From positions 186,001 through 250,000 of the forward strand of contig NZ_AFWV01000011.1 in the NCBI RefSeq assembly GCF_000223985.1: a DNA stretch of 64,000 nucleotides. Reading direction: 5' to 3'. The position numbers and the translations under genes were made by a program. How positions within the stretch are numbered: the first letter of the stretch is position 1; each line of letters begins with the position of its first letter. Of this stretch, positions 1-64,000 are shown piece after piece. Origin of the DNA: Thiocapsa marina 5811. GTDB lineage: Bacteria; Pseudomonadota; Gammaproteobacteria; Chromatiales; Chromatiaceae. The notes under the pieces were generated by a model that had not been told where the DNA came from, ran no database searches, and worked only from the letters and a program-made list of their open reading frames with translations.

Positions 1-864
1 CTGGAAACCGCGTCGATCCATGCCGGGGAGGCCGCTGCCAGCCTGCGCCATTACCTCGAGGGTCTGGAGGTCGATCCGGCCGCCCTCGAAGCGGTCGAGA
101 CCCGGATCGCACAGATTCACGACCTGGCGCGGAAATTCCGCGTCCTGCCCGTCGAGCTGCCGGACGCCTTAGTCGCGCGTGAGGCGGAGCTGGAGACGCT
201 CGAGCAAGCCGATCTGCGCCTGGGCGATCTGCGCGCGTCACGCGACGCCGCGCTGCATGACTTTCTGGAGCAAGCACGCGCGCTCGGCGAAGCGCGCAAC
301 GAGGCCGCAGAGCGCCTGAACCGAACGGTGACGGATGCGATGCAGCAGCTCGGGATGGCGGGCGGTCATTTCGCCGTAGAGATCGAAGCACTTCCCCCCG
401 AGCGTGCCGGCTCGGGCGGGCTCGAGCGCATCGCCTTTCTGGTCAGCGCAAACCCCGGTCAACCGCTGCAACCGCTCGCAAAGGTCGCCTCGGGCGGGGA
501 GCTCTCGCGGATCAGTCTCGGCATTCAGGTCGCGACCGCCGAGTGCGGAAGTGTCCCGACGCTGGTATTCGACGAGGTCGATGTCGGCATCGGCGGCGGT
601 GTCGCGGAGATCGTCGGGCGTCTGCTGCGCCGACTCGGCGACGCGCGCCAGGTGCTCTGCGTGACCCATCTCCCCCAAGTGGCCGCGCAAGCCCACCACC
701 AGCTGCGGGTCCGCAAGGAGAGCCTCGACGGCCAGACCTACACCCGCATCGAGACCCTCGACGCCGATGCCCGGGTCGACGAGATCGCCCGCATGCTCGG
801 CGGCACCAAGATCACGGCACGCACCCGCGACCACGCCTGCGAGATGCTCGGCTTGCCGGAGTGA
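1..864 (+). CDS. recN: RecN DNA repair ATPase, C-terminal part (5' end outside window)
   Basis: The frame is open from base 1, so only the last 287 residues of an SMC-like protein of normally about 555 residues are present. RecN acts in recombinational repair of double-strand breaks. Visible family marks are a coiled-coil segment (residues 1-105 of the visible part), the ABC signature ASGGELSRI near residue 163, the Walker B stretch VFDEVDVGIGG near 190, and the H-loop CVTHLPQVAA near 220. The C-terminus ends in a normal RecN tail. The stop at 862-864 is followed by non-coding sequence. The gene is intact as far as can be seen. Confidence 0.95.
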   Translation: METASIHAGEAAASLRHYLEGLEVDPAALEAVETRIAQIHDLARKFRVLPVELPDALVAREAELETLEQADLRLGDLRASRDAALHDFLEQARALGEARNEAAERLNRTVTDAMQQLGMAGGHFAVEIEALPPERAGSGGLERIAFLVSANPGQPLQPLAKVASGGELSRISLGIQVATAECGSVPTLVFDEVDVGIGGGVAEIVGRLLRRLGDARQVLCVTHLPQVAAQAHHQLRVRKESLDGQTYTRIETLDADARVDEIARMLGGTKITARTRDHACEMLGLPE

Positions 865-1064
865 TAGGGGGTAAAGATCGGTTCAGAAACACGTCACGCA
901 ACTCAACGAGAGAGTGCTTTTGTGACGGTTGTCGTTGTCGACGGCTCCTGCCGCCCCTGGGAAACAAGACGCGCAACGGATCGAATGATTGCGTTCCGAA
1001 CCGCAGCTAAACCAATTTTTAAGAGCCCTGAGCCCGATCCACGGACGATCCGCGATTCACTGCC

Positions 1065-1110
1065 CACCTTTCACCTTTCACCTTTCACCTTTCACCTTTC
1101 ACCTTTCACC
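1065..1110. repeat. Heptanucleotide tandem repeat (CACCTTT)6 plus CACC
   Basis: Six perfect copies of CACCTTT and a partial seventh lie 25 bp upstream of the start codon of the epimerase gene and just before its AGGAG ribosome-binding site. The repeat lies in the leader, not in the coding region, if the start at 1135 is right. A 7-bp unit is prone to slipped-strand length change. Confidence 0.9.
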
Positions 1111-1134
1111 GACAAAGAATTCAGGAGTAGACGC

Positions 1135-2142
1135 ATGAAAGTCATGGTGACCGGCAGCGCCGGTTTTATCGGCTCAGCCCTGTCTTTACGCCTCCTCGCA
1201 CGCGGCGACGAGGTGATCGGAATCGACAATCTGAACGACTACTACGATGTCGGACTCAAAGAGGCACGTCTCGCCCGTACCTTGCCCTTCGACGGCTTCC
1301 GTGAGGAGCGCGTCGATATCGAGGACGGTGCACGCATGCGCGAGCTTTTCGCCCTGCACCGTCCGGATCGGGTCGTGCACCTCGCGGCCCAAGCCGGCGT
1401 GCGCTACTCGATCGAAAACCCGATGGCCTACATCAACACCAACCTGGTCGGCTTCGCGCACATCCTGGAAGGCTGCCGGGATGTCGGCGTCGAGCACCTG
1501 GTCTATGCCTCGAGCAGCTCGGTCTACGGCGCCAACACCGCCATGCCCTTCTCGATCCATCACAACGTCGATCATCCCCTGAGCCTCTACGCCGCCAGTA
1601 AGAAGGCCAACGAGCTCATGGCACACACCTACAGCCATCTGTATCGCATCCCCACCACCGGTCTGCGCTTCTTCACCGTCTACGGGCCCTGGGGACGGCC
1701 GGACATGGCGCTCTTCAAGTTCACCCGCGCCATCCTCGCCGGCGAGCCGATCGACGTCTTCAACTACGGCAAACACCGTCGCGACTTCACCTTCGTCGAC
1801 GACATCGTGGAAGGGGTCATCCGCGTCCTGGATCGGGTGCCGAGCGGGGATCCGAGCTGGTCCGGCGCACAGCCCGATCCAGCGACCAGTCAAGGGCCTT
1901 ACCGCATCTACAACATCGGCAACAACAAGCCGGTCGAGCTGATGGAATACATCGCCTTCCTGGAAGAGGCCCTGGGTCGCAAGGCGCAGATGAACCTGCT
2001 GCCACTGCAACCCGGCGATGTGCCGGACACCTATGCGGATGTCACCGACCTGGTGCGCGACACCGGCTACTGCCCGGATACCCCGGTCGGGGAAGGCGTG
2101 GCGCGTTTCGTGGAGTGGTATCGGGGGTTCTACCGCGTCTAA
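1135..2142 (+). CDS. NAD-dependent epimerase, UDP-glucuronate 4-epimerase type
   Basis: A 335-residue extended SDR protein. The N-terminus [13 protein letters not shown] holds the GxxGxxG NAD site. An SSSSVYG strand, YAASKKANE (Tyr-x3-Lys catalytic pair near residue 153) and [15 protein letters not shown] are typical of the CapI/LpsL group that interconverts UDP-glucuronate and UDP-galacturonate for surface polysaccharides. ATG 1135 was chosen because AGGAG lies 9 bp before it and the NAD motif starts immediately. The frame stays open upstream to about 922, but that part reads through a simple repeat. The stop TAA (2140-2142) is formed by the left end of a dispersed repeat. Substrate specificity is inferred. 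Confidence 0.88.
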
Positions 2143-2235
2143 ACCGCTTCTAAACCGCGTCTCGGGGCGCATGCGTTGTCCTAGCGGATGATCGGCATGA
2201 AAACCACCGGCGAGCTCGGCAGTAACGCGGTTTAG
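2139..2235. repeat. Element A of the 86-bp TTAAACCGCG inverted-repeat family
   Basis: The core is 2150-2235 (86 bp) with perfect 11-bp ends CTAAACCGCGT and ACGCGGTTTAG. An extra partial left end (CTAAACCGCT) at 2139-2148 overlaps the stop codon of the epimerase gene. Ends and size match elements B, C and D. The interior is only weakly similar to the others. Confidence 0.8.
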
Positions 2236-2303
2236 GTGATTTTTCGTCTGTTCGGGCACGGCACCCGGATCGCCGCGTTGCATTCGATTCGAGGATCCAA
2301 AGC

Positions 2304-3515
2304 ATGGCCCGTGCACCCAAGATCGACATGGCCGAGGTCACCCGCCTCACCCGCGAAGGGCGGCTTCAAGAGGCGATGGCCTTGCTGCGCGGCGCAACAC
2401 GCGATGCGCCCGCAGCGCCCGGATCGGATCGCGGAAGAACCGGCTCGGCGCCCGATTCCGATCGCGACCCGACCGCCGAAGAGGATTCGGCCGAGCATCG
2501 GAGGATCCCCGGAATGCCGGAGATCCCGCCGGCGCTGCACGGACTGCTTGATCGGATGAAGCAAGGGATCGGCGCGCACCTGCCGGGGCAGGTCGCCCGC
2601 TCCCCGAGCCAACGCAAGCCGGCGGCACTCCCCGACGGGGCGCGATTCGAGGAGCATCTCTATGCCGACGCGGCGGGCACGCTCGTCTACAAGCTCTATG
2701 TCCCGAGCGGCTACCGCAAGCAGCCGCTGCCCCTCGTGGTGATGCTGCACGGCTGCAACCAGTCGCCCGACGATTTCGCCGCCGGTACCCGGATGAACAG
2801 CCTGGCCGAGCAGGAGTTGTTCCTGGTCGCCTATCCGGCGCAGTCACTCTCGACCAGCGCAACCAAATGCTGGAGCTGGTTCAACCCCGAAGACCAGCAG
2901 CGCGGTCGCGGCGAGCCTGCACTGATTGCCGGCATCACCCGCGAGATCATGCGTCACTTCACGGTGGATCCCGATCGCGTCTACATCGCCGGACTCTCCG
3001 CCGGCGCAGCGGCCGCCGCGATCATGGGGGCCACCTACCCGGACCTCTATGCCGCGATCGGCATGCACTCAGGACTGGCTTACGGGGCCGCCGACGACAT
3101 GGCATCGGCACTCGCGGCGATGCGCCAGGGCGGGACGCCCACGACCTTCGCCGATCAGCGACATCACGGACCCGACGGCAGGGTACCCTTGGTCCCGACC
3201 ATCGTCTTCCACGGTGATTCCGACATCACGGTCAACCCGGTCAACGCCGATCAGGTCATCGCCGCTTCTCCGGGGGCCACGCAGTTACGCGAAACGCGCA
3301 TTCCGGGTGAATCGGCCGGGGGCATCCGCTACACCCGCAGGCTCTACACCGACGAGAACGGTCGCGCGCCGCTGGAGCAGTGGATCCTGCACGGCGCAGG
3401 GCACGCTTGGTCGGGCGGCAGCCCCGACGGCTCCTATACCGAGCCGCGCGGGCCGGACGCCAGCCGGGAGATGCTGCGGTTCTTCATGCAGCACGCCCGC
3501 AACGCCGCAACCTGA
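2304..3515 (+). CDS. PHB-depolymerase-family (LpqC/Esterase_phd) alpha/beta hydrolase
   Basis: A 403-residue protein with a Pro/Arg-rich N-terminal extension (about 1-115) before an esterase domain of the poly(3-hydroxybutyrate) depolymerase type. The oxyanion region LHGCNQ lies near residue 149, the nucleophile elbow GLSAG near 231, the acid in HGDSD near 303 and the histidine in GHAWSGG near 366, so the triad looks complete. No signal peptide is evident, so an intracellular depolymerase or a feruloyl/acetyl-xylan-like esterase role is possible. GAGG stands 8 bp before ATG 2304. Its last codons form the left arm of a perfect hairpin. Substrate is not determined by sequence alone. Confidence 0.85.
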   Translation: MARAPKIDMAEVTRLTREGRLQEAMALLRGATRDAPAAPGSDRGRTGSAPDSDRDPTAEEDSAEHRRIPGMPEIPPALHGLLDRMKQGIGAHLPGQVARSPSQRKPAALPDGARFEEHLYADAAGTLVYKLYVPSGYRKQPLPLVVMLHGCNQSPDDFAAGTRMNSLAEQELFLVAYPAQSLSTSATKCWSWFNPEDQQRGRGEPALIAGITREIMRHFTVDPDRVYIAGLSAGAAAAAIMGATYPDLYAAIGMHSGLAYGAADDMASALAAMRQGGTPTTFADQRHHGPDGRVPLVPTIVFHGDSDITVNPVNADQVIAASPGATQLRETRIPGESAGGIRYTRRLYTDENGRAPLEQWILHGAGHAWSGGSPDGSYTEPRGPDASREMLRFFMQHARNAAT

Positions 3516-3549
3516 GCGCGGTTGCGCTCAGGTTGCGGCGTTGCGGGCG
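3496..3549. repeat. Perfect 25-bp-stem hairpin overlapping the esterase stop codon
   Basis: The left arm is 3496-3520, the loop GGTT is 3521-3524 and the right arm is 3525-3549, with no mismatch. The left arm is the last codons and stop of the esterase gene; the right arm is an exact inverted copy. There is no T-tract afterwards. It may act as a terminator or mRNA 3'-end stabiliser. Confidence 0.9.
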
Positions 3550-3692
3550 ATTCGAATAGACCTTTTGCGGCACGAACCGGACCGGCTTATGCCGCCTGTG
3601 ATCAGCGGTCGGTTCTCAGCGATCGGAAGGGGCGTATTCACTTGCCCTGGAGCGTGCTGATGCCGAACCCTGCGAGGCACAAAGTGCTCTTC

Positions 3693-3778
3693 TTAAACCG
3701 CGTCCCCGCTGAGTGGCGTGGATGCACCAAACGTCCAACTCACGCGAAAGTGAGCATCTCGCTCTGGACGCGGTTTAG
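3693..3778. repeat. Element B of the 86-bp inverted-repeat family
   Basis: 86 bp with ends TAAACCGCGTCC (3694-3705) and GGACGCGGTTTA (3766-3777). Reverse-complemented it aligns without gaps to element C (6293-6378) at about 85% identity by eye, including an internal CTCAC/GTGAG hairpin. It abuts the 3' end of rdgC, whose stop codon lies 2 bp beyond it. Confidence 0.9.
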
Positions 3779-3780
3779 GT

Positions 3781-4776
3781 TCACTCGACCCACGGCGGCG
3801 GCTCCGCCGACGACGGTACGCTCACCGCGGGCGCCGGTTCGGTCTGCGGGATCGGGTCCGGCGTGCCGCCCGCATCCCCGTCGCCGACGAGGCCGAAGAT
3901 CGCGTCCAGCCGTGCGATCAATTCGCGCAGTTGCAGTGCGAGGATCGCGAGCTCGGCGTCCATGCGCGCCGCGGGCTCGAGGTCGCCGTCGTCGATCTCG
4001 TTGAGCAGGGCGTCTCCGACGCGCAGGCGTTTCAGCGACATGTCCTCGGCCAAGACGAAATCGAGCCGCTCGTCCCAGCTCAGGGCCAGCTTCAGCACCT
4101 GCTTGCCGACACGCAGATGGGCGAGGATCTCTTCGCTGCCGAGATCCTGCCCCCGACAGCGGATCAGGCTTGCGGTGTCGCTCACATCGCGCAGCTCGCA
4201 GGCATCGCCGATCTGGAAATCGCTCGGCGCATCGCCGTTCAACAGCCAGCCGGTCATCACCTTCGGCGGCTCCATCCGAGGTGCGGGGGGCCGAGCCGGA
4301 AGGGTCTCGATGGTCTCGCGCAGCAGCGAGATCACGTCCTCGGCTTGCCGGTCGCTCCCGGCGTCCACCACCAGCCAACCCGCCTCGGTGTCGACGTAGA
4401 GAAGCGTGCGGCGCGAGCGGGTAAAGGCCCGCGGGAGCATCTCGGCCATGATCTGCTCGCGCAGCCGACGCCGCTCCGCGCGGCCCACGTCGCGGGCCTC
4501 CGCCGTCTCCAGGTCATTCACCCGCTCCTCGAGCGCCTCGGCGACCGCGGCCGAGGGAAGCAGGCGCTCCTGCTTGCGCGCGCAGATCAGGAAACAGCCC
4601 GAGACCGCATGAACGAGTGCGGTGGAGCCATCGCCGAGCGGCGCCGACCAGCCCATCGTCGTGGTCTCGAGCGGGCCGCAGGGCCGAAAGCGACGCTCGT
4701 CGAGACGGGCCTCGAGCGCGTCGGCGTCCAGACCGAACGGGCGTCCCAGTCGATACAGTCGTACATTCTTGAACAT
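3781..4776 (-). CDS. rdgC: Recombination-associated protein RdgC
   Basis: 331 residues, slightly longer than the E. coli protein (303). RdgC is a ring-shaped DNA-binding protein that inhibits RecA. The N-terminus MFKNVRLYRLGRPF, the segment RRFRPCGPLE, the central ARKQERLLPSAAVAEAL and the domain with TLLYVDTEAGWLVVDA are characteristic. The C-terminal 30 residues are acidic/proline-rich and extend beyond the usual end. The gene starts 239 bp from the divergent CorB-like gene, so the two promoters probably share that gap. Its stop is immediately followed by repeat B. Confidence 0.93.
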   Translation of the reverse strand: MFKNVRLYRLGRPFGLDADALEARLDERRFRPCGPLETTTMGWSAPLGDGSTALVHAVSGCFLICARKQERLLPSAAVAEALEERVNDLETAEARDVGRAERRRLREQIMAEMLPRAFTRSRRTLLYVDTEAGWLVVDAGSDRQAEDVISLLRETIETLPARPPAPRMEPPKVMTGWLLNGDAPSDFQIGDACELRDVSDTASLIRCRGQDLGSEEILAHLRVGKQVLKLALSWDERLDFVLAEDMSLKRLRVGDALLNEIDDGDLEPAARMDAELAILALQLRELIARLDAIFGLVGDGDAGGTPDPIPQTEPAPAVSVPSSAEPPPWVE

Positions 4777-5015
4777 CTTCAGCCCCGGTCAAAAAGGCCG
4801 GGATTATGACCGAGCCTCGCCGAACTGCAAGCGCCGGGTCGCGCTGTCGGCGCAACGGGTCACCGATCCGCGCGAGCGACCGGGATGGCGTTGGGCCGTC
4901 GGAATGCGGATGCGCATCGACCGGAAAACACGGTTTCACGACGCGCCCGGCATACCCTGTCGAAGCCGGTATACTGTGTCCCAAGATCGACCCATCGCCA
5001 AGCTCGGAATCCAAG

Positions 5016-6296
5016 GTGGATGAACTCTCGCTGCCCGGCCTCTTTCTCGCGTTAGTGCTGTTGCTCATGCTCTCGGCCTTCTTCTCCGGATCGGAGACGG
5101 CCCTGCTCACCATCAACCGCTACAAGCTCAAACATCTGGCGGACGGCGGCCACCGCGGCGCCCGCATGGCCCGGGCGCTGCTGGAGCGACCCGATCGCTT
5201 GATCGGACTCATCCTGCTCGGGAACAACTTCGTCAACATCATGGCCTCGTCCTTGGCGACCATCATCGCCTTGCGCCTCGGCGGCGAGGCAGCGATCGGT
5301 ATCGCCGCCGGGCTTCTGACATTGGTCATTTTGATCTTCGCCGAGGTCGCGCCCAAGACCTATGCCACGCTGCATCCGGAGCGTCTCGCCTTTCCGGCGG
5401 CCTATGTCTACAAACCCTTGCTCAAACTGCTCTATCCGATCGTGTGGTTCGTCAATCTCTTCACCAACGGGCTGCTCCGCCTGATGGGGATCACGACGGA
5501 AGGCGCACCGGGCACGGCGCTGAGCCGCGAGGAGCTGCGGACCGTGGTCAGCGAGGCCGGTGCCATGATCCCGGAGCGCAGCCGCTCCATGCTGCTCGGC
5601 ATCCTGGATCTCGAGCGCGCCACGGTCGAGGACATCATGATCCCGCGCAACGAGGTGGAAGGGATCGACATCCAGGACAGCGAGGACGAGATCCTGCACG
5701 CAATCGGCAACTCCAGCTACACGCGGATGCCGCTCTTCGACGGCAGTATCGACAATGTAATCGGCGTCTTTCACGCCAAGCATGCCCTGCATGCACTCCT
5801 CGAGCAGGGCCTGGGCAAGGACCATCTGCGTGCGATCGCGCGCGAGCCCTACTATGTCCCCGAAGGCACGCCGCTCTATCAGCAGCTGCTCAATTTCCAG
5901 CGCGGCAAGCGGCGCGTCGGTCTGGTGGTCGACGAATACGGCGATTTTCTCGGACTCATCACACTGACCGATCTGCTCGAAGAGATCGTCGGTGAGTTCA
6001 CGACCGACCCGGCAGACAGCATCCCGGAGATCCATCGCGCCGAAGACGGCAGTCTCTTGGTCGACGGCAGCATCACCGTGCGTGACCTCAACCGGGCGCT
6101 GCGCTGGACGCTTCCCACCGACGGCCCCCGGACGCTCAACGGACTAATCCTCGAATACCTCGAGACCATCCCCGAGCCCGGCACCAGTCTCAAGCTGCAC
6201 GATCACCCGATCGAGATCCTGCAAACCGCCGACAACGGGGTGAAGACCGTGAAGGTCGTCACCCGTCCGGCCCGCAAGGCGCGGGCGCTCGTTTAA
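5016..6296 (+). CDS. HlyC/CorC-family membrane protein with DUF21 and CBS domains (CorB/YfjD-like)
   Basis: With GTG 5016 as start the protein has 426 residues, the usual CorB length. The N-terminal DUF21 domain (about 1-180) has hydrophobic segments and the conserved FFSGSETALLTINRYKLKHL region. A CBS pair follows (about 195-330, with DIMIPRNEVEGID and VGLVVDEYGDFLGLIT), then a CorC_HlyC domain. The family is linked to Mg2+/Co2+ homeostasis. No ATG precedes the conserved region closely; upstream codons read through poorly conserved sequence, so GTG is the best choice although its RBS is weak. The stop TAA 6294-6296 lies in repeat C. Confidence 0.88.
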   Translation: MDELSLPGLFLALVLLLMLSAFFSGSETALLTINRYKLKHLADGGHRGARMARALLERPDRLIGLILLGNNFVNIMASSLATIIALRLGGEAAIGIAAGLLTLVILIFAEVAPKTYATLHPERLAFPAAYVYKPLLKLLYPIVWFVNLFTNGLLRLMGITTEGAPGTALSREELRTVVSEAGAMIPERSRSMLLGILDLERATVEDIMIPRNEVEGIDIQDSEDEILHAIGNSSYTRMPLFDGSIDNVIGVFHAKHALHALLEQGLGKDHLRAIAREPYYVPEGTPLYQQLLNFQRGKRRVGLVVDEYGDFLGLITLTDLLEEIVGEFTTDPADSIPEIHRAEDGSLLVDGSITVRDLNRALRWTLPTDGPRTLNGLILEYLETIPEPGTSLKLHDHPIEILQTADNGVKTVKVVTRPARKARALV

Positions 6297-6378
6297 ACCG
6301 CGTCCGGAGCGAGATGCTCACCGTCGAGTGAGCTCGACGTTTGGTGTATCTACGGCCCTTAGCGGGGACGCGGTTTAT
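6293..6378. repeat. Element C of the 86-bp inverted-repeat family
   Basis: Ends TAAACCGCGTCC (6294-6305) and GGACGCGGTTTA (6366-6377). It is the inverted homologue of element B. The TAA stop of the CorB-like gene is its first three conserved bases. An internal GCTCAC/GTGAGC stem is visible. Confidence 0.9.
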
Positions 6379-6399
6379 AACGGTATATCTTTTAATCTC

Positions 6400-6486
6400 T
6401 TGAACCGCCCAGACTCCGACGCCCGTCAAGTCTGCCGGGGCCGATCGCATCCAAAAGCACCGCGTACCGCACCGAGCGCGGTTCAA
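6400..6486. repeat. Element F (second subtype) of the inverted-repeat family, beside radA
   Basis: 87 bp with diverged ends TTGAACCGC (6400-6408) and GCGGTTCAA (6478-6486). The interior resembles element E (9510-9597) more than B/C/D. It lies 5 bp from the radA stop, so elements C and F together fill the gap between the convergent CorB-like gene and radA. Confidence 0.7.
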
Positions 6487-6491
6487 TCGCC

Positions 6492-7853
6492 TCAAACCCC
6501 GTCGAGGGCCTCCGCGAGGGTCTTCACGGCCGTGATCTCCAAGCCCTCCACGCCCTCTTTGGGAACATTCCCGACCGGTACGATGGCCCGACGCACACCG
6601 TGCTTGGCTGCCTCGCGTAACCGATCCGGACCATTCGGGACCGGACGCACCTCGCCCGAGAGGCCGACCTCGCCGAAGACCGCGAGATCCAACGGAAGCG
6701 GCCGGTCCCGATAGCTCGACAGCACCGCCATCACGAGCGGCAGATCGACGGCAGTCTCGGTGATCCGCACCCCGCCGACCACGTTGACGAAGACGTCCTG
6801 GTTGAACATGGCCACCCCGCCGTGACGGTGCAGCACCGCCAGCAGCATCGACAGGCGGTTGCCGTCGAGACCCAAGGCCACTCGACGCGGATTGGCAAGC
6901 GGGCTCTCGTCCACAAGCGCCTGCACCTCGACCAAGAGCGGGCGCGTCCCCTCGCGGGTCACCATGACCAGACTGCCCGGGACCGCCTCGTCGTGGCGCG
7001 AGAGAAAGATCGCAGAGGGGTTCTTCACCTCGCGCAGGCCGCGGTCGCCCATCGCGAAGACCCCGAGCTCGTGCACCGCGCCGAAGCGATTCTTCACCGA
7101 GCGCACCAGGCGAAAGGCGCCGCCGGGCTCGCCCTCGAAATAGAGCACGGTGTCGACCATGTGCTCCAACACTCGCGGTCCGGCGAGCGTGCCGTCCTTG
7201 GTCACATGGCCGACGAGGAAGACCACCGTGTCCCGCTGCTTGGCGAATCGGACCAGCTGCGCCGCCGCCTCGCGCACCTGCGAGACAGAGCCCGGGGCGG
7301 ACTGCAGCGCATCGGTATAGAGGGTCTGGATGGAATCGACGACCAGCACCCGCGGCCGCTCCTGCGACGCGGCCGCGAGGATCGACTCGACGTTGGTCTC
7401 GGCAAGCAGACGGATGCCCTCGCCCGCCAGTCCGAGCCGATGGGCGCGTAGCCCGATCTGCTGGGGCGACTCCTCGCCGCTGACATAGAGCACCGGCAGG
7501 TGGCGTGCAAGCGAGGCACTCGCCTGCAGCAAGAGGGTCGACTTGCCGATCCCCGGATCCCCGCCGATCAAGACCACCGAGCCCGTCACCAGGCCTCCGC
7601 CCAACACGCGATCGAGCTCGCCGATCCCGCTCTGGATGCGCACCCGATCTTCGGGGCTGACCTCGGCCAAGCTCTCCACGCGCGGTGACTCGGCCGCGCC
7701 CGCGTAGCCGCCGCGCACGGCGGGACGTGCGATCTCCGCGGTCTCCACCATGCTGTTCCAGGCCCCGCAGTCCGGGCACTGACCCGCCCACTTCGGCTGA
7801 CGCGCACCGCAGGCGTTGCAGACATAGCTGCTGCGGGTCTTTCGGTTGCTCAT
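6492..7853 (-). CDS. radA: DNA repair protein RadA
   Basis: 453 residues, standard length. RadA is a RecA-like ATPase that drives branch migration in recombination. An N-terminal zinc finger (Cys12, 15, 26, 29) is followed by the Walker A GGDPGIGKST near residue 96, the RadA-specific KNRFG near 254, and a Lon-protease-like C-terminal domain. It ends in a typical TLAEALDGV tail. It is transcribed toward the CorB-like gene. The 285-bp gap upstream separates it from the divergent cfa-like gene. Confidence 0.96.
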   Translation of the reverse strand: MSNRKTRSSYVCNACGARQPKWAGQCPDCGAWNSMVETAEIARPAVRGGYAGAAESPRVESLAEVSPEDRVRIQSGIGELDRVLGGGLVTGSVVLIGGDPGIGKSTLLLQASASLARHLPVLYVSGEESPQQIGLRAHRLGLAGEGIRLLAETNVESILAAASQERPRVLVVDSIQTLYTDALQSAPGSVSQVREAAAQLVRFAKQRDTVVFLVGHVTKDGTLAGPRVLEHMVDTVLYFEGEPGGAFRLVRSVKNRFGAVHELGVFAMGDRGLREVKNPSAIFLSRHDEAVPGSLVMVTREGTRPLLVEVQALVDESPLANPRRVALGLDGNRLSMLLAVLHRHGGVAMFNQDVFVNVVGGVRITETAVDLPLVMAVLSSYRDRPLPLDLAVFGEVGLSGEVRPVPNGPDRLREAAKHGVRRAIVPVGNVPKEGVEGLEITAVKTLAEALDGV

Positions 7854-8032
7854 CTGAGAGGTCCGTTCGGATCAATGCACACGCGCCATTGTAGGCCGAT
7901 TCGGCTCGGCGAAGCCGAAGACGGGTTGACCGTCCGGCGCGCTCGGGGTGAAACGGCCCCGAGCCGATCTCACCCCCGCGCGCTGCGCCGTTCGGGAGCG
8001 CTCTTCGCGATCCTGTTCGCCCGGCACGACCC

Positions 8033-8061
8033 TTGACCGAAACCCTCTCGAACACTACTTT
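8033..8061 (+). promoter_or_regulatory. Possible sigma-70 promoter for the cyclopropane synthase gene
   Basis: TTGACC (8033-8038) and TACTTT (8056-8061) are spaced by 17 bp, about 75 bp upstream of the start codon. The -35 is 5/6 and the -10 only 3/6 of consensus, so this is tentative. Confidence 0.35.
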
Positions 8062-8138
8062 TTTCCACGTAAAGACTTTGAATTCCCCGTCCTTTAGACG
8101 TCGGCGGCAACGCCCGACCAAGCGCGAGGATATGCAAC

Positions 8139-9407
8139 ATGAAGTCTGACAAGAACCCATTATCGAACGGCGCCGCATCGGTCGATCGGGGCGTATGGAC
8201 AGACACCGACAGCGTATGGCCGATCGAGACCTGGCTGTTCAATCGATTCATGCAGCTCATCGGGGAACCCGCCATCAGCGTCGTCTTCTGGGATGACCGG
8301 GAGCACTACCGGTGTCCTCGGGCCAACCCGGTCGCACGCATGCGCTTCGCCGACCGATCCACCTTTTGGCGACTCTTCGCCAATCCGAACCTGGAATTCG
8401 GGGACGGCTACAGCTCGGGGCGCATCCGCATCGAGGGGGACTTGGTCGCCTTCATCGAAGCGCTCTACGAGGCCAAGATCAAGCGGACCCGGCCCGGCGT
8501 CCTCCAGCAGTTCGTCAAGCGCGGTTTCGTCCGACCGCGACGCAACAGCCTTACGGGCTCGCGGGACAACATCCACCATCACTACGACCTGGGAAACGAC
8601 TTCTATCGGCTCTGGCTCGACGAAGAGATGGCCTATACCTGTGCCTATTTCGCCGATCCGAGCGTCACCCTCGAGCAGGCCCAGGCCGCGAAGCTCGACC
8701 ATATCGCGCGCAAGTTACAGCTGCGACCCGGCGAGGAGGTGGTCGAGGCCGGCTGCGGTTGGGGCGGGCTGGCACGGCACTTCGCGCGTCGTTACGGCGT
8801 CAGAGTCCGGGCCTACAACATCTCGCCCTCGCAGATCGCCTATGCGCGCGAGCGGGCAAAGGCCGAGGGGCTGGCCGACCGGATCGACTATATCGAGGAC
8901 GACTACCGCAATATCCAAGGGACCTACGATGCCTTCGTCTCGGTCGGCATGCTCGAGCATGTCGGTGCCGAGCACTATGCGACCCTGGGTCAGGTTGTCG
9001 ATCGCGTCCTCAAGGAGGACGGACGCGGCCTGATCCATTCGATCGGCCAAATCCGCCCCGAGCCGCCCAGCGCCTGGAACGAACGGCGCATCTTCCCAGG
9101 GGCCAACCCTCCGACGCTGCGCCGGATGATGGACATCTTCGAGGGTCCGGGTCTCTCGGTGGTCGACGTGGAGAACATCCGACTCCACTACGCCAAGACG
9201 ATCGAGCATTGGCTGGCCCGTTACGAGAAACATGAAGCGGAGGTCCGCGAGATCTTCGACGACTTCTTCGTCCGGGCCTGGCGGCTCTATCTGGCAGCGT
9301 CGATCGCCAGCTTCCGCGCCGGCGCTTTGGAGCTCTATCAGGTTCTATTCTCTCGTCCGGGAAAGAACGACATGGCCTGGACACGTGCTCACCTCTATTG
9401 GGATTAA
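8139..9407 (+). CDS. cfa: Cyclopropane-fatty-acyl-phospholipid synthase family methyltransferase
   Basis: 422 residues. These enzymes transfer a methylene group from S-adenosylmethionine to double bonds of membrane phospholipid acyl chains. The SAM site VVEAGCGWGGLARHFA lies near residue 205. YDLGNDFYRLWLDEEMAYTCAYF (about 150) and EHVGAEHYATLG (about 275) are family landmarks. The N-terminal 130 residues resemble the lipid-binding region. GAGGA lies 8 bp before ATG 8139. The TAA stop (9405-9407) is inside repeat D. Related SAM enzymes such as mycolic-acid-type or phosphobase methyltransferases are less likely. Confidence 0.88.
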   Translation: MKSDKNPLSNGAASVDRGVWTDTDSVWPIETWLFNRFMQLIGEPAISVVFWDDREHYRCPRANPVARMRFADRSTFWRLFANPNLEFGDGYSSGRIRIEGDLVAFIEALYEAKIKRTRPGVLQQFVKRGFVRPRRNSLTGSRDNIHHHYDLGNDFYRLWLDEEMAYTCAYFADPSVTLEQAQAAKLDHIARKLQLRPGEEVVEAGCGWGGLARHFARRYGVRVRAYNISPSQIAYARERAKAEGLADRIDYIEDDYRNIQGTYDAFVSVGMLEHVGAEHYATLGQVVDRVLKEDGRGLIHSIGQIRPEPPSAWNERRIFPGANPPTLRRMMDIFEGPGLSVVDVENIRLHYAKTIEHWLARYEKHEAEVREIFDDFFVRAWRLYLAASIASFRAGALELYQVLFSRPGKNDMAWTRAHLYWD

Positions 9408-9489
9408 ACCGCGTCCAGAGCGGCACGCGTCGTTTTCGCTGTGCGTTTGGCTTCGGAGATATTCTCGATCCCGGTGAGACGCGGTTTAA
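9404..9489. repeat. Element D of the 86-bp inverted-repeat family
   Basis: Perfect 12-bp ends TTAAACCGCGTC (9404-9415) and GACGCGGTTTAA (9478-9489). The first 19 bp equal those of reverse-complemented B, while the interior has diverged. The cfa-like gene's stop codon is within the left end. Confidence 0.88.
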
Positions 9490-9509
9490 AATTTCAGATT
9501 GTTAATGCC

Positions 9510-9597
9510 TTAAACCGCGCCAAATCCGAGAGCCGTCGGAGCCGATCCAGCCAAATCACTCCAACAAACGACGCATATCGCAATGGGCGCGGTTTAA
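9510..9597. repeat. Element E (second subtype) of the inverted-repeat family
   Basis: 88 bp with perfect 12-bp ends TTAAACCGCGCC (9510-9521) and GGCGCGGTTTAA (9586-9597). It follows element D after 20 bp, the same order as C followed by F. Confidence 0.85.
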
Positions 9598-9659
9598 GCG
9601 TCGGCGCATCCGGCGGGCGGTGAGCGACCCGACAGAGGAGATCCTCGCGAGGACGGCCC

Positions 9660-10676
9660 ATGATCAAAACGAACGTCATCATCGTCGGCGGCGGGCCTGC
9701 GGGCTCGTCCTGCGCATGGCAGCTGCGCCGTCGCGGTGTCGACTGCCTGATCCTGGACAAGGCGGTCTTCCCGCGACCCAAGCTCTGCGCCGGTTGGATC
9801 ACGCCCGAGGTCGTCGCGGATCTCGAGATGGACATCGCGGCCTATCCGCATCGCTTCCTGACCTTCGAGGTGACCCGTGCACACCTGTTCGGCATCGGTC
9901 TGACGATGCGATCGCCGCAGCACTCGATCCGCCGCATCGAGCTCGACCACTGGCTGCTCGAGCGCTCGGGGGCCGAGGTCATCACCCACCAGGTCAAGCG
10001 CATCGAGCGAACGCCGAACGGCTACCGCATCGACGACCGCTTCGAATGCGCGGCCCTCGTCGGTGCCGGCGGCACGGCATGCCCGGTGTATCGATCGCTG
10101 TTTCGCGAGATCAACCCACGGGCAAGGGCGCTGCAAGTCGCCGCGCTGGAGCAGGAGCTGCCCTTCACCTGGCAGGATCGTGACTGTCATCTGTGGTTCT
10201 TCGAGAAGGGCCTGCCGGGCTACAGTTGGTATGTCCCCAAACAGGATGGCTATCTGAATCTCGGCGTCGGGGGCATGACGCAGCGGATGCAGGATACAGG
10301 CGCGAGCATTCACCGACATTGGGAACACTTCGTCACCTCCTTGCGCCGGCGCAAGCTGATCGACGCGGGGTTGGCGCTCGAACCCCGGGGCTATTCCTAT
10401 TACCTGCGCGACGGGGTAGAGAAAATCCGGCACGAGAACGCCTTCCTGGTCGGCGATGCCGCCGGGCTCGCCACCCGCGACATGGCCGAAGGTATCGGTC
10501 CGGCGATCCGCAGCGGGATCCTGGCGGCCAACGCCATCGCCGACGGCGGCGAATACAGCCTGGAATCGGTCTCGCCCTACAGCTTGGGTGCAGGTCTGCC
10601 GCGCCGTGCGTTGGAATACGGGCTGTCGAGGCGGTGGGCCGCGAGTCCGGCCGCCAAGGTGCATGATCCAGGTTAG
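9660..10676 (+). CDS. FAD-dependent oxidoreductase, geranylgeranyl-reductase-like
   Basis: 338 residues. The N-terminal dinucleotide site IIVGGGPAGSSCAWQLRRRG, PRPKLCAGWITPEV (about 38-52) and the second FAD motif FLVGDAAGLATRDMAEGIGPAIRSG (about 262) are typical of the GG-reductase/halogenase-like group. The family reduces isoprenoid chains of chlorophylls, quinones or lipids, or acts on unknown substrates. The protein is shorter than ChlP/BchP, so it is unlikely to be the photosynthesis reductase. It overlaps no neighbour; the DUF808 gene starts 34 bp later and may be co-transcribed. Confidence 0.78.
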   Translation: MIKTNVIIVGGGPAGSSCAWQLRRRGVDCLILDKAVFPRPKLCAGWITPEVVADLEMDIAAYPHRFLTFEVTRAHLFGIGLTMRSPQHSIRRIELDHWLLERSGAEVITHQVKRIERTPNGYRIDDRFECAALVGAGGTACPVYRSLFREINPRARALQVAALEQELPFTWQDRDCHLWFFEKGLPGYSWYVPKQDGYLNLGVGGMTQRMQDTGASIHRHWEHFVTSLRRRKLIDAGLALEPRGYSYYLRDGVEKIRHENAFLVGDAAGLATRDMAEGIGPAIRSGILAANAIADGGEYSLESVSPYSLGAGLPRRALEYGLSRRWAASPAAKVHDPG

Positions 10677-10710
10677 AATTCGCTCACCTCAACCCAAGCG
10701 ACGAGATCCC

Positions 10711-11658
10711 ATGGCCGGGGCCAGCCTGCTTACACTGCTCGACGATATCGCAACCGTCCTCGACGACATCTCGGTGATGACCAAGGTCGCCGCGCGCAAG
10801 ACCGCGGGTGTCCTCGGAGACGATCTGGCGTTGAATGCCCAGCAGGTCCTCGGGATACGGGCCGAGCGCGAGCTGCCGGTGGTTTGGGCCGTCGCCCTCG
10901 GGTCGCTCAAGAACAAACTCATCCTGATTCCGGCGGCACTCCTCATCAGCGCCGTGGCACCCTGGGCCATTACGCCGCTCCTCATGCTCGGCGGGGCCTT
11001 TCTCTGTTACGAGGGTTTCGAGAAGCTGGCCCACACGTTCCTGCACGCCGAGGAGGAAGATGACCGTCATGCGGAGCTCACGCGGACGCTTCTGGATCCG
11101 AGTGTCGACATGGCGGCCTTCGAGAAAGACAGGATCCGCGGTGCGATCCGCACCGATTTCGTCCTCTCCGCCGAGATCATCGTCATCACCCTCGGGATCG
11201 TCGCCGGCGCCACATTCGGCGTGCAGGTGGCGGTTTTGATCGGCGTGGGGCTTTTGATGACTGTCGGCGTCTACGGACTGGTCGCGGGCATCGTCAAGAT
11301 GGACGACGCCGGCTTCTACCTGCAGCAACGCACGGGCGAGGATCTCGGCGCCCGATTCGCGCGGCGTCTCGGCGCCCTGCTCCTCGCGGCCGCACCGCGT
11401 CTGATGCGCGTCCTTGCGGTGGTCGGAACAGCCGCCATGTTTCTGGTCGGGGGCGGGATCCTGGTCCACGGGACCCCGGGGACGCACGACATCCTGCATC
11501 TCCTGAGTCACGGCGCCGCCGCGGTTCCCACGATCGGCCCCGTCCTGGAGGCACTGACATCCCCGCTGTTCAACGCGCTCGTCGGTGTGCTTGCCGGCGC
11601 CGTCATCCTCGGTGCCATCACCGCGGGCTCACGCATCGTCGGTGCTTTCCGAACCTGA
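10711..11658 (+). CDS. DUF808 (YedI-like) multi-spanning membrane protein
   Basis: 315 residues from ATG 10711, which gives the conserved start MAGASLLTLLDDIATVLDDISVM. VAARKTAGVLGDDLALNAQQV, the segment GGAFLCYEGFEKLAH and about six hydrophobic segments between 70 and 310 mark the DUF808 family, whose function is not known. The frame is open upstream into the previous gene, but the conserved start and DUF808 length favour 10711. The last helices end at GSRIVGAFRT. It lies in line with its plus-strand neighbours. Confidence 0.88.
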   Translation: MAGASLLTLLDDIATVLDDISVMTKVAARKTAGVLGDDLALNAQQVLGIRAERELPVVWAVALGSLKNKLILIPAALLISAVAPWAITPLLMLGGAFLCYEGFEKLAHTFLHAEEEDDRHAELTRTLLDPSVDMAAFEKDRIRGAIRTDFVLSAEIIVITLGIVAGATFGVQVAVLIGVGLLMTVGVYGLVAGIVKMDDAGFYLQQRTGEDLGARFARRLGALLLAAAPRLMRVLAVVGTAAMFLVGGGILVHGTPGTHDILHLLSHGAAAVPTIGPVLEALTSPLFNALVGVLAGAVILGAITAGSRIVGAFRT

Positions 11659-11701
11659 GTCGGCGACCGTCGCATTCAAAGAACGCGCAGAGAAACCCGC
11701 A

Positions 11702-12328
11702 ATGCTGTCGACACCCCTGATGCGCACCCGGCTGTTCGGATGCCGCAGCCGCGGTCTCCTGTTTGCGGCGCTCTGGGCGATCCTCGGCTCGGGGGCGAGC
11801 GCAGCGCAGCATCCGGAGGACGTGGATCTCGCCGCACACATGCGGAACGGCGGTGCGGTTCTGCTGCTCCGCCACGCCGACGCGCCGGGGACGGGCGATC
11901 CGGAGGGTTTTCGTCTCGACGACTGCGCGACCCAGCGCAACCTCAGCGACGCAGGACGCGAGCAGGCAAGATCCATCGGGGCTTGGCTGCGCGGGCGCGG
12001 GATCGAGCAAGCGCGGGTCTACTCGAGCGAATGGTGCCGCTGCTTGGAGACCGCCGAGCTGTTGGGGCTCGGGCCGGTCACGCGGCTACCGGCGCTCAAC
12101 TCCTTCTTCGAGCGCCGCGCGGACCGCGAGCCGAATCTGGCCGCACTCGAGGCATTCCTGAAAAACCAACCACCGAACGGCGAGCCCATCGTACTGGTGA
12201 CCCATCAGGTGACGGTCACGGCGCTTACCGGCATCTATCCCGCCTCGGGAGAAGCGATGCTGATGCGGTTGTCCGATCAGGACCGGGGCAAGCTCGAACC
12301 GCTCGGACGGATGGACTTCGGTCCCTGA
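11702..12328 (+). CDS. Histidine phosphatase family protein, exported
   Basis: 208 residues with a likely signal peptide (Arg-rich start, hydrophobic LLFAALWAILGSGASA, cleavage near residue 33). The phosphohistidine site is LLRHADAPGTGD (near 55) and the second catalytic His is in LVTHQVTVTA (near 164), so the branch-2-like phosphatase fold looks intact. ATG 11720 is an alternative start. The N-terminus suggests a periplasmic protein; the substrate is unknown. A dispersed GTAGGGTGGAC inverted repeat follows 44 bp after the stop. Confidence 0.82.
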   Translation: MLSTPLMRTRLFGCRSRGLLFAALWAILGSGASAAQHPEDVDLAAHMRNGGAVLLLRHADAPGTGDPEGFRLDDCATQRNLSDAGREQARSIGAWLRGRGIEQARVYSSEWCRCLETAELLGLGPVTRLPALNSFFERRADREPNLAALEAFLKNQPPNGEPIVLVTHQVTVTALTGIYPASGEAMLMRLSDQDRGKLEPLGRMDFGP

Positions 12329-12372
12329 CCCCGAAGCCCCAGAACCGGTGGAAGGCGTTCTCGAGACCAGCC

Positions 12373-12454
12373 CGTAGGGTGGACGAGCGAGAGCGAAGTC
12401 CACCCAACCTGCACCGACGCCGGTGGACTGCGCTGTGCTTGTCCACCCTACACG
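12373..12454. repeat. GTAGGGTGGAC-type inverted repeat pair, copy 1
   Basis: The left end CGTAGGGTGGAC and right end GTCCACCCTAC enclose two internal GTCCACC/GGTGGAC arms, so each half can fold into its own hairpin and the whole can pair end to end. A second copy lies at 17458-17538. It separates the histidine phosphatase from the convergent ferritin-like gene. Confidence 0.85.
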
Positions 12455-12480
12455 GTTAGCCCGCCCCCAGACCTCTCCTG

Positions 12481-13131
12481 TTATGCCGCAGCGGCCAGCC
12501 CGTCCGGTCCCAGCCGCGCCTTGAGCTCCTTGATCCGCCTCGGGACGGACTCGGGGTGACTCTGCGCGCCCTTGAGCTGCTCGGCGAAGAGCTCGGTCTC
12601 GGCACGACCGACCTGCGTGAGGAGACGACCGAAGATCACGTTGACCTCTCCGGCCTCCAGCTCGTTCGTAACCTTGAAAGCCTCTTCCAAGCTCATCTCC
12701 GGGACACGGTGCTCGACCTCGCGCAGCGCGTTGAGCGACTCGCGCATCTCTTGGTCCCGCACGCTGGGCACGAACTCCACCTCGCGGTTGACGGCGATCT
12801 GGTAAAGACAGGCGAGCATGAGCCGCCCGTGCTCCATCTCCTCGTCGCGCAGATCCAGAAAGAAACGGTGCACGTCGGGATTGGACTTAAACCGCTCGGC
12901 CATGGCCGCGTAGATATGCGCCACCCGAAACTCGAAAAGGGCCGAGAGCTTATAGGCATTGCCGATGGCTCCGGGCATCGGCACACGCCGCGCCTGATAT
13001 TTCTCGGCGATGCGCTGCAGCAGGGTCTTGTCCTTGCTCAGCAACATCCCGACAAAGACGTCGAGCCCGAACAGTTGAATGATTTTGACAGGGTTCTTGA
13101 GGCAGAAGCCTCGGTCGATCACGGCTTGCAT
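12481..13131 (-). CDS. Ferritin-like (diiron-fold) protein of unknown function
   Basis: 216 residues, all-helical pattern. Candidate metal ligands come in two sets: a Glu in LFEFRVAHIY (about 66) with EEMEHG (ExxH, about 97), and NELEAGEVNVIF (about 160) with a following AETELFAEQ. This is a rubrerythrin/ferritin-like four-helix layout. GGAG lies 8 bp before ATG 13131. There is no rubredoxin-type Cys4 domain, so classic rubrerythrin is excluded. The role (oxidative-stress or hydroxylation chemistry) is an inference from fold only. Confidence 0.6.
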   Translation of the reverse strand: MQAVIDRGFCLKNPVKIIQLFGLDVFVGMLLSKDKTLLQRIAEKYQARRVPMPGAIGNAYKLSALFEFRVAHIYAAMAERFKSNPDVHRFFLDLRDEEMEHGRLMLACLYQIAVNREVEFVPSVRDQEMRESLNALREVEHRVPEMSLEEAFKVTNELEAGEVNVIFGRLLTQVGRAETELFAEQLKGAQSHPESVPRRIKELKARLGPDGLAAAA

Positions 13132-13270
13132 CTGGGATCTCCGGTCTCGGTTCCGATTCGCCCGCTCGGCGCTGTCCGTCCGTGCGCATCGAGGCGCAGA
13201 CAGCGGTCCGGGTCGGACTGGGTGTTCCTCGGATCAGGATAGTCGATTCGCGCACGGCGCATCTGCCGAA

Positions 13271-13735
13271 TCAATCGCCGCCTTCGGCCCGGTCGGCATC
13301 GAGCCGCAGCGGTGCCGGCACGCCCTCCGCTCGATAACGGCGATAGTCCGCCAGCACCAAGGCATGGTCGAACGCCAGGACCGGCGGAAGCGCATCCGGG
13401 GAGAAGACCTGCAGGGCGCGCGCATCGTCCATCGCCCGCGGCTCGCCGCGCGCCTCGGCCACGTAGACCGCGGTGACTGTATGGCCGCGCGGATCGCGCG
13501 CCGGATCCGAATAGATCCCGAGCAGGGCGCGCAGGGTGACCGCAAGCCCGGTCTCCTCGGCGGCCTCGCGGATTGCCGCCGTCTCCATGCGTTCGCCGAC
13601 GTCCACGAAACCGCCGGGGATGGCCCAGCCGAAGGGCGGATTGAGCCGCTCGATCAGCACGACGGGGCGACCTGGCCGGTCGACCAGCTCGATGATGGCG
13701 TCGGCGGCAAGCAACGGAGTGACGGGTGCAGACAT
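13271..13735 (-). CDS. NUDIX hydrolase
   Basis: 154 residues from ATG 13735 (MSAPVTPLLAADAIIELV). The Nudix box GGFVDVGERMETAAIREAAEETGL (GX5EX7REUXEEXGU) is complete at about residues 42-65, preceded by PFGWAIPGG. Such proteins hydrolyse nucleoside-diphosphate derivatives; the PGGF-type context resembles ADP-ribose or nucleotide-sanitising members. The frame is open for 20 more codons upstream but the conserved strand begins right after 13735. The neighbour ferritin-like gene starts 139 bp downstream on the same strand. Confidence 0.88.
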   Translation of the reverse strand: MSAPVTPLLAADAIIELVDRPGRPVVLIERLNPPFGWAIPGGFVDVGERMETAAIREAAEETGLAVTLRALLGIYSDPARDPRGHTVTAVYVAEARGEPRAMDDARALQVFSPDALPPVLAFDHALVLADYRRYRAEGVPAPLRLDADRAEGGD

Positions 13736-14149
13736 CGGGCTTTTCCATGCGAATCGGTGTCCGGGGACTTTAGCGCGCCCCGCGGCATCGGCCAATGACT
13801 GGACCTGTCGGGGCGAACACGCTGAGTACCCCGTTCCACCCTATTTTGCGAGCATGCAAAATAGGGTGGAACGGGGTACTAGCCCCTCGAGCTGATGGCC
13901 AACGCCTGAATACCGGGCGGATCCACACTGGTCAAAAATCGACCGGCACCGAGATCGGCTCGGCCCGCCCGCGGTTTAGACGATGCCCGCACAGCTTATC
14001 CACATGGGCAAACACAGGCCCCGGGGACAATCCAAACCCGAGGGTCAATGGTCTCGATCGCACTGCACCTGCTCGCAACTGACGCGGATCAATGCCGTAA
14101 GGCCGCACAGCCGCTAGGGTCCGATCCCCGATACTTCACGGAGATCCCG
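13736..14149. other. Intergenic region with a long perfect hairpin
   Basis: No gene seen between the divergent NUDIX and dioxygenase genes. The region contains the hairpin at 13825-13880 and an isolated GCGGTTTAG (13971-13979) resembling one end of the 86-bp element family without a recognisable partner. Confidence 0.6.
13825..13880. repeat. Perfect 25-bp-stem inverted repeat
   Basis: The left arm 13825-13849 pairs exactly with 13856-13880 around a 6-nt loop (GAGCAT). A bulged extension continues outward by three pairs. It is in the shared upstream region of two divergent genes, so it is not an ordinary gene-end terminator. Confidence 0.92.
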
Positions 14150-15022
14150 GTGAGCAACCCCTTCGACCTCGACGACGACAACGCCTATCAACACTGGAAA
14201 GAACGCAAGCTCGCCGCGGCCCCGACCGCACTCTCGGATCTCCTCGTAGAGATCGGCGATCCGCGCACACTGAGCGACGCCGAGCACGCAGCCATCCTCG
14301 CGCGTTGCCGCAGGGCCAACATGGCGATCTATATCGGCACGACGGGCGACGACCCCGACAAAGCGATCCCGATCACGCTCGGCGCACGCTTCGGCCTGCA
14401 TCGGCTCGACCACAACCGTGGCGCCGACGAGGATGCAGTCACCTCGCTGACCGTGCAGACCGACGCCGCGCACCGCAACTACATCCCTTACTCCGATCGC
14501 CCCATCGCCTGGCACACCGACGGCTACTACAACACCCCGGAGCAGCAGATCCACGGCCTGCTCCTGCACTGCGTCCAGCCCGCCGAGACCGGCGGCGAGA
14601 ACGCGTTGCTCGACCACGAGATCGCCTACATCCTCGTTCGCGATCGCGACCCGGAGCATATCCGGGCCCTCATGCACCCGGCCTGCATGACGATCCCCGC
14701 CAATGTCGTCGACGGCATCGAGCTTCGCGCCGAGCAAACAGGTCCCGTCTTCTCGATTCACCCTGACGGACGTCTGCACATGCGCTATACGGACCGCAGC
14801 CGCAACATCTCCTGGCGTGACGATCCCTCGACCACCGCCGCCGTGAGCTGCCTAAAAGACATCCTGCGCACGCCGTCGCCGTGGCACTTCACGGGTCGCC
14901 TCGAGTCCGGATGGGGTCTGATCTCGAACAATGTCCTCCACACCCGTACCGGCTTTACCGACGGCCCGAAGCCGCGTTTGTTGTATCGCGCACGCTATTA
15001 CGACCGTCTCGTCGCGACCTGA
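14150..15022 (+). CDS. TauD/TfdA-family Fe(II)/2-oxoglutarate dioxygenase
   Basis: 290 residues from GTG 14150, chosen because GGAG lies 6 bp upstream and the next residues (SNPFDLDDDNAYQHWKERKL) look like the true N-terminus. ATG 14048 would add 34 poorly patterned residues. The metal triad is visible: His and Asp in WHTDGYY (about 122) and the distal His in NVLHTRTGF (about 270), followed by an Arg for 2-oxoglutarate in KPRLLYRARYYDR. The family hydroxylates small carboxylates, taurine or butyrobetaine. The substrate here is unknown. The TRAP transporter gene follows after 165 bp and might import the substrate (inference). Confidence 0.82.
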   Translation: MSNPFDLDDDNAYQHWKERKLAAAPTALSDLLVEIGDPRTLSDAEHAAILARCRRANMAIYIGTTGDDPDKAIPITLGARFGLHRLDHNRGADEDAVTSLTVQTDAAHRNYIPYSDRPIAWHTDGYYNTPEQQIHGLLLHCVQPAETGGENALLDHEIAYILVRDRDPEHIRALMHPACMTIPANVVDGIELRAEQTGPVFSIHPDGRLHMRYTDRSRNISWRDDPSTTAAVSCLKDILRTPSPWHFTGRLESGWGLISNNVLHTRTGFTDGPKPRLLYRARYYDRLVAT

Positions 15023-15187
15023 CCGTGACGCGCCGGGATCGCCCGCAAGCCAGCAGGCCGATCGGAGGATCCGGGACCATGGCGCCGGAGCCGACTCCCG
15101 TTGACGCCTCGGCTGCGATGCGGCACCCTCCCCTATCCCCGATAGGACGCCGTAACGGGGCCATAAAAAAACCTTGGGGTAACGACA

Positions 15188-17386
15188 ATGGCGCAATCGG
15201 ATCAATCGCTCGATGGCCTGAGCAGCGAGGAGCGCAAAAAGGTCCAGGAGTTGATGCAAAAGGACGCGAAGGCCGAGCGACGGGTCCGCGGACCCTGGCT
15301 TTGGCTGACCTCGCTGCTGGGTGCGGCGATGGTGTTGATCTATTTCTACGGCGCCGGGTTTCAAGCGCTCGACACCCAGTATCACCTGGGCGTCTATGTC
15401 CTCATCACCTTCGTTCTGGTCTTCCTGCTTTATCCTGCGGGCGGGCGCTTCGCCGTCGGGGCCATGTCGGTCTGGACCGCCGGGATGCTTGCGGTCTTGG
15501 TCAGCTGCTTCTGGGTCTTCGACTCGCCCACCGCCTTCTACGACCAGATCACGCTTTTTCGCGAGACCTGGGAATACGACGGCCTCGCCAAGGCCTGGGC
15601 CGATGACTTCGGCGCACTGCGGACCTCGCTGATCCTGATCCTGCCCTTCGCCGTCGTCCTGTTGCCGCTGGACCAATGGCTCGCCCGGCGCTTCCGCCAA
15701 AGCCCCACCGCGAGCGACGTCCTGATGGCCGCGATCGTCGCCGGCACCGTGATCTATTGGATCAGCCAGTTCGAGGCCCTGAACTACCGCGCCGGTGCGG
15801 AGAATCAGGTCGACATGCTGGTGAGCATCATCGGGTTGATCTTGTCGCTCGAGGTCTGCAGACGGGTGCTCGGTTGGTCGATCACCCTGATCGGCATCGG
15901 CATGATCGCCTTTGCACTGTTCGGGCCTTACCTGCCCGAGCTCTTCGCGCATCGCGGCTTCCGTTTCGAACGGCTGGCGACCTCGCTCTTTCTCACCACC
16001 AACGGTGTGTTCGGGGTGATGGCGAGCGTACTCGCCACCTATGTGATCCTCTTCATCTTCTTCGGCGCCTTCCTACAGAAGTCCGGAGCCGGCAAGTTCT
16101 TCATCGATCTGCCGTTGGCGTTGACCGGACGCTCCACCGGCGGACCCGCCAAGGTCGCGGTCGTCTCCTCGGCGCTGTTCGGCTCGGTCTCCGGCAGCGC
16201 GATCGCGAACACCGTCTCCTCGGGCTCCTTCACGATTCCGATGATGAAGCGCGCCGGATTCAAGCCGCACGTCGCGGGCGCGATCGAGCCGGCTGCATCC
16301 ATCGGCGGCATGTTCCTGCCGCCGATCATGGGTGCGGGCGGCTTCCTCATGGCGGAGCTGACCGGGATGCCCTACTCGCAGATCATGCTCCTGTCGGTCG
16401 GCCCGGCCATTCTGTATTTCCTCTCGGTCTTCTTCATGGTCCATTTCGAGGCCAAGAAGCAGGGCCTGGTCGGTATCCCCGGCGAGACGATCCCGGACTG
16501 GCGACCGGTGCTCAAGAGCGGCTGGTTCTACGCATTGCCGTTGGTGATCATCACGGCCTTGATGCTGATGGGGCGTTCGCCCGGCAATGCCGCCTTCTGG
16601 GCCACACTGTCCTGCATCCTGGTGAGCTGGGTGCATCCGAGCACGCGGATGGGACCGCGCGCGATCTGGGAGGCGATCCAGCTGGGTGCGCGCAACACCC
16701 TGATCATCGGGGCAACGCTGGGCGTGATCGGCATCATCGTCGGCGTCATCTCGTTGACCGGGATGGGGCTGAAGTTCTCGGATCTCGTGATCTCGATGGC
16801 CGGCGACAGTCTGTTCCTGGCCCTGGTGCTGATCGCGATCGCCTCCTTGGTGCTCGGCATGGGCGTGCCGGTGACCGCCGCCTATCTGATCGTCGCGGTG
16901 CTCGCGGTGCCGGCGCTCGGGCACTTCGGTGTCGCGGCCATCGCTGCGCACATGATCGTCTACTGGTTGTCTCAAGACTCCAACATCACGCCTCCCGTGT
17001 GTGTCGCGGCCTATGCGGGGGCGGCCATTGCGGGGTCGGACCCCTGGAAAACCGGCTGGACGGCGTTTCGATTCGCGAAGATGCTCTATGTGATGCCGCT
17101 TCTGTTCGCCTACGTCCCGGCCATTCTCCTGGACGGAACGACCTGGGAGATCGTGAGTGCATTCTTCTCGGCGACCTTGGGAACGATCGCGTTCGGTGCC
17201 TTCGCCATGGGCTTCCTGCGCCGCAGTACGACGCTCGTCGAATGGTTGGTGTTGGGGATTGCGACCTTCCTGCTCTATTGGCCGGGATTCGTCACGGACG
17301 CCGCCGGACTGGCGCTGGTTGCACTGGTCTGGTGGCTGCAACGCGATGCCGCGGCGACACCTTTAAGTCCCGTGGCGAGGACATAA
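15188..17386 (+). CDS. TRAP transporter permease, fused 4TM/12TM (DctQM-type, TAXI class)
   Basis: 732 residues with a charged cytoplasmic N-terminus (1-38) and about 18 hydrophobic segments. The fused small and large membrane subunits are typical of TAXI-type tripartite ATP-independent periplasmic transporters that import organic acids using ion gradients. GSVSGSAIANTVSSGSFTIPMMKRAGF (near 335) and the EPAASIGGMFLPPIMGAGGFLMAE stretch are the DctM-like hallmark. Its binding protein is the TAXI gene at 18118, separated by a UspA gene. The substrate cannot be read from sequence. Confidence 0.92.
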   Translation: MAQSDQSLDGLSSEERKKVQELMQKDAKAERRVRGPWLWLTSLLGAAMVLIYFYGAGFQALDTQYHLGVYVLITFVLVFLLYPAGGRFAVGAMSVWTAGMLAVLVSCFWVFDSPTAFYDQITLFRETWEYDGLAKAWADDFGALRTSLILILPFAVVLLPLDQWLARRFRQSPTASDVLMAAIVAGTVIYWISQFEALNYRAGAENQVDMLVSIIGLILSLEVCRRVLGWSITLIGIGMIAFALFGPYLPELFAHRGFRFERLATSLFLTTNGVFGVMASVLATYVILFIFFGAFLQKSGAGKFFIDLPLALTGRSTGGPAKVAVVSSALFGSVSGSAIANTVSSGSFTIPMMKRAGFKPHVAGAIEPAASIGGMFLPPIMGAGGFLMAELTGMPYSQIMLLSVGPAILYFLSVFFMVHFEAKKQGLVGIPGETIPDWRPVLKSGWFYALPLVIITALMLMGRSPGNAAFWATLSCILVSWVHPSTRMGPRAIWEAIQLGARNTLIIGATLGVIGIIVGVISLTGMGLKFSDLVISMAGDSLFLALVLIAIASLVLGMGVPVTAAYLIVAVLAVPALGHFGVAAIAAHMIVYWLSQDSNITPPVCVAAYAGAAIAGSDPWKTGWTAFRFAKMLYVMPLLFAYVPAILLDGTTWEIVSAFFSATLGTIAFGAFAMGFLRRSTTLVEWLVLGIATFLLYWPGFVTDAAGLALVALVWWLQRDAAATPLSPVART

Positions 17387-17457
17387 ACCGAATCCGGTGC
17401 TGTATGCGGCATGTGTCGGAGTGGCTTGGCCGTGCCAGCGTTGCTCACAATCCCGGC

Positions 17458-17538
17458 CGTAGGGTGGACAAGCGCAGCGCAGTCCACCAGCGCCGGCGCG
17501 GGGTTCGGTGGACTTCGCTTGCGCTCGTCCACCCTACG
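17458..17538. repeat. GTAGGGTGGAC-type inverted repeat pair, copy 2
   Basis: CCGTAGGGTGGAC at the left and GTCCACCCTACGG at the right, with internal arms AGTCCACC and GGTGGACTT. It is homologous to 12373-12454 and lies between the TRAP permease and uspA. Confidence 0.85.
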
Positions 17539-17630
17539 GCAACGACCAGCGACGCGGCCGGGTTTATGGACAAGCCCTCAGCGCCAGATCCGAGACCCGA
17601 TCCGTTTTCTCCAACCGCAGGTGAATCCCT

Positions 17631-18068
17631 ATGGCCGAGATCAAGACACTCCTCTTCGCAACCGACTTCTCGAAGGGCTCCGCGCGCGCATGCGATCTTG
17701 CACGCTCCTTGGCGGACACCTGCGGAGCGTCCCTGACGCTCCTGCATGTGATCAACGAATTTTCCGATCGCAACGCGCGCAAGGTCTCCGCCGAGGTCTA
17801 CGAGAAGCTCGCGGCGGAGATCGAGAAACATGCCGTGGAGGACATGCAGGAGTTTCGTGACCGCTATTTCAAGGACATGCCGGTCACCACCGCGATCGCG
17901 GTCGGCAAGAGCCACGAGGAGATCATCCGACAGGCCAAGAAGATCGGCGCCGACCTGATCCTGATGGGAACCCAGGGACGCGCGGGCATCGAGAAGATGC
18001 TCATGGGCTCGACGGCCGAGAGGGTGGTTCGCAGCTCGCCTATTCCCGTTTTAACCGTCCGGGAATGA
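17631..18068 (+). CDS. Universal stress protein UspA family
   Basis: 145 residues, single Usp domain. The ATP-binding motif GTQGRAGIEKMLMGST (G2xG9xGS/T form) near residue 112 indicates an ATP-binding member. It sits between the TRAP permease and the TAXI binding protein in the same direction. In Halomonas elongata a TRAP-associated Usp (TeaD) modulates the ectoine transporter TeaABC, so a regulatory role here is a fair inference. The stop is 50 bp before the TAXI start, supporting co-transcription. Confidence 0.92.
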   Translation: MAEIKTLLFATDFSKGSARACDLARSLADTCGASLTLLHVINEFSDRNARKVSAEVYEKLAAEIEKHAVEDMQEFRDRYFKDMPVTTAIAVGKSHEEIIRQAKKIGADLILMGTQGRAGIEKMLMGSTAERVVRSSPIPVLTVRE

Positions 18069-18117
18069 GGCCAAATCGCAGTACGAGGGTCAATCCACAC
18101 CGATGAGGAAACAACGC

Positions 18118-19131
18118 ATGAAAAGAACGATCCAGCTCCATTCATTCAAGCTGAAGGCCTTCACGGGTCTAGCCGTCGCCGCTCTGACGGCTGTCGTCAT
18201 CGCGACCGCGCCGATCGCGCAGGCAGCGGTGGAACGTCTGGCGTTCTCCGGGGGGCCGGACGGGGGCACCTTCCAGTTCTTCTCCAACGGGATCGCAACC
18301 CTTTTGTCGCGCAATATCGAGGGCGTCGATGTCTCCAATATGGCCTCGGCCGGCTCGGTCGAGAATCTGCGACGCGTGAACTCGCGCGATGCCGACTTCG
18401 GAATCGTCTACTCGGGCGACCTCTATCTCGGCATGAAGGGTGAATTGACCAACGACACGTCGAAATATCGCAACGTACGCGCGGTCTCGTTCCTCTACGG
18501 CGCCCCGGCCCATCTCATTGTTCTCGAGGACTCGGGGATCACCGACGTCGCCCAACTCGAAGGCAAACAGGTTGCCGTCGGACCGGCCGGTTCCGGCGCC
18601 GCGGCATCCGCTCAGCGCTTCTTCGAGAGCCTGGGCCTTTGGGATAAGATCCGTCCGCAGTTCATCGGCTACAACCAAGGCGCATCCGCCTTGGGCGACC
18701 GCCAAATCGACGCGCTGTGGGTCTTTGCCGGCTTCCCGAACGCCTCCGTCATCCAAGCGGCCACCAGCAACAAGATCCGCCTGCTGCAGGTCTGGGAGGC
18801 CGCCCAAAAAGGCAGTCTGCCGCAGGATCATCCCTACTACGTGAAGGTCACCATCCCGGCCGGAACCTATTCGGGCGTGGACTACGACGTCGCCACCATC
18901 TCCGACGGCGCACTCTGGGTCGCCGGCCGACATGTCTCCGACGAACTCATGTACGAGGCGCTCGGCGAGGTTTACTCCGAGGACGGTCTCGCCTTCATGC
19001 ACAGCGTCTCCAAGGCCGCGACCGCCATGACCCTGGAGAGCGGCTTGGAGGGCGTGGCCACACCCGTACATCCGGGTGCGCAAAAGTTCTGGATCGAGCA
19101 CGGAAAGACGCTGACCGACGCCCAGAAGTAA
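18118..19131 (+). CDS. TAXI-family TRAP transporter solute-binding protein
   Basis: 337 residues. A signal peptide (MKRTIQLHSFKLKAFTG then a hydrophobic run ending AQA) precedes the mature start AVERLAFSGGPDGGTFQFFSN. The latter, plus IVYSGDLYLGM and AVGPAGSGAAASAQRFFES, is typical of TAXI receptors. ATG 18118 has GAGGA 9 bp upstream; the ATG at 18103 has no RBS. It is the periplasmic partner of the fused permease at 15188. It ends in a GC-rich hairpin at 19140-19173. Confidence 0.92.
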   Translation: MKRTIQLHSFKLKAFTGLAVAALTAVVIATAPIAQAAVERLAFSGGPDGGTFQFFSNGIATLLSRNIEGVDVSNMASAGSVENLRRVNSRDADFGIVYSGDLYLGMKGELTNDTSKYRNVRAVSFLYGAPAHLIVLEDSGITDVAQLEGKQVAVGPAGSGAAASAQRFFESLGLWDKIRPQFIGYNQGASALGDRQIDALWVFAGFPNASVIQAATSNKIRLLQVWEAAQKGSLPQDHPYYVKVTIPAGTYSGVDYDVATISDGALWVAGRHVSDELMYEALGEVYSEDGLAFMHSVSKAATAMTLESGLEGVATPVHPGAQKFWIEHGKTLTDAQK

Positions 19132-19139
19132 GCCCTATT

Positions 19140-19173
19140 GCTCGGTGCGCCGCCGCCTCGGCGCGCACCGAGC
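19140..19173 (+). terminator. GC-rich hairpin after the TAXI gene
   Basis: GCTCGGTGCGC (19140-19150) pairs exactly with GCGCACCGAGC (19163-19173), 8 bp after the stop. No T-tract follows, so it may be a weak or Rho-assisted terminator. Confidence 0.5.
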
Positions 19174-19350
19174 GGGGGCCTCGAGGAGGTGTCATCGGAA
19201 GGGTTTCGCACAAACCCTGCAAAGTGTATGGTTACGCCGCGTGACGACGTCACGACAGTGTCGAGTCGGCTCGCCCGCCAAGCGCTCAGGTGATCGGAGG
19301 GCGGATCGACATCGAATCTTCACAGACCATCACTGCAAGAGGTGCCTCGC

Positions 19351-19542
19351 ATGGAACTAACCAAAAACATCGGTGAGAAAGACCGCAAGATTCGACTTGC
19401 CGCCGGCGCCCTGATCATCCTCTGGGGCGTGTTCGCCGGCAGCTGGCTCGGCCTCGTCGGGCTGGTCCTGATGGGAACCGCCTTCGTGCGGTCCTGCCCG
19501 GCCTACAGCATCATGACGATGAGCACCGTCGAGAAGCAATAG
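19351..19542 (+). CDS. DUF2892 small inner-membrane protein
   Basis: 63 residues. MELTKNIGEKDRKIRLAAG followed by two hydrophobic segments with a short GSWLG turn matches the DUF2892 (YgaP membrane-tail-like) family, which often accompanies rhodanese or sulfur-related genes. AAGAGG lies 7 bp before ATG 19351. An in-frame ATG three codons earlier lacks its own RBS. The C-terminus has FVRSCPAYSIM with a cysteine. Function unknown. Confidence 0.85.
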   Translation: MELTKNIGEKDRKIRLAAGALIILWGVFAGSWLGLVGLVLMGTAFVRSCPAYSIMTMSTVEKQ

Positions 19543-19590
19543 ATCGCTCTCGTCTCGCGCGCCGCGTCCCCGCGGCGCCCCAGCATCCGC

Positions 19591-20334
19591 TTATCCGCCG
19601 ACCAACCCCAGCCAATCCAAGACCGAGGGCAGCAGGGCAGCGGTCAAGAAGGCCGACAGCGCCATCGCCAGACCCGAGAAGGCACCCATCGTCGGGCTGA
19701 CCTGGAACGCACGCGCGGTGCCGATGCCGTGCGAGGTCACGCCCATGGCGACCCCTTTGACCGCATCGTCGCGAATCCGCAGCGCTCTGAGCACACCCGT
19801 GCCGAAGACCGCACCCACGATCCCGGTACTCACCACGAGAACCGCCGTGAGCGACGGGATCCCGCCGAGCTTCTCCGAGATGCCCATCGCCACCGGTGCC
19901 GTGACGGACTTGGGTGCAAGAGAGATCTGGGTGGCGATGTCCGCGCCGAGCCAGGCTGCAAGCCCGATCGCGCTGACGCTCGCGGTCAGCACCCCCGCCA
20001 GCAGTGCGGCACCGATCGGCAGGGCCAGGGCGCCGAGCCGCTCGCGTTGTCGATACAGCGGGATCGCCAGCGAGACCGTCGCCGGGCCCAGCAGGAAGTG
20101 CACGAACTGCGCCCCGTCGAAATAGATGGCGTAGGGCGTCCCGGTGAGCGTCAGGATCCCGATCAAGAGCGTAACCGCCACCGCGACCGGATTCAGGAGC
20201 GGACTGCAGCGCCCAAGCCGATACAGACGATCGGCCGCCAGATAGCAGATCAATGTCGCCGTCAGCCAGAGTAACGGCGACGCGGAGAGATAGACCCAAA
20301 TCTCGGTGAAGGGGGTGTCAGTCACCGGCGGCAC
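19591..20334 (-). CDS. lrgB: LrgB-family membrane protein
   Basis: 247 residues with about seven or eight hydrophobic segments. SLAPKSVTAPVAMGISEKLGGIPSLTA (about 142-168) and KGVAMGVTSHGIGTARAFQ (about 190-210) are the LrgB/CidB signatures. LrgAB/CidAB were described as holin-like modulators of murein hydrolases and later as 2-oxo-acid (pyruvate) transporters. The start overlaps the 3' end of the lrgA-like gene by 17 bp, so translation is probably coupled. It is the last gene of the NAGGN operon. Confidence 0.92.
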   Translation of the reverse strand: MPPVTDTPFTEIWVYLSASPLLWLTATLICYLAADRLYRLGRCSPLLNPVAVAVTLLIGILTLTGTPYAIYFDGAQFVHFLLGPATVSLAIPLYRQRERLGALALPIGAALLAGVLTASVSAIGLAAWLGADIATQISLAPKSVTAPVAMGISEKLGGIPSLTAVLVVSTGIVGAVFGTGVLRALRIRDDAVKGVAMGVTSHGIGTARAFQVSPTMGAFSGLAMALSAFLTAALLPSVLDWLGLVGG

Positions 20335-20695
20335 CCCGTCGACGCCGGTGTAGGGTCGCGAGGAGCCGTTGCGCGCCCGCCATCGTCAATGCCGTGACTG
20401 TCAGCGTGAGGAGTGTTCCGAGCAGCAGTGCCGCGGCGATTGCGGGCCATTGGCCTTGAATACGCTCCCAGTGCAGCATGACGCCGACCCCCGCCGGGAC
20501 AAACAAGAGCGAAAAATGCGCGAGCAGCGCATCGGCCGTGTGCCCGACCTCATCCGAGATCCCGCCGCGGAGAAACAACCACCCGAGCAGGAGCAACATC
20601 CCGAGCACGGGCCCGGGAACGGGCAATCCGGTCAACAGCACGACGGTCTCGCCGACGAGCTGGCAGAGCAGGATCAAGGTCAGCGCCTGCAGCAT
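20318..20695 (-). CDS. lrgA: LrgA/CidA-family holin-like membrane protein
   Basis: 125 residues from ATG 20695 (MLQALTLILLCQLVGETVV). Four hydrophobic segments, GLPVPGPVLGMLLL and LFVPAGVGVMLHWE identify the CidA/LrgA family. The frame extends 20 codons upstream without hydrophobic or conserved content, so 20695 is preferred. It starts 31 bp after the stop of the M42 peptidase gene on the same strand, linking the pair to the osmolyte operon. Confidence 0.9.
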   Translation of the reverse strand: MLQALTLILLCQLVGETVVLLTGLPVPGPVLGMLLLLGWLFLRGGISDEVGHTADALLAHFSLLFVPAGVGVMLHWERIQGQWPAIAAALLLGTLLTLTVTALTMAGAQRLLATLHRRRRGAAGD

Positions 20696-20726
20696 CGTCT
20701 TATCCGTGTCTCGACCGATCCGCGTC

Positions 20727-21836
20727 TCAACCGGGCTGGATCGGGAAGCCCGCACGCGGGCCCATCTCGAAGCGATCGCGACTGAACAGGGGCGGGCCCT
20801 GCATGTAGACGCTCACGAGTCGAGCAAGCGATTCCAAGGCATCGAAGTGGATGCGCTCGTAGCCGTGCGAGGCATCGATGCCGAAGGTCACGAGCGCGGT
20901 TCGCACGTCGTTGCCGGCCGTGACGGCCGCGGCGCTGTCGGAGCGGTAATATTTGAAGACGTCGCGCTGATGCGGGATCGCGAACTCCTGGCAGAGCTGG
21001 ATGATGCGGTGGGTCAGGTGATAATCGAAAGGTCCGAGCTCGTCCGCCATGGCGATGGTCACGCCGAATTCGCTCGAGTTCTGTCCCGGGGCGGTCGTGC
21101 CGTTGTCGATGGTCAGCATCTCGGCGACATCCTGCTGAAGCGCGGCCGATGCGCCGGACCCGACCTCCTCGGAGATGGTGAAGAGCGGATGACAGTCGAC
21201 CGGAAGCTCGAGCCCCTCGCGTCGCACCGCCTCGATCGCCGCGAGCAGGACCGCCGTGCCGGCCTTGTCGTCGAGATGGCGTGAGTTGATGAAGCCGGTA
21301 TCGGTGATCTCGGGACTGGTATCGATCGCCAGGAAATCGCCGACATGCACGCCCAGACGCAGGAGGTCGGCGATGTCGCGCACGCGCGCATCGACGCGAA
21401 ATTCCACGAAATCCCAACCGCCGGGCTGATTGTCGATCTCGGGCGCGAAGGTGTGCCCCGATGCCTTCAGGGGCAGGATGGTGCCGCGCCATTGGCAGTT
21501 GTCCGTGAAGAGCGTTGCGCGGGCCCCCTCGGCAAAGCGCGCATTCCAGTGTCCGACCGGGACCAGTTGCAGACGGCCGTTCTCTTTGAGCGACTTCACC
21601 ATGGCGCCGAGCGTGTCGATATGGGCCACGATGGCGCGATCGGGTTGGGAGACCTCGCCCTTGAGCGTCGCACGGATGGCGCCCCGTCGGGTCAGCTCGA
21701 AGGGGACCTCCAAGCGCTCGAGCTCCTCGCACACCAAATGAACCACGCGGTCCGTGTAACCGGAAGGGCTGGGCGTGTGCAGCAGCTTGAGCAGGATCTC
21801 GACCAGATAGCGCGTATCGATGGCAGGCAACTTCAA
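20727..21836 (-). CDS. M42-family peptidase of the NAGGN osmoprotectant system
   Basis: 369 residues, glutamyl-aminopeptidase/cellulase-M-like fold. Metal and catalytic residues are visible in AHIDTLG (about 72), SRHLDDKAG (about 185), TISEEVGSG (about 217) and DASHGYER (near 325). The family member encoded beside N-acetylglutaminylglutamine amide genes is thought to turn over or process the dipeptide osmolyte. The ATG overlaps the stop of the upstream synthetase gene by 4 bp (ATGA), indicating translational coupling. No signal peptide, so cytoplasmic. Confidence 0.9.
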   Translation of the reverse strand: MKLPAIDTRYLVEILLKLLHTPSPSGYTDRVVHLVCEELERLEVPFELTRRGAIRATLKGEVSQPDRAIVAHIDTLGAMVKSLKENGRLQLVPVGHWNARFAEGARATLFTDNCQWRGTILPLKASGHTFAPEIDNQPGGWDFVEFRVDARVRDIADLLRLGVHVGDFLAIDTSPEITDTGFINSRHLDDKAGTAVLLAAIEAVRREGLELPVDCHPLFTISEEVGSGASAALQQDVAEMLTIDNGTTAPGQNSSEFGVTIAMADELGPFDYHLTHRIIQLCQEFAIPHQRDVFKYYRSDSAAAVTAGNDVRTALVTFGIDASHGYERIHFDALESLARLVSVYMQGPPLFSRDRFEMGPRAGFPIQPG

Positions 21837-23578
21837 GGCATGGACTCCCGGGCGGCGGTCTGAGGAAACAGCATGTCGACGAAGCGCTCGGCGGTCGGTT
21901 GGGGCTCGTGATTGGCCAAGCCGGGCCGCTCGTTGGCCTCGATAATCACATAATCGGTCCCGCGCACCGAAGGCACAAGGAAATCGAGCCCCGTGACCGG
22001 GATCGCCAGCGCCCGCGCCGCGGCCACGGCGGCCTCGCCGAGAACCGGATTGAGCTCCGCGGTCACGTCGTGGATCGTCCCGCCGGTATGGAGATTCGCG
22101 GTCTTGCGCACCGCAAGCACCTCCCCCTCCGGCAGGATCGCATCAAGATCGTAGCCGGCGGAGACGACGCACCGCTTGGTCTCGTCGTCCATCGGGATGT
22201 TGCTCTCCCCGCCCGTTGCCGCACGGCGACGCCGGCTCTGGGCCTGGATGAGGTCGCGCACGCTATGCTCACCCGTCCCGGTCACCTGCGCCGGCCGACG
22301 GATCGCGGCGGCGACCACCTTATTGTCGATCACGACGATGCGCAGATCCTCGCCCTCGACATACTCCTCCAGAATGACCTGATCACAGACCCGCCGCGCC
22401 GCGGCGATCGCGCGCTCGAGGGTCTCGGGATCGCGCACATCGACGCTGATCCCCGCACCCTGCTCCCCGCGCACGGGCTTGACGACCACGCGGCCGAGCT
22501 TGGAGAGAAACGCCTCGGCCTGATCCAACGCCTCGAACCGCGTCTGCTCCGGGACCCGCAGACCGGCGTTGCGCAACAGCCGATGGGTGACCGCCTTATC
22601 GTCGCAACGGCTCATGGCCACGGCGCTGGTCAGCTCGCTGAGACTCTCGCGACACACGATGCGGCGCCCGCCGAGCACCAGGGCGAAATAGCCGCCCTCG
22701 GCATCCAGCACCTCGATCGCAATCCCTCGCCGCCGCGCCTCGTTGACGATGATGGCGGCATAGGGGTTGAGCTTGGTCTCCGGCTGTTGACCCATAAAGA
22801 GCGGCTCGTTGTAGGCGTTCTTGTTCTTCAGCGCGAAGGCCGGAATCCGCTCGAAGCCGAGCTTGCGATAGAGCCGGATCGCACGGGTGTTGTCGTGGAT
22901 CACCGAGAGGTCCAGGAAACCGCGGCCGCGCGCCTGATAGTACTCGATCACCTGTCGCATCAAGGCATCGCCCACACCGGGATACGGCGACTGGGCATCG
23001 ACGGCGAGCGCCCAGAGGCTCGCGCCGTTCTCCGGATCGGAGAAGGCCGCCACATGATCGACACCGTTCACCGCACCCAGGATCCGACCGTCCTGCTCGT
23101 CCTCGGCCACCCAATAGCTGAGAACCTTCGAGGTGCGATGCGACCAGATGAAGTCCGCACTCGGCGGCACCATGCGCCGCATGATGTAGAGCCGGTGGAT
23201 CGCCTCGGCATCGTCCCGACTATTGAGCAACCGGACATGAAACCCCTTCGGCCGACGCGGCGAGCACTGATAGCGCTCGAACCAGAGCCGAAAGGTATGT
23301 GACGGATCGAGAAACAGGTCTTGAGGCGCGTAGGAGAGCACCACGTGCGGATCGCTCAAATAGAGCGCGACGTCGCGTTTGCCGCGATGCTCCTCTTGAA
23401 GGGCCTCGGCGATGGCCTTGGGGTCCGTGAAGGTCTGACCGAAGAGCAGACGCCCCCAGCCGCAGTCGACGATTGCGGGCTGACCGAGTGCCTGATCCGC
23501 GCGCGGCCGGCGGTCCCAGTTCCTGAGCGACGGAGCACGACTGCGCTCGAATCGATGACGCATCCGATCTCTGCTCAT
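21833..23578 (-). CDS. ngg: N-acetylglutaminylglutamine synthetase (GNAT + ATP-grasp)
   Basis: 581 residues from ATG 23578 (MSRDRMRHRFERSRAPSLRNWDR). The N-terminal half contains a GNAT acetyltransferase (ALAVDAQSPYPGVGDALMRQVIEYY, about 195-225) and the C-terminal half an ATP-grasp ligase (VVKPVRGEQGAGISVDV about 355; GLDFLVPS and IIEANERPGLANHEPQPTAERF near the end). This two-domain layout is specific to the enzyme that makes N-acetylglutaminylglutamine, an osmolyte precursor known from Sinorhizobium and Pseudomonas. It lies 5 bp after the amidotransferase gene and overlaps the M42 gene by 4 bp. Confidence 0.93.
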   Translation of the reverse strand: MSRDRMRHRFERSRAPSLRNWDRRPRADQALGQPAIVDCGWGRLLFGQTFTDPKAIAEALQEEHRGKRDVALYLSDPHVVLSYAPQDLFLDPSHTFRLWFERYQCSPRRPKGFHVRLLNSRDDAEAIHRLYIMRRMVPPSADFIWSHRTSKVLSYWVAEDEQDGRILGAVNGVDHVAAFSDPENGASLWALAVDAQSPYPGVGDALMRQVIEYYQARGRGFLDLSVIHDNTRAIRLYRKLGFERIPAFALKNKNAYNEPLFMGQQPETKLNPYAAIIVNEARRRGIAIEVLDAEGGYFALVLGGRRIVCRESLSELTSAVAMSRCDDKAVTHRLLRNAGLRVPEQTRFEALDQAEAFLSKLGRVVVKPVRGEQGAGISVDVRDPETLERAIAAARRVCDQVILEEYVEGEDLRIVVIDNKVVAAAIRRPAQVTGTGEHSVRDLIQAQSRRRRAATGGESNIPMDDETKRCVVSAGYDLDAILPEGEVLAVRKTANLHTGGTIHDVTAELNPVLGEAAVAAARALAIPVTGLDFLVPSVRGTDYVIIEANERPGLANHEPQPTAERFVDMLFPQTAARESMP

Positions 23579-23583
23579 GAGTG

Positions 23584-25359
23584 TCAGACCCCTTGTTCCT
23601 GCAGCCACATCTCCAACAGCGCGACCTGCCACAGCTTGGAGCCGCGCAGCGGGGTCAAATGATCGTCCGGCGCCGCCAACAGTGCCTCGACATAGGCCGG
23701 CTGGAACAGACCACGCTCGCGGGCGCGCGGGGAATGCAGCAGATCGCGCACGGTCTCCAAGACCTCGCCGCGCAGATATTTGAGCGCCGGCACCGGGAAA
23801 TAGCCCTTGGGCCGGTCGATGACCGACGTCGGAATCAGCCGTCGACCGATCGCCTTGAGCACGCCTTTGCCCTCGTCACAGAGCTTGTGCCGATCGGGCA
23901 TGCGCGCGGCCAGCTCGACCAGCTCGTGGTCGAGGAAAGGGACGCGCGCCTCCAGGCCCCAGGCCATGGTCATGTTGTCGACGCGCTTGACCGGATCGTC
24001 CACCAGCATGATCTGCTGGTCGATCCGCAGCGCCTTGTCGACCGGCGCATCGGCACCTGCGCGAGCGAAATGCGCGGCGATAAAGGCACGGCTCGTATCC
24101 TCGCCGTGAAACCGCGGATCGACAGCGCGCCGATAGTCCTCCTGCGTGCGATCGCAAAAGGCCTGTGCATAATCGCCGACCGGATCGGTGCTGCCGATCA
24201 TCGGCGGATACCAGTGATAGCCGGCGAAGACCTCGTCGGCACCCTGCCCGCTCTGGACCACCTTCACGTGCTTGGCGACCTCTTGAGAGAGCAGATAGAA
24301 GCCGATGACGTCGTGGCTGACCATGGGCTCGGCCATGGCGCGCACGCAGTTGGGCAGCTCGGGCAGGAGACGCGAAGCCGAATCGACCCGGATCTTGTGA
24401 TGACGCGTCGCGAAGGTGTCGGCGATGATGTCCGAGTACTGAAACTCGTCGCCCACCTCGGAGCCGACGGTCTCGAAGCCCACCGAGAAGGTGTTGATGC
24501 CGCGCTGGCCTTGCTCGGCCAAGAGGGCGACGATGAGGCTCGAATCCAGCCCGCCGGAGAGCAGCACGCCGACGTCGACATCCGCCACCAGACGGCGCGC
24601 CACCGCGGTGCGCAGCGCCGACAGGGTGAGCTCTTGCCAATCCTCAAAGGACAGATCGCGCTCTTCGGGGCGGGCGGCAAAGCTGATATCCCAGTAGCAA
24701 CGGTCACGTTGGCGTCCGTCCCGCTCGATGGTCCGAATGGTCGCAGGCGCGAGCTTGCGCACGCCGCTCAGGATCGTATGCGGCGCCGGAACGACGGCGT
24801 GGAAGTGCATGTAGTGATGCAGTGCCACCGGGTCGATCTGGGTGGAGACACCACCGCCGGCGAGCACGGCCGGCAAGGTCGAGGCAAAGCGCAGCCCGCC
24901 CGGTACCTCGGCGTAATAGAGCGGCTTGATCCCGAGACGGTCGCGCACCAGGGTCAGGCGACCGGAGTCCCGCTCGGCGACGGCGAAGGCGAACATGCCG
25001 TGGAAGCGGTCAACGCAGGCATCGCCCCAGGCGTGGAACGCCTTCAGCACCACCTCCGTATCGCCGTGCGAGAAGAACCGGTAACCCTTGCCTTCCAGCT
25101 CGGCGCGCAGCTCTTTGTAGTTGTAGATACAGCCGTTGAAGGCGATCGAGAGACCCAGCGCGCTGTCGACCATGGGCTGCGCCGCATGATTGCTCAGGTC
25201 GATGATCGAGAGACGGCGATGCGCGAGTGCGACCCGTCCCTGCTGCCAGAGGCCATCGCCGTCCGGACCGCGCGGTATGATGGCCGCACTCATGGCGCTC
25301 AAGGCGCCGAGGTCAATCGGGTTGTCGTCGAAGCGGATCTCACCGCAAAGTCCACACAT
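23584..25359 (-). CDS. asnO: N-acetylglutaminylglutamine amidotransferase (asparagine-synthase family)
   Basis: 591 residues from ATG 25359, so that Cys2 of MCGLCGEIRFDD becomes the N-terminal nucleophile of the class II glutaminase domain. The synthetase domain has the PP-loop VLLSGGLDSSLIVALLAEQG near 270. The protein converts N-acetylglutaminylglutamine to its amide (NAGGN). It is first in a five-gene minus-strand run: amidotransferase, synthetase, M42 peptidase, lrgA, lrgB. An upstream in-frame start at 25395 is rejected since it would bury Cys2. Confidence 0.94.
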   Translation of the reverse strand: MCGLCGEIRFDDNPIDLGALSAMSAAIIPRGPDGDGLWQQGRVALAHRRLSIIDLSNHAAQPMVDSALGLSIAFNGCIYNYKELRAELEGKGYRFFSHGDTEVVLKAFHAWGDACVDRFHGMFAFAVAERDSGRLTLVRDRLGIKPLYYAEVPGGLRFASTLPAVLAGGGVSTQIDPVALHHYMHFHAVVPAPHTILSGVRKLAPATIRTIERDGRQRDRCYWDISFAARPEERDLSFEDWQELTLSALRTAVARRLVADVDVGVLLSGGLDSSLIVALLAEQGQRGINTFSVGFETVGSEVGDEFQYSDIIADTFATRHHKIRVDSASRLLPELPNCVRAMAEPMVSHDVIGFYLLSQEVAKHVKVVQSGQGADEVFAGYHWYPPMIGSTDPVGDYAQAFCDRTQEDYRRAVDPRFHGEDTSRAFIAAHFARAGADAPVDKALRIDQQIMLVDDPVKRVDNMTMAWGLEARVPFLDHELVELAARMPDRHKLCDEGKGVLKAIGRRLIPTSVIDRPKGYFPVPALKYLRGEVLETVRDLLHSPRARERGLFQPAYVEALLAAPDDHLTPLRGSKLWQVALLEMWLQEQGV

Positions 25360-26032
25360 GAGGCTCTCCTGAAGGTCCGCAGTACAGAAGGCCAACGGCT
25401 GATAGACGCGAGAGCACGGGTGGCGTGCGCCGGCGTCGCCTGGCTCGGTCGCTGCACTCGGATGGCATGAAATCGATTCGGGCGGGGCGGGGTTTTCGGT
25501 CCGAGGTGCTTAGGGATCGAACCCGACGCAGGGGTCCGAAACACAGGACCGGCGCCGTGTGAATGCGATAGGTGAGCTGGGTAGCAAGACCTGCGGGATC
25601 GGCATCGTCGTTCGTCCGCGGATCTGGAAATTCACGATGAACACGCATAGATGATACCGAATGCGGGGGCATCTGGCCACCGTTCGACCACCACGGAGCG
25701 TCGGCAGACCGGTCGAACGGCCCCGGGATAGACGACTTGCAGTCGTCCTCTTCAGCCGGACAGACCGCCCGCGAGGTCGCGTTCGACGTGACGAACTTAA
25801 GTCCTGAGCAAACCGCCGGCGGACGTTGTGGTTTCTATCGTCAGCACCGACTACGGGTATGGAGTTTCCCGGAAATCATCTCGGAGCGTCTCGGAGTCTC
25901 CGCACCGCTCCGCCAGTTCCATTTGTCCCGCGCGGCCCCACCCTCTTGTCCAGAATCTGTTCACGTCGATATCCGGCAGCGCGCCCGAAGACGCCTCCCG
26001 GGTCACATCACCAGGACCATTTAGGCAACGCC
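25360..26032. other. 673-bp intergenic region between the NAGGN operon and folE
   Basis: Divergent upstream region for both units. No convincing gene. It contains one copy of the GACGACT repeat family at 25721-25780. Promoters of asnO and folE must lie here but no strong consensus was found. Confidence 0.6.
25721..25780 (+). repeat. GACGACT-TGC-AGTCGTC repeat family, copy 1
   Basis: The core palindrome is 25731-25747 with 7-bp arms and a 3-nt loop. The flanks CCCCGGGATA upstream and CCTCTTCAGCCGG downstream, ending in CCGCGAGGTCGC, recur in the inverted copy at 33023-33085. Confidence 0.85.
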
Positions 26033-26671
26033 ATGGCAGAGAAACCCAAGCTCACTCAGGTTTTCACGCACAGCCATTACGCCACGAGCTTCGAGGCCGA
26101 GTCCGACGAGGAGGTCTATGACGCCCGCAAGGAGGCCCTCGTCAAGAGCATGCTCGGCGAGATCGGCGAAGACCCGAACCGCGAGGGTCTGCGCCGCACG
26201 CCGCTGAGGGTCGCCAAGGCGATGGATTTCCTCACCAGCGGCTATTCGATGTCCGCCGAGGAGATCATCAAGAAGGCGCTCTTCGAGGAAGACGTCAGGG
26301 AGATGGTGGTGGTGCGCGATATCGAGTTCTACTCGATGTGCGAGCACCACATGCTGCCCTTCTTCGGCCATGCCCATGTCGGCTATCTGCCCAACGGCAA
26401 GGTCGTCGGTTTGAGCAAGATCGCCCGCGTGGTCGACGTCTTCGCGCGCCGCCTGCAGGTCCAGGAGCGCCTGACCAGCCAGGTCGCCGATGCGCTCATG
26501 GAGCATCTCGGCGCGCACGGCGTCGCCGTCGTCATGGAGGCCAGTCACACCTGCATGATGATGCGCGGCGTGCAGAAACAACGCAGCTCGACCGTCTCGA
26601 GCGCCATGCGCGGGACCTTCGAGACCGATCCGCGCACCCGATCCGAGTTCATGTCGTTCATCAAGGGCTGA
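26033..26671 (+). CDS. folE: GTP cyclohydrolase I
   Basis: 212 residues. The enzyme converts GTP to 7,8-dihydroneopterin triphosphate, the first step of folate (and queuosine/biopterin) synthesis. Zinc ligands are visible in [11 protein letters not shown] (about 103-113) and SHTCMMMRG (near 171-179); [19 protein letters not shown] is the conserved N-terminal helix. ATG 26033 gives [11 protein letters not shown], the usual length. The frame is open further upstream but that stretch lies in intergenic sequence. This is the zinc-dependent IA type. Confidence 0.96.
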
Positions 26672-26676
26672 TTGCG

Positions 26677-26748
26677 GTGGGTCGGACTTGAGTCCGATCC
26701 GGCCGGCGGCTGTCCTCGGCGCCTTTGTCGGGCTGAAGCCCGACCCAC
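26677..26748. repeat. GTGGGTCGG inverted-repeat element, copy 1
   Basis: 72 bp with 9-bp ends GTGGGTCGG and CCGACCCAC. Inside, TCGGACT-TG-AGTCCGA and TCGGGCT-GA-AGCCCGA each form a hairpin. It lies between folE and the convergent DAHP synthase gene. Related copies are at 30970-31083 and, partially, 34928-34978. Confidence 0.85.
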
Positions 26749-26813
26749 AGAGGGTTGCCGGGCAATCGCCGAGCCGGTTGCTGGTCGGATCAAACGGACG
26801 GATCGCGGAGCGA

Positions 26814-27890
26814 TCAGATCATCCGCCGCGACAGCACGGGGTCGGGCAGCGCGGCGTGCGCGTCGCGGATCATGCGCTCGGTGGTCGCCCAGTCGACACA
26901 AGCATCGGTGACCGAGCAGCCATAGCGCAGCTGATCAAGATCCGCAGGGATCGCTTGCTGCCCGGCCTCGATAAAGCTCTCCACCATCAGACCGACGATC
27001 GAGCGATTTCCGCCGCTGATCTGATTCACGCAATCGTGCATCACCAGAGGCTGAAGCTCCGGTTGCTTGAAGCTGTTGGCATGAGAACAGTCGATCACGA
27101 TGCTCGCGGGTAGACCCGCCTTGCTCAACGCCTGCTCCGCCATCGCGACGCTGACGGTGTCGTAGTTGGGGCGATTGCCCCCGCCGCGCAGCACCAGATG
27201 TCCGTAGCGGTTGCCGCGAGTCCTGACGACACTGGTCAAGCCTCGGGCATTGATGCCGAGAAAGCTGTGTGGCTGAGCCGCCGAGAGGATCGCGTTGATC
27301 GCGGTGTCGACCGAGCCATCCGTCCCGTTCTTGAATCCGACCGGGGTCGACAGCCCCGAGGACATCTCTCGATGGGTCTGCGACTCCGAGGTCCGCGCAC
27401 CGATCGCCGTCCAACAGATCAGGTCCCACAGATACTGAGGGGCGATGGAGTCGAGCGCCTCGGTCGCGGTGGGCAAACCAAGCTCCGTGACCTCGAGCAG
27501 GAATTTCCGCGCCTTCTCCATGCCCTCTGCAATGCTGAAGGTATCGTTCAGGTTCGGATCGTTGATGTAACCCTTCCATCCGGTGGTCGTGCGCGGCTTC
27601 TGGAAATAGACCCGCATCACCAACACCATGCGGTCCGAGACCGCATCGGCCAAGACCTTGAGCCGCCGGGCGTAATCCAGACCGGCGACCGGGTCATGGA
27701 TCGAACAAGGCCCGACGACGACAAAGATCCGAGGATCACGCCGATCCAGGATCGCCTGCAGGGCCTCGCGACCGGCAAGCACGGTCGCCGAGCCTTGATC
27801 GGAGATCGGCACGGCACGATGGATCTCCAGCGGCGAAGGCATCGGATCGAAGCCGCTGACGTTGAGGTTTTCCGTTTTCTGCACGCGCAT
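26814..27890 (-). CDS. 3-deoxy-7-phosphoheptulonate (DAHP) synthase, class I (AroFGH type)
   Basis: 358 residues, the length of E. coli AroG/F/H. It condenses phosphoenolpyruvate and erythrose 4-phosphate at the entry to the shikimate pathway. VVGPCSIHDPVAGLDYARRL (about 52), MRVYFQKPRTTTGWKGYINDP (about 92-112), GARTSESQTHREMSSGLSTPVGFKNGTDG (about 165-195) and VIDCSHANSFK (about 265) are diagnostic. Which aromatic amino acid inhibits it cannot be told here, so no isozyme letter is given. No leader-peptide attenuator was recognised upstream. Confidence 0.95.
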   Translation of the reverse strand: MRVQKTENLNVSGFDPMPSPLEIHRAVPISDQGSATVLAGREALQAILDRRDPRIFVVVGPCSIHDPVAGLDYARRLKVLADAVSDRMVLVMRVYFQKPRTTTGWKGYINDPNLNDTFSIAEGMEKARKFLLEVTELGLPTATEALDSIAPQYLWDLICWTAIGARTSESQTHREMSSGLSTPVGFKNGTDGSVDTAINAILSAAQPHSFLGINARGLTSVVRTRGNRYGHLVLRGGGNRPNYDTVSVAMAEQALSKAGLPASIVIDCSHANSFKQPELQPLVMHDCVNQISGGNRSIVGLMVESFIEAGQQAIPADLDQLRYGCSVTDACVDWATTERMIRDAHAALPDPVLSRRMI

Positions 27891-28199
27891 TCACCTTAGA
27901 ATTCAAACGAAGGGCCGGGGTCTCGTCGACCCAACGGCCGGGCACGAGGATTCTCCGCGGTAGCGCGGATCCCTGTCCATGAGAAAACCGGCCTTTGCCC
28001 CTCAAGCGACGGGTCATTGCGCAATCCACCTCTCCGGCTGATCCTGATCGCCGCCGGAAAATGGCTATAAAGACTCTTTCAGGGCCTCGCTCATTCAACC
28101 GCGCCCGGTACGGTATACGTCATGCGTTGGACGGGTTTGGCCGCGCCAGCTCCAGCAGGATGACCACCCAATCGTTCTCGCGCTGTAATCCTGTGTCGA
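27891..28199. other. 309-bp intergenic region
   Basis: Lies upstream of the DAHP synthase gene and downstream of the PD-(D/E)XK-like gene. A short minus-strand open frame overlapping the end of the next gene was judged unsupported. No RNA or repeat recognised. Confidence 0.5.
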
Positions 28200-28766
28200 T
28201 CAATACGCGATCGGCTGAAAATCCGCCGGGACATCGAGCTCGAAAACCTGATCATGGATGCGGGCCACATAGAAGCCTTCGCGCAGCGCCCGCTCGCGCA
28301 GCTCGGCCGAAAGATCGACGGCGGCGAGGATGCCGTAGAGCCGTTTGTCGCCATGCTCGGGGAAAAATTGCCGAAAACGCGTCAGCAACGCCTTCATTTG
28401 GGCGATCGACTCCTCGCGCGCGTGGCTCTTCACCTCCACCACGTAAGCCGCATTGATCGGACCGTTGGCATAGGAAAGCACATCGATTTCAAAGTGCCGG
28501 CCGTCTTTGGTGACGCGCACGCTGGGGCTGACCACCTCCATGCCGAAGCGCGTGCGCAGGATGTTTTCCATCGAGGGCAAGGCCAGACCTTCAGTGAAGC
28601 TGCCGAATTTCTCGCCCAGGCCGCCAATCTGCTTGCCGAGTTCTCTGATCTGACGATCGGTGTCCTTCATGCGGCGATCGGTTTCCTGCATACTCCGGTC
28701 AGTCTCTTGCTGTGATTTCGTCAGCTCCCGCAACAAGCTCCAAACCTCTTCTGCCGGTGTGGTCAT
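28200..28766 (-). CDS. Coiled-coil plus PD-(D/E)XK-like nuclease-fold protein (DUF3782-like)
   Basis: 188 residues from ATG 28766 (MTTPAEEVWSLLRELTKSQQ). Residues 10-55 form a heptad-rich coiled coil with repeated DRxMKDTDRQI units. Residues 80-170 contain FEIDVLSY...AYVVEVKSHA, the Asp and Glu-x-Lys of a PD-(D/E)XK nuclease core. Such DUF3782/DUF1640-like proteins are common in cyanobacteria and purple sulfur bacteria and are of unknown function. The 53 codons upstream in frame are Arg-rich non-conserved sequence and were left out. Confidence 0.75.
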   Translation of the reverse strand: MTTPAEEVWSLLRELTKSQQETDRSMQETDRRMKDTDRQIRELGKQIGGLGEKFGSFTEGLALPSMENILRTRFGMEVVSPSVRVTKDGRHFEIDVLSYANGPINAAYVVEVKSHAREESIAQMKALLTRFRQFFPEHGDKRLYGILAAVDLSAELRERALREGFYVARIHDQVFELDVPADFQPIAY

Positions 28767-28884
28767 GACCAGTGCCCTCGCGTCGATGCGGCGATGAAAA
28801 CTCGGAACTGCGCTCCACGGACCTCGCAGCTTGCTGCCGGCGCGGGCGGCGCGACCCCCAAACCGCAACCCGCTGCGATCGTGA

Positions 28885-29676
28885 TCAAGACGAGTGCTCG
28901 AACTCGCTTTCCGACTCCCGTCCATTGATATAGCCCAGCAGGATCAAACAAAGATCCCGATGCTCGCCGAACCCACGACGCAAATTAGCCAGGAATAATG
29001 TGTTGTCGTCCTTGGCCATCAACAGCAGCAGTAAGTCCAGCATCGCGGGATCCTCTTCGGCGTCGATCCAAGCCCAAGCGCGCTCGGTCAGGGTGATGCC
29101 GGCACCATTGATCATCTCGATGAGCCTACGATGACGTTTTTGCACATCGGACTGCATCGCGTCATCCAACTGAGCACGCCATGACGCCCAGGTTGACGAA
29201 ATCGCCGTCCCGAGTTGACTCAACATCGCCTCCTGCACGATCGAGAGCACATCTCCGGGCCGATATCGCACGAAGGACTCTCCGTCGCCGGTTTCCACGT
29301 CCCGCTCTGAAGCCCGGGTGGTCCGTTCGGCCCATTGCCCGAGTCCTCGCAGATCCTGCGTCAGTGCAGCAGTCTCACGTTCGATGATCTGCGCACAGGT
29401 TTCGGCATCATCGGGAAAGTGCTGCCGCAAACAGGCGATCACGGCATCCGCGCCCAAGGGGTATCGACAGTTGCGCGCACTCAGGCCGGCCATGTCCAGG
29501 AAGGCGTTCCCGAACTGCGAATAGACGCTGGACGGAACGGAGTCAGGCCGGTCCAGTCGATCGAGTCCGTCGATCGGTTCCGGCTCCCGAGTGAGACCCG
29601 TCGACACCAATGCGGATGCGAGTTGAGCAGGCGTCCACCGCGGCCCGGCATCATGGAGACTGCCCGCCTGGATCAA
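28885..29676 (-). CDS. Hypothetical protein, possibly 5'-truncated
   Basis: About 263 residues from a TTG at 29676 that follows GAGGG; no ATG precedes it. The frame continues upstream as TWIDSTQDLEGL to a stop close to the 29718-29759 hairpin, so the N-terminus may have been removed there. The product is soluble, acidic and Leu/Ala-rich (for example AMLDLLLLLMAKDDNTLFLANLRRGFGEHRDLCLILLGYIN). I recognise no family. It lies 118 bp upstream of the DUF3782-like gene on the same strand. Confidence 0.55.
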   Translation of the reverse strand: MIQAGSLHDAGPRWTPAQLASALVSTGLTREPEPIDGLDRLDRPDSVPSSVYSQFGNAFLDMAGLSARNCRYPLGADAVIACLRQHFPDDAETCAQIIERETAALTQDLRGLGQWAERTTRASERDVETGDGESFVRYRPGDVLSIVQEAMLSQLGTAISSTWASWRAQLDDAMQSDVQKRHRRLIEMINGAGITLTERAWAWIDAEEDPAMLDLLLLLMAKDDNTLFLANLRRGFGEHRDLCLILLGYINGRESESEFEHSS

Positions 29677-29717
29677 TCCCTCGAGATCCTGCGTGCTGTC
29701 GATCCAGGTTCTGAGGG

Positions 29718-29759
29718 GTCGGGTAGCAGGGTGACCTTACGGTCACCCTGCTACCCGAC
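29718..29759. repeat. Perfect 19-bp-stem hairpin
   Basis: Arms 29718-29736 and 29741-29759 pair exactly around TTAC. It lies between the divergent hypothetical gene and the RelBE module, with no T-tract. It is the third long perfect hairpin in the window. Confidence 0.9.
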
Positions 29760-29806
29760 GAACCAGACCCCTTATCCCCGGCCGAACGTCGTCGGGACAT
29801 CAGCAT

Positions 29807-29822
29807 GCTATGCTTGTATAGC
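29807..29822. promoter_or_regulatory. Putative operator of the RelBE module
   Basis: Half-sites GCTAT and ATAGC separated by 6 bp, 22 bp before the antitoxin start. RelB-type antitoxins normally autorepress from such sites. Inferred from position and symmetry only. Confidence 0.45.
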
Positions 29823-29844
29823 GCTTTAACTTAGGAGACTGATC

Positions 29845-30069
29845 ATGCTGGCCATCCGACTCCCCGCCGACGTGGAGCAGCGGCTCGAAGCCTTGGCACG
29901 GGCCACGGGGCGCACCAAGACCTTCTATGCTCGTGAAGCCATCCTAGAGCATCTGGACGACCTTGAGGACCTGTACTTGGCCGAGCAGCGGTTGATCGAC
30001 ATTCGCGCGGGCAAGACCCAAACCGTGCCGTTGGATGAATTGATGAAGCGTTATGGCCTGGACGATTGA
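29845..30069 (+). CDS. RelB/StbD-type antitoxin
   Basis: 74 residues. [37 protein letters not shown] is a ribbon-helix-helix DNA-binding domain, followed by a toxin-binding tail [26 protein letters not shown] lies 9 bp upstream of ATG 29845. It overlaps the RelE-like toxin gene by 17 bp, the usual antitoxin-first order. Confidence 0.92.
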
Positions 30070-30325
30070 GTTCGACCCGGCCGCCGAACGCGAGCTTGGC
30101 AAGCTTGATCCGCCCATCGCCCGCCGCATTCTGGCGTTTCTGCATGGGCGTGTCGCGCCGCTCGATGACCCGCGCCATCTCGGAGAAGCCCTCAAGGGGT
30201 CGAGATTGGGGGATTTGTGGAAGTACCGGGTCGGTGATTATCGCCTTATCGTGAGTATCGAGGATGACACGGTGCGCCTCCTCGTGGTCCGCCTCGGTCA
30301 CCGCCGAGACCTGTATCGACGGTAA
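30053..30325 (+). CDS. RelE/ParE-family toxin
   Basis: 90 residues: [30 protein letters not shown] then [36 protein letters not shown]. The basic C-terminus with RVGDYR and HRRDLYR is typical of ribosome-dependent mRNA interferases of the RelE group. It pairs with the antitoxin at 29845, with start codon inside the antitoxin gene. Confidence 0.93.
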
Positions 30326-30392
30326 GTCACGCCACGCGCCTGGTAAATAAATCTTTCCCCTTTTGGCGCAAACCCCTGTGATGAGGCAAGCC

Positions 30393-30629
30393 ATGAACAC
30401 GGCATTTGATCGAATCACCATCAACCCCGGCTCGATGAACGGACAGCCCTGTAGCCGCGGTATGAGACTGACCCTTCGCCGCGTGGTTAAAGCCGTGGCC
30501 GCTTATCCGGACCGCGACGAGCTGAAACAGGACTATCCTGAAATCGACGACGAGGACATTCGACAAGCGTTGGAATTTGCGGCCATCAGCCTTGACGATC
30601 AAATCCTCACCTACCGCTGCAGCCCGTGA
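30393..30629 (+). CDS. DUF433 antitoxin-like protein, copy 1 (altered C-terminus)
   Basis: 78 residues. FDRITINPGSMNGQPCSRGMRLTLRRVVKAVAAYPDRDELKQDYPEIDDEDIRQALEFAA is a DUF433 domain (VapB-like HTH antitoxin usually paired with a DUF5615 PIN-like toxin). The start 30393 has GAGG 8 bp upstream. Compared with copy 2 (37015-37248), about 45 bp are missing at the 3' end, replacing the tail LTLNVA by LTYRCSP and removing the toxin start. No toxin gene remains. Confidence 0.8.
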   Translation: MNTAFDRITINPGSMNGQPCSRGMRLTLRRVVKAVAAYPDRDELKQDYPEIDDEDIRQALEFAAISLDDQILTYRCSP

Positions 30630-30653
30630 AGTCCAATCTCTGAGCCTGCAAAT

Positions 30654-30944
30654 ATGCGCACCCTGACCGCCTTCTCCGAGAAAGACCGCGCCTATCACGC
30701 CTACCAAGCGCGTCAAGAGTTCCTGCGCCAGCAGCGCTCCATCCAACAGGAGCTGGAGAAAGAGCGCGCGGCCAAAGAAGCCGAGCGACAAACCAAGGAG
30801 GAAGCACTTCAAGCCAAGGAGGCGGAGCGACGAGCCAAGGAGGCGGAACGACTAGACAAAGAGGCAGAACGCGAAGCCAAAGAAGCCGCGCTCGCCGAAG
30901 TCGCGCGATTGCAGGCACTCCTGAACCAATCGCGCGACGCCTGA
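30654..30944 (+). pseudogene. C-terminal remnant of an Rpn-family nuclease (coiled-coil tail)
   Basis: 96 residues, TLTAFSEKDRAYHAYQARQEFLRQQRSIQQ then a charged coiled coil of repeated KEAER units. The same sequence occurs at 37320-37661 downstream of an Rpn N-terminal part, which identifies it as the tail of a recombination-promoting nuclease/putative transposase (Rpn family). The catalytic PD-(D/E)XK part is missing here. It may still be translated from 30654 but is not a complete protein. Confidence 0.75.
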
Positions 30945-30969
30945 CTGCCTGCGATCACGAGATCTGAAA

Positions 30970-31083
30970 TGGGTCGGGCTTCAACCCGACAACTCCGCCT
31001 CAGGTCATCCGGCGCTCGGCGTCGAGCGCAACACCCGCGCTGCAAGATGACGCCGAGAGCAGGTCGGACTGAATTCCGACCCA
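30970..31083. repeat. GTGGGTCGG inverted-repeat element, copy 2
   Basis: The end TGGGTCGG (30970-30977) pairs with CCGACCCA (31076-31083); inside are GTCGGGCTTCAACCCGAC and GTCGGACTGAATTCCGAC hairpins. The right half, with GATGACGCCGAGAG, recurs at 34936-34978. Confidence 0.8.
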
Positions 31084-31523
31084 CGGGGGCCGACCTTACG
31101 TTGAACGTTCTTCGAACCGGACCCCTTTTCCCCCAGGGACGCCTGGATTTTTAGGGATCCGCGCCCCCGCCCCGCACCCACCTCCGTGGTCCACTTGGAC
31201 CTTGGTGGGGCACCGACGATTTTCCGGGGCTCAGCGAGCCAGGGGCCGGGTGTCTACTCCCAACGGAGCAGCCCCACCGCTCTGATCCAGAAGGGTAACT
31301 GGCGCGGATCGGAGTGAATCCGCGACCTTTCAACGAGAACCGCGGGCGCGTTGGCGGTAGCAATGTCGCACTTCCCGACCGACACAAGCGTGCTTGGGTG
31401 CGAGAAAAAAGGTCGTGCCATTGATCGGGGTCAGCTAAATGGTGACCCCGATGTCCCGATTCCGGGCGTACATGGCGGGAATTGCTGCTTCTTTATCGAG
31501 CTGATGGCGACCGGCACCAGTTA
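31084..31523. other. Intergenic stretch, no gene recognised
   Basis: About 440 bp between the Rpn tail and the RHH-PIN module. Short open frames on both strands look non-coding. Contains GGGGCCGACCTTA...GTTCTTCGAACC, which recurs downstream of the third repeat copy near 34980-35011. Confidence 0.5.
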
Positions 31524-31550
31524 GGTGTATAAACACCGGAGTGTAAACAC
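31524..31550. promoter_or_regulatory. Twin palindromic operator of the RHH-PIN module
   Basis: GGTGTATAAACACC (31524-31537; arms GGTGT/ACACC) and GTGTAAACAC (31541-31550; arms GTGT/ACAC), centres 15 bp apart and 18 bp before the antitoxin start. This fits cooperative binding of a ribbon-helix-helix repressor. Confidence 0.6.
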
Positions 31551-31567
31551 GCCGAACTGGAGGCATC

Positions 31568-31807
31568 GTGAACACCGTTCGCTGGAACATCGCCGTGTCG
31601 CCGGACGTGGATCGGTCCGTGCGCATGTTCATCGCCGCGCAAGGTGGCGGTCGCAAGGGCGATCTGTCGCGCTTTATTGAAGAGGCCGTGCGCGCCTACC
31701 TGCTCGAGCAGGCCGTCGATCAAGCCAAGACCGCCGCCGCGGGCATGAGCGAGACAGAGGTGACCGCACTCATCGAGGAGGCCGTGGAATGGGCGCGTGA
31801 GCACTGA
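31568..31807 (+). CDS. Ribbon-helix-helix antitoxin of a PIN toxin pair
   Basis: 79 residues, GTG start with GGAGG 4 bp upstream. VRWNIAVSPDVDRSVRMFIAAQ...GDLSRFIEEAVRAYLLEQA is an RHH fold. The tail MSETEVTALIEEAVEWAREH probably wraps the toxin. The stop overlaps the start of the PIN gene (TGATG). Two palindromes directly upstream suggest autoregulation. Confidence 0.85.
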   Translation: MNTVRWNIAVSPDVDRSVRMFIAAQGGGRKGDLSRFIEEAVRAYLLEQAVDQAKTAAAGMSETEVTALIEEAVEWAREH

Positions 31808-32226
31808 TGCGCGTCATCTTGGACACCAACGTGCTGCTCGCCGCGCTGATCTCGGCGCACGGCCCGCCTGAAACGATCTATCGTGCCTGGCGGGCGGCGC
31901 GCTTCGAGCTGGTGACATCGACGGTGCAGCTCGATGAACTGCGGCGCGTGAGCCGTTATCCGAAGCTCAAAACTATTCTGCCCGCACACCGCATCGGCAC
32001 GATGATCAACAACCTGCAGCGCGCCATCAACCTCGAGCAGCTGCCGATACTGCCGGAGGGCGTCGAGGCAAGCGATCCAAATGACGCATTCCTGCTCGCG
32101 ATGGCCCTGGCCGGCGAGGCGGACTACCTGGTGACAGGTGATCGGCGCGCCGGGCTGCTGCACCGGCGTAGCATTGGCCGCGCGCGGATCGTTACCCCCG
32201 CCACCTTCTGCGCCGAGGCGCTCTGA
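31807..32226 (+). CDS. PIN-domain toxin
   Basis: 139 residues: MRVILDTNVLLAALIS with the first acidic residue, Glu/Asp in STVQLDELRRV, and DPNDAFLLAMALAGEADYLVTGDRRAGL supplying the remaining acidic cluster. This is the putative-toxin PIN family, Mg-dependent ribonucleases. It is translationally coupled to the antitoxin. It is intact. Confidence 0.93.
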   Translation: MRVILDTNVLLAALISAHGPPETIYRAWRAARFELVTSTVQLDELRRVSRYPKLKTILPAHRIGTMINNLQRAINLEQLPILPEGVEASDPNDAFLLAMALAGEADYLVTGDRRAGLLHRRSIGRARIVTPATFCAEAL

Positions 32227-32261
32227 TGAGGCGGGATGTTTCGGGAGGTCCTGACCTTTAG

Positions 32262-32356
32262 GGGCGCAAGGCACCGGATACGGCCGCCAAGAGCGACTTA
32301 CGCGTCATTGCTCGCATGCCCGAGGCTGTCGCGAAGGTCCTGCACGACGCAGCCTG
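32262..32356 (+). pseudogene. 3' fragment of an HTH (Xre-type) antitoxin gene
   Basis: The last 31 codons (GRKAPDTAAKSDLRVIARMPEAVAKV...) of the antitoxin at 35316-35606 recur here without the upstream domain. It is the left edge of a duplicated block of about 448 bp. Confidence 0.85.
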
Positions 32357-32709
32357 AGCCGGCAACCGGCTCGGAGCGATACTCTCCTGACACCCGCTCC
32401 GCGGTGTCACGCATGCCCCTGGCGCTCCGCGCGACATGCCGGCCCGGCTTGAGCGACGAACACGGCCGACGTCGCCCTCGATGCGACCCTCGAGCTACTC
32501 TGAGACTCCGCACCCGTCGATTGCGCTGACGATAGGAAGTGCAACACCCGCCGGCGGTGCGATGAGCCTCGCACGACTCGGAACACGCGACGAGACGCCG
32601 AATCCTCATCGCGGATGCCATCCGTCATCCGGCGCTCACAATCCGATCGCCCGACCCACCCGTGCAACAAGAATCGGCACCCCGACGACCCTGCCGTGTT
32701 TCGTCTTCG
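32262..32709 (+). repeat. Duplicated block, copy 1
   Basis: Matches 35511-35959 at roughly 85-90% by eye, from within an HTH antitoxin gene to the GTTTCGTCTTC end. The last 200 bp recur a third time at 37783-37978. Confidence 0.88.
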
Positions 32710-32860
32710 GTGCTTCCCGGGAAAGGATCTACCGACAGAGCCGGAACCAAGATAAGTCGTCGAAGGTTCCACTCGTTGTCGTTGTCGTCATCGGATTCCG
32801 GACGAACCGATCCTTCCTTGCACATCCGATCGACCGGAAGCAACGTCGCGAAGCGGCGTG

Positions 32861-32900
32861 CCCCCGGGATAGACGACTTGCAGTCGTCCTCCTCCTCGGG
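32861..32900 (+). repeat. GACGACT repeat family, copy 2
   Basis: Core GACGACTTGCAGTCGTC at 32872-32888 preceded by CCCCCGGGATA as in copy 1. Confidence 0.8.
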
Positions 32901-33022
32901 CCTCGCTTGCACGACCGTCGCGTCGGGCAACACCTGAAAGGAGGGGAAGATCGCGAATGGATGAGCAAAACGGAAACCGGTGCCAAAGCACGTTCAGCGC
33001 GGTTCTCGAGTGCGTCGCGCTG

Positions 33023-33085
33023 ATCGCGACCTCGCGGGCCGTCGGGCCGGCTGAAGAGGACGACTGCAAGTCGTCTATCCGGGGG
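33023..33085 (-). repeat. GACGACT repeat family, copy 3 (inverted)
   Basis: Core at 33059-33075 in reverse orientation. With copy 2 it brackets about 135 bp, giving an inverted pair. Confidence 0.8.
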
Positions 33086-33422
33086 GTGTCGCCGCTTCGC
33101 GACGACCGTTGGCGTCACTTCCGACCCATCGTCTGCGCAGTTGGGATGTCGATTCCCGGAAATCGGCTTAAGACCCGACACCGACGCCTCGTAAAAAACC
33201 GACGAGACGGTCATTTTCGAGTCAAGTTGCGCCTACTTCGATGCCGACTTAGCCCCAAGGCACAAGTCAAGACCTGACACCGACGCCCCCCCAAGTGTCG
33301 CCCTCTATGACGCACTGACCAGCGCACCCGACGATCGCGCCCGCGCGCGCGTCATCGCCGAGGCGTTCGAACGTCTCGAAGAGCGTTATCCCCATCTCCC
33401 GGACCTCGCCACGCAGGGACAT

Positions 33423-33830
33423 GTGCGCGAGTCTGAGTTGCGGCTGCAGAAGGAAATCGAGCAAGTCCGGGCCGGGCTGCGCGAGACCGAGCTCCGCCTA
33501 AAAAAAGACATCGAACAGGTTCGGGCCGAGCTTAAAGCGGACATCGAGCAGGTCCGGGCCGAGCTTAAAGCGGACATCGAGCAGGTCCGGGCCGAGTTCC
33601 GCGAAAGCGAACTCCGCCTACGGAAGGACATCGAACAAATCCGTGCCGAGCTTAAAGTGGACATCGAGCAAATCCGCGCCGATCTACAAACGACCGAGTT
33701 GCGTCTGCTCAAGGAGATCGAGCAGGTCCGTGGCGAAATCACCCGCACCAAACTCGATCTGCTCAAGTGGATCGTCCCGCTGATGCTCGCCCAGGTCGCG
33801 GCCATCGCCGCGCTCGTGAAATTACTCTGA
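33423..33830 (+). CDS. Coiled-coil protein with C-terminal membrane anchor (DUF1640-like), N-terminus uncertain
   Basis: 135 residues from GTG 33423, almost entirely 11-residue repeats of the type KADIEQVRAEL (residues 1-105), then a hydrophobic segment WIVPLMLAQVAAIAALVKLL as membrane anchor. The coding sequence contains a near-perfect 33-bp tandem repeat (about 33525-33595). The frame is open upstream to about 33288 (VALYDALTSAPDDRARARVI), which looks like genuine protein but has no start codon, so the gene may have been cut at the junction motif at 33266-33287. Function unknown. Confidence 0.6.
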   Translation: MRESELRLQKEIEQVRAGLRETELRLKKDIEQVRAELKADIEQVRAELKADIEQVRAEFRESELRLRKDIEQIRAELKVDIEQIRADLQTTELRLLKEIEQVRGEITRTKLDLLKWIVPLMLAQVAAIAALVKLL

Positions 33831-33957
33831 AAAGTCGCTCGCAACGGCGGAGCGTTCACGGCGCCGTGTCGAGCGCTCAGGGCGTTGTTCATATTCCGGC
33901 TGTCGATACAAAGATAACGGGATGGTCCGCCCCGCTCCTCCGCCGAACCCCGCGCCG

Positions 33958-34096
33958 ACGCGCTCGGCAAAGGCCGCCGGGTTCTCCTGCTCCTCGCGCA
34001 AAGCCTTACGAATGGCGTCGTTGACGATCTCCGACAGACTGCGACGGGCGCTCGCGGCCTTGAGCCGGAGTGCCTGATGTAGCGCAGGCTCTAGTG
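33958..34096 (-). pseudogene. Fragment of a CopG-type antitoxin gene
   Basis: The minus strand reads ALHQALRLKAASARRSLSEI then VNDAIRKALREEQENPAAFAERV, a ribbon-helix-helix antitoxin. There is no start codon before it and no normal tail after it; both ends run into unrelated sequence. Confidence 0.6.
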
Positions 34097-34246
34097 GATG
34101 CCCGCCTATTCGAGCGCATCCGTCGCATGCAGGCCCACTTCGACGCCCTGTGCCAGCGTATTGAGGCCGGATACGCCACGGTGCCCGAGGCGGAGGACCT
34201 AGCCGAGATCGACGCGGCGGTGGCCGCCATCCGCGCCGGGCGCTAA
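34070..34246 (+). CDS. Possible small antitoxin (or antitoxin C-terminal remnant)
   Basis: 58 residues from GTG 34070: PDVAQALVDARLFERIRRMQ and AEDLAEIDAAVAAIRAGR. It ends 2 bp before the PIN toxin start at 34249, the position of an antitoxin. A weak RBS and overlap with the inverted CopG fragment suggest that the true 5' end was lost. Confidence 0.4.
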   Translation: MPDVAQALVDARLFERIRRMQAHFDALCQRIEAGYATVPEAEDLAEIDAAVAAIRAGR

Positions 34247-34248
34247 AG

Positions 34249-34680
34249 GTGTCCGCCCTGCGCGTTGTGCTTGACAATAACGTCCTGCTCTCCGGCATCG
34301 CGTACCCCGCCAGCATCCCCGGCAAACTCGTCGCCGCGTGGCGACATGGCGCGCTGGACGTGGTGCTCTCCGGCTACATTCTCGGGGAGCTCCGGCGGGT
34401 GTTGCCCAAGCTCGCGCACCGGCATGGCCTCGGCGCCGCGGAGGTCGACGACCTCGTCGACGCGCTTGCGATCCAGGCCGAGCTGGTCGAGCCGGGTGCG
34501 ATGAAAGAACCCGCGCTCGGGGATATCAACGACCAGTCCGTGCTGGGCACACTGATCGCCTCGCTCCGCAACGGGCAGGCGGATGTGCTCATCGCCGGCG
34601 ACAAGGCCCTACTCGCGCTGCGGGACCGCTATCCCATTCAGACGCCGGCGGAGCTCTGGGCCGCGCACGGCGGGCCCTGA
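34249..34680 (+). CDS. PIN-domain toxin, second system
   Basis: 143 residues, GTG start. LRVVLDNNVLLSGIAYPASIPGKLVAAW is the first PIN motif (Asp changed context D-N-N), ILGELRRVLPKLAHRHG supplies Glu, and GTLIASLRNGQADVLIAGDKALLAL the Asp cluster; the middle LGDINDQSVLG retains acidic residues. It belongs to the putative toxin-antitoxin PIN family. The upstream antitoxin appears damaged, so it may be an orphan or be held by a partner elsewhere in the island. Confidence 0.88.
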   Translation: MSALRVVLDNNVLLSGIAYPASIPGKLVAAWRHGALDVVLSGYILGELRRVLPKLAHRHGLGAAEVDDLVDALAIQAELVEPGAMKEPALGDINDQSVLGTLIASLRNGQADVLIAGDKALLALRDRYPIQTPAELWAAHGGP

Positions 34681-35080
34681 GTGAGCGAAGGGTCGGAGTG
34701 AACGGCTGATCCCGATCTCACCAGACCAAGTCCCGGCCGCGATGGGCGCGTACGTCAGCTGCCGAATCGGCTGTATAGATAGCCAACTGCACGACACACG
34801 GCACCCTGCGCACTGTGCGTCGGCGCCGGAATCGGATTAAGGTTGTGACGGCCCCAAGTAGATCGCTCGGCAACTCGCGAGGCCGATTCGTCGCCGATCG
34901 CGATAACCGTGGTACGTCCCCGGTTTCCTCGCTGCGGGATGACGCCGAGAGTAGGTTGGCCTGAATTCCGACCCACAGGGGGCCGACCTTGAGTTGAGCG
35001 TTATTTGAACCTGCCTCCTCTTTTCCCTCCGGATTCCCGATCCCCTTGCTCCCCGAGCACGGATACCACATAGTCTCAAC
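34681..35080. other. Intergenic region with partial GTGGGTCGG-type repeat
   Basis: No gene seen in these 400 bp. 34928-35011 (GATGACGCCGAGAGTAGG through ATTCCGACCCAC to TTTGAACC) repeats the right part of 31043-31114. Confidence 0.6.
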
Positions 35081-35356
35081 ATGGATATCGAGTTCGATCC
35101 CGACAAGGATTTGGCCAATCAACAAAAGCACGGAGCTTCCCTCGCGTTCGGGATCGAGATCCTTGCCGATTCCAACCGGTTGGACATCCTGGACGTGCGC
35201 TTTGACTACGCCGAGGAGCGTTTCATCGCTTACGGCATGGTGAAGCAGCGGGTCTGGCTGTGCGTTTTCACCCAACGCGGAAACCGATACCGAATCATCA
35301 GCGTGAGAAAAGCAAATGATCGCGAAACACGACGATACCACTGCACACCCCGTTGA
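35081..35356 (+). CDS. brnT: BrnT-family toxin
   Basis: 91 residues. DIEFDPDKDLANQQKHGASLAFGIEIL and DVRFDYAEERFIAYGMVKQRVWLCVFTQRGNRYRIISVRKANDRETRRYH match BrnT, a RelE-fold ribonuclease. The C-terminal RKANDRETRRY carries the catalytic-type basic cluster. The downstream gene overlaps by 41 bp and encodes an HTH antitoxin, rather than the RHH BrnA of the Brucella system. Confidence 0.93.
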   Translation: MDIEFDPDKDLANQQKHGASLAFGIEILADSNRLDILDVRFDYAEERFIAYGMVKQRVWLCVFTQRGNRYRIISVRKANDRETRRYHCTPR

Positions 35357-35606
35357 ACCTGAACCCGATACTCCGCTCTCCGACGACGAGTTCGAGCGCG
35401 GTCTCGGGGCAATGCTGGCGCGCCGCGCCCGGGCTGCAACCGGCCTCTCTCAACAGAACTTTGCAGAGCAATTCGGCATCCCCGCCGAATCTCTTCGTGA
35501 TTGGGAACAGGGGCGTAAGGCACCGGATACGGCCGCCAAGAGCTACTTACGCGTGATTGCTCGCATGCCCGAGGCTGTTGCAAAGGTTCTGCACGACGCA
35601 GCCTGA
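35316..35606 (+). CDS. HTH (Xre-type) antitoxin paired with BrnT
   Basis: 96 residues: an acidic leader, then RARAATGLSQQNFAEQFGIPAESLRDWEQGRKAPD, a helix-turn-helix of the XRE family. This arrangement (toxin first, overlapping antitoxin) is common for BrnT with HTH partners. The last third of the gene and its downstream flank are duplicated at 32262-32709. Confidence 0.9.
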   Translation: MIAKHDDTTAHPVEPEPDTPLSDDEFERGLGAMLARRARAATGLSQQNFAEQFGIPAESLRDWEQGRKAPDTAAKSYLRVIARMPEAVAKVLHDAA

Positions 35607-35959
35607 TCCGGCAACCGACTCGGATCGATGTTTTCGTGACACCCGCTCCGCGTTGTCACGCATGCCCTTGGCGCTCCGCGCGACATGCCGGCCCGGCTTG
35701 AGCGACGAACACGGCCGACGTCGCTCTCGATGCGACCTTCGACCTACTCTGAGACTCCGCACCCGTCGATTGCGCTGACGATAGGAAGCGCAACACCCGC
35801 CGGCGGTGCGTTAAGCCTCGCACGGTTCGGCACAAGCGACGAGACGCCGCGCCGTATCCCCATCTCGGATGCCATCCGCAACCCGGCGATCGCGATCCGA
35901 TCGCCCGACCCGCCCGAGCGACAAGAGTGGGCACCCCGACCCCACCGTGTTTCGTCTTC
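35511..35959 (+). repeat. Duplicated block, copy 2 (parental copy with intact antitoxin)
   Basis: Homologous to 32262-32709. The part after 35606 has no gene; it ends exactly before AGACCTGACACCGATGCC (35960), the recurrent junction motif. Confidence 0.88.
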
Positions 35960-35990
35960 AGACCTGACACCGATGCCCCCGCTCGCTGCT

Positions 35991-36290
35991 TCAGGCTCCG
36001 TTCTGGTGGAGCTCGATCCGAATCGTTTCGCGCACGACATCCGCGAGCGTCTGCCCTTCAACGAACTGACGCAGTGCATCGTTCATCAGCGTTTGATAAT
36101 TGCTGCCCATCATCTCGGCGCGCGCCTTGAATGCCGCCAAGATCCGGTTGTCCACCCGCATCGTCACCTGCGACTGGCTTCCTTGCTCGGCCTGCAGACG
36201 TGCCAATGCCGGTACTTCGGAAACAGACTTGGCATCGGTAAAATCAAGGTCGGCATAGTCGTCGAAAAGGGGATCAGAACTGTTGCTCAT
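35991..36290 (-). CDS. brnA: BrnA-family antitoxin
   Basis: 99 residues. An acidic N-terminal region (DPLFDDYADLDFTDAKSVSEVPALARLQAE) is followed by a ribbon-helix-helix domain QVTMRVDNRILAAFKARAEMMGSNYQTLMNDALRQFVEG. It overlaps by 17 bp the 3' end of a BrnT-like gene on the same strand, the classical toxin-antitoxin order. Confidence 0.9.
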   Translation of the reverse strand: MSNSSDPLFDDYADLDFTDAKSVSEVPALARLQAEQGSQSQVTMRVDNRILAAFKARAEMMGSNYQTLMNDALRQFVEGQTLADVVRETIRIELHQNGA

Positions 36291-36510
36291 AGTGCCGCCG
36301 TTGGGATTGGTTCGCTTTCCAGGCGGAAATCAAACGAATGCGATTCCCGCGGAGTGTCCACACCGCCACGAGGACACGTCCCCGCCCGCCCATACCAAGG
36401 GTCACGAATCGCTGCTCGCCGTTTGCGTCCACGTCCTCGCGTGTCAGCGCGAAGGGATCAAGCAGCACATGACGTGCTTCATCGAATGCGATGCTGACCG
36501 AGACGCTCAC
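36274..36510 (-). pseudogene. BrnT toxin gene, 5'-truncated
   Basis: The frame SVSIAFDEARHVLLDPFALTR through NGEQRFVTLGMGG and GNRIRLISAWKANQSQRRHY is BrnT from about residue 20 onward. The usual N-terminal strand (xxEWDExKxxxNxxKHG) is missing because the sequence switches near 36505 to the start of an Rpn-family gene on the other strand. A GTG at 36510 could allow a short product (78 residues). Confidence 0.75.
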
Positions 36511-37014
36511 AAGTCCGGTGGTCGCGGTGCAAATCCTCGATCCCTACAACCCGCAGGAAACCCTCAAAGACAAGCTCACCATCGTCGACGTGAAAGCCCG
36601 CGATGCGGCCGGCCGGGTTTTTCAGGTCGAGATCCAGCGCGACGATCGGACCAGACATCGGTGCGGTTCGTGCCTCACCGCACCCTACGCCCGGGCGGAC
36701 CTGTACCGCCGACAACTGCGTCGCGGTCAGGACTACAGCAGCCTCAAACCGACCTATGCGATCTGGCTGCTCGATCAAACCCTGCGCGACGACACGCCGG
36801 TCTATGCACACCGCTATCGGATGCGCGATGATCGGGGCAGGCGCTGATCGAGCACGGCGGCATCTGAATTTTCGAGCTGAACAAAGCCGCCGTCCAACAG
36901 GTCGAAACCGAACAAAAACGCTGGCTGAAATTCTTCAACGAGGGCGAGACCCTCGATGACGAGACACTGCCCGAGCCCGCGAGTGGATACAAAACCCCTG
37001 TGATGAGGCAAGCC
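36491..37014 (+). pseudogene. Rpn-family nuclease/putative transposase, N-terminal part, disrupted
   Basis: SPVVAVQILDPYNPQETLKDKLTIVDVKARDAAGRVFQVEIQ is the PD-(D/E)XK core of the Rpn (recombination-promoting nuclease) family. SSLKPTYAIWLLDQTL continues it. A frameshift near 36840 is followed by ALIEHGGI, a stop codon (TGA), then IFELNKAAVQQVETEQKRWLKFFNEGE, still recognisable in the shifted frame, and TPVMRQAMST, which runs in frame straight into the DUF433 gene. The tail resumes at 37320. Confidence 0.8.
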
Positions 37015-37248
37015 ATGAGCACAGCATTTGATCGAATCACCATCAACCCCGGCTTGATGAACGGACAGCCCTGTATCCGCGGCATGAGACTCACCGTTCG
37101 CCGCGTGGTTGAAGCCGTGGCCGCTTATCCGGACCGCGCCGATCTAATACAGGACTATCCGGAAATCGACGACGAGGACATCCGGCAAGCATTGGAGTTT
37201 GCGGCCATCAGCCTTGACGATCAAATCCTCACGTTGAACGTCGCGTGA
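37015..37248 (+). CDS. DUF433 antitoxin-like protein, copy 2
   Basis: 77 residues: FDRITINPGLMNGQPCIRGMRLTVRRVVEAVAAYPDRADLIQDYPEIDDEDIRQALEFAAISLDDQILTLNVA, a complete DUF433 domain. GAGG lies 8 bp before ATG 37015, but that leader is Rpn coding sequence. The stop overlaps ATG 37248 of a deleted partner toxin. ATGAGCAC occurs at its start and again at 37320. Confidence 0.88.
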   Translation: MSTAFDRITINPGLMNGQPCIRGMRLTVRRVVEAVAAYPDRADLIQDYPEIDDEDIRQALEFAAISLDDQILTLNVA

Positions 37249-37295
37249 TGAAATTGCTGCTGGATCAGTCCGTCACCTGCCGCTGCAGCCCGTGA
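37248..37295 (+). pseudogene. Remnant of a DUF5615 PIN-like toxin gene
   Basis: MKLLLDQSVTCRCSP then stop. MKLLLDQ is the usual start of the DUF5615 toxins that accompany DUF433. Only 15 codons remain; overlap with the DUF433 stop is the normal coupled arrangement. Confidence 0.65.
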
Positions 37296-37319
37296 AGTCC
37301 GATCTCTGAGCCTGCACAT

Positions 37320-37463
37320 ATGAGCACCAAGACCGCCTTCTCCGAGAAAGAACGCGCCTACCACCAGTACCAGGCGCGTCAGGAATTCCTGCGCCAACAG
37401 CGCTCCATCCAACAGGAGCTGCAGAACGAGCGGGCCGCTAAGGACCCGTTGAATAACAAGTGA
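37320..37463 (+). pseudogene. Rpn-family tail segment
   Basis: STKTAFSEKERAYHQYQARQ then EFLRQQRSIQQELQNERAAK is the continuation of the Rpn gene. It ends in an added DPLNNK and stop where an inserted sequence begins (37441). Confidence 0.75.
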
Positions 37464-37556
37464 TCCACCTTAACCCCTCTCCCTCGCGGGAGATGGGTTG
37501 GGGGAGAGGGGGAGAATGAACCGGAATGGCTAAGTTGTTTCTGAATCGTGACTCAG
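37441..37556. repeat. About 116-bp insertion in the Rpn tail with a CCCCTCTCCC palindrome
   Basis: Absent from the homologous tail at 30654-30944. It contains CCCCTCTCCCTCGCGGGAGA and GGGGGAGAGGGGGAGAA, an imperfect hairpin of a type widely dispersed in bacterial genomes. Exact ends and target duplication could not be fixed. Confidence 0.6.
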
Positions 37557-37661
37557 GAACCAGCACTTCAAGCCAACGAGGCAGAGCGGCAAGCCAAGGA
37601 AGCCGCGCTCGCCGAGGTCGCCCGCCTCAAGGCGCTCCTGGAGCAGCAAAAAGACGGCTGA
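37557..37661 (+). pseudogene. Last segment of the Rpn-family coiled-coil tail
   Basis: EPALQANEAERQAKEAALAE then VARLKALLEQQKDG and stop, collinear with residues 52-96 of the tail at 30654. Confidence 0.7.
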
Positions 37662-38386
37662 GCAGCAGTCCGAGAGAAGCGCGTTGCGTCCGCGGACCGG
37701 CCGTGCGGGTGCGCAAGCCGCCTCCGCCGCCGCCACAGCATAGGCGAGACGCGCTACCCTCATCATCCCCCAGCCCCAAGACGCACCCGTCGATTGCGCT
37801 GACGATAGGCAGCGCAACACGCGTCGGCGGTGCGGTGAGCCTCGCACGGCTCGGCACAAACGACGAGACGCCGAATCCTCATCGCGGATGCGATCCGCAA
37901 CCCGGCGCTCGCGATCCGATCGCCCGCCCCGCCCGAGCGACAAGAATCGGCACCCCGACCCTGCCCCGTTTCGTCACATTCTGACACGATCGGTCGAAAT
38001 CGAGGGGCGTGTCGCCGTGTCGGGTGGATCCTACGGATCGCGCTCGGCCGATGACGCGCGATGCTCATCCGGCCGGGCATCGCCGGTCGATCGATCGCGC
38101 TTTGGGCGGGAAATGCCGAATCACCCTGCGGTGATAAGGATTTCAACGTCTTGGGGCGCGGCGGCGATTCGGGAAAGCGTGATGCCGGTCACGGTGTTCG
38201 ATGTGGACTTCCTTTAGAGCCGTGCGCGGCGTCTCGGTACGCCATCCGCACCGTCACCGGAGCCCGGAGACTGGCCCGAATGATGCTGCACCAAGGTCGG
38301 GACACCCAGGGATGAGATGCGAGAACACTGGCAGTACCCAACCGCCGGGATCGCCCGGGTCATCACACAGCAACGAGAGTACAAAC
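37662..38386. other. Non-coding region with third copy of the 200-bp repeat, upstream of pilA
   Basis: 37783-37978 repeats the end of the duplicated blocks (CACCCGTCGATTGCGCTGAC to GTTTCGTC). 37979-38386 is the pilA leader; no gene and no convincing sigma-54 site was found. Confidence 0.6.
37783..37978 (+). repeat. 200-bp repeat, copy 3
   Basis: Homologous to about 32510-32705 and 35759-35955; here it is preceded by unrelated sequence, so the unit is smaller than the 448-bp block. Confidence 0.85.
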
Positions 38387-38803
38387 ATGAAAAAGCAGCA
38401 ATCCGGTTTTACACTTATCGAGCTGATGATCGTCGTGGCGATCATTGGTATTTTGGCGGCGATTGCGTTGCCGGCTTATCAGGATTATACGAATCGGGCA
38501 AAAGCCTCAGAGCTTGTTCTTGCAGCGAGTTCCGCCCGTACGTGCGTCTCCGAAGTTTTCCAGTCCACTGGCTCAATGACGGCCTCTGCCGATTGTGACG
38601 ACTCATTTGTAAAGACCCAGTACGTCGGGACATTAGTAGTTGACACAGATGGCGTAGTCACAGTTACTGACAGAGGTGCCACGGATCAGTTCTCCGAGAC
38701 TGTGACAGTGGTGCTTACGCCGACTACTGGTAGTGGCGCGATCCAAGCGTGGACTTGCTCCGGCAGTCCGTCAAAATGGATGCCTGGCTCCTGTCGCGGG
38801 TAA
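38387..38803 (+). CDS. pilA: Type IV major pilin (PilA-like)
   Basis: 138 residues. The short basic leader MKKQQSG is cut before Phe8 by prepilin peptidase; [36 protein letters not shown] is the canonical N-methylated helix with Glu5. Two cysteine pairs are possible (Cys in ARTCVSE and SADCDD; WTCSG and GSCRG), the last forming the usual C-terminal disulfide loop. A clear intrinsic terminator follows. The frame is open 62 codons upstream but the leader peptide fixes the start. Confidence 0.96.
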
Positions 38804-38823
38804 ATCACACGCAGCAAGGCTCC

Positions 38824-38853
38824 GAACCCCGGCTACGCACCGGGGTTCTTTTT
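38824..38853 (+). terminator. Intrinsic terminator after pilA
   Basis: GAACCCCGG (38824-38832) pairs with CCGGGGTTC (38840-38848), followed by TTTTT. It lies 20 bp after the stop and 33 bp before the next gene, so it probably attenuates read-through into the downstream glycosyltransferase-like gene. Confidence 0.9.
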
Positions 38854-38886
38854 GTCTGGGAATCTTCGACGACGCAACCAATTCTC

Positions 38887-40830
38887 ATGTCAACACCGGC
38901 TCTGGGACGTTTTGCGAAATATTCGCATACTCATAGAACTGTCTTGATAAAGTGGGTTCTGCCACTTCTTGTCATTGCACTTACCTGGTACGCATACAAC
39001 AAAGGCGCTACAGGCAGTCTTTTCTATGATGATTTATCTAATCTCTCGGCACTGACAAACCTAGAGACTCACGAAGCAATAAAGGTCTTTCTTTTTGACG
39101 GCTCTTCCGGTCCGACGGGTAGACCCCTCGCATTAGCAAGTTTTCTCCCCCACGCGCAAGGTTGGCCTGCGAGTCATATTACCGCTAGGCAGTTCAATTT
39201 TATTATCCATTTGTTCAATGGCGTTCTACTCGGGTGGCTCGGCTACGCTCTCCTAACGCTTGCGGATCAAACCTCCCCGCTTCGCTCCTATTTCATCGCA
39301 CTTTCTGCTGCGAGCATTTGGCTTTTTTCGCCCTTACTCGTCTCGACAAACTTAATACTCATCCAACGCATGACGAGTCTCTCCGCGCTGTTCGGACTCG
39401 TCGGTCTGCTTACTTATGTTTTGGGCTACAGACTCCTAGCAAATCACCCACGTACTGGCGTAACTATCCAACTCGGAGCGCTCGCTCTCTTCACCGCACT
39501 CGCCATCCTCTCAAAGGAGAGCGGCGCATTGTTTCCGATTTATGCGCTGGTGATCGAAGCAGGAATAGCAAAGTCCGCTTCGATCGCCGTCCCGATGCGA
39601 CGCCTAAGGTTAGGGATTCTTTACCTGCTTCTCATAGCCCTAGCGATTTATCTGATCAAAGAGCTTCCCAATGACTTGACAGCTCAGCTAGGCCACCGTG
39701 GCTTCTCCGTTTTGGAACGATTACGGACTCAGCCTGGAATCTTATGGGAATATATTCGGCTCGCAGTTGTTCCCGACCTGACTGCCTATGGCCCGTTCCA
39801 TGACGACGTAAAAGCAGCGAATAGTATGTGGTCGCCTTTGATAGCGACATCCGCGTTTATTATGCTGACTTGGTTGGCTCTCCGTATGCGTCTAAGGAGT
39901 CCGTGGCTGCTCTTCGCTATCCTTTGGTTCTTCGCTGGACACCTGATCGAGTCCACTACGATTCCGCTCGAACTGTATTTTGAGCACCGCAATTATATCG
40001 CCATTTTCGGCTTTTTCTTGGCGATCAGTTACTATGCGCTTACGGTTCCACAAAAATACCTGAAGCTCTCGGCCTCGGCGCTCGTGATCTACATCACGTC
40101 TCTTTGGACAGTATTGTTCATGCTAGCAAACATTTGGGGAAACCCTCTAGAGGCTGGCGAAAACTGGGTTCGAAATCATCCCGAATCTTCACGCGCCGCA
40201 ATGTCACTGAGCGCCCTCTACTACGAAGAACTTGGGGGTGAATCGACGGTGTCGCGACAAGTGCTCGATAGAGCAGCAGAAGCCTGCCCCTCATGTCTTG
40301 ACGTCCGAGTCCAATCACTGCTCTACGCGTGCGGAAATGAAGAAACAGCAGAAATATCAAATCGCTTTAAGAAGCTCCTTCTTGATGCTCGCACTGGCCT
40401 TGGTACCCCAGCCACTCTCGACAGTATCTACCCGCTAAGAGAGTTCGCAAATAAGGACCAATGCGCGCCAGTCACGCTTGATCAGATCATGCGTTTGATT
40501 CAATCCCTCTTGGACAATCCCGCATTCAACTCTGGAAGTTTCGGGATCCATCTCCATTATCTCGCCGCCTTGACTTCATACGACCTGGGCAATCAGGAAG
40601 AAGCAAGACGCTACCTGGCTGCCGCCGAGCGATCCGGAACTGCGTTCAACATCATCGGCCTCCGCGTTCAGATGCTCATGGATCAAGACAAAGTTTCGGA
40701 AGCGGTCGGGTTCTTAGAGTCAAAGAAGAATCCTAGCCACATCTCGGCACAAACGCGTGGCTATTGGAACGAGCAAATCGATGAGATGATTGAGAAAGTA
40801 CGCAATGCAGCAAACGCCGGAACTGAATGA
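38887..40830 (+). CDS. Multi-spanning GT-C-like membrane protein, candidate pilin glycosyltransferase
   Basis: 647 residues, about 10-12 membrane segments (35-455) then a soluble helical C-terminal domain (460-647) of TPR-like character. An acidic pair in GSLFYDDLSNLSAL in the first external loop, PTGRPLALASF and FEHRNYIAIFGF resemble GT-C lipid-linked-sugar transferases of the TMTC/ArnT kind. Position right after pilA matches the pilin glycosyltransferases (TfpO/TfpW) of Pseudomonas. Base composition is clearly AT-richer than the neighbours. Specific sugar and target are inferred. Confidence 0.65.
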   Translation: MSTPALGRFAKYSHTHRTVLIKWVLPLLVIALTWYAYNKGATGSLFYDDLSNLSALTNLETHEAIKVFLFDGSSGPTGRPLALASFLPHAQGWPASHITARQFNFIIHLFNGVLLGWLGYALLTLADQTSPLRSYFIALSAASIWLFSPLLVSTNLILIQRMTSLSALFGLVGLLTYVLGYRLLANHPRTGVTIQLGALALFTALAILSKESGALFPIYALVIEAGIAKSASIAVPMRRLRLGILYLLLIALAIYLIKELPNDLTAQLGHRGFSVLERLRTQPGILWEYIRLAVVPDLTAYGPFHDDVKAANSMWSPLIATSAFIMLTWLALRMRLRSPWLLFAILWFFAGHLIESTTIPLELYFEHRNYIAIFGFFLAISYYALTVPQKYLKLSASALVIYITSLWTVLFMLANIWGNPLEAGENWVRNHPESSRAAMSLSALYYEELGGESTVSRQVLDRAAEACPSCLDVRVQSLLYACGNEETAEISNRFKKLLLDARTGLGTPATLDSIYPLREFANKDQCAPVTLDQIMRLIQSLLDNPAFNSGSFGIHLHYLAALTSYDLGNQEEARRYLAAAERSGTAFNIIGLRVQMLMDQDKVSEAVGFLESKKNPSHISAQTRGYWNEQIDEMIEKVRNAANAGTE

Positions 40831-41341
40831 CCGCCGTGCAGTATAAGACTCGGGACGGGTCGCCCATCGCACCCTGTCCAGTTCGCATACACAAAAAGAA
40901 AGTGTTGAGGGATCGGGGACAGGAGGCATCGGAGGCATCGGGCATCGCGGGAGGCATCGGGGACAGGTCTTGACTTTTGACTTTCTTGAACAAGAAAAAG
41001 GCAGGTCTATTTAACAGCCACCTCGTCAGGACCAACCTCCTCGCGAGACCGCCCGCGTCTGCGAATCTCCATCCGGCGGCTCTGCTGAGGCAGGCCTACA
41101 CTTTTGATCGGCGAACCGCTCTCATCCGGTCAGCTACCCTCGTAGCAAAGCCGCCGAATCAGCCTCCATTGTCCCTAGTTGATCGCGCCTCGCACGAGCT
41201 CACATGAATGCGCCGATCGAGTACGAATCGTGGAATCCAGGGCTCCGTACGACGTATCGATATCGAGCCAAGCAAGTGTGTCGTCTGCGCCCGGAAACCC
41301 ACTCCGCCCTTATCATGTGACACCGGCCGTGCCCTTAGCCT
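40831..41341. other. Intergenic region with degenerate GAGGCATCGGGGACAG repeats
   Basis: No gene seen. 40911-40970 holds three or four imperfect GAGGCATCGG units ending in GGGACAGGTCTTGAC, the reverse complement of the junction motif found at 33266 and 35960. Confidence 0.6.
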
Positions 41342-42292
41342 ATGCTGCACCAGGAGAACACAAACTCCAGAACGGAAGATATCGGCGAGGCGATCTTGAG
41401 CAACTCTCTCCCCCCGGAATATCAAATAGCGGGTACGGTACCCCTGTCGGTGATCCTCCCGGCAAAGAACGAAGGCGTCTCACTCCAGGGGCTGCTGCCT
41501 CGACTCCGAGCCACCCTGCCCCGAGCCGAGCTGATCCTTCTCGACGACGGTTCCACCGACCGGACCGCCGACATCGCGCTCGCTCACGGCGCCCGGGTCA
41601 TCTCGCACCCCTACAGCCTGGGCAACGGCGCCGCCGTCAAGGCCGGGGCACGCGCGGCGACCGGTGAGGTCCTCGTGTTCATGGACGCCGACGGACAGCA
41701 CTCCCCGGCCGACATCCCGCGTATCCTCGCCACGCTCGACGAAGGTTACGACATGGTCGTCGGCGCGCGCGGCAACGGGTCCCAAGCCAGCGTCGGCCGG
41801 TCGCTTGCCAACGGCTTCTACAATTGGTTCGCGACCCTGATCACCGGTCACAAGATCATGGACCTCACCTCCGGCTTCCGCGCGGTCCGTGCGGAGCGCT
41901 TCAAGCGCTTTCTCTATCTTCTGCCGAACGGCTTCTCTTACCCGACGACCATCACCATGGCCTTCTTCCGCTCCGGCTACCCGGTCGGCTATGTCCCGAT
42001 CCACGCCGGCGAGCGCACCGGGACCAGCCACATCCGTCCGTTGCGAGACGGGGTGCGATTCCTGCTGATCATGTTCAAGGTCGCCACGCTCTACTCTCCG
42101 CTGAAACTCTTCTTTCCCGTCAGCTTGGCCTTCTTCGCGACCGGAATCGGCTACTATCTCTATACCTTTCTGACCCTGGGCCGGTTCACGAACATGAGCG
42201 CGCTTCTCCTCACCGCAGCCGTCATCGTCTTCATGATGGGCTTGGTCTCGGAGCAGATCACGGCGCTGAATTATCGCGAGGGTGATCGGTGA
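41342..42292 (+). CDS. Family 2 glycosyltransferase, DPM1-like, with C-terminal membrane anchor
   Basis: 316 residues. PLSVILPAKNEGVSLQGLLPRL, LLDDGSTDRTADIA and VFMDADGQHSPADI (DxD) define a GT2 domain at 35-265. Two hydrophobic segments (about 255-275 and 285-305) anchor it. The family typically transfers sugars from nucleotide donors to polyprenyl phosphate or lipid-linked glycans. The start is uncertain: TTG 41395, after GAGG, would give a shorter product beginning at SNSLPPEY. It opens the polysaccharide locus. Confidence 0.88.
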   Translation: MLHQENTNSRTEDIGEAILSNSLPPEYQIAGTVPLSVILPAKNEGVSLQGLLPRLRATLPRAELILLDDGSTDRTADIALAHGARVISHPYSLGNGAAVKAGARAATGEVLVFMDADGQHSPADIPRILATLDEGYDMVVGARGNGSQASVGRSLANGFYNWFATLITGHKIMDLTSGFRAVRAERFKRFLYLLPNGFSYPTTITMAFFRSGYPVGYVPIHAGERTGTSHIRPLRDGVRFLLIMFKVATLYSPLKLFFPVSLAFFATGIGYYLYTFLTLGRFTNMSALLLTAAVIVFMMGLVSEQITALNYREGDR

Positions 42293-42527
42293 ACCAAAGA
42301 CATGCGCTAACATGACGTCCCCGGGCTCATGGCGTCGTCGGTCGGAGCCGCTGCTTGATGAACGCCGGCGGCGCGGACTCGGGTATCTTCAACATCCTCG
42401 ATCGGCGGGCGCAATTTCAGGGCGTCTTCGGGCAGCAACCGCGGCCAGCGGTTCAACCTAAAGCGCCGACCGGATCCACTCCGCCGAAGGCCGCTTAAAC
42501 GATGATTCACGACTACGAAGTCACACC

Positions 42528-43088
42528 ATGACGACTCTGGCCCCGCTCCACTTCGTTTCCGTCGATGACTATCTGGCCAAAGAGGATGGGGCGGATATCC
42601 GTCACGAATATATCGATGGTCAGCTCTATGCGATGACCGGCGCGAGCCGCAACCATGGCCTGATCGTCGGCAATCTTTACGCACTGTTGCACCCGCTGCT
42701 GCGAGGCACACCCTGCCAACTCTTCGCCAGCGACATGAAAGTTCGGTTGCGGATCAACCATCAGGATATTTTCTACTATCCCGACCTGCTTCTGAGCTGC
42801 GACAAGAACGACCGCGCAACCTACTATTGCAGTCAACCCTGCCTACTCGTGGAGGTGTTGTCGGACTCCGCTGCACGTATCGATCGGCGCGAGAAACTCT
42901 GGGCTTACCAGAGCATTCCGAGCCTGCAGGAATACCTCTTGGTCTCGCAGACGGCCCGCGAGGTTCAGACCCACCGCCGCAAGCGGGACTGGGCGCCCGA
43001 GACCTTTACCAATGGCCCCCTCCGGCTCGAGTGCCTTGATGTCGAAGTACCGTTGGATGTGATTTACGAGGACGTGCCGGCACTTTGA
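42528..43088 (+). CDS. Uma2-family (DUF820) putative restriction-like endonuclease
   Basis: 186 residues. FVSVDDYLAKEDGADIRHEYIDGQLYAM, YPDLLLSCD and LVEVLSDSAARIDRREKLWAYQSIPSLQEYLLV are Uma2 signatures; Glu in RHEYIDG, Asp in YPDLL and Glu in LVEVLS make the PD-(D/E)XK-like site. Function in vivo is unknown; such genes are numerous in cyanobacteria and Chromatiaceae. It interrupts two glycosyltransferase genes and is probably not part of polysaccharide synthesis. Confidence 0.92.
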   Translation: MTTLAPLHFVSVDDYLAKEDGADIRHEYIDGQLYAMTGASRNHGLIVGNLYALLHPLLRGTPCQLFASDMKVRLRINHQDIFYYPDLLLSCDKNDRATYYCSQPCLLVEVLSDSAARIDRREKLWAYQSIPSLQEYLLVSQTAREVQTHRRKRDWAPETFTNGPLRLECLDVEVPLDVIYEDVPAL

Positions 43089-43100
43089 TGCCTATCCATA

Positions 43101-44333
43101 ATGCCTGACCCTAAACCACGCCTGCTCGTTCTGACCTCGACCTTTCCGCGCTGGCGCGACGATGTCGAGCCGCCGTTCGTCTTCGAGCTGAGCCGACGCC
43201 TGACGGATGCCTTCGACATCACCGTTCTGACGCCGCGCGCTCCGGGTAGCTTGGAATGCGAAACACTGGACGGACTGCACGTCATCCGCTTCCCCTATTT
43301 CATCCGGCGCTGGGAGAATCTCGCCACACACGGCGGCGGGATCCTCAACCGCCTGCGTGCCAATCCACTCAACTATCTGTTGGTGCCGCCTTTCTTGATC
43401 GGCCAAACCTGGGCACTGATCCGTGTGCTGCGGCGGAGCCACTGGGACCTAATTCACGCGCATTGGCTGATCCCGCAAGGGATTGTCGCGCTTATCGCAC
43501 GACGGCTGGCTCGGCATCCGGTGCCCTCGGTGTGCACCTCGCACGGCGGCGATTTGTTCGCCCTGCGCGGCCGACTCTTTCGGGCAATGAAGCGCGCGGT
43601 TCTTCGCGCAAGTGCTCGGATCTCCGTGGTCAGCGCCGCGATGCGAGACGAGGTGCTCGCACTCGGGATCGACGCGGAGAAGGTCGAGGTGATCCCGATG
43701 GGCGTGGATCTGCACAAACGCTTCACGCCGGACCCGCGTGTTGCCCGTGAAGCCAACGCGTTGCTGTTCGTCGGACGCCTGGTCGAGAAGAAAGGGGTGG
43801 ACTTACTGTTGCAGGCCCTGCCGCAAGTGTTGCAAGCCTATCCCGACACGCATCTGACCATCGCGGGCGGCGGCCCGCTTGAGCCCGAGTTGCGCCTCCT
43901 GGCCGATGCATCGGGGATCGGAGACCATGTCGACTTTCGCGGGATGGTCGCGCAATCCGATCTTCCCGACCTCTATCGTCGCGCGACGCTGTTCGTCGCG
44001 CCTTTTCGGGTGGCTGGCAGCGGGGATCAGGAGGGGTTCCCGCTGGTTCCCCTGGAAGCCATCGGTTGCGGCTGTCCACTCGTCTGCGGGGAGATCGTCG
44101 CCTTCGGAGAGGTCATCCGGCACGATCGGGAGGCCATTCTGATTCCGCCCGACGATCACGCCGCCCTTGCGAAGGCGGTCATCGCGCTGCTCGGCGACCC
44201 GGCCCGTCGGGACCGACTCGCCGCCGATGCACGCGCACGCTGTCGAGAATCCTTCGACTGGGACTCGATCGCGATCCGCTATGCCGGCTTGCTGAAGAAT
44301 GCGCTGCCGCCGAGCGACGTGAAGCCGACTTAA
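43101..44333 (+). CDS. Family 4 glycosyltransferase
   Basis: 410 residues, GT-B fold. The N-terminal half starts RLLVLTSTFPRWRDDVEPPFVFELSRRL and has HAHWLIPQGIVA and SHGGDLFALRG. The C-terminal half has VGRLVEKKGVDLLLQAL and the EGFPLVPLEAIGCGCP retaining-transferase motif (E-x7-E). It probably adds a hexose to a lipid-linked glycan. It starts 12 bp after the Uma2 gene. Acceptor and donor unknown. Confidence 0.93.
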   Translation: MPDPKPRLLVLTSTFPRWRDDVEPPFVFELSRRLTDAFDITVLTPRAPGSLECETLDGLHVIRFPYFIRRWENLATHGGGILNRLRANPLNYLLVPPFLIGQTWALIRVLRRSHWDLIHAHWLIPQGIVALIARRLARHPVPSVCTSHGGDLFALRGRLFRAMKRAVLRASARISVVSAAMRDEVLALGIDAEKVEVIPMGVDLHKRFTPDPRVAREANALLFVGRLVEKKGVDLLLQALPQVLQAYPDTHLTIAGGGPLEPELRLLADASGIGDHVDFRGMVAQSDLPDLYRRATLFVAPFRVAGSGDQEGFPLVPLEAIGCGCPLVCGEIVAFGEVIRHDREAILIPPDDHAALAKAVIALLGDPARRDRLAADARARCRESFDWDSIAIRYAGLLKNALPPSDVKPT

Positions 44334-44526
44334 CCCGCAAGGCCAACGGCCGGATGCTGAGTGTGCTCGGACACGATGACACACCTATCCGCGCGTATGT
44401 GCAGAGCGATGCCGGACCGGATCAATCTGTCTCCCATGCGAAGGACTACAGCCAAGGAAACTCGGTCGACCTCGGGGGTGTATTCCCGAATCCCGTGGCG
44501 AGCCGCCAATTAATGAGTTAGCTGTT

Positions 44527-45273
44527 TCAATCATCGGTCTTGATCGCAACCGCTACTAAACCGTCTCCCCAATCGTATCGATAAAACACCCGCTGAAGTG
44601 CTAAAAACGGACGATACGCGCTTTCACTGATCAACCCCAGAACTTTGCCCGCTGACTTCGGCTGACTGTAACTGCTTTGAAGGCTACGCTGCACACGGCC
44701 TTTCGCCTCATCGGCGGACGCTCTCTCGAACAAACAATTGGAAAGCCGTCGACTGAGCTCAGTCAACGGAAATCCATAGTTCACAATCCTCTCAACGCGA
44801 TAACCTGCCCCGCTCAGCAAGTCCAGCAAATCCGCGCGCTCATACCGCTTAATATGCCCAACGCGCTCGTCAGACTGCCCGAACTTATGCTTATGCGCAG
44901 GAACCGAAACCATCAGTATTCCACCGGGGCGAAGCCGGCGGCTCCAGCTCGACAAGGACTGATAATCATCGGCAATATGCTCCAGCACCTCGAAGGCGAA
45001 CAGATATTCGAAAAGCGGATCGGCATCCTCATCGACGGCGAAGTTCTCGATAACCTCAATACGATCCCCATAGGATCCGAGATTCCGACGCAGATATTGC
45101 CGGCTATTTAAATCCAAATCGTAGCAGCATCCCCAATAGCCACGATCGAGAAACAAACGTGTCATGAGACCAATCCCTGCACCAACTTCCAGGAATCGGC
45201 CGGACGCCCACTTTTCGCTCAGATCGAGCACACAGCCCTGGCGCAGGGCCAGCTTAGGCGATCGGCAGGCCAT
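44527..45273 (-). CDS. Class I SAM-dependent methyltransferase
   Basis: 248 residues. SAM motif I is FLEVGAGIGLMTRLFLDRG (about 28), an acidic end of motif II in CYDLDLNSRQYL, and LFAFEVLEHIADDYQSL, GGILMVSVPAH are motifs of type-11/23 methyltransferases. The C-terminal 70 residues are helix-rich and may bind the glycan or lipid substrate. It is encoded opposite to the preceding GT4 and 54 bp from the next minus-strand gene, suggesting a two-gene unit. Confidence 0.88.
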   Translation of the reverse strand: MACRSPKLALRQGCVLDLSEKWASGRFLEVGAGIGLMTRLFLDRGYWGCCYDLDLNSRQYLRRNLGSYGDRIEVIENFAVDEDADPLFEYLFAFEVLEHIADDYQSLSSWSRRLRPGGILMVSVPAHKHKFGQSDERVGHIKRYERADLLDLLSGAGYRVERIVNYGFPLTELSRRLSNCLFERASADEAKGRVQRSLQSSYSQPKSAGKVLGLISESAYRPFLALQRVFYRYDWGDGLVAVAIKTDD

Positions 45274-45327
45274 AATTATGTGCCTCTTTGAGGAGTGATC
45301 ACTGCGCCTCTCGATCTAGCGATCGTT

Positions 45328-46464
45328 TCAGTTTTGGCACGCAGCAAGACCGGTATGGAGTACCGCATCCGCCAAAAGCTGCTCCAGTCGCCCCGCCTGA
45401 TCACGCCAACTCGGGATCGACACGCGCAGTACCGTCGGCTCGGACAACTGACCTCGCAGCCGTCGGTCGAGATCCTCGTCGTCTCCAGGCGCATACAGGC
45501 ACTCGGGATAGGCGGCCAATGTGCGCTCCAGCGCACCGAGGCGGGTCGTCAACAGCGGCGTACCGCATGCGAGAATCTCAAAAGCCTTCTGCGGAAAGGC
45601 ATAGCGTCCGAACGCGGTATCGATCATCGGCACGACCGCCAAATCGAGCGCGCTGAAGAAATCAGGCATCGCATCATGGGCGATCCGACCCAGCCAGTGA
45701 ATACGTGGATGCCGGGGCGGCGGATGGCGCGGGTCGATATCCCCTGCAAGGGCAAGATGGAGCGACGGATCTTCGGCACTCAAGCGCAGAAACGAGGCAT
45801 ACACGTGATCGATGCCCCGGTTACGGCTCAGACTCCCCGACACCCCGACCAACCGCACCATCGGCGGCAGACCGAAACGTTCGCGAGCAGCCAAAGGGTC
45901 ACGCGGATAGAAGCGCGCCGGATCGATGGTACTCTCAAGTGTGATCGCCGGAACGCCCGGCGCCAGCGTCTGCACATATTCCGCCAAGAGTTCACTCACT
46001 GCCCCGATCCCACTCGCACCGCGCAATGCGCGCCGATACAACGACTTCATACCTGGGATTCGAGCCAACCCGAAGGCCTCATAATTATCGTAGAGGTCCA
46101 AGACATAGGGGACGCCCAGCCGCTTGGCGGCATTCCGCGTGAGGATGACATGCGGGGCATCGGAGCCTCCGAGCAGCACATCCGGCTGAAAGGCTTGCAG
46201 CTCGGCGATCAGCGACCGCCAATACCCCGGCAAGCCCCCGACCAACCAAGGGCCGGCCTGAAAGCCCACCCAGACCAACGAGCCAGGCGAATCGACCTGA
46301 TCAACGCGGCGTTCGGGCTCTCCGGGATGATAGTTGAGACAGAGCGCCAAGACCGCATGGCCGGACTCCGCCAAGCCGCGAGGCAGCTCGTAGAGCCGCG
46401 CATAGCGGTCCCTGATCACGTCGTGCCCCATATAGCGGCGCTTCCAGAGCACGGCGATGCGCAT
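45328..46464 (-). CDS. Family 4 glycosyltransferase
   Basis: 378 residues from ATG 46464 (MRIAVLWKRRYMGHDVIRDR), chosen because GGGAG lies 9 bp upstream; in-frame ATGs at 46473 and 46488 are alternatives. VGVSGSLSRNRGIDHVYASF, LAGDI, HWLGRIAHDAMPDFFSALDLAVVP and YAFPQKAFEILACGTPLL are the GT4 C-terminal signature with the EILACG acidic residue. It lies upstream of the methyltransferase at 44527. Confidence 0.9.
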   Translation of the reverse strand: MRIAVLWKRRYMGHDVIRDRYARLYELPRGLAESGHAVLALCLNYHPGEPERRVDQVDSPGSLVWVGFQAGPWLVGGLPGYWRSLIAELQAFQPDVLLGGSDAPHVILTRNAAKRLGVPYVLDLYDNYEAFGLARIPGMKSLYRRALRGASGIGAVSELLAEYVQTLAPGVPAITLESTIDPARFYPRDPLAARERFGLPPMVRLVGVSGSLSRNRGIDHVYASFLRLSAEDPSLHLALAGDIDPRHPPPRHPRIHWLGRIAHDAMPDFFSALDLAVVPMIDTAFGRYAFPQKAFEILACGTPLLTTRLGALERTLAAYPECLYAPGDDEDLDRRLRGQLSEPTVLRVSIPSWRDQAGRLEQLLADAVLHTGLAACQN

Positions 46465-46841
46465 GCCGGACATCTCCCATCTCTTCACATGCCATGAATT
46501 CGAGGATTGGCGGACGGCGCTTCAGCCGATCGCGGTGTCTGTCCGTAAATAAGCGATTGAAAGCGACCCATCAGAAACCTCTCGCGACGCATGCCACCAT
46601 TAAGCACGCACCGCATGGGACTGAAGCGCCATTGAATCAGACTGACCCACCCTAGGTCGAAGACTTACAATGACGAGACCGTTCTTTCTTTCTCACACTC
46701 TCATCGACCCTGGGCATTCGCCGAAAATCCGATGTCTTCCGAATGCCTTCCGCATCAGACGCATCTCTTCAACAGACTGGTTTCAGAAGATCGCCATCAC
46801 CCGTGCTACGATAGCACATCGCTATAAATCCGGCCCCGTCG
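46465..46841. other. Divergent promoter region
   Basis: 377 bp between the minus-strand GT4 and the plus-strand flavoprotein. Contains the palindrome GTGCTACGATAGCAC (46803-46817) directly before TATAAA (46823-46828), a candidate operator and -10. No gene seen. Confidence 0.5.
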
Positions 46842-48278
46842 ATGACAACATCCCACCACCGCTTTCTCATCCTCGGCGCCGGTCCGACCGGGCTCGGTGC
46901 CGCACTGCGTTTGCTTGAGCTCGGCGAATCCGATTTCTTGCTGATCGAGGCCCAAGCCGGCGCCGGCGGTCTCGCGGCCTCCTTCCTCGACGAGCAGGGC
47001 TTCACCTGGGATTTAGGCGGGCACGTCCAGTTTTCGCACTACCGCGCCTTCGACCGCTACATGGACCTGGCGCTCGGCCACGAGGGCTGGATCGAACATC
47101 AGCGCGAGAGCTGGGTTTGGATTCGCGATCGCTTCGTTCCCTACCCACTGCAATACAACCTGCACCGCCTCCCGCCGGAAGAGCGCTGGCAGTGCGTCGA
47201 GGGACTTCTGAGTATCGCCGGCCACGAACCCGCCGCGCAGCCTATCCCCGCAACGGCGCGCGATTTCGACGAATGGATGCTCGCCACCTTCGGCCAAGGC
47301 ATCGCCGACGTCTTCCTGCGCCCTTATAATTTTAAGGTCTGGGCCTATCCTCCGGACATGATGAACGCCACCTGGATCGGTGAGCGCGTTGCCCTGCCGG
47401 ATCTGCGGACTGTGCTCAAAAGTCTCTGCCTGGGCGAAGACAACCTCAGTTGGGGACCAAACAATCGTTTCCGCTTCCCGAAACGGGGTGGCACCGGTGC
47501 CATCTGGACGAGTTTAGCCGGACGAATCCCCGACGCTCATCTGCGCTTCGGCGATGCCGTCGCAGCGCTGGATACGTCTCAGCACATCCTGACGACCGCA
47601 AGCGGTAACCGCTTCGGCTATGACCAATTAATCAGCACCCTACCGCTCGATCGCCTGGCCCTGCTCATCGGAGACCCCGAGCTCGTCGCACAAACCGCGA
47701 GGCTCAAATACTCCAGTGTCCACGTCATCGGCATCGGTCTGCGCGGCCAACCACCAGAATCGCTGCGCACCAAATGCTGGATGTATTTTCCCGAGGACAA
47801 CTGCCCCTTCTATCGGGTCACTGTCTTCAGCAACTATAGCCCCGAGAACACGCCTGACCCCGGCGTCACCTGGTCGCTGATGGCGGAAGTCTCCGAAAGC
47901 CCATGCAAAGCAGTCGATGCCTCTCGCGTTCTCGATGACGTCGTTCAGGGTCTGCTCGCCACTCGATTGATCGCCAACCCCGCCGACATCCTCAGCCGCT
48001 GGTATCGACGACTGGAGCACGGGTATCCCACCCCATCCGTCGATCGCGATTCGATCCTCGAACAGGTCCTGCCCGCGTTAGAGACTCGACACATTTACTC
48101 CCGCGGGCGGTTTGGTGCCTGGAAATACGAGGTCAGCAACCAGGATCACGCGATGATGCAGGGCGTCGAGATCATCGAGCGACTGGTCAACGGCCGAGAG
48201 GAACTGACGCTCAACCGAGCCGAACTCGTCAACGGGCGCTATAACGAGGATCCGTATCCGGAGTGGGGCAGAGGGTGA
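46842..48278 (+). CDS. FAD/NAD(P)-binding protein, UDP-galactopyranose-mutase/amine-oxidase-like
   Basis: 478 residues. RFLILGAGPTGLGAALRLLELGE is the dinucleotide-binding start; GAGGLAASFLDEQGFTWDLGGHVQFSHY and FVPYPLQYNLHRLP are seen in UDP-galactopyranose-mutase-like and protoporphyrinogen-oxidase-like proteins of polysaccharide loci. DEWMLATFGQGIADVFLRPYNFKVWAYPPDMM strengthens this. It could make an unusual sugar isomer for the polymer. The start lacks a strong RBS. It stands alone on the plus strand facing the tagF-like gene. Confidence 0.82.
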   Translation: MTTSHHRFLILGAGPTGLGAALRLLELGESDFLLIEAQAGAGGLAASFLDEQGFTWDLGGHVQFSHYRAFDRYMDLALGHEGWIEHQRESWVWIRDRFVPYPLQYNLHRLPPEERWQCVEGLLSIAGHEPAAQPIPATARDFDEWMLATFGQGIADVFLRPYNFKVWAYPPDMMNATWIGERVALPDLRTVLKSLCLGEDNLSWGPNNRFRFPKRGGTGAIWTSLAGRIPDAHLRFGDAVAALDTSQHILTTASGNRFGYDQLISTLPLDRLALLIGDPELVAQTARLKYSSVHVIGIGLRGQPPESLRTKCWMYFPEDNCPFYRVTVFSNYSPENTPDPGVTWSLMAEVSESPCKAVDASRVLDDVVQGLLATRLIANPADILSRWYRRLEHGYPTPSVDRDSILEQVLPALETRHIYSRGRFGAWKYEVSNQDHAMMQGVEIIERLVNGREELTLNRAELVNGRYNEDPYPEWGRG

Positions 48279-48434
48279 AACACTGCCAGCGGAACCGGTA
48301 CGAATGACCAGGCAAGGACAACCGGGCTGCCAGGCCCGCCGGCTTTAGTCAGCTCCTGGGGACCAGTGAAGCCCTGTAGGTACGGTGTGTAGAATCGGAA
48401 CCGCCGAGCGCTTGCCGTAGGTGGCTCGGCGCTA

Positions 48435-49724
48435 TCAACCGCCATCGGCGCCAGACCGGCTTCGACTACAAGCAGCAATCAGCCTTTGCGCCGATTGTCC
48501 ATCGCACCAGTCATGCGTATAGGTACGGATTCGCTCACGTATCTCGGCCTCATTGTCATCTCCCTGGTTGGATAGGATCGACAACAGGGCCTGCTCCAAC
48601 TCATCCTGAGTCCGACATTTGACGCCCGGCGTCATGGTTTCGAAGTCGAAATACATGGCCCGATCATGCTCGAGATACTCTTCCAGATCATGCTTAAAAA
48701 AAACGATAGGCCGATCCAGCAACAGAAAATCGAAAAAAATCGACGAGTAATCTGTGATCAGAATATCGGTCAGCGGCATCAAAGGATAGACATCCGCTTG
48801 CGCTTCGTACTCGATCAGATGCGGATACTTCAGCAGAGAGTGCATCCCATGCAAAAAGGGGTGAAGCTTTAGAACCATCAACAACCGATGCCTGCCAGCA
48901 AAAGAGGATAGACGCCCGAGATCCAACGCCTCCGCAACAGAACAGCTCATATCCTTGCGAAACGTCGGCACGTAAAGACAGACCGTCGAACCAGACTGTC
49001 GCGCTTCGGTCACCTGTCGCAGGGTCTTATGATCCAGATTGATCCCCGCCAAGCGACGGGCCAAGCTTCCAGCCGGAGGCCAGCCATATAGGATGTCATT
49101 GCGCGGATAGCCGGTTGCGTCGAACTCCCTGGCCCTGAAAGAGCGCGCAAACGCGTCACGAATAAATCCGGACGAAGTCGCGACCACCAGATCATAACGC
49201 GGAAAGCGTCCGATCACGGCCTTCTGAATCCGAAGCAGCGGACCCATCCAAGCTGGCAATTGCGTCAAGCGCCGCTCAAAAAGTGCCAACTCGATGTGCT
49301 TTAGCGGTGCCCCGTGCCACATCTGAATCCGTATGGCGCCAGAGGTAAGCGGATAAGCGCCGTAGTCGAACCAGGAGGAAACATCCGTCGCCACCGCCCC
49401 GCAACGCAGCAGCAAATAGAGCGACTTCCAGGATGGATGCGCCACAGCCTCCCCGCCGGCCTCGACCACCCGGCACCAAATCGAAAAATCTCTGGTCAGG
49501 AGCACGACCCGGCCGAGTCCCGCAAGTTGCTCAGTGGCATAGAGATAGAAGTACTTGCTGTTGTCCGAGAACCCCGGACGGGCGATGACCAAAATCAGAT
49601 GCGGATCGCGAGGCACCAGTCGCGTCAGCGGATAACCGACCACCCAGCCCAGGAGTGCCGTTAACACCTGACGGAACGCAATCAGCGTCTCCAGAACAGC
49701 ATTTCCAAAGGTTGGCGCTCTCAC
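48435..49724 (-). CDS. CDP-glycerol glycerophosphotransferase family protein (TagB/TagF-like)
   Basis: 429 residues. IQMWHGAPLKHIELALF, ATGYPRNDILYG, VCLYVPTFRKDM, LKLHPFLHG and TDILITDYSSIFFDFLLLDRPIVFF are the complete set of TagB/TagF motifs, including His in WHG and the HP/DYSS catalytic pieces. These enzymes add glycerol-phosphate from CDP-glycerol to a polymer. A hydrophobic N-terminus (about 10-35) may be membrane-associating. The start overlaps the tagD stop by 4 bp. Terminal gene of the minus-strand operon. Confidence 0.93.
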   Translation of the reverse strand: MRAPTFGNAVLETLIAFRQVLTALLGWVVGYPLTRLVPRDPHLILVIARPGFSDNSKYFYLYATEQLAGLGRVVLLTRDFSIWCRVVEAGGEAVAHPSWKSLYLLLRCGAVATDVSSWFDYGAYPLTSGAIRIQMWHGAPLKHIELALFERRLTQLPAWMGPLLRIQKAVIGRFPRYDLVVATSSGFIRDAFARSFRAREFDATGYPRNDILYGWPPAGSLARRLAGINLDHKTLRQVTEARQSGSTVCLYVPTFRKDMSCSVAEALDLGRLSSFAGRHRLLMVLKLHPFLHGMHSLLKYPHLIEYEAQADVYPLMPLTDILITDYSSIFFDFLLLDRPIVFFKHDLEEYLEHDRAMYFDFETMTPGVKCRTQDELEQALLSILSNQGDDNEAEIRERIRTYTHDWCDGQSAQRLIAACSRSRSGADGG

Positions 49725-50113
49725 GGCGTCTTGATCTTCTCTATAATAGCGGTCGTCGAAATCGACGGCGTACGTGTCAGATAACGCACTTCACAAATGT
49801 CGGAGAACTCATCGAACTTTCCCGACCAATCGTCACCCATCACTAAAACATCGGCGTGATGTTTCAGCAGGTAATGACGCTTGAGGTCCAGGGATTCTTC
49901 CAGAAAAACCTCATCCACGTAGCGAATCGAGCTAATAATCTCCATGCGCTCGTTCTGGGTGTAAACCGGAAAATGTCTCTTCTTGTCGAAATTCATCTGG
50001 TCCGTTGAAACGCCGACCAGAAGATACCTCCCCAAGGCGCGAGCTCGCTCTAGGATACGCAGGTGGCCGATGTGAAAGACATCGAAGGTGCCGAAGGTAA
50101 TCACCCGTTTCAT
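49721..50113 (-). CDS. tagD: Glycerol-3-phosphate cytidylyltransferase (TagD-like)
   Basis: 130 residues, the usual size. VITFGTFDVFHIGHLRILERAR carries the HxGH nucleotidyl site and RTPSISTTAIIEKI the RTxGISTT-like signature; GDDWSGKFD is also conserved in TagD. It makes CDP-glycerol from CTP and glycerol 3-phosphate, feeding the TagF-like enzyme, with 4-bp overlaps to both neighbours. Some homologues use glycerol-manno-heptose or ethanolamine-type substrates, but adjacency favours CDP-glycerol. Confidence 0.93.
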   Translation of the reverse strand: MKRVITFGTFDVFHIGHLRILERARALGRYLLVGVSTDQMNFDKKRHFPVYTQNERMEIISSIRYVDEVFLEESLDLKRHYLLKHHADVLVMGDDWSGKFDEFSDICEVRYLTRTPSISTTAIIEKIKTP

Positions 50114-51369
50114 TCATGCTCCTTCTTGCATCGCTTTAAAAGCGCATCATAAACTTCGAGATGTCTTTCAAGAAAAAGGTCGGGGTTATAACAGTCCCCG
50201 ACCTTCCTCAATCCATGATCAGCCCAAGATCTCAAACGAGCAAAATCCGACATGGCGATCCTGATGCCCTCTGCCAATCCCTGAACATCTTTTGGCGTCA
50301 CCAGCCAGCCGTTGAGGTCATGGTCAACGATCTCAGGAAGACCTCCCGTTCTGAAGCCAACGACCGGAGTGCCGCAAGCCATAGTCTCGATAGCAACAAG
50401 AGGCAGGTTATCAGCAAGAGTAGGAAATAAAAAAATATCCGCAGATGAATAATAAAGAGCCATCTCCCACTTATCATGAATATAACCGGTAAACTTGATC
50501 GATAGCGATGAATCGAAAATACCTCCTGGATCTCTCCCTAAAGCCAAGACATACGGCTTTTTTGGCAGACTCAGCAGGGCATCAATGGCGTATTTGAAAC
50601 CTTTTCTTTTGTTACGGAGTGATGCCGCGCCCGTAATTACAATGAACGAATCATGAGGTAAGCCCAGTTTTTGTCTGGCCATCGCCTTATCAAGCGGCCG
50701 AAACCGAGTCAAATCCACACAGTTCGGAATAATAATCGGCTCACTACTCAGCATACCGGATTTCATCACCTCTCCAGCCATCCACCGCGACGGGACGATT
50801 GCCCGAAGATTTTCCTCTTTGCCTATTTTCTTCTTATAGTCCTGCATGAAACCCGTAAAATCGAGCTTGGAAAAGAAGGGCCATTCATGAAGCTGCGGGC
50901 AATTACCGCACCTGCGGGTAAAAGCATCACAATCACTTACCGACGGATAAACGCACCCCCCTGTAAAAGGGGCACAGTCATGGAAGGTCCAAACGGAAGG
51001 CTTGCGCCTTGCAATCCAAAGCAGAGATACAGGAGAAAACCCAGAAGACAAGGCATGAAAATGATAAAGATCGTAGTCGCACGGTTTTCTTAGCAGATGC
51101 ATCGGCAGATCGACCGGGATGAAGTCCGCTAAGCCAGCTTTCCTAGATAAATACCTAGCCACCTTATAACCGAATTTAGAGATCGCCCCCCCGTAAAGAT
51201 CGAAAACATAAGCATCTTGCGAATGTCGTTTTGAAGCGCCTCTCCAGAAATGAGCTTCAAACCCATGACTAGAGGAATTTATCAAGTGAAAAATATCATT
51301 CGCAACCATGCCCGCGCCATTGATCGAGGCATCGGGCCAGCTAATAATAGCGATTTTCTTTTTCACCAA
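50110..51369 (-). CDS. Family 4 glycosyltransferase (WcaC/amsK-like)
   Basis: 419 residues. The N-terminus IAIISWPDASINGAGMVANDI, the cysteine-rich middle (HDCAPFTGGCVYPSVSDCDAFTRRCGNCPQLHEWP) and ADIFLFPTLADNLPLVAIETMACGTPVVGF place it with the GT4 subgroup of exopolysaccharide loci. Cys pattern may bind a metal. Base composition is lower in GC than neighbours such as the galE region. It overlaps tagD by 4 bp and lies 1 bp after the GT2 gene. Confidence 0.93.
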   Translation of the reverse strand: MVKKKIAIISWPDASINGAGMVANDIFHLINSSSHGFEAHFWRGASKRHSQDAYVFDLYGGAISKFGYKVARYLSRKAGLADFIPVDLPMHLLRKPCDYDLYHFHALSSGFSPVSLLWIARRKPSVWTFHDCAPFTGGCVYPSVSDCDAFTRRCGNCPQLHEWPFFSKLDFTGFMQDYKKKIGKEENLRAIVPSRWMAGEVMKSGMLSSEPIIIPNCVDLTRFRPLDKAMARQKLGLPHDSFIVITGAASLRNKRKGFKYAIDALLSLPKKPYVLALGRDPGGIFDSSLSIKFTGYIHDKWEMALYYSSADIFLFPTLADNLPLVAIETMACGTPVVGFRTGGLPEIVDHDLNGWLVTPKDVQGLAEGIRIAMSDFARLRSWADHGLRKVGDCYNPDLFLERHLEVYDALLKRCKKEHE

Positions 51370-51370
51370 G

Positions 51371-52357
51371 TCACCAGTAGTGCTTAATTTTCAGTTTTCT
51401 CGAGAACTGCCTATAACGCCAAAACAACCATCGTTTCGGCAACATAACCCATTGTAAGACCAATGGATCTATCCCGCGCGTGACCGGAAAATGATAAAAC
51501 GCAACTTCCGGCCTAACCATTGGGGCAATAATCATAGTCTTCCTCGCCACACCGGACCAGTAGGAAGGCTCCAAGAAGAAAGCAGCATGCACGCAAGACC
51601 ACATGCCTTTAGCGATTGCCGCTTTCCGCTCGTAACAAAGCTGTCCTCGGTGATCTAAGCGAGAACATGCCTTTAACAACATAGGAATCGTTAATTTCCG
51701 AATATCATTGAATTTCTTCGACGAAGAAATGCGATCACCCCAATGATGTCGCCAGACGCCGACAAGGGTATCCGTTCGAGCCCATTTCAAATCTCTCGAT
51801 GAGCAAATATCGAACAACCACTCAAGATCTTGCCTTACTTCTGTCTCAGGATTCCAAACCGCCCCGCTTATCGCCGAATGTCTATAGACATGAGCTGTCG
51901 GCAAACATCGCCGCCAAGGCCCGAGTACAGCCACGCATAGATCATCGACATCAGGCTGCCTCCATACATCAAAGACGTTGCCCGCTGCATCGACAAGATT
52001 CACTGTACCAGACACCAGATCCGCCCCAGAAGTCCGCATGAGCTCATATTGTTTAACCGCTCCCTCGGGGATCAGGTAGTCATCATCATCGAGGAACCTC
52101 ACAAAATCGCCTTGGGCAGCAGCCAAACCCGTATTTCGCGCTACATTGGCATTCGCTTCTTCGACTGGAATCACGCGTACCGCATGATGATCCTGAAATA
52201 GGGCCAACGCATTCCGCCAGGACTGATCCGGCCCGTTCGGCACCACAATGACCTCGACCTCGCCCGGAGCCATGCCGGCCAAAGCACTTTCCACGGCGCG
52301 CGGCAAATACTGCGGACGATTGGCGGTTGGAATGATGACAGAGACCAGAGGATTCAT
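51371..52357 (-). CDS. Family 2 glycosyltransferase
   Basis: 328 residues. PLVSVIIPTANRPQYLPRAVESALAG and FVRFLDDDDYLIPEGAVKQYELM (DxD as DDDD) define an inverting GT-A enzyme in residues 1-220; the C-terminus YRQFSRKLKIKHYW is basic. Located 4 bp after the preceding GT4 gene, so co-transcribed. It is AT-richer than the backbone. Confidence 0.92.
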   Translation of the reverse strand: MNPLVSVIIPTANRPQYLPRAVESALAGMAPGEVEVIVVPNGPDQSWRNALALFQDHHAVRVIPVEEANANVARNTGLAAAQGDFVRFLDDDDYLIPEGAVKQYELMRTSGADLVSGTVNLVDAAGNVFDVWRQPDVDDLCVAVLGPWRRCLPTAHVYRHSAISGAVWNPETEVRQDLEWLFDICSSRDLKWARTDTLVGVWRHHWGDRISSSKKFNDIRKLTIPMLLKACSRLDHRGQLCYERKAAIAKGMWSCVHAAFFLEPSYWSGVARKTMIIAPMVRPEVAFYHFPVTRGIDPLVLQWVMLPKRWLFWRYRQFSRKLKIKHYW

Positions 52358-52361
52358 TGGG

Positions 52362-53531
52362 CTAAACGCCTACAGACGGATGGACAACCGAGATGGGCAA
52401 CTCAGCCTCGATCATCCTCGTAAGATCGGCCAGGTGCCGATCGAGCGTGAAATTGGCCAACGCGCGGTCGCGCGCTGCCTTGCCGAGCGTGCCTGCGAGC
52501 GCAGGCGACTCCGCCAACCGCCGCATGGCCGCTGCCATGCCTTGGGCATCGCCCTCTTCCACGAGGAAGCCGGTCCCACCTTCGACCACGACATGCGGAA
52601 TACCCGCGTGACGAGTACTCACGACCGGAAGGCCGCTCATCTGGGCCTCGATTATCCCAACCGGGGTACCCTCGCAATCGCCATCCTCCGCCTTCAGCGA
52701 GTGCTGGACGAAGGCGCGGGCATCGCGCATCAGGCGGCCGACCTCATCGGACGTTTGAGCACCGGCAAAGGTTACGGATTGCACAAGCCCAAGCGCAGCC
52801 GCCAGCCGCTTGCAAGGTCCGAGCAACGGTCCGTCACCCACCATGGTGAGCGTGGCATCGGACACGAACGGGATGACCTGACTGAAGGCGAGCAAGGTCA
52901 AATAGGGCGCCTTCTTCTCGACGAAGCGACCGACGGCAACGAACCGTGGGGGCTGCTGGCCAGGCAGCGCCCCATCGAAACACTCGGGGTCGACCCCGTA
53001 CAGGCTCAGGTGGAGGCGTTCGGGCTTGGCCCCTAGACGCAGCAACTGCTCGCGCATCGGCTCGGACACGGCGACCACACCGGCGGCAGTTTCGAACATT
53101 CGCCGATAGGAAGTCCGATGGATTTCGAGAAGATCCGTCTTCCAGGCATCGTATCCATGGAAATGCACGAACAGCGGAACTCCCGCTTTCACGCAAGCCG
53201 AGGCCAGCCAGTCTCCGGTTGTGCCATACTCCGCCAGCACCGCATCCGCCTTGATCGACTTAAGATGCCAGGCAAGGAAGAACGCCGAGCCGGCCGAATT
53301 CATCTTGGGTGCCAGCCGACGGGCCGCTTCCCGGAACCACCAGCCCCACCACCAGATCTTGCGGCCTTCCGCATCTACTAGGTCGGTCTGAATGCCATAA
53401 CGGGCGACCACCTGAAACGGCAGCCGCTCCACATGCGCACGAATGAAAGTCTCCGAGACACGATCCTTGAACGGCACGACAACAACAAGCCGCAAAGGCG
53501 CGTCCGCACCGCGCGTCCGTGCACCCTTCAT
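52362..53531 (-). CDS. Family 4 glycosyltransferase
   Basis: 389 residues from ATG 53531, which has GGAGG 8 bp upstream and overlaps the methyltransferase stop by 4 bp. LRLVVVVPFKDRVSETFIRAHVERLP, VHFHGYDAW, AVGRFVEKKAPYLTLLAFSQVI and EGTPVGIIEAQMSGLPVVSTRHAGIPHVV are the GT4 landmarks, the last with the retaining E-x7-E-like pair. It resembles colanic-acid WcaL-type enzymes. Sugar unknown. Confidence 0.92.
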   Translation of the reverse strand: MKGARTRGADAPLRLVVVVPFKDRVSETFIRAHVERLPFQVVARYGIQTDLVDAEGRKIWWWGWWFREAARRLAPKMNSAGSAFFLAWHLKSIKADAVLAEYGTTGDWLASACVKAGVPLFVHFHGYDAWKTDLLEIHRTSYRRMFETAAGVVAVSEPMREQLLRLGAKPERLHLSLYGVDPECFDGALPGQQPPRFVAVGRFVEKKAPYLTLLAFSQVIPFVSDATLTMVGDGPLLGPCKRLAAALGLVQSVTFAGAQTSDEVGRLMRDARAFVQHSLKAEDGDCEGTPVGIIEAQMSGLPVVSTRHAGIPHVVVEGGTGFLVEEGDAQGMAAAMRRLAESPALAGTLGKAARDRALANFTLDRHLADLTRMIEAELPISVVHPSVGV

Positions 53532-54307
53532 CGACCACCCTCCTCGTGAACATAACAAAGGGGCACGATATCCCGATGCCGCTCGCCACTCATGGCCGGG
53601 CGCAGCGGCGACTGCTCATTGGGCCAGCCAGTGCGGTCCTCGTAGACGTAGGTCTGGTAGCGCTCCGGCGCCTTTGACGAATCGATACAATCGACGCGGG
53701 CAAAATGCATCCGATAGCGCTCGAAATAGTCATAGCCGGGCGCGCGCACGTGATCGGATTCATACGGATTCGGCGCCGGATACTCCACCGTCCGGTCGGC
53801 GACGATCGGGACCGGTAGAATGGCCATTCCTCCTGGCGCGAGAATACGACGAATCTCCGCCAGTGCGCGGCCGTCGTCCGGCACATGCTCCAGCACATGC
53901 GAGGCGTAGACGAAGTCGTAGCCGGCATCCGGAAACGGCAGCGCCTGGAGATCGACGCAGTAATCGACGTCGTCTGCGTACAGATCGGCAGTCTCATAGC
54001 GCGCGACGCGCGGTTCCAGAAGCTTGCGCAAGTGGGTCTCGGGCGCGAAGTGCAGCAGGCGCATCCGGCTGAAATCATGGAGGTCGAAGAGCTGGTGAAG
54101 ACACCAGCATTGCAACCGATGCCGCTCGAACGCGCCGCAGCATGGGCACTGGGCATGCTTGCGACGGCCCGTTGGCGGGGTCACCGTGCGGAAGGGCCCC
54201 CGATAGCCGCAGAGCGGGCACTCGAAACGCGGCGCAAGCGGATGTAGAAGCGGGAAGATTCGCTCCCTTCTGAGCTTGGCGCTCGCCGGTTTCAGGTGTC
54301 GGCGCAA
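53528..54307 (-). CDS. SAM-dependent methyltransferase with N-terminal Cys cluster
   Basis: About 259 residues from TTG 54307 (AGCAGG upstream; overlaps the previous stop by 16 bp). ATG 54385 is an alternative that would overlap more. CPLCGYRGPF and HAQCPCCGAFERHR (about 28-62) look like a zinc-binding pair of CxxC motifs. DFVYASHVLEHVPDDGRALAEIRRILAPGGMAILPVPI is a type-11 methyltransferase core. Motif I is replaced by RMRLLHFAPETHLRKLL, a known variant. Function: tailoring of glycan or lipid, inferred. Confidence 0.85.
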   Translation of the reverse strand: MRRHLKPASAKLRRERIFPLLHPLAPRFECPLCGYRGPFRTVTPPTGRRKHAQCPCCGAFERHRLQCWCLHQLFDLHDFSRMRLLHFAPETHLRKLLEPRVARYETADLYADDVDYCVDLQALPFPDAGYDFVYASHVLEHVPDDGRALAEIRRILAPGGMAILPVPIVADRTVEYPAPNPYESDHVRAPGYDYFERYRMHFARVDCIDSSKAPERYQTYVYEDRTGWPNEQSPLRPAMSGERHRDIVPLCYVHEEGGR

Positions 54308-55992
54308 TGTAAGCCTGCTGGAGCTGCTTGATTGGTTTGGGCAGGATTCGCCTTCCGGCCTTCCTGCTTTACCGCCGTTCCCCATAACCCGGTTAGCATC
54401 TGGCTTTCCTTGAAGCTGATCGAAGCAGGGTTGTCCAAGTGCACCAGCCACCGATAAACCGGATAGATGACGACTGAAAGTATAGCCCGTTGCAGCCGGC
54501 CCATTGCCCGTCGGCGCACCCAGAGACCTAGCATCTGCGCCAGGCTGGCATCCCAGCCGCCCATCGCATGAATTTCGATCTGTTCGAAACCGCTGTTCGC
54601 GAGGTGTCGCTCGAGCGCATAGGGCGTGTAGCGGTAATGGTCATAGGGTACCTCGTGAAGCGGCCAGAGGAATGGCACCGTAAAGAACAGCAGGCCACCG
54701 GGTTTCAGCACACGGTGGACTTCATGCAGCACCGCATCTGGGTCCGGGCAATGCTCGAGGACCTCGGTACAGATCGCACAGTCGACCGAGGCCGGATCGA
54801 GAGGGATCTTTCCGTCTCGCCAGGTGATCTCTGGCTGATTGTTGTGAATAGGGCTATCGTCCAAATCAAGCCCGATATAACGAGTCACTCGGCTTGATGG
54901 CGACACGAGTATGTCTTTATATGGTTTGTCGCCGCAGCCCACATCGAGCACAGAGCCGTGCAGGTTCGGCAGGACCTGTCGCAGAGCTCGTTCAATAGCG
55001 GAGCGAACCTGAAAAATGTCAAGTGTGCAAACGCTCAATGGTGGAGTATGGAGCTTGGCTTTGCCCGATCCAGCGTCCGCTGACTGGGTCAGCCGTCCGA
55101 GGGTCCCATCGCGAAGCGCCAGACCATACGCATGTGACTCGACCTCGTGTTTCCAGTAGCCCAGCGCAGACAAATATCCCGCCAAGAAAGGCCGCAGCAG
55201 CGCGTCCTCGCCCGACTCTATGCCCTTGATGGTGCTTTGGGTGAAATGGATAAAAACGATGTCCCAGCCGCCCGCGATCCCCACCGTACCGTCCGGGCGA
55301 CTCACCCGCGCGCATTCCAGACGATTCCAGTTCGCTACGTTGCAGCCACGATGGCGCTCGATTGCCACATCGTTAAAGTAGACCGGCATCATATCGAGGT
55401 ACGCTTGGTCGACGAACAAACCTTCGCTCGGTTGCTTCTCGCAGCGGTAAAGACATAACTTTGCCCACCAGGTCATCGCCGACCGCCCAGCCGCGGCGAC
55501 CCCGACGAAACCCGCATTGAACAGCCCACTGGTTTGCAGGATCGCGAAATTATTTTCATCCAATTCTGGTTGCGAAGCTCTCCAGTGGGGCGTCAGCAGA
55601 ACTGCACGCTCTCCCAATTCGTGCTCAAGGAACGTAAAGTCCGAGAAGAAGAAGAGATCCGGATCCAGGAAAAACGCTTGTTCGAACCCGGACGACAATA
55701 AGTGATTGAGCAGTACCGGCTTCATCGACCAGCGAAAGCAATCAACATTTGCGCGGCCATACTTTTCGAGAATCCGCTTTCCAATTCCATCCGCACAGAG
55801 ATCCTGAACGGAGAGCAACCGGAGCCCGTCGAACGCACCATCGAGTGAAGCAACATCGGCGTATTCATCGGCTATCAGTGCAGTAAGCACGATCTCCGGC
55901 CTAAACTGCGTCAGCGAATGTCGCAGCGCCAGCGCGTAATGCAGGAAATCTGGGGTTATGATGGTGCAGTAGGCTGAACGCGTGCTATTCAT
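54292..55992 (-). CDS. Two-domain fusion: glycosyltransferase-like plus SAM methyltransferase
   Basis: 566 residues. Residues 1-290 resemble GT8-like/DUF-type transferases: AYCTIITPDFLHYALALRHSL, FFLDPDLFFFSDFTFLEHEL (a DxD-like DPD), FVDQAYLDMMPVYF and IAGGWDIVFIHF. Residues 330-545 are a methyltransferase with VLDVGCGDKPYKDI, YIGLDLDD, TEVLEHCPDPDAVLHEVHRVLKPGGLLFFTVPF. A short linker (about 295-330) joins them. The gene overlaps both neighbours. This fusion suggests a sugar is added and methylated by one polypeptide, perhaps capping the chain. Confidence 0.85.
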   Translation of the reverse strand: MNSTRSAYCTIITPDFLHYALALRHSLTQFRPEIVLTALIADEYADVASLDGAFDGLRLLSVQDLCADGIGKRILEKYGRANVDCFRWSMKPVLLNHLLSSGFEQAFFLDPDLFFFSDFTFLEHELGERAVLLTPHWRASQPELDENNFAILQTSGLFNAGFVGVAAAGRSAMTWWAKLCLYRCEKQPSEGLFVDQAYLDMMPVYFNDVAIERHRGCNVANWNRLECARVSRPDGTVGIAGGWDIVFIHFTQSTIKGIESGEDALLRPFLAGYLSALGYWKHEVESHAYGLALRDGTLGRLTQSADAGSGKAKLHTPPLSVCTLDIFQVRSAIERALRQVLPNLHGSVLDVGCGDKPYKDILVSPSSRVTRYIGLDLDDSPIHNNQPEITWRDGKIPLDPASVDCAICTEVLEHCPDPDAVLHEVHRVLKPGGLLFFTVPFLWPLHEVPYDHYRYTPYALERHLANSGFEQIEIHAMGGWDASLAQMLGLWVRRRAMGRLQRAILSVVIYPVYRWLVHLDNPASISFKESQMLTGLWGTAVKQEGRKANPAQTNQAAPAGLHCADT

Positions 55993-57085
55993 GGCGCGAT
56001 CGACCCGTGCGCTGGGCTGCGGCCGTCAACAACTCTGCGAGCGAAACGCGCAGGCGGAGCGGAATTTGGTACGCGAGTCGCCTGAAGTCACGGGCAAGCC
56101 ATAACCGCTCCCACCGGTTCCCGTGCAGGATGCAATCGCTACTCATCATCCGGCGGATCGCGTATCTATCGATCGGGTTCCCTGTTGCCCACGGATGTGG
56201 CGCTGCGCAGCACTGGGCGACCCGATCCCGCACATCCCGCGAACCCGAACGCTGAAGTTCGATCAAGTCGTCCAGAAGGTTGTGTGGAGTCGGATGTCGA
56301 TCCGATCTGTAGATATGCCAGATGGCCGCGTCTTGCACTGTTCTCGGCCGAGCATGGACCTGGGCATTGTACCGGTGATCAAGCCAAGCAAAAGAGACAC
56401 CGCTTTCATGCAATGCCTGGTTGAGAGCCGGTTGATCATAGTGCTGGCCGGTGCTTTGCGCGGACTCCAGCCAGCGCTTGTGCCACAGGGCGCAAAACGC
56501 GTGCGTCTCCGGACAATCGGTCATGAACAGCACACCGCCATTCGCATACACTGGCAGGTCAAGCGCCCATCCGTTCCTCGCCAGGATATCCCTCTCGCCC
56601 GCGGGAATCTCCGAGCCCGTTCCCAGGCCGTTGTGGTTCGGGACGCCCGCCACCATGGCATCCACGCGAAAAACGTCCGCCAAATCACCCCGAACGAGCG
56701 TGTCCCCGTCAAGATAAAGTAATGGCCCGACGACATGTTTGCGGATCTGCGTCTTTGCGAAGCGGTTTCTCCAGCCACCCGGAGCCTCCTGGCAGGGTAT
56801 CACCCGGATCTCGGCTTCACTTGAAAGGATCGGATGGGCACTCTTTCTAAGCCGTTCGTTAGAAACCGAGTCGATGAGCACCACAACGCTACGTCCCGGG
56901 TTGCTCTCCAGCAGCGACCATAGCGAGACGAGGTTCAAATCCGCGTAACTGTCCTGACCGTCCGATGTCAGGACGTATACGACCGCGCCTTGCGATCGAA
57001 CTTTCAGAGCCGACCCTCCCCGTGCAAATCTTGATCTCCCTCGCGTTCGCGCGCCACAACCCGAAAGCTTCGCAAGCCTCGGCAT
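55985..57085 (-). CDS. Family 8-like glycosyltransferase
   Basis: 366 residues as an open frame; the true start may be some 20-25 codons downstream, near VRSQGAVVYVLTSDGQDSYADL, as the first residues are Arg-rich and unconserved. PLLYLDGDTLVRGDLADVF contains the DxD of GT8, and YANGGVLFMTD and HYDQPALNQALHE the further GT8 motifs. It overlaps the fusion gene by 8 bp. It is 121 bp from the upstream methyltransferase gene. Probably adds a galactose or glucose residue (family knowledge). Confidence 0.86.
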   Translation of the reverse strand: MPRLAKLSGCGARTRGRSRFARGGSALKVRSQGAVVYVLTSDGQDSYADLNLVSLWSLLESNPGRSVVVLIDSVSNERLRKSAHPILSSEAEIRVIPCQEAPGGWRNRFAKTQIRKHVVGPLLYLDGDTLVRGDLADVFRVDAMVAGVPNHNGLGTGSEIPAGERDILARNGWALDLPVYANGGVLFMTDCPETHAFCALWHKRWLESAQSTGQHYDQPALNQALHESGVSFAWLDHRYNAQVHARPRTVQDAAIWHIYRSDRHPTPHNLLDDLIELQRSGSRDVRDRVAQCCAAPHPWATGNPIDRYAIRRMMSSDCILHGNRWERLWLARDFRRLAYQIPLRLRVSLAELLTAAAQRTGRSRHE

Positions 57086-57206
57086 GATAGTCGCGGTCCG
57101 AGGGACATCGAAACCGAAATAGGCATCGTCGCGACTACCAGCGCACTAATAGCCACGACCTATCCAAACGCCACCAAATCGCAAGCTGTGCTACAACAGG
57201 AACCAT

Positions 57207-58088
57207 TCAGTTTCCGCTCCTGCCCAGCAGCGAAACGACAGACCGCCGCACTCGCCTTAATCCAGCCCAGACCGAAGGAGGAACCGTTTCCCACACACGC
57301 ATCGCTAGACGTACGTCTCTCACATCCTCTTTCCAGCGGGTCAGTTCATCCCAAATAGGTTCGCGAACCGACGAGAACACAAGTTGCCGATAGCAGCCAA
57401 TAGCAATTTCGGCAAATGTCTCCGAATCAAAAATAGCTTCCCCGCGCTCACAAAACGCCGTGTTTTCGAGTCGGTATCTAACCCGAAGAAAACCCCTACT
57501 CTCATAAGCCTTCAAAAGAAGATTGGAAACCCTGTGCTTAAGATCTATATATGGAACTCCATCATGATCCCGGCTTAGATAAACCTGCTCATCGACATCA
57601 TCAATCACGATCGGGGAGCCCGGCGACATTCTAGGGTAAAAATAACCCAAGTCACGGTCTATTCGCCCATCGGCGTCCAACAAAAGAAAATCGATCTCCT
57701 TCGGGCATGCTTCGCTGGTTACAAACTCCTCCGAGGAACCAACAAATACCCGAACCGAATCAAGAACATTTGCTCGCCCAAGATTTCCCTCAATAATTCG
57801 AGCATTGTCTTCCGGAGAACCGAAGGCGCGCCGCGATGAAAAACGGCCGCCAAGTTGGTCTACCGACCACACTGAAAAAATCCGTTCCTGCACACCTGCA
57901 CCCAGCGCAATCGCAATCGTGGCTGCTCCGTGTGCAGTACCTACCTCAACGAACCTTCCTCCAGCAACACCGGTTGCTACCTTATAGATCTCTCGGTACA
58001 CAGACATGGGCAACATTCCATTAGCTGCGCTTACTAGCCGCTCCAGATCCGGCGGAGCTTGCGCTGCCTTTGAGAATTTCTGATTCAT
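57207..58088 (-). CDS. Class I SAM-dependent methyltransferase (type 24-like)
   Basis: 293 residues from ATG 58088, which overlaps the FkbM gene stop as ATGA. RFVEVGTAHGAATIAIALGAG is motif I, VWSVDQLGGRF carries the acidic ribose ligand, and EIDFLLLDADGRIDRDLGYFYPRMSPGSPIVIDDV matches cephalosporin-hydroxylase/Mtf-24-like proteins common in O-antigen clusters. The frame extends 27 codons upstream but the overlap fixes a better start. The region is AT-richer than the backbone. Confidence 0.87.
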   Translation of the reverse strand: MNQKFSKAAQAPPDLERLVSAANGMLPMSVYREIYKVATGVAGGRFVEVGTAHGAATIAIALGAGVQERIFSVWSVDQLGGRFSSRRAFGSPEDNARIIEGNLGRANVLDSVRVFVGSSEEFVTSEACPKEIDFLLLDADGRIDRDLGYFYPRMSPGSPIVIDDVDEQVYLSRDHDGVPYIDLKHRVSNLLLKAYESRGFLRVRYRLENTAFCERGEAIFDSETFAEIAIGCYRQLVFSSVREPIWDELTRWKEDVRDVRLAMRVWETVPPSVWAGLRRVRRSVVSLLGRSGN

Positions 58089-58981
58089 AGCGACGTCGCC
58101 ATAACCTCCCGCACCCTGTCGGAAACACGATAGCAAAATAGATTTACCCGAAGGTCTTTCCGGTTGCAAACAGCAACCTCCAAGAATGGCTGCGGCTCTT
58201 CCATTGAGCCATGAACATGAACACGAAATCCGGCCCCCTCTATCACGTTCAAAAGGGTACTAAATCGTTGAGGCATACCTGCGAAAGAATGGAACTCGAC
58301 GAACATTCTCTCCACTAAGTCTAACCTATCGGAGCAATCCTGCAGAACGTCTATCTCTGAGCCTTCAATATCGAGCTTAAGCATTTCAACACGCTCTGTT
58401 AGGTAGTCCCGAAGTCTCTCCGCCTTGACTATAACCTTGCCATCGTTACACGCTCCAGCCAGGCGCGCAAGATACCCCCCAACGGCGCCTGCAGGAGCGA
58501 AAAGCAGCTCTTCGTTTTTGACCCACACTGCGCTGTTGATCGTCCGAACCCCATCCAAGCCCCGGCAATTATTCTCGAGCGCAGCGTAACTATCCCTATC
58601 GGGCTCAAAGGCGATGACGCGTGCGTCTGGGAAAATTGACTTCATATACAGAGTCACCATCCCTACGTTTGCGCCGCAATCCAAGATCAACGGATCATTG
58701 GCGGCCGTGTTAAACCGCAAAAACTCTTGGTAAAATTGCTCCCTAAAGAGATTCGAAAGCGCGCCCCCATCTATGCCGACAATCGTTCGCCCCCGCAACG
58801 TGATAGCACAGGGCGTTGCAGGAGGAAGTTCCTGCAAGTATCGAAGCGCACGCTTCTCATAAAATCTCTCTCGAGCTTCCCGCTTCAACAAGAGTGATAC
58901 CCCCCGCAACACAGACCACACGATCGGGGGAATCAATTGCCGAAGCGATTCTCGAAGGACAGCCTCAATCCTTGTTGTCAT
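58085..58981 (-). CDS. FkbM-family methyltransferase
   Basis: 298 residues. LILDCGANVGMVTLYMKSIFPDARVIAFEPDRDSYAALENN is the FkbM motif I-II, and MLKLDIEGSEIDVLQDCSD its family signature. These enzymes O-methylate sugars or other hydroxyls. The N-terminal 80 residues contain RGVSLLLKREARERFYEKRALRYLQELP. The start is taken at ATG 58981; a TTG two codons earlier is possible. Gap of 114 bp from the sulfotransferase gene. Confidence 0.93.
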   Translation of the reverse strand: MTTRIEAVLRESLRQLIPPIVWSVLRGVSLLLKREARERFYEKRALRYLQELPPATPCAITLRGRTIVGIDGGALSNLFREQFYQEFLRFNTAANDPLILDCGANVGMVTLYMKSIFPDARVIAFEPDRDSYAALENNCRGLDGVRTINSAVWVKNEELLFAPAGAVGGYLARLAGACNDGKVIVKAERLRDYLTERVEMLKLDIEGSEIDVLQDCSDRLDLVERMFVEFHSFAGMPQRFSTLLNVIEGAGFRVHVHGSMEEPQPFLEVAVCNRKDLRVNLFCYRVSDRVREVMATSL

Positions 58982-59095
58982 TAGCAAATATCTAACGCTG
59001 GGAGAAATTGCCTTTCTGCGCTTCGCAAAGGCAGAACGGACTCATTCACATCGAGTGATTCAAAGCCCCAATCGGCATGGAGAAGTCGGCATATG

Positions 59096-59785
59096 CTAAG
59101 CCGGAGTTTTACCATAACCGTAACGCACGAGAGCAGCATACTCGAGTCGAACAGCGCGCTGACGCACGCGCGGATCCCATACTAGGGGTGACGACAGCGG
59201 CGCGCTCACCCCAACAGCCGATTCATTCATAATGAGGTCCTCATCGTATTTCTCGTTACCTGTTTTTAAAGCCTCGCACAAATCCTTCCGTAGGCTTTCA
59301 TGACGTCCGACAAATCGGATCTCGGGGGAGCAAAAAGAGAAATACAACTCCGAAACGTAGCCTGGACGACGAGATAGGACGTTTTCGACAAACACGTTAA
59401 AATCGGAACTTCCTAACTCATTGAGAACGGAATTAGGATGCCAAGCAGAAAATCGGCCTTCATCTCCAAACTTCGTCCAACGCCGCGTGTCTTGCGACTG
59501 ATACTTAAACCAGGATTCATACCAATCTAGGGGATGGCGCACAAATGCGAACATGTACGTCGAATCTGGCGGCAACGTCACGCGCTTGGGCATCTGCAAA
59601 ACATATCTCATCAAGGATGGTGTGCTGCGCCCGGCCAGAGCTAATAGTGTCCTTCCGAAATCAGAATGCTTTTCGCCCACTTCGGAATGTACAAGATTCA
59701 TTTTTCGTAAGACATGCCTTACCCAGTTGCCCCCCGTCTTAGGAACATGGAGAAAGATGCTTCCGCCCTTCAGCCTAAGCGCCAT
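59096..59785 (-). CDS. Sulfotransferase-family protein
   Basis: 229 residues. The PAPS 5'-phosphosulfate loop SIFLHVPKTGGNWVRHVL stands at residues 9-26 and the 3'-phosphate region MFAFVRHPLDWYESWFKY near 78-95, both hallmarks of sulfotransferases acting on carbohydrates. FVGRHESLRKDLCEAL follows. It overlaps the wzt gene by 11 bp, so sulfation is likely part of the same polysaccharide pathway. Cytoplasmic; no signal peptide. Confidence 0.88.
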   Translation of the reverse strand: MALRLKGGSIFLHVPKTGGNWVRHVLRKMNLVHSEVGEKHSDFGRTLLALAGRSTPSLMRYVLQMPKRVTLPPDSTYMFAFVRHPLDWYESWFKYQSQDTRRWTKFGDEGRFSAWHPNSVLNELGSSDFNVFVENVLSRRPGYVSELYFSFCSPEIRFVGRHESLRKDLCEALKTGNEKYDEDLIMNESAVGVSAPLSSPLVWDPRVRQRAVRLEYAALVRYGYGKTPA

Positions 59786-60983
59786 TCTGGTACCCGGATC
59801 TCACGACGATACGCGGCGAGCGGTCATTATTTTGAGTGGAAAGCGGCATATCTTTTACCCAGACGAAAACCTGGGAGAAGTCTTCGTCCCACAGCGAGAA
59901 GCTTATTGAAGACGAAGGCAGAGCCTTCAGTCCGGCCGGAAAGACAATGTCAAACGTCCCGTTTCGATCGAGATTAAAGGGAGAGTCGCCGAGTGTTTTT
60001 GTAGTTGACCGAAAGATCTCGACGCCGCTAACTTTAAAAACGTAACTTATATGACAGCGACCGACAGGTCTCTCCGCATCATATGCAACGGTGAGGGAGC
60101 TTGAACCTCCAGCGCGTGGAGGATGCTGCTTCACAACGTGCTTGATCCGAAAAAGACTGTTGCTAGGATAGACAAACTCACCGGGAAAGCCATCAGGGCC
60201 GGTTTGCCTATGATAAAAGTCGATAGCTGCATGGGTGAGACCGGAAAAAGCCACGCAGCCGTCGACCAGTACGACGGCGGAATTGGAATGTCGCTCTATA
60301 TTATGTAGCTGGTGAGTTACCATAATTGAGGCTGTTCCAGTCAGCATCAACTCTCCTAGACGATTGAGGCACTTGAGTTGGAAAGCGGAATCCCCGACAG
60401 AGAGAATCTCGTCTAAAATCAAAACATCTGGACTTAGGGTAGAGGCAACCGCAAAGCCGAGCCGGACAGTCATGCCTGAACTATAGCTCTGTACTGGTGC
60501 GTCTATAAATTCCGGAATCCCGGAGAACTCGACTATCTGCTCGAGCTTCCCGTCGATCTCTCGTTTAGTTAGTCCGAGTACTGAACCATTGACGTAGATA
60601 TTTTCCCGGCCTGTCAGAATCGGATTGAACCCGGCCCCCAGCGCAATTAACGCCCCAACCCGCCCCCGCATCTCGATCCGTCCCTTGTCCGGCTTGATCA
60701 ACCCGTTGAGCATTTTCAGCAGGGTGGTCTTGCCAGCACCGTTGCGGCCGATCAGGCCCAGGCATTCTCCGCGTCGCAGCTCGAAGGAGACGTCGTCCAC
60801 CGCCCAAAATTCGCCGCGGCGCAGGGTGGCATGGCGTTCTATTTCGCGCTCGCCCGGCAGCAGCTCGGCGGCGATGTCCTTCACGCCGTACCAGAGGGAT
60901 TTCTTCAGGTCTCGGCAGAATTTTTTGCCGACACCTTCGACGCGAACGAGGACATCGTCGTTGTTATGAGCGCGCTTTGGCAT
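59775..60983 (-). CDS. wzt: ABC transporter ATP-binding protein, Wzt type
   Basis: 402 residues. An N-terminal ATPase (1-245): Walker A GRNGAGKTTLL, signature QSYSSGMTVRLGFAVA, Walker B DVLILDEILSVGD. The C-terminal extension of about 150 residues, with GGSSSLTVAYDAERP and SSISFSLWDEDF, is the Wzt carbohydrate-binding-like domain that recognises the finished chain. It exports an O-antigen-type polysaccharide with Wzm. The C-terminal half is AT-richer than the ATPase half, a usual sign of swapping of the specificity domain. Confidence 0.95.
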   Translation of the reverse strand: MPKRAHNNDDVLVRVEGVGKKFCRDLKKSLWYGVKDIAAELLPGEREIERHATLRRGEFWAVDDVSFELRRGECLGLIGRNGAGKTTLLKMLNGLIKPDKGRIEMRGRVGALIALGAGFNPILTGRENIYVNGSVLGLTKREIDGKLEQIVEFSGIPEFIDAPVQSYSSGMTVRLGFAVASTLSPDVLILDEILSVGDSAFQLKCLNRLGELMLTGTASIMVTHQLHNIERHSNSAVVLVDGCVAFSGLTHAAIDFYHRQTGPDGFPGEFVYPSNSLFRIKHVVKQHPPRAGGSSSLTVAYDAERPVGRCHISYVFKVSGVEIFRSTTKTLGDSPFNLDRNGTFDIVFPAGLKALPSSSISFSLWDEDFSQVFVWVKDMPLSTQNNDRSPRIVVRSGYQNGA

Positions 60984-60995
60984 AACGGTCAGGCG

Positions 60996-61856
60996 TCAGC
61001 TCCCCATGCGTTCAATCAGCATGGGCATGGCGAGACGAAACACGATACCCATGAACAGCAGCAAGACCAGCAGGATTGCGTTCACCAGCAGGAAGGGGCC
61101 GAGGAGATCGCCGGGGAGGCCGGTGAGCCAGTCGCGGGCGGTGAGGATCAGCGGGGTGAGCGGATTCCAGCTGAAGAGTGTCAGCGCCCAGCCGCTTGTG
61201 GGCATCGGGAAAACGACCGGGGTGAGGTACATCAGGAATTGCAGCACCAGCGGCAGGCCCTTGCCGATGTCGGTGTAGAGCAAGCCGACAGGGGTGAGCA
61301 ATAGGCCGAAGGCGGTGCCGGCAAGGATCAGCGAGGCGACGCCGATGGGGAACAGCAGCAGGGGCCAGCTCGGGTAGATGCCGAAGAAGAGCAGCACGAC
61401 GAGCAGCAATGCGATTTTGATGCCGCCGTTGAACAGCGTCTGCAGGATGCCGGACATCACCAGCGCCTCGCGCGGGAAGTTGATCTTGGCAAGCATCGCC
61501 TTGGCGGCGGTGGCCTGCTGCAGCGGGGCGTTCATGGCGTCCATGAAGATGGCCCAGAGCATGGTGCCGGTGAACACGTACACCGCATAGGGCAGCGGGG
61601 TTTCGCTGATCTGCACGATGCCGGAACCGTTCAGGAACAGCCATACGGCGGTGTTGGCGAGCGGCAGGATCAATGCCCAGAGCAGGCCGAGCGCGGCCTG
61701 GCGGTACTGGGCACTGATGTCGCGCACCGCGAGCCGCCAGGCCAGGCCGCGGCCACGACAGACATCCCGAAATAGGTCCGCAAGCAGTTGCGACGGTTGG
61801 CGCATCGCGGAGCCGGGCGAGTAGACGGTGATGGGGAGTTGGCGGTGAGTGGTCAT
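60996..61856 (-). CDS. wzm: ABC-2 type polysaccharide exporter permease, Wzm type
   Basis: 286 residues from ATG 61856 (MTTHRQLPITVYSPGSAMRQ). Six hydrophobic segments; WRLAVRDISAQYRQAALGLLWALILPLANTAVWLF is the ABC-2 N-terminal consensus. It overlaps galE by 4 bp and is followed after 12 bp by wzt. With Wzt it moves an undecaprenyl-linked polysaccharide across the inner membrane. Open frame upstream of 61856 lies inside galE and a dispersed repeat and is not used. Confidence 0.94.
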   Translation of the reverse strand: MTTHRQLPITVYSPGSAMRQPSQLLADLFRDVCRGRGLAWRLAVRDISAQYRQAALGLLWALILPLANTAVWLFLNGSGIVQISETPLPYAVYVFTGTMLWAIFMDAMNAPLQQATAAKAMLAKINFPREALVMSGILQTLFNGGIKIALLLVVLLFFGIYPSWPLLLFPIGVASLILAGTAFGLLLTPVGLLYTDIGKGLPLVLQFLMYLTPVVFPMPTSGWALTLFSWNPLTPLILTARDWLTGLPGDLLGPFLLVNAILLVLLLFMGIVFRLAMPMLIERMGS

Positions 61857-62881
61857 GTCTTGGTGGGCACGCCTCGCTTTGCCCACCCGACCGCGGCGTG
61901 TTGGCGGTGCCAGTGCCAGGCGTGGCGGAGGGTCTCGGCGAGATCGGTGTACCGCGGTTGCCAATCGAGCAGGCGGTGCGCCTTGTCCGCGGCGGCGGTG
62001 AGTATGGGCGGGTCACCGGGGCGGCGGGCGCGGAGCTGTATTGGGATGTCTCGGCCAGTGACCTTGCGCGCGGTCTCGATCACTTCGAGCACGGAATGCC
62101 CGTGGCCGCTGCCGAGGTTGATGGCCGTGGTGGCGCCGCCATCGGCGAGGTAGCTGAGCGCCATGACGTGGGCCTGGGCGAGGTCGGCCACGTGGATGTA
62201 ATCGCGGATGCAACTGCCGTCGGCTGTCGGGTAGTCGGTGCCGAAGATCTGCAATGCCTCGCGCTGGCCGAGGGCGGCCTGCAGCGCGAGGGGGATCAGG
62301 TGGGTTTCCGGGTCGTGATCCTCGCCGATGTCGCCATCCGGATCGGCGCCGGCGGCGTTGAAGTAGCGCAGGGAAACTGAGCGCAGCCCGTAGGCGGTGT
62401 CGAAGTCCTGCAGCATGCGTTCGATCATCGCCTTGGAGGCGCCGTAGGGGTTAATCGGCTGCTGTGGGTGGTCCTCGTCGATCGGGGTCCGTTCCGGGAT
62501 ACCATAGGTAGCGCAGGTGCTGGAGAAGACGATGCGACCGATGCCGTGGTGCAGCAGCGCCTCGAGCAGGGCCAGGGTGCCGGCGACGTTGTTGCGGTAG
62601 TACTTGGCCGGTTCTTGTACCGATTCGCCAACATACGCGTAGGCGGCGAAGTGGATCACGGCCTCGGGGCGGTAGTGCGCGATGACCGCATCGAGGCGCG
62701 TGCGGTCCGCGATGTCACCCACTTCGAGCGGCCCCCAACGCACGGCTTCGCGGTGGCCGTTGACGAGGCTGTCGTAGGCAACGGGGGTGTAGCCATTCTG
62801 CGCCAGGGCCTTGCAGGCGTGGCTGCCGATATAGCCGGCGCCGCCGGTAACAAGAATCCGTTTTCGGAGGCTGTCACTCAT
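61853..62881 (-). CDS. galE: UDP-glucose 4-epimerase
   Basis: 342 residues. ILVTGGAGYIGSHACKAL is the NAD motif, FSSTCATYGIPERTPIDEDHPQQPINPYGASKAMIERM gives the catalytic Ser and Tyr-x3-Lys, and SLRYFNAAGADPDGDIGEDHDPETHLIPL is specific for GalE. It interconverts UDP-glucose and UDP-galactose, donor for the transferases downstream. The last 15 residues (QHAAVGWAKRGVPTKT) come from an embedded repeat. It is first in the wzm-wzt operon. Confidence 0.95.
   Translation of the reverse strand: MSDSLRKRILVTGGAGYIGSHACKALAQNGYTPVAYDSLVNGHREAVRWGPLEVGDIADRTRLDAVIAHYRPEAVIHFAAYAYVGESVQEPAKYYRNNVAGTLALLEALLHHGIGRIVFSSTCATYGIPERTPIDEDHPQQPINPYGASKAMIERMLQDFDTAYGLRSVSLRYFNAAGADPDGDIGEDHDPETHLIPLALQAALGQREALQIFGTDYPTADGSCIRDYIHVADLAQAHVMALSYLADGGATTAINLGSGHGHSVLEVIETARKVTGRDIPIQLRARRPGDPPILTAAADKAHRLLDWQPRYTDLAETLRHAWHWHRQHAAVGWAKRGVPTKT
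61862..61887. repeat. GGTGGGC...GCCCACC repeat encoding the GalE C-terminus
   Basis: GGTGGGC (61862-61868) pairs with GCCCACC (61881-61887). The motif GTGGGCAAAGCGAGGCGTGC on the minus strand is of a widespread dispersed type and here codes GWAKRGVP, the final galE residues. Confidence 0.75.
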
Positions 62882-63079
62882 CTGGGTTTTGCGGCCATTC
62901 GATTCATCGAATACTCATCCCTCGACGGGAATGTGTATGGCGAGACTGTCGACGCATCCGATACTCGACTCTTGAGCACGCCCTTCGGAAGTCCAGCACG
63001 TTGGTTTGGTAACCTCTTTGGCAAGACGGCGGATTCTTAACGCTTGGTGCGGCGCCCTCCACCCTCTGCCTCGTGTCTC

Positions 63080-63319
63080 GCGCAGTTTGGAAGATGTCCT
63101 CCGTTCCTCCGGTCCTCGGCAGTGAAGCAGGCAGCGACAGGCGTCGACAAAGCTGCAGTCGATGCGGTCGCCGAGGGTTTCCAGCGCGGCCGTCTCCGCA
63201 CGGACGACGGATCGACCGAGGCGCTCGATCTCCTGAGCTTGCGCTGGACCGAACTCGATACCGCGTGCGACGGCGGGCGTTGCCGAGTTGATCTGCGCGT
63301 GGCCGACGGCATTCAGCAT
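63080..63319 (-). pseudogene. 5' fragment of a KpsF/KdsD-like (arabinose-5-phosphate isomerase) gene
   Basis: The minus strand reads RSVVRAETAALETLGDRIDCSFVDACRCLLHCRG, the start of the SIS-domain isomerases that supply arabinose 5-phosphate for Kdo. Immediately after HCRG the similarity stops (PEERRTSSK) and the SIS domain is absent, so this is a truncated remnant. The flanking frame to 62915 is not recognisable. Confidence 0.55.
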
Positions 63320-63836
63320 GTTGATGTCTCTGGCGAGTCTCAGTGGGTTGCCTCGAAGATAGACAATCGGATTTTGGCAACCTCCTATGGTGCTTTGGGT
63401 TGAGTCAATCTTACATCGGTAGCTGGCGCTTAAGGTTAGCCTGGATCACAGTTCTGCACTTTTTCGGGGCGAACGACGGGACTGGGGTCCATTCTGTTGG
63501 CTCGTTTGGCGAAGGTTTGTGGAGGCATCCGGAATTATCATTGGCTGATAGGGGTTGTCGGTCCCGCCGTGGTTCTCGGTATTCAGTGGTCACGCCCTGC
63601 ATCAAGGCTGGTCGTTGAGGGGATGGTGGGACGTGTCGGGTGGACGGGTGCGGTGACTTGGGTGGCACGTTGTGGTGAAGCCGCCGATGCGGCTTCGAGC
63701 CGGCAGGTTGCACGCGCCGGGTGGCCAATCTGCGTAGGGGGCTCGGTGGCGATCATCGGGCGGGCGGCGTTGGGAAAATGGGATGGTGGCTTCGGGTGCT
63801 TGTCGGCCGTAGGGGATCATGTTCGTCTACGCGCAC
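63320..63836. other. Intergenic region, no gene recognised
   Basis: 517 bp between the isomerase fragment and the DUF2442 gene. Open frames on both strands lack recognisable content. No repeat or RNA found. Confidence 0.5.
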
Positions 63837-64000
63837 CTAGGCAACCTCGCGGCGATGACGCGTCAGGTCGCCTTGGCCCGCCAGCAAGCCCTCGATGGAG
63901 ATGTCTTCGTCCAGCGCATCCCAGTGAATTCCGCGCGCACTGAACTCGCAAACCGCGCGCTGCTGCGAGGTTGCGGCACGCAGACGCGGGAACCACACCA
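63837..64000 (-). CDS. DUF2442 protein, 3' part (start beyond window)
   Basis: The last 53 residues are in the window: VWFPRLRAATSQQRAVCEFSARGIHWDALDEDISIEGLLAGQGDLTRHRREVA, characteristic of DUF2442, a small protein often next to DUF4160 in TA-like pairs. The stop is at 63837-63839. The gene begins outside the window. Confidence 0.82.
   Translation of the reverse strand, partial: VWFPRLRAATSQQRAVCEFSARGIHWDALDEDISIEGLLAGQGDLTRHRREVA

Follow-up and report, generated by a model that had tools for sequence, protein, structure and literature searches.

A probably new family of composite, non-autonomous, TA-targeting miniature elements enriched at stop codons in Thiocapsa marina and some relatives

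Introduction

The described system closest to the repeats reported here is RUP of Streptococcus pneumoniae, characterized in the passages of PMC2229807 and PMC3049150 that deal with it as a 107-bp MITE of about 110 copies, with IS630-Spn1 as its proposed mobilizer; like our repeats, RUP is small and geneless, carries terminal inverted repeats, and occupies TA-containing targets between genes, whereas it is a single AT-rich unit with ends matching those of a resident IS630. Insertion into TA with duplication of TA, also found for our repeats, is ascribed to IS630/Tc1-mariner elements (IS630, ISY100) in the relevant part of PMC2170065, and the title of a reference within that paper (Tenzen and Ohtsubo 1991) states a preference of IS630 for CTAG. 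Correia elements of Neisseria are counted in the corresponding section of PMC2229807 among the short, TA-ended, non-autonomous class. For the sulfur oxidizer Thiomargarita nelsonii, the portion of PMC4853749 on dsrA- and hupL-type MITEs likewise gives no clear ISfinder parent, but their ends are either TATAG in direct repeat or a 19-bp inverted repeat combined with direct repeats of 10 bp. BOX elements of the pneumococcus, as outlined in part of PMC3049150, are also modular small repeats whose modules occur in solitary form.

Here, we analyzed a 64,000-nucleotide stretch of DNA from Thiocapsa marina 5811 (hereafter the window; window position equals the coordinate on its contig, C52, minus 186000), which carries copies of what is very probably a new family of composite, non-autonomous, TA-targeting MITEs. 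Compared with RUP, the composite is largely GC-rich and built of two hairpins separated by a spacer, is strongly enriched at stop codons, and was matched at its ends by no IS in the transposase loci scanned. Unlike IS630, it is geneless, and where BOX has boxA, boxB, and boxC modules, it has a pair of hairpins that both carry complete terminal repeats. Correia elements differ in end sequence and are not known to form a double-hairpin unit. In the open-licence literature listed, no description of the family and no title on regeneration of stop codons by a MITE was found, which is weak evidence of absence.

Results

A first-pass annotation of the window had described six MITE-like elements of about 86 bp with perfect terminal inverted repeats. 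All six stretches are present, but four of them pair up: 6293-6486 and 9404-9597 are each one unit of about 195 bp, consisting of a hairpin, a conserved spacer, and a second hairpin. The features are as follows (G000 is the genome of the window; other G numbers denote genomes compared with it).

2139..2149, no strand assigned: partial terminal repeat CTAAACCGCTT, preceding the first copy and containing the TAA stop of the epimerase gene (2140-2142)
2150..2235, no strand assigned: single hairpin (half element) of unclear type; profile matches on both strands, 26 and 22 bits
3693..3778, plus strand: single T-type hairpin; model 98-195, 65 bits
6293..6486, minus strand: composite, reading C hairpin, spacer, T hairpin on the minus strand; model 4-195, 148 bits
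6293..6378, minus strand: T-type hairpin of this composite, the sole part found in G001
6379..6399, minus strand: its AT-rich spacer, missing from G001
6400..6486, minus strand: its C-type hairpin, with diverged ends TTGAACCGCGC / TTGAACCGCCC, missing from G001
9404..9597, minus strand: composite; model 1-195, 149 bits
9404..9489, minus strand: T-type hairpin of this composite
9490..9509, minus strand: its AT-rich spacer
9510..9597, minus strand: its C-type hairpin
17384..17445, plus strand: decayed C-type half fragment (C52 203384-203445); model 2-62, E 1.6e-4
28097..28154, plus strand: decayed C-type half fragment (C52 214097-214154), found in G001 too; model 4-60, E 1.5e-6

Compared with their own reverse complements, 2150-2235, 6400-6486, 9404-9489, and 9510-9597 have perfect terminal repeats of 11, 9, 12, and 12 bp, as annotated, whereas the outermost base is mismatched in 3693-3778 and 6293-6378, with TAAACCGCGTCC matching beyond it. 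The latter two are indeed alike in opposite orientation (87% complementary over 84 nt). Confinement of all copies to 7.5 kb holds for the intact ones but not for the decayed pieces at 17384-17445 and 28097-28154, which are profile matches. Pairs of TAAACCGCG and CGCGGTTTA at hairpin spacing number 5 in the window versus 0 in 100 first-order Markov windows, and TAAACCGCGYC (up to one mismatch) occurs 16 times versus a shuffle mean of 2.58 and a shuffle maximum of 6. The left TAA of each composite is a stop codon, that of a CNNM/CorC-like gene at 6294-6296 and that of a cyclopropane-fatty-acid-synthase-like gene at 9405-9407, and the hairpin at 3693..3778 sits between convergent PHB-depolymerase-like and rdgC genes. 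Where G000 has the single at 2150..2235, G001 carries a full composite; doubled ends like that at 2139..2149 were seen 4 times among the loci examined.

The composite measures about 195 bp with the target bases on its flanks counted in, and pairs two related but diverged hairpins, the C type at mostly 87-88 bp and the T type at mostly 86-87 bp, which face each other across a polar, AT-rich spacer of usually 20-21 bp (44 of 53 distinct exact composites). The order is mostly C then T, strictly CGCC then CGTC in 35/53. TAAACCGCG marks all four hairpin ends, and perfect ends are about equally frequent at the four termini (36, 34, 32, and 32 of 50 profile-found composites). Each end reads Y-TA-AACCGCG, the outer Y being a target base and not part of the element, and the two outer ends (TAAACCGCGYCC plus an extension of about 30 bp) share TAAACCGCG together with a weaker similarity across roughly 30 bp. 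Interiors are alike within each type, with mean column identities of 78% and 71% for the two types. Hairpins of 86-88 bp are thus often halves of the composite, and the pairs are not chance neighbors. With its terminal inverted repeats and a length of 195 bp, which cannot fit a transposase gene, the unit has the general features of a MITE.

Further copies are abundant in the Thiocapsa-like genome to which the window belongs, with 133 exact-ended hairpins against 0 in the reversed control, so that the genome search named in the annotation as a possible refutation did not refute it, and the pattern occurs in 20/210 genomes of the order and 8/61 genera. A search with the full composite as query returned at least 40 composites in G009 at 97-100% identity over positions 1-195 or a few bases less, one match in G002, and no copies in G007 and G010; this near-identity means that the composite has moved recently in G009 as a unit. 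In two stretches of the own genome (8 and 7 composites), nearest-copy identity, computed inside each fetched stretch only, is at most 0.79, so that recent activity is not evident there. The many copies, their perfect ends, the recent burst in a relative, and the TA-duplicated empty sites described next bear out the annotation of these repeats as MITE-like and non-autonomous.

Comparison with empty orthologous sites reveals that the element has inserted at YTAR with duplication of TA. The cleanest case is a 195-bp copy in G001, ...CCGG-T-TA-[AACCGCG..CGCGGTT]-TA-G-GATG, versus ...CCGG-TTAG-GATG in G000; for the G001 copy at 215k:154335, G009 has an empty CTAA with a few further differences alongside. 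At C52:109355 and G009 140k:238810, the empty G001 reads CCCC-CG-AAC / TTCG instead of the expected TTAG, and hence has altered or lost that site. Of the 34 directional empty calls, most cannot be read because their junctions have diverged too far, and the calls are not independent. In the window, the site of 3693..3778 is empty in G003, G004, G005, G008, and G009; the composite at 9404..9597 is common to G001, its site is empty in G004 and G005, and G003 has the opposite orientation there, which requires two insertions or a replacement. In one nested insertion, the TA in the end of an older element served as the target. Among recent targets in G009 (38 resolved among the 40 copies listed, with TA required by the end pattern and the outer bases free), 37/38 are YTAR, a form taken by 19% of the TA sites in noncoding DNA (p 3e-26); the 38 targets represent at most 37 independent events since the flanks of L404 and L409 are identical. 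CTAG, the motif associated with IS630, is likewise over-used (11/38 versus 4.4%).

In the sampled stretches, 58/119 elements lie exactly on a stop codon, versus 13.1% of noncoding YTAR sites; by gap, the stop codons (57 in all) comprise 22/34 in convergent gaps versus 22.5% and 35/74 in tandem gaps versus 13.3%. These counts include orthologous insertions of G000, G001, and G009, which are not independent and make the stop-codon p-values by gap and for exact-ended elements too small, and they refer to genes called by a home-made codon-usage caller rather than to annotated genes. When both ends are exact, 31/59 are on stop codons, a subset whose YTAR share is partly built into its end pattern. 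Since TA is duplicated and the element begins with A, such an insertion rebuilds a TAA stop. We consider it rather unlikely that the enzyme itself prefers stop codons over and above its YTAR target and selection, even though the excess is already present among recent G009 copies outside genes (11/35 versus 13.1%, p 0.004) and persists between convergent genes, where no promoter constraint on insertion is expected. The recent proportion (11/38) is below that of the sampled elements of all ages (58/119), as selection predicts, and no common context outside YTAR is visible by eye among the recent targets. Inside genes lie 3/38 recent copies, versus 38% of YTAR sites. Selection rather than targeting presumably makes most of the excess.

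Singles (75-110 bp) are common, amounting to 15/27 merged elements on C52 and 63/137 across all five samples, and the hairpins could in principle be the real mobile unit, the pairs being two independent adjacent insertions. Each hairpin has perfect ends of its own, the end TA of an old element can be a target, and the single at C52:137361 in G000 faces an empty TTAG in both G001 and G009. The chance that this explains the family is nevertheless small: spacer length and polarity and the order of the hairpins are conserved, and the recent burst consists of full or nearly full matches, albeit from a full-composite query. In addition, precise loss of the spacer and one hairpin accounts for two singles, the first where G000 has the composite at 6293-6486 and G001 a single T-type hairpin, and the second where G001 has a composite, G000 a single, and G009 an empty site. 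With the composite as the mobile unit, some singles might still have inserted as such, C52:137361 being a candidate.

The annotation had also offered a structural RNA as an alternative, and a functional 3'-end element (terminator or mRNA stabilizer) held at gene ends by selection would fit the strong stop-codon excess, the stable single-strand folds of the six window copies (z -1.7 to -5.2), and the orientation at stop codons (gene-C-T 36 versus gene-T-C 22). For each type, 30 hairpins were aligned and folded, chosen from 62 diverse picks among 219 distinct copies for C and from 63 among 183 for T. In both alignments the terminal stem is paired in nearly all rows and almost invariant, and short internal helices of 3 and 4 pairs are also predicted for the C type. 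However, predicted pairs changed on both sides number 4/17 (C) and 1/9 (T), in 1-2 sequences each, and the covariation terms are only -0.47 and -0.03 kcal/mol. Orientation in tandem gaps is 47 same to 40 opposite, orthologous gene ends exist without whole elements, and terminator-like sites in 1-11000 show no excess (6 versus 5.5 in shuffles), and consensus promoters there number 2 versus 1.4. No Rfam match reached the gathering score in the window. Given the weak covariation, the unclear orientation bias, and the lack of an Rfam match, the RNA reading is weak, and we regard it as very improbable.

Transposase genes were searched with Pfam profiles, yielding 51 matches in 8 genomes for PF13358, 83 for PF01797 (present in all 8 genomes searched), 93 in 9 genomes for PF13340, and 36 in 3 genomes for PF01609, with 30 loci fetched for each; PF13701 gave 8 matches in 3 genomes (0 above cut-off) and PF13936 7 in 5 genomes (one above cut-off), all fetched, and PF13586 none in 3 genomes. 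In the 148 loci formed by these and 13 stretches, G009 included, no parent transposon with the same ends was recognized, in a scan covering the Pfam families named here. For IS630 (PF13358; 10 of the 13 G009 matches were read), no locus among the 30 and 13 further stretches, partly the same matches, is bracketed by TAAACCGCG, and the readable ends of multi-copy resident IS630 elements (TATACCTC, TATACTCACC, TAGTACC) differ from AACCGCG; the composite has the TA duplication of an IS630/Tc1-mariner-derived MITE but, among these loci, no ends shared with an IS630. One inverted end pair among the 148 loci brackets a transposase gene, at L358 of G003. This proved to be a composite whose C hairpin contains an unrelated 1.9-kb IS, which also occurs in G009 (L349, 93.7% over 1932 bp), there without composite ends. 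One-sided solo end sites are present at a handful of loci, among them L342 and L360 as well as weaker cases. A two-copy IS of G009 (99.9% identical, weak DDE_3 match) was rejected as parent, its ends being AGGCGA. An attC-like (integron) identity was rejected because the ends do not appear to fit the attC core and the insertions duplicate TA.

REP/REPIN elements carry a GTAG/GGAG hairpin motif and adjoin a Y1 tyrosine transposase (RAYT), whose single-strand chemistry is not expected to duplicate TA. That our palindromic, paired, intergenic, many-copy elements are moved by such an enzyme is scarcely credible despite the PF01797 matches in every genome searched, as 0 of the 30 scanned PF01797 loci (of 83) are bracketed by element ends, TA is duplicated, the ends are TAAACCGCG and not GTAG/GGAG, and a distinct GTAG-type palindrome in relatives suits RAYT better.

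Discussion

The results are best explained by a composite MITE mobilized in trans, probably by a cut-and-paste DDE transposase of the IS630/Tc1-mariner type. In the predicted mechanism, the enzyme would bind the outer ends (TAAACCGCG and the weaker similarity of about 30 bp) and put the unit of about 195 bp into the TA of YTAR, duplicating TA. Insertion into a TAA or TAG stop would re-create TAA, because both termini of the element begin with A, and gene length would stay the same. Copies at stop codons would then persist, while most others would be lost, and a later event between the direct repeats CGCGGTTTA, presumably slippage, may delete the spacer with one of the hairpins and so yield the 86-bp singles. 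We also entertain, as a tentative and unlikely idea, that the driver is an unrecognized, perhaps single-copy, domesticated TA-specific transposase without matching ends, and that the TA target together with the leading A is an evolved device for harmless landing; if so, a palindrome of 86-195 bp would be placed directly behind many genes with their proteins unaltered.

On the preferred reading of a trans-mobilized composite MITE, the chemistry of TA duplication plus a leading A would make stop codons safe landing sites, in keeping with their several-fold excess. G009 is a defined place for seeking the enzyme, as its near-identical copies number at least 40 and no parent was recognized there. 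Gene ends in Thiocapsa and Thiobaca gain long palindromes in this way, and any effect on mRNA 3' ends is testable by comparing occupied with empty orthologous sites.

Hairpins and composites in the window and genome

The six hairpins that the first-pass annotation described as one family of short elements (2150–2235, 3693–3778, 6293–6378, 6400–6486, 9404–9489 and 9510–9597) were confirmed at these positions by sequence comparison, and their ends are inverted repeats. The pair TAAACCGCG..CGCGGTTTA at hairpin spacing occurs five times in the window versus none in 100 Markov windows. The search for further copies, run on the own genome (G000; 5.59 Mb in 62 contigs, containing the window as C52:186001–250000), bore out the family, with 133 occurrences of the stricter pair TTAAACCGCG..CGCGGTTTAA against none for the reversed control.

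Other repeats were seen nearby. An inverted repeat of two perfectly matching 26-bp arms set 4 nt apart (3494–3549), which is not related to the hairpin or composite elements, lies across the end of a PHB-depolymerase-like gene (stop 3513–3515), and TTTCACC heptamers form direct repeats at 1070–1110, immediately upstream of the epimerase gene. Matching intergenic regions of relatives (loci L127, L128 and L136, the window's orthologous sites in G009 and G004) contain a palindrome, GTAGGGGCGACTT(T/A)AGTCGCCC, which we take to resemble a GTAG-type REP. The literature search, among open-licence papers, found no paper on MITEs or REPs in Thiocapsa, Chromatiaceae or Chromatiales.

Architecture of the composite element

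When oriented by their AT-rich flank before typing, most hairpin copies are of type C (..GCGCC..) or type T (..GCGTC..), and C and T hairpins are often arranged facing one another, with a polar spacer similar to GATATTAAAAAATATAAAATT between them, forming a composite of about 195 bp. Among 53 distinct composites with four exact ends, the spacers measure 15–22 bp (20–21 bp in 44), and 35 show the strict order CGCC then CGTC. The composite as a whole is a diverged palindrome, because its 195-position profile also matches its own reverse complement; identity between C and T is about 58% (positions 11–20) and 51% (positions 21–30) at the outer ends versus 41% and 35% at the inner ends, and the four terminal repeats of 50 composites are preserved to much the same degree. 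Merged profile matches in five sampled stretches number 27, 28, 21, 33 and 28 per 257, 371, 280, 320 and 400 kb, respectively; by size, 53 of these 137 exceed 150 bp, 63 measure 75–110 bp, 8 fall between and 13 are shorter.

In G001, a relative, the 6293–6486 composite is represented by the T hairpin only, joined straight to the right flank, and at C52:165819 the own genome retains the first hairpin of the composite of G001. Both half-losses fit removal of the spacer and one hairpin between direct repeats CGCGGTTTA, the mechanism that we infer. Doubled terminal repeats, consisting of an extra partial TAAACCGC before the element, were listed at four places (2139–2160 of the window, L004, L037 and L278) and are possibly scars of excision or nested insertion.

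Insertion sites and recent mobility

TTAG is intact in the own genome where G001 carries a 195-bp composite with the junctions T-TA-[AACCGCG..CGCGGTT]-TA-G. Two sites agree with this duplication of TA: C52:137361, with an empty TTAG in both G001 and G009, and the site of G001 215k:154335, with CTAA in G009 and a few further differences there. One disagrees, C52:109355, where G001 is empty but lacks the TA and G009 also holds a composite. Of the 34 directional calls of "empty" between genomes, the majority have a junction too diverged to be read. Within the window, 3693–3778 is empty in five relatives, 6293–6486 in G002, G003, G004, G005 and G010, and 9404–9597 in G004 and G005. In G003 this last site, the cfa gene end (L129), is occupied by a composite of other subtypes in the opposite orientation, reflecting either a replacement or two insertions beside the same gene.

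Recent copies are found in G009, where at least 40 copies, the number scored, have 97–100% identity. Flanks were read for all 40 scored copies, and the 38 resolved targets (two had unclear ends) are CTAG (11), TTAG (10), CTAA (10), TTAA (6) and GTAA (1), so that 37 of 38 conform to YTAR, compared with 19% of noncoding TA sites. One recent copy has inserted into the TA at the end of an older element, and CGCGGT directly precedes the target of two others. Composites of the own genome are at most 79% alike within each of two stretches, and the best match in the own genome as a whole to the young G009 copy used as query is 91%.

Association with stop codons

The duplicated TA and the first A of the element together form TAA, and this first TAA (TGA if the end base is changed) is the stop codon of a gene in 58 of 119 elements (52 TAA, 6 TGA), counting those with at least one exact end and excluding 18 merged matches without any. 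The stop codons concerned in the window are as follows.

6294–6296, stop of the CorC-like gene, formed by the element end
9405–9407, stop of the Cfa-like gene, formed by the element end
within the partial end 2139–2149, stop of the epimerase gene

As background, stop codons make up 13.1% (171/1301) of noncoding YTAR sites outside elements. By gap type, assigned for all but one element, elements sit on stop codons in 22 of 34 cases in convergent gaps (background 22.5%), 35 of 74 in tandem gaps (13.3%) and 0 of 10 in divergent gaps. When flanks were rejoined for the 59 elements with both ends exact, leaving out 60 with one end missing, 31 targets proved to be a stop codon, 22 intergenic and 6 within a called gene; the recent G009 set gave 11, 24 and 3, respectively, the 3 of 38 inside genes comparing with 38% of YTAR sites. 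The evidence for the stop-codon excess points to selection, because the stop-codon share rises from recent to sampled copies and in-gene copies are scarce. Some active targeting of stop codons appears unlikely.

That the hairpins are functional RNA elements at gene ends is very improbable: single-strand folds of the six window copies are stable (z −1.7 to −5.2), but stable folding is expected of any long inverted repeat, and the alignments, with few both-sides changes and covariation terms of −0.47 (C) and −0.03 (T) kcal/mol, lend little support to a conserved internal structure. Element orientation is 47 versus 40 in tandem gaps and 36 versus 22 at stop codons, and a scan against Rfam and for terminators added no support for an RNA role.

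Search for a mobilizing enzyme

IS630 is reported, in the title of a reference, to use CTAG, and TA duplication and CTAG use are common to IS630 and the present family. TA duplication by elements of this family is described in PMC2170065. The multi-copy resident IS630s with readable ends have end sequences other than those of the composites. Among 148 transposase loci scanned for composite ends (from PF13358, PF01797, PF13340, PF01609, PF13701 and PF13936), such ends bracket one transposase gene.

L358 of G003, 1253–3382, 1.9-kb IS within the C hairpin of a composite

This transposase was rejected as the parent: the IS is nested in the C hairpin and is unrelated to the composites, because its copy in G009 (L349) is without these ends. 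PF13586 gave no matches in the three genomes searched, and no parent transposon with the composite's ends was recognized among the 148 loci. The family is thus filed as a MITE by structure and behavior, IS630-like in its way of working only, since TA duplication and CTAG use resemble IS630 but no parent was found.

Other insertion sequences came to light among the relatives. Two copies of a 1.3-kb (approximately) IS in G009 (L324 and L325), which ends in AGGCGA and matches DDE_3 weakly, are probably recently active because they are 99.9% identical. In the relative G138, a single IS5-type transposase family accounts for 88 matches with mostly similar scores (L294, L297, L299, L301 and L303–L323), the two copies compared being 99.6% identical.

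Distribution

Exact pairs occur in 11 of 146 sampled genomes of the host's family and in 20 of 210 genomes of its order, in 8 of 61 genera. The highest counts are those of G003 (285), G009 (213), G042 (203), G004 (149), G008 (144) and the own genome (133), and the named GTDB records among the matches listed place the pattern in Thiocapsa, Thiobaca, Thiocystis, Lamprocystis and other Chromatiaceae. When 16 sequences of the own genome were set against 80 named loci, five matched Thiocapsa records with 86–92% identity over 0.9–3.1 kb, which makes a Thiocapsa the most likely host. Three genomes of the same genus as the host, G002, G007 and G010, have no exact pairs; one composite used as a query matched once in G002 but not at all in G007 or G010. 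This patchy distribution is consistent with a mobile element that has been gained and lost.
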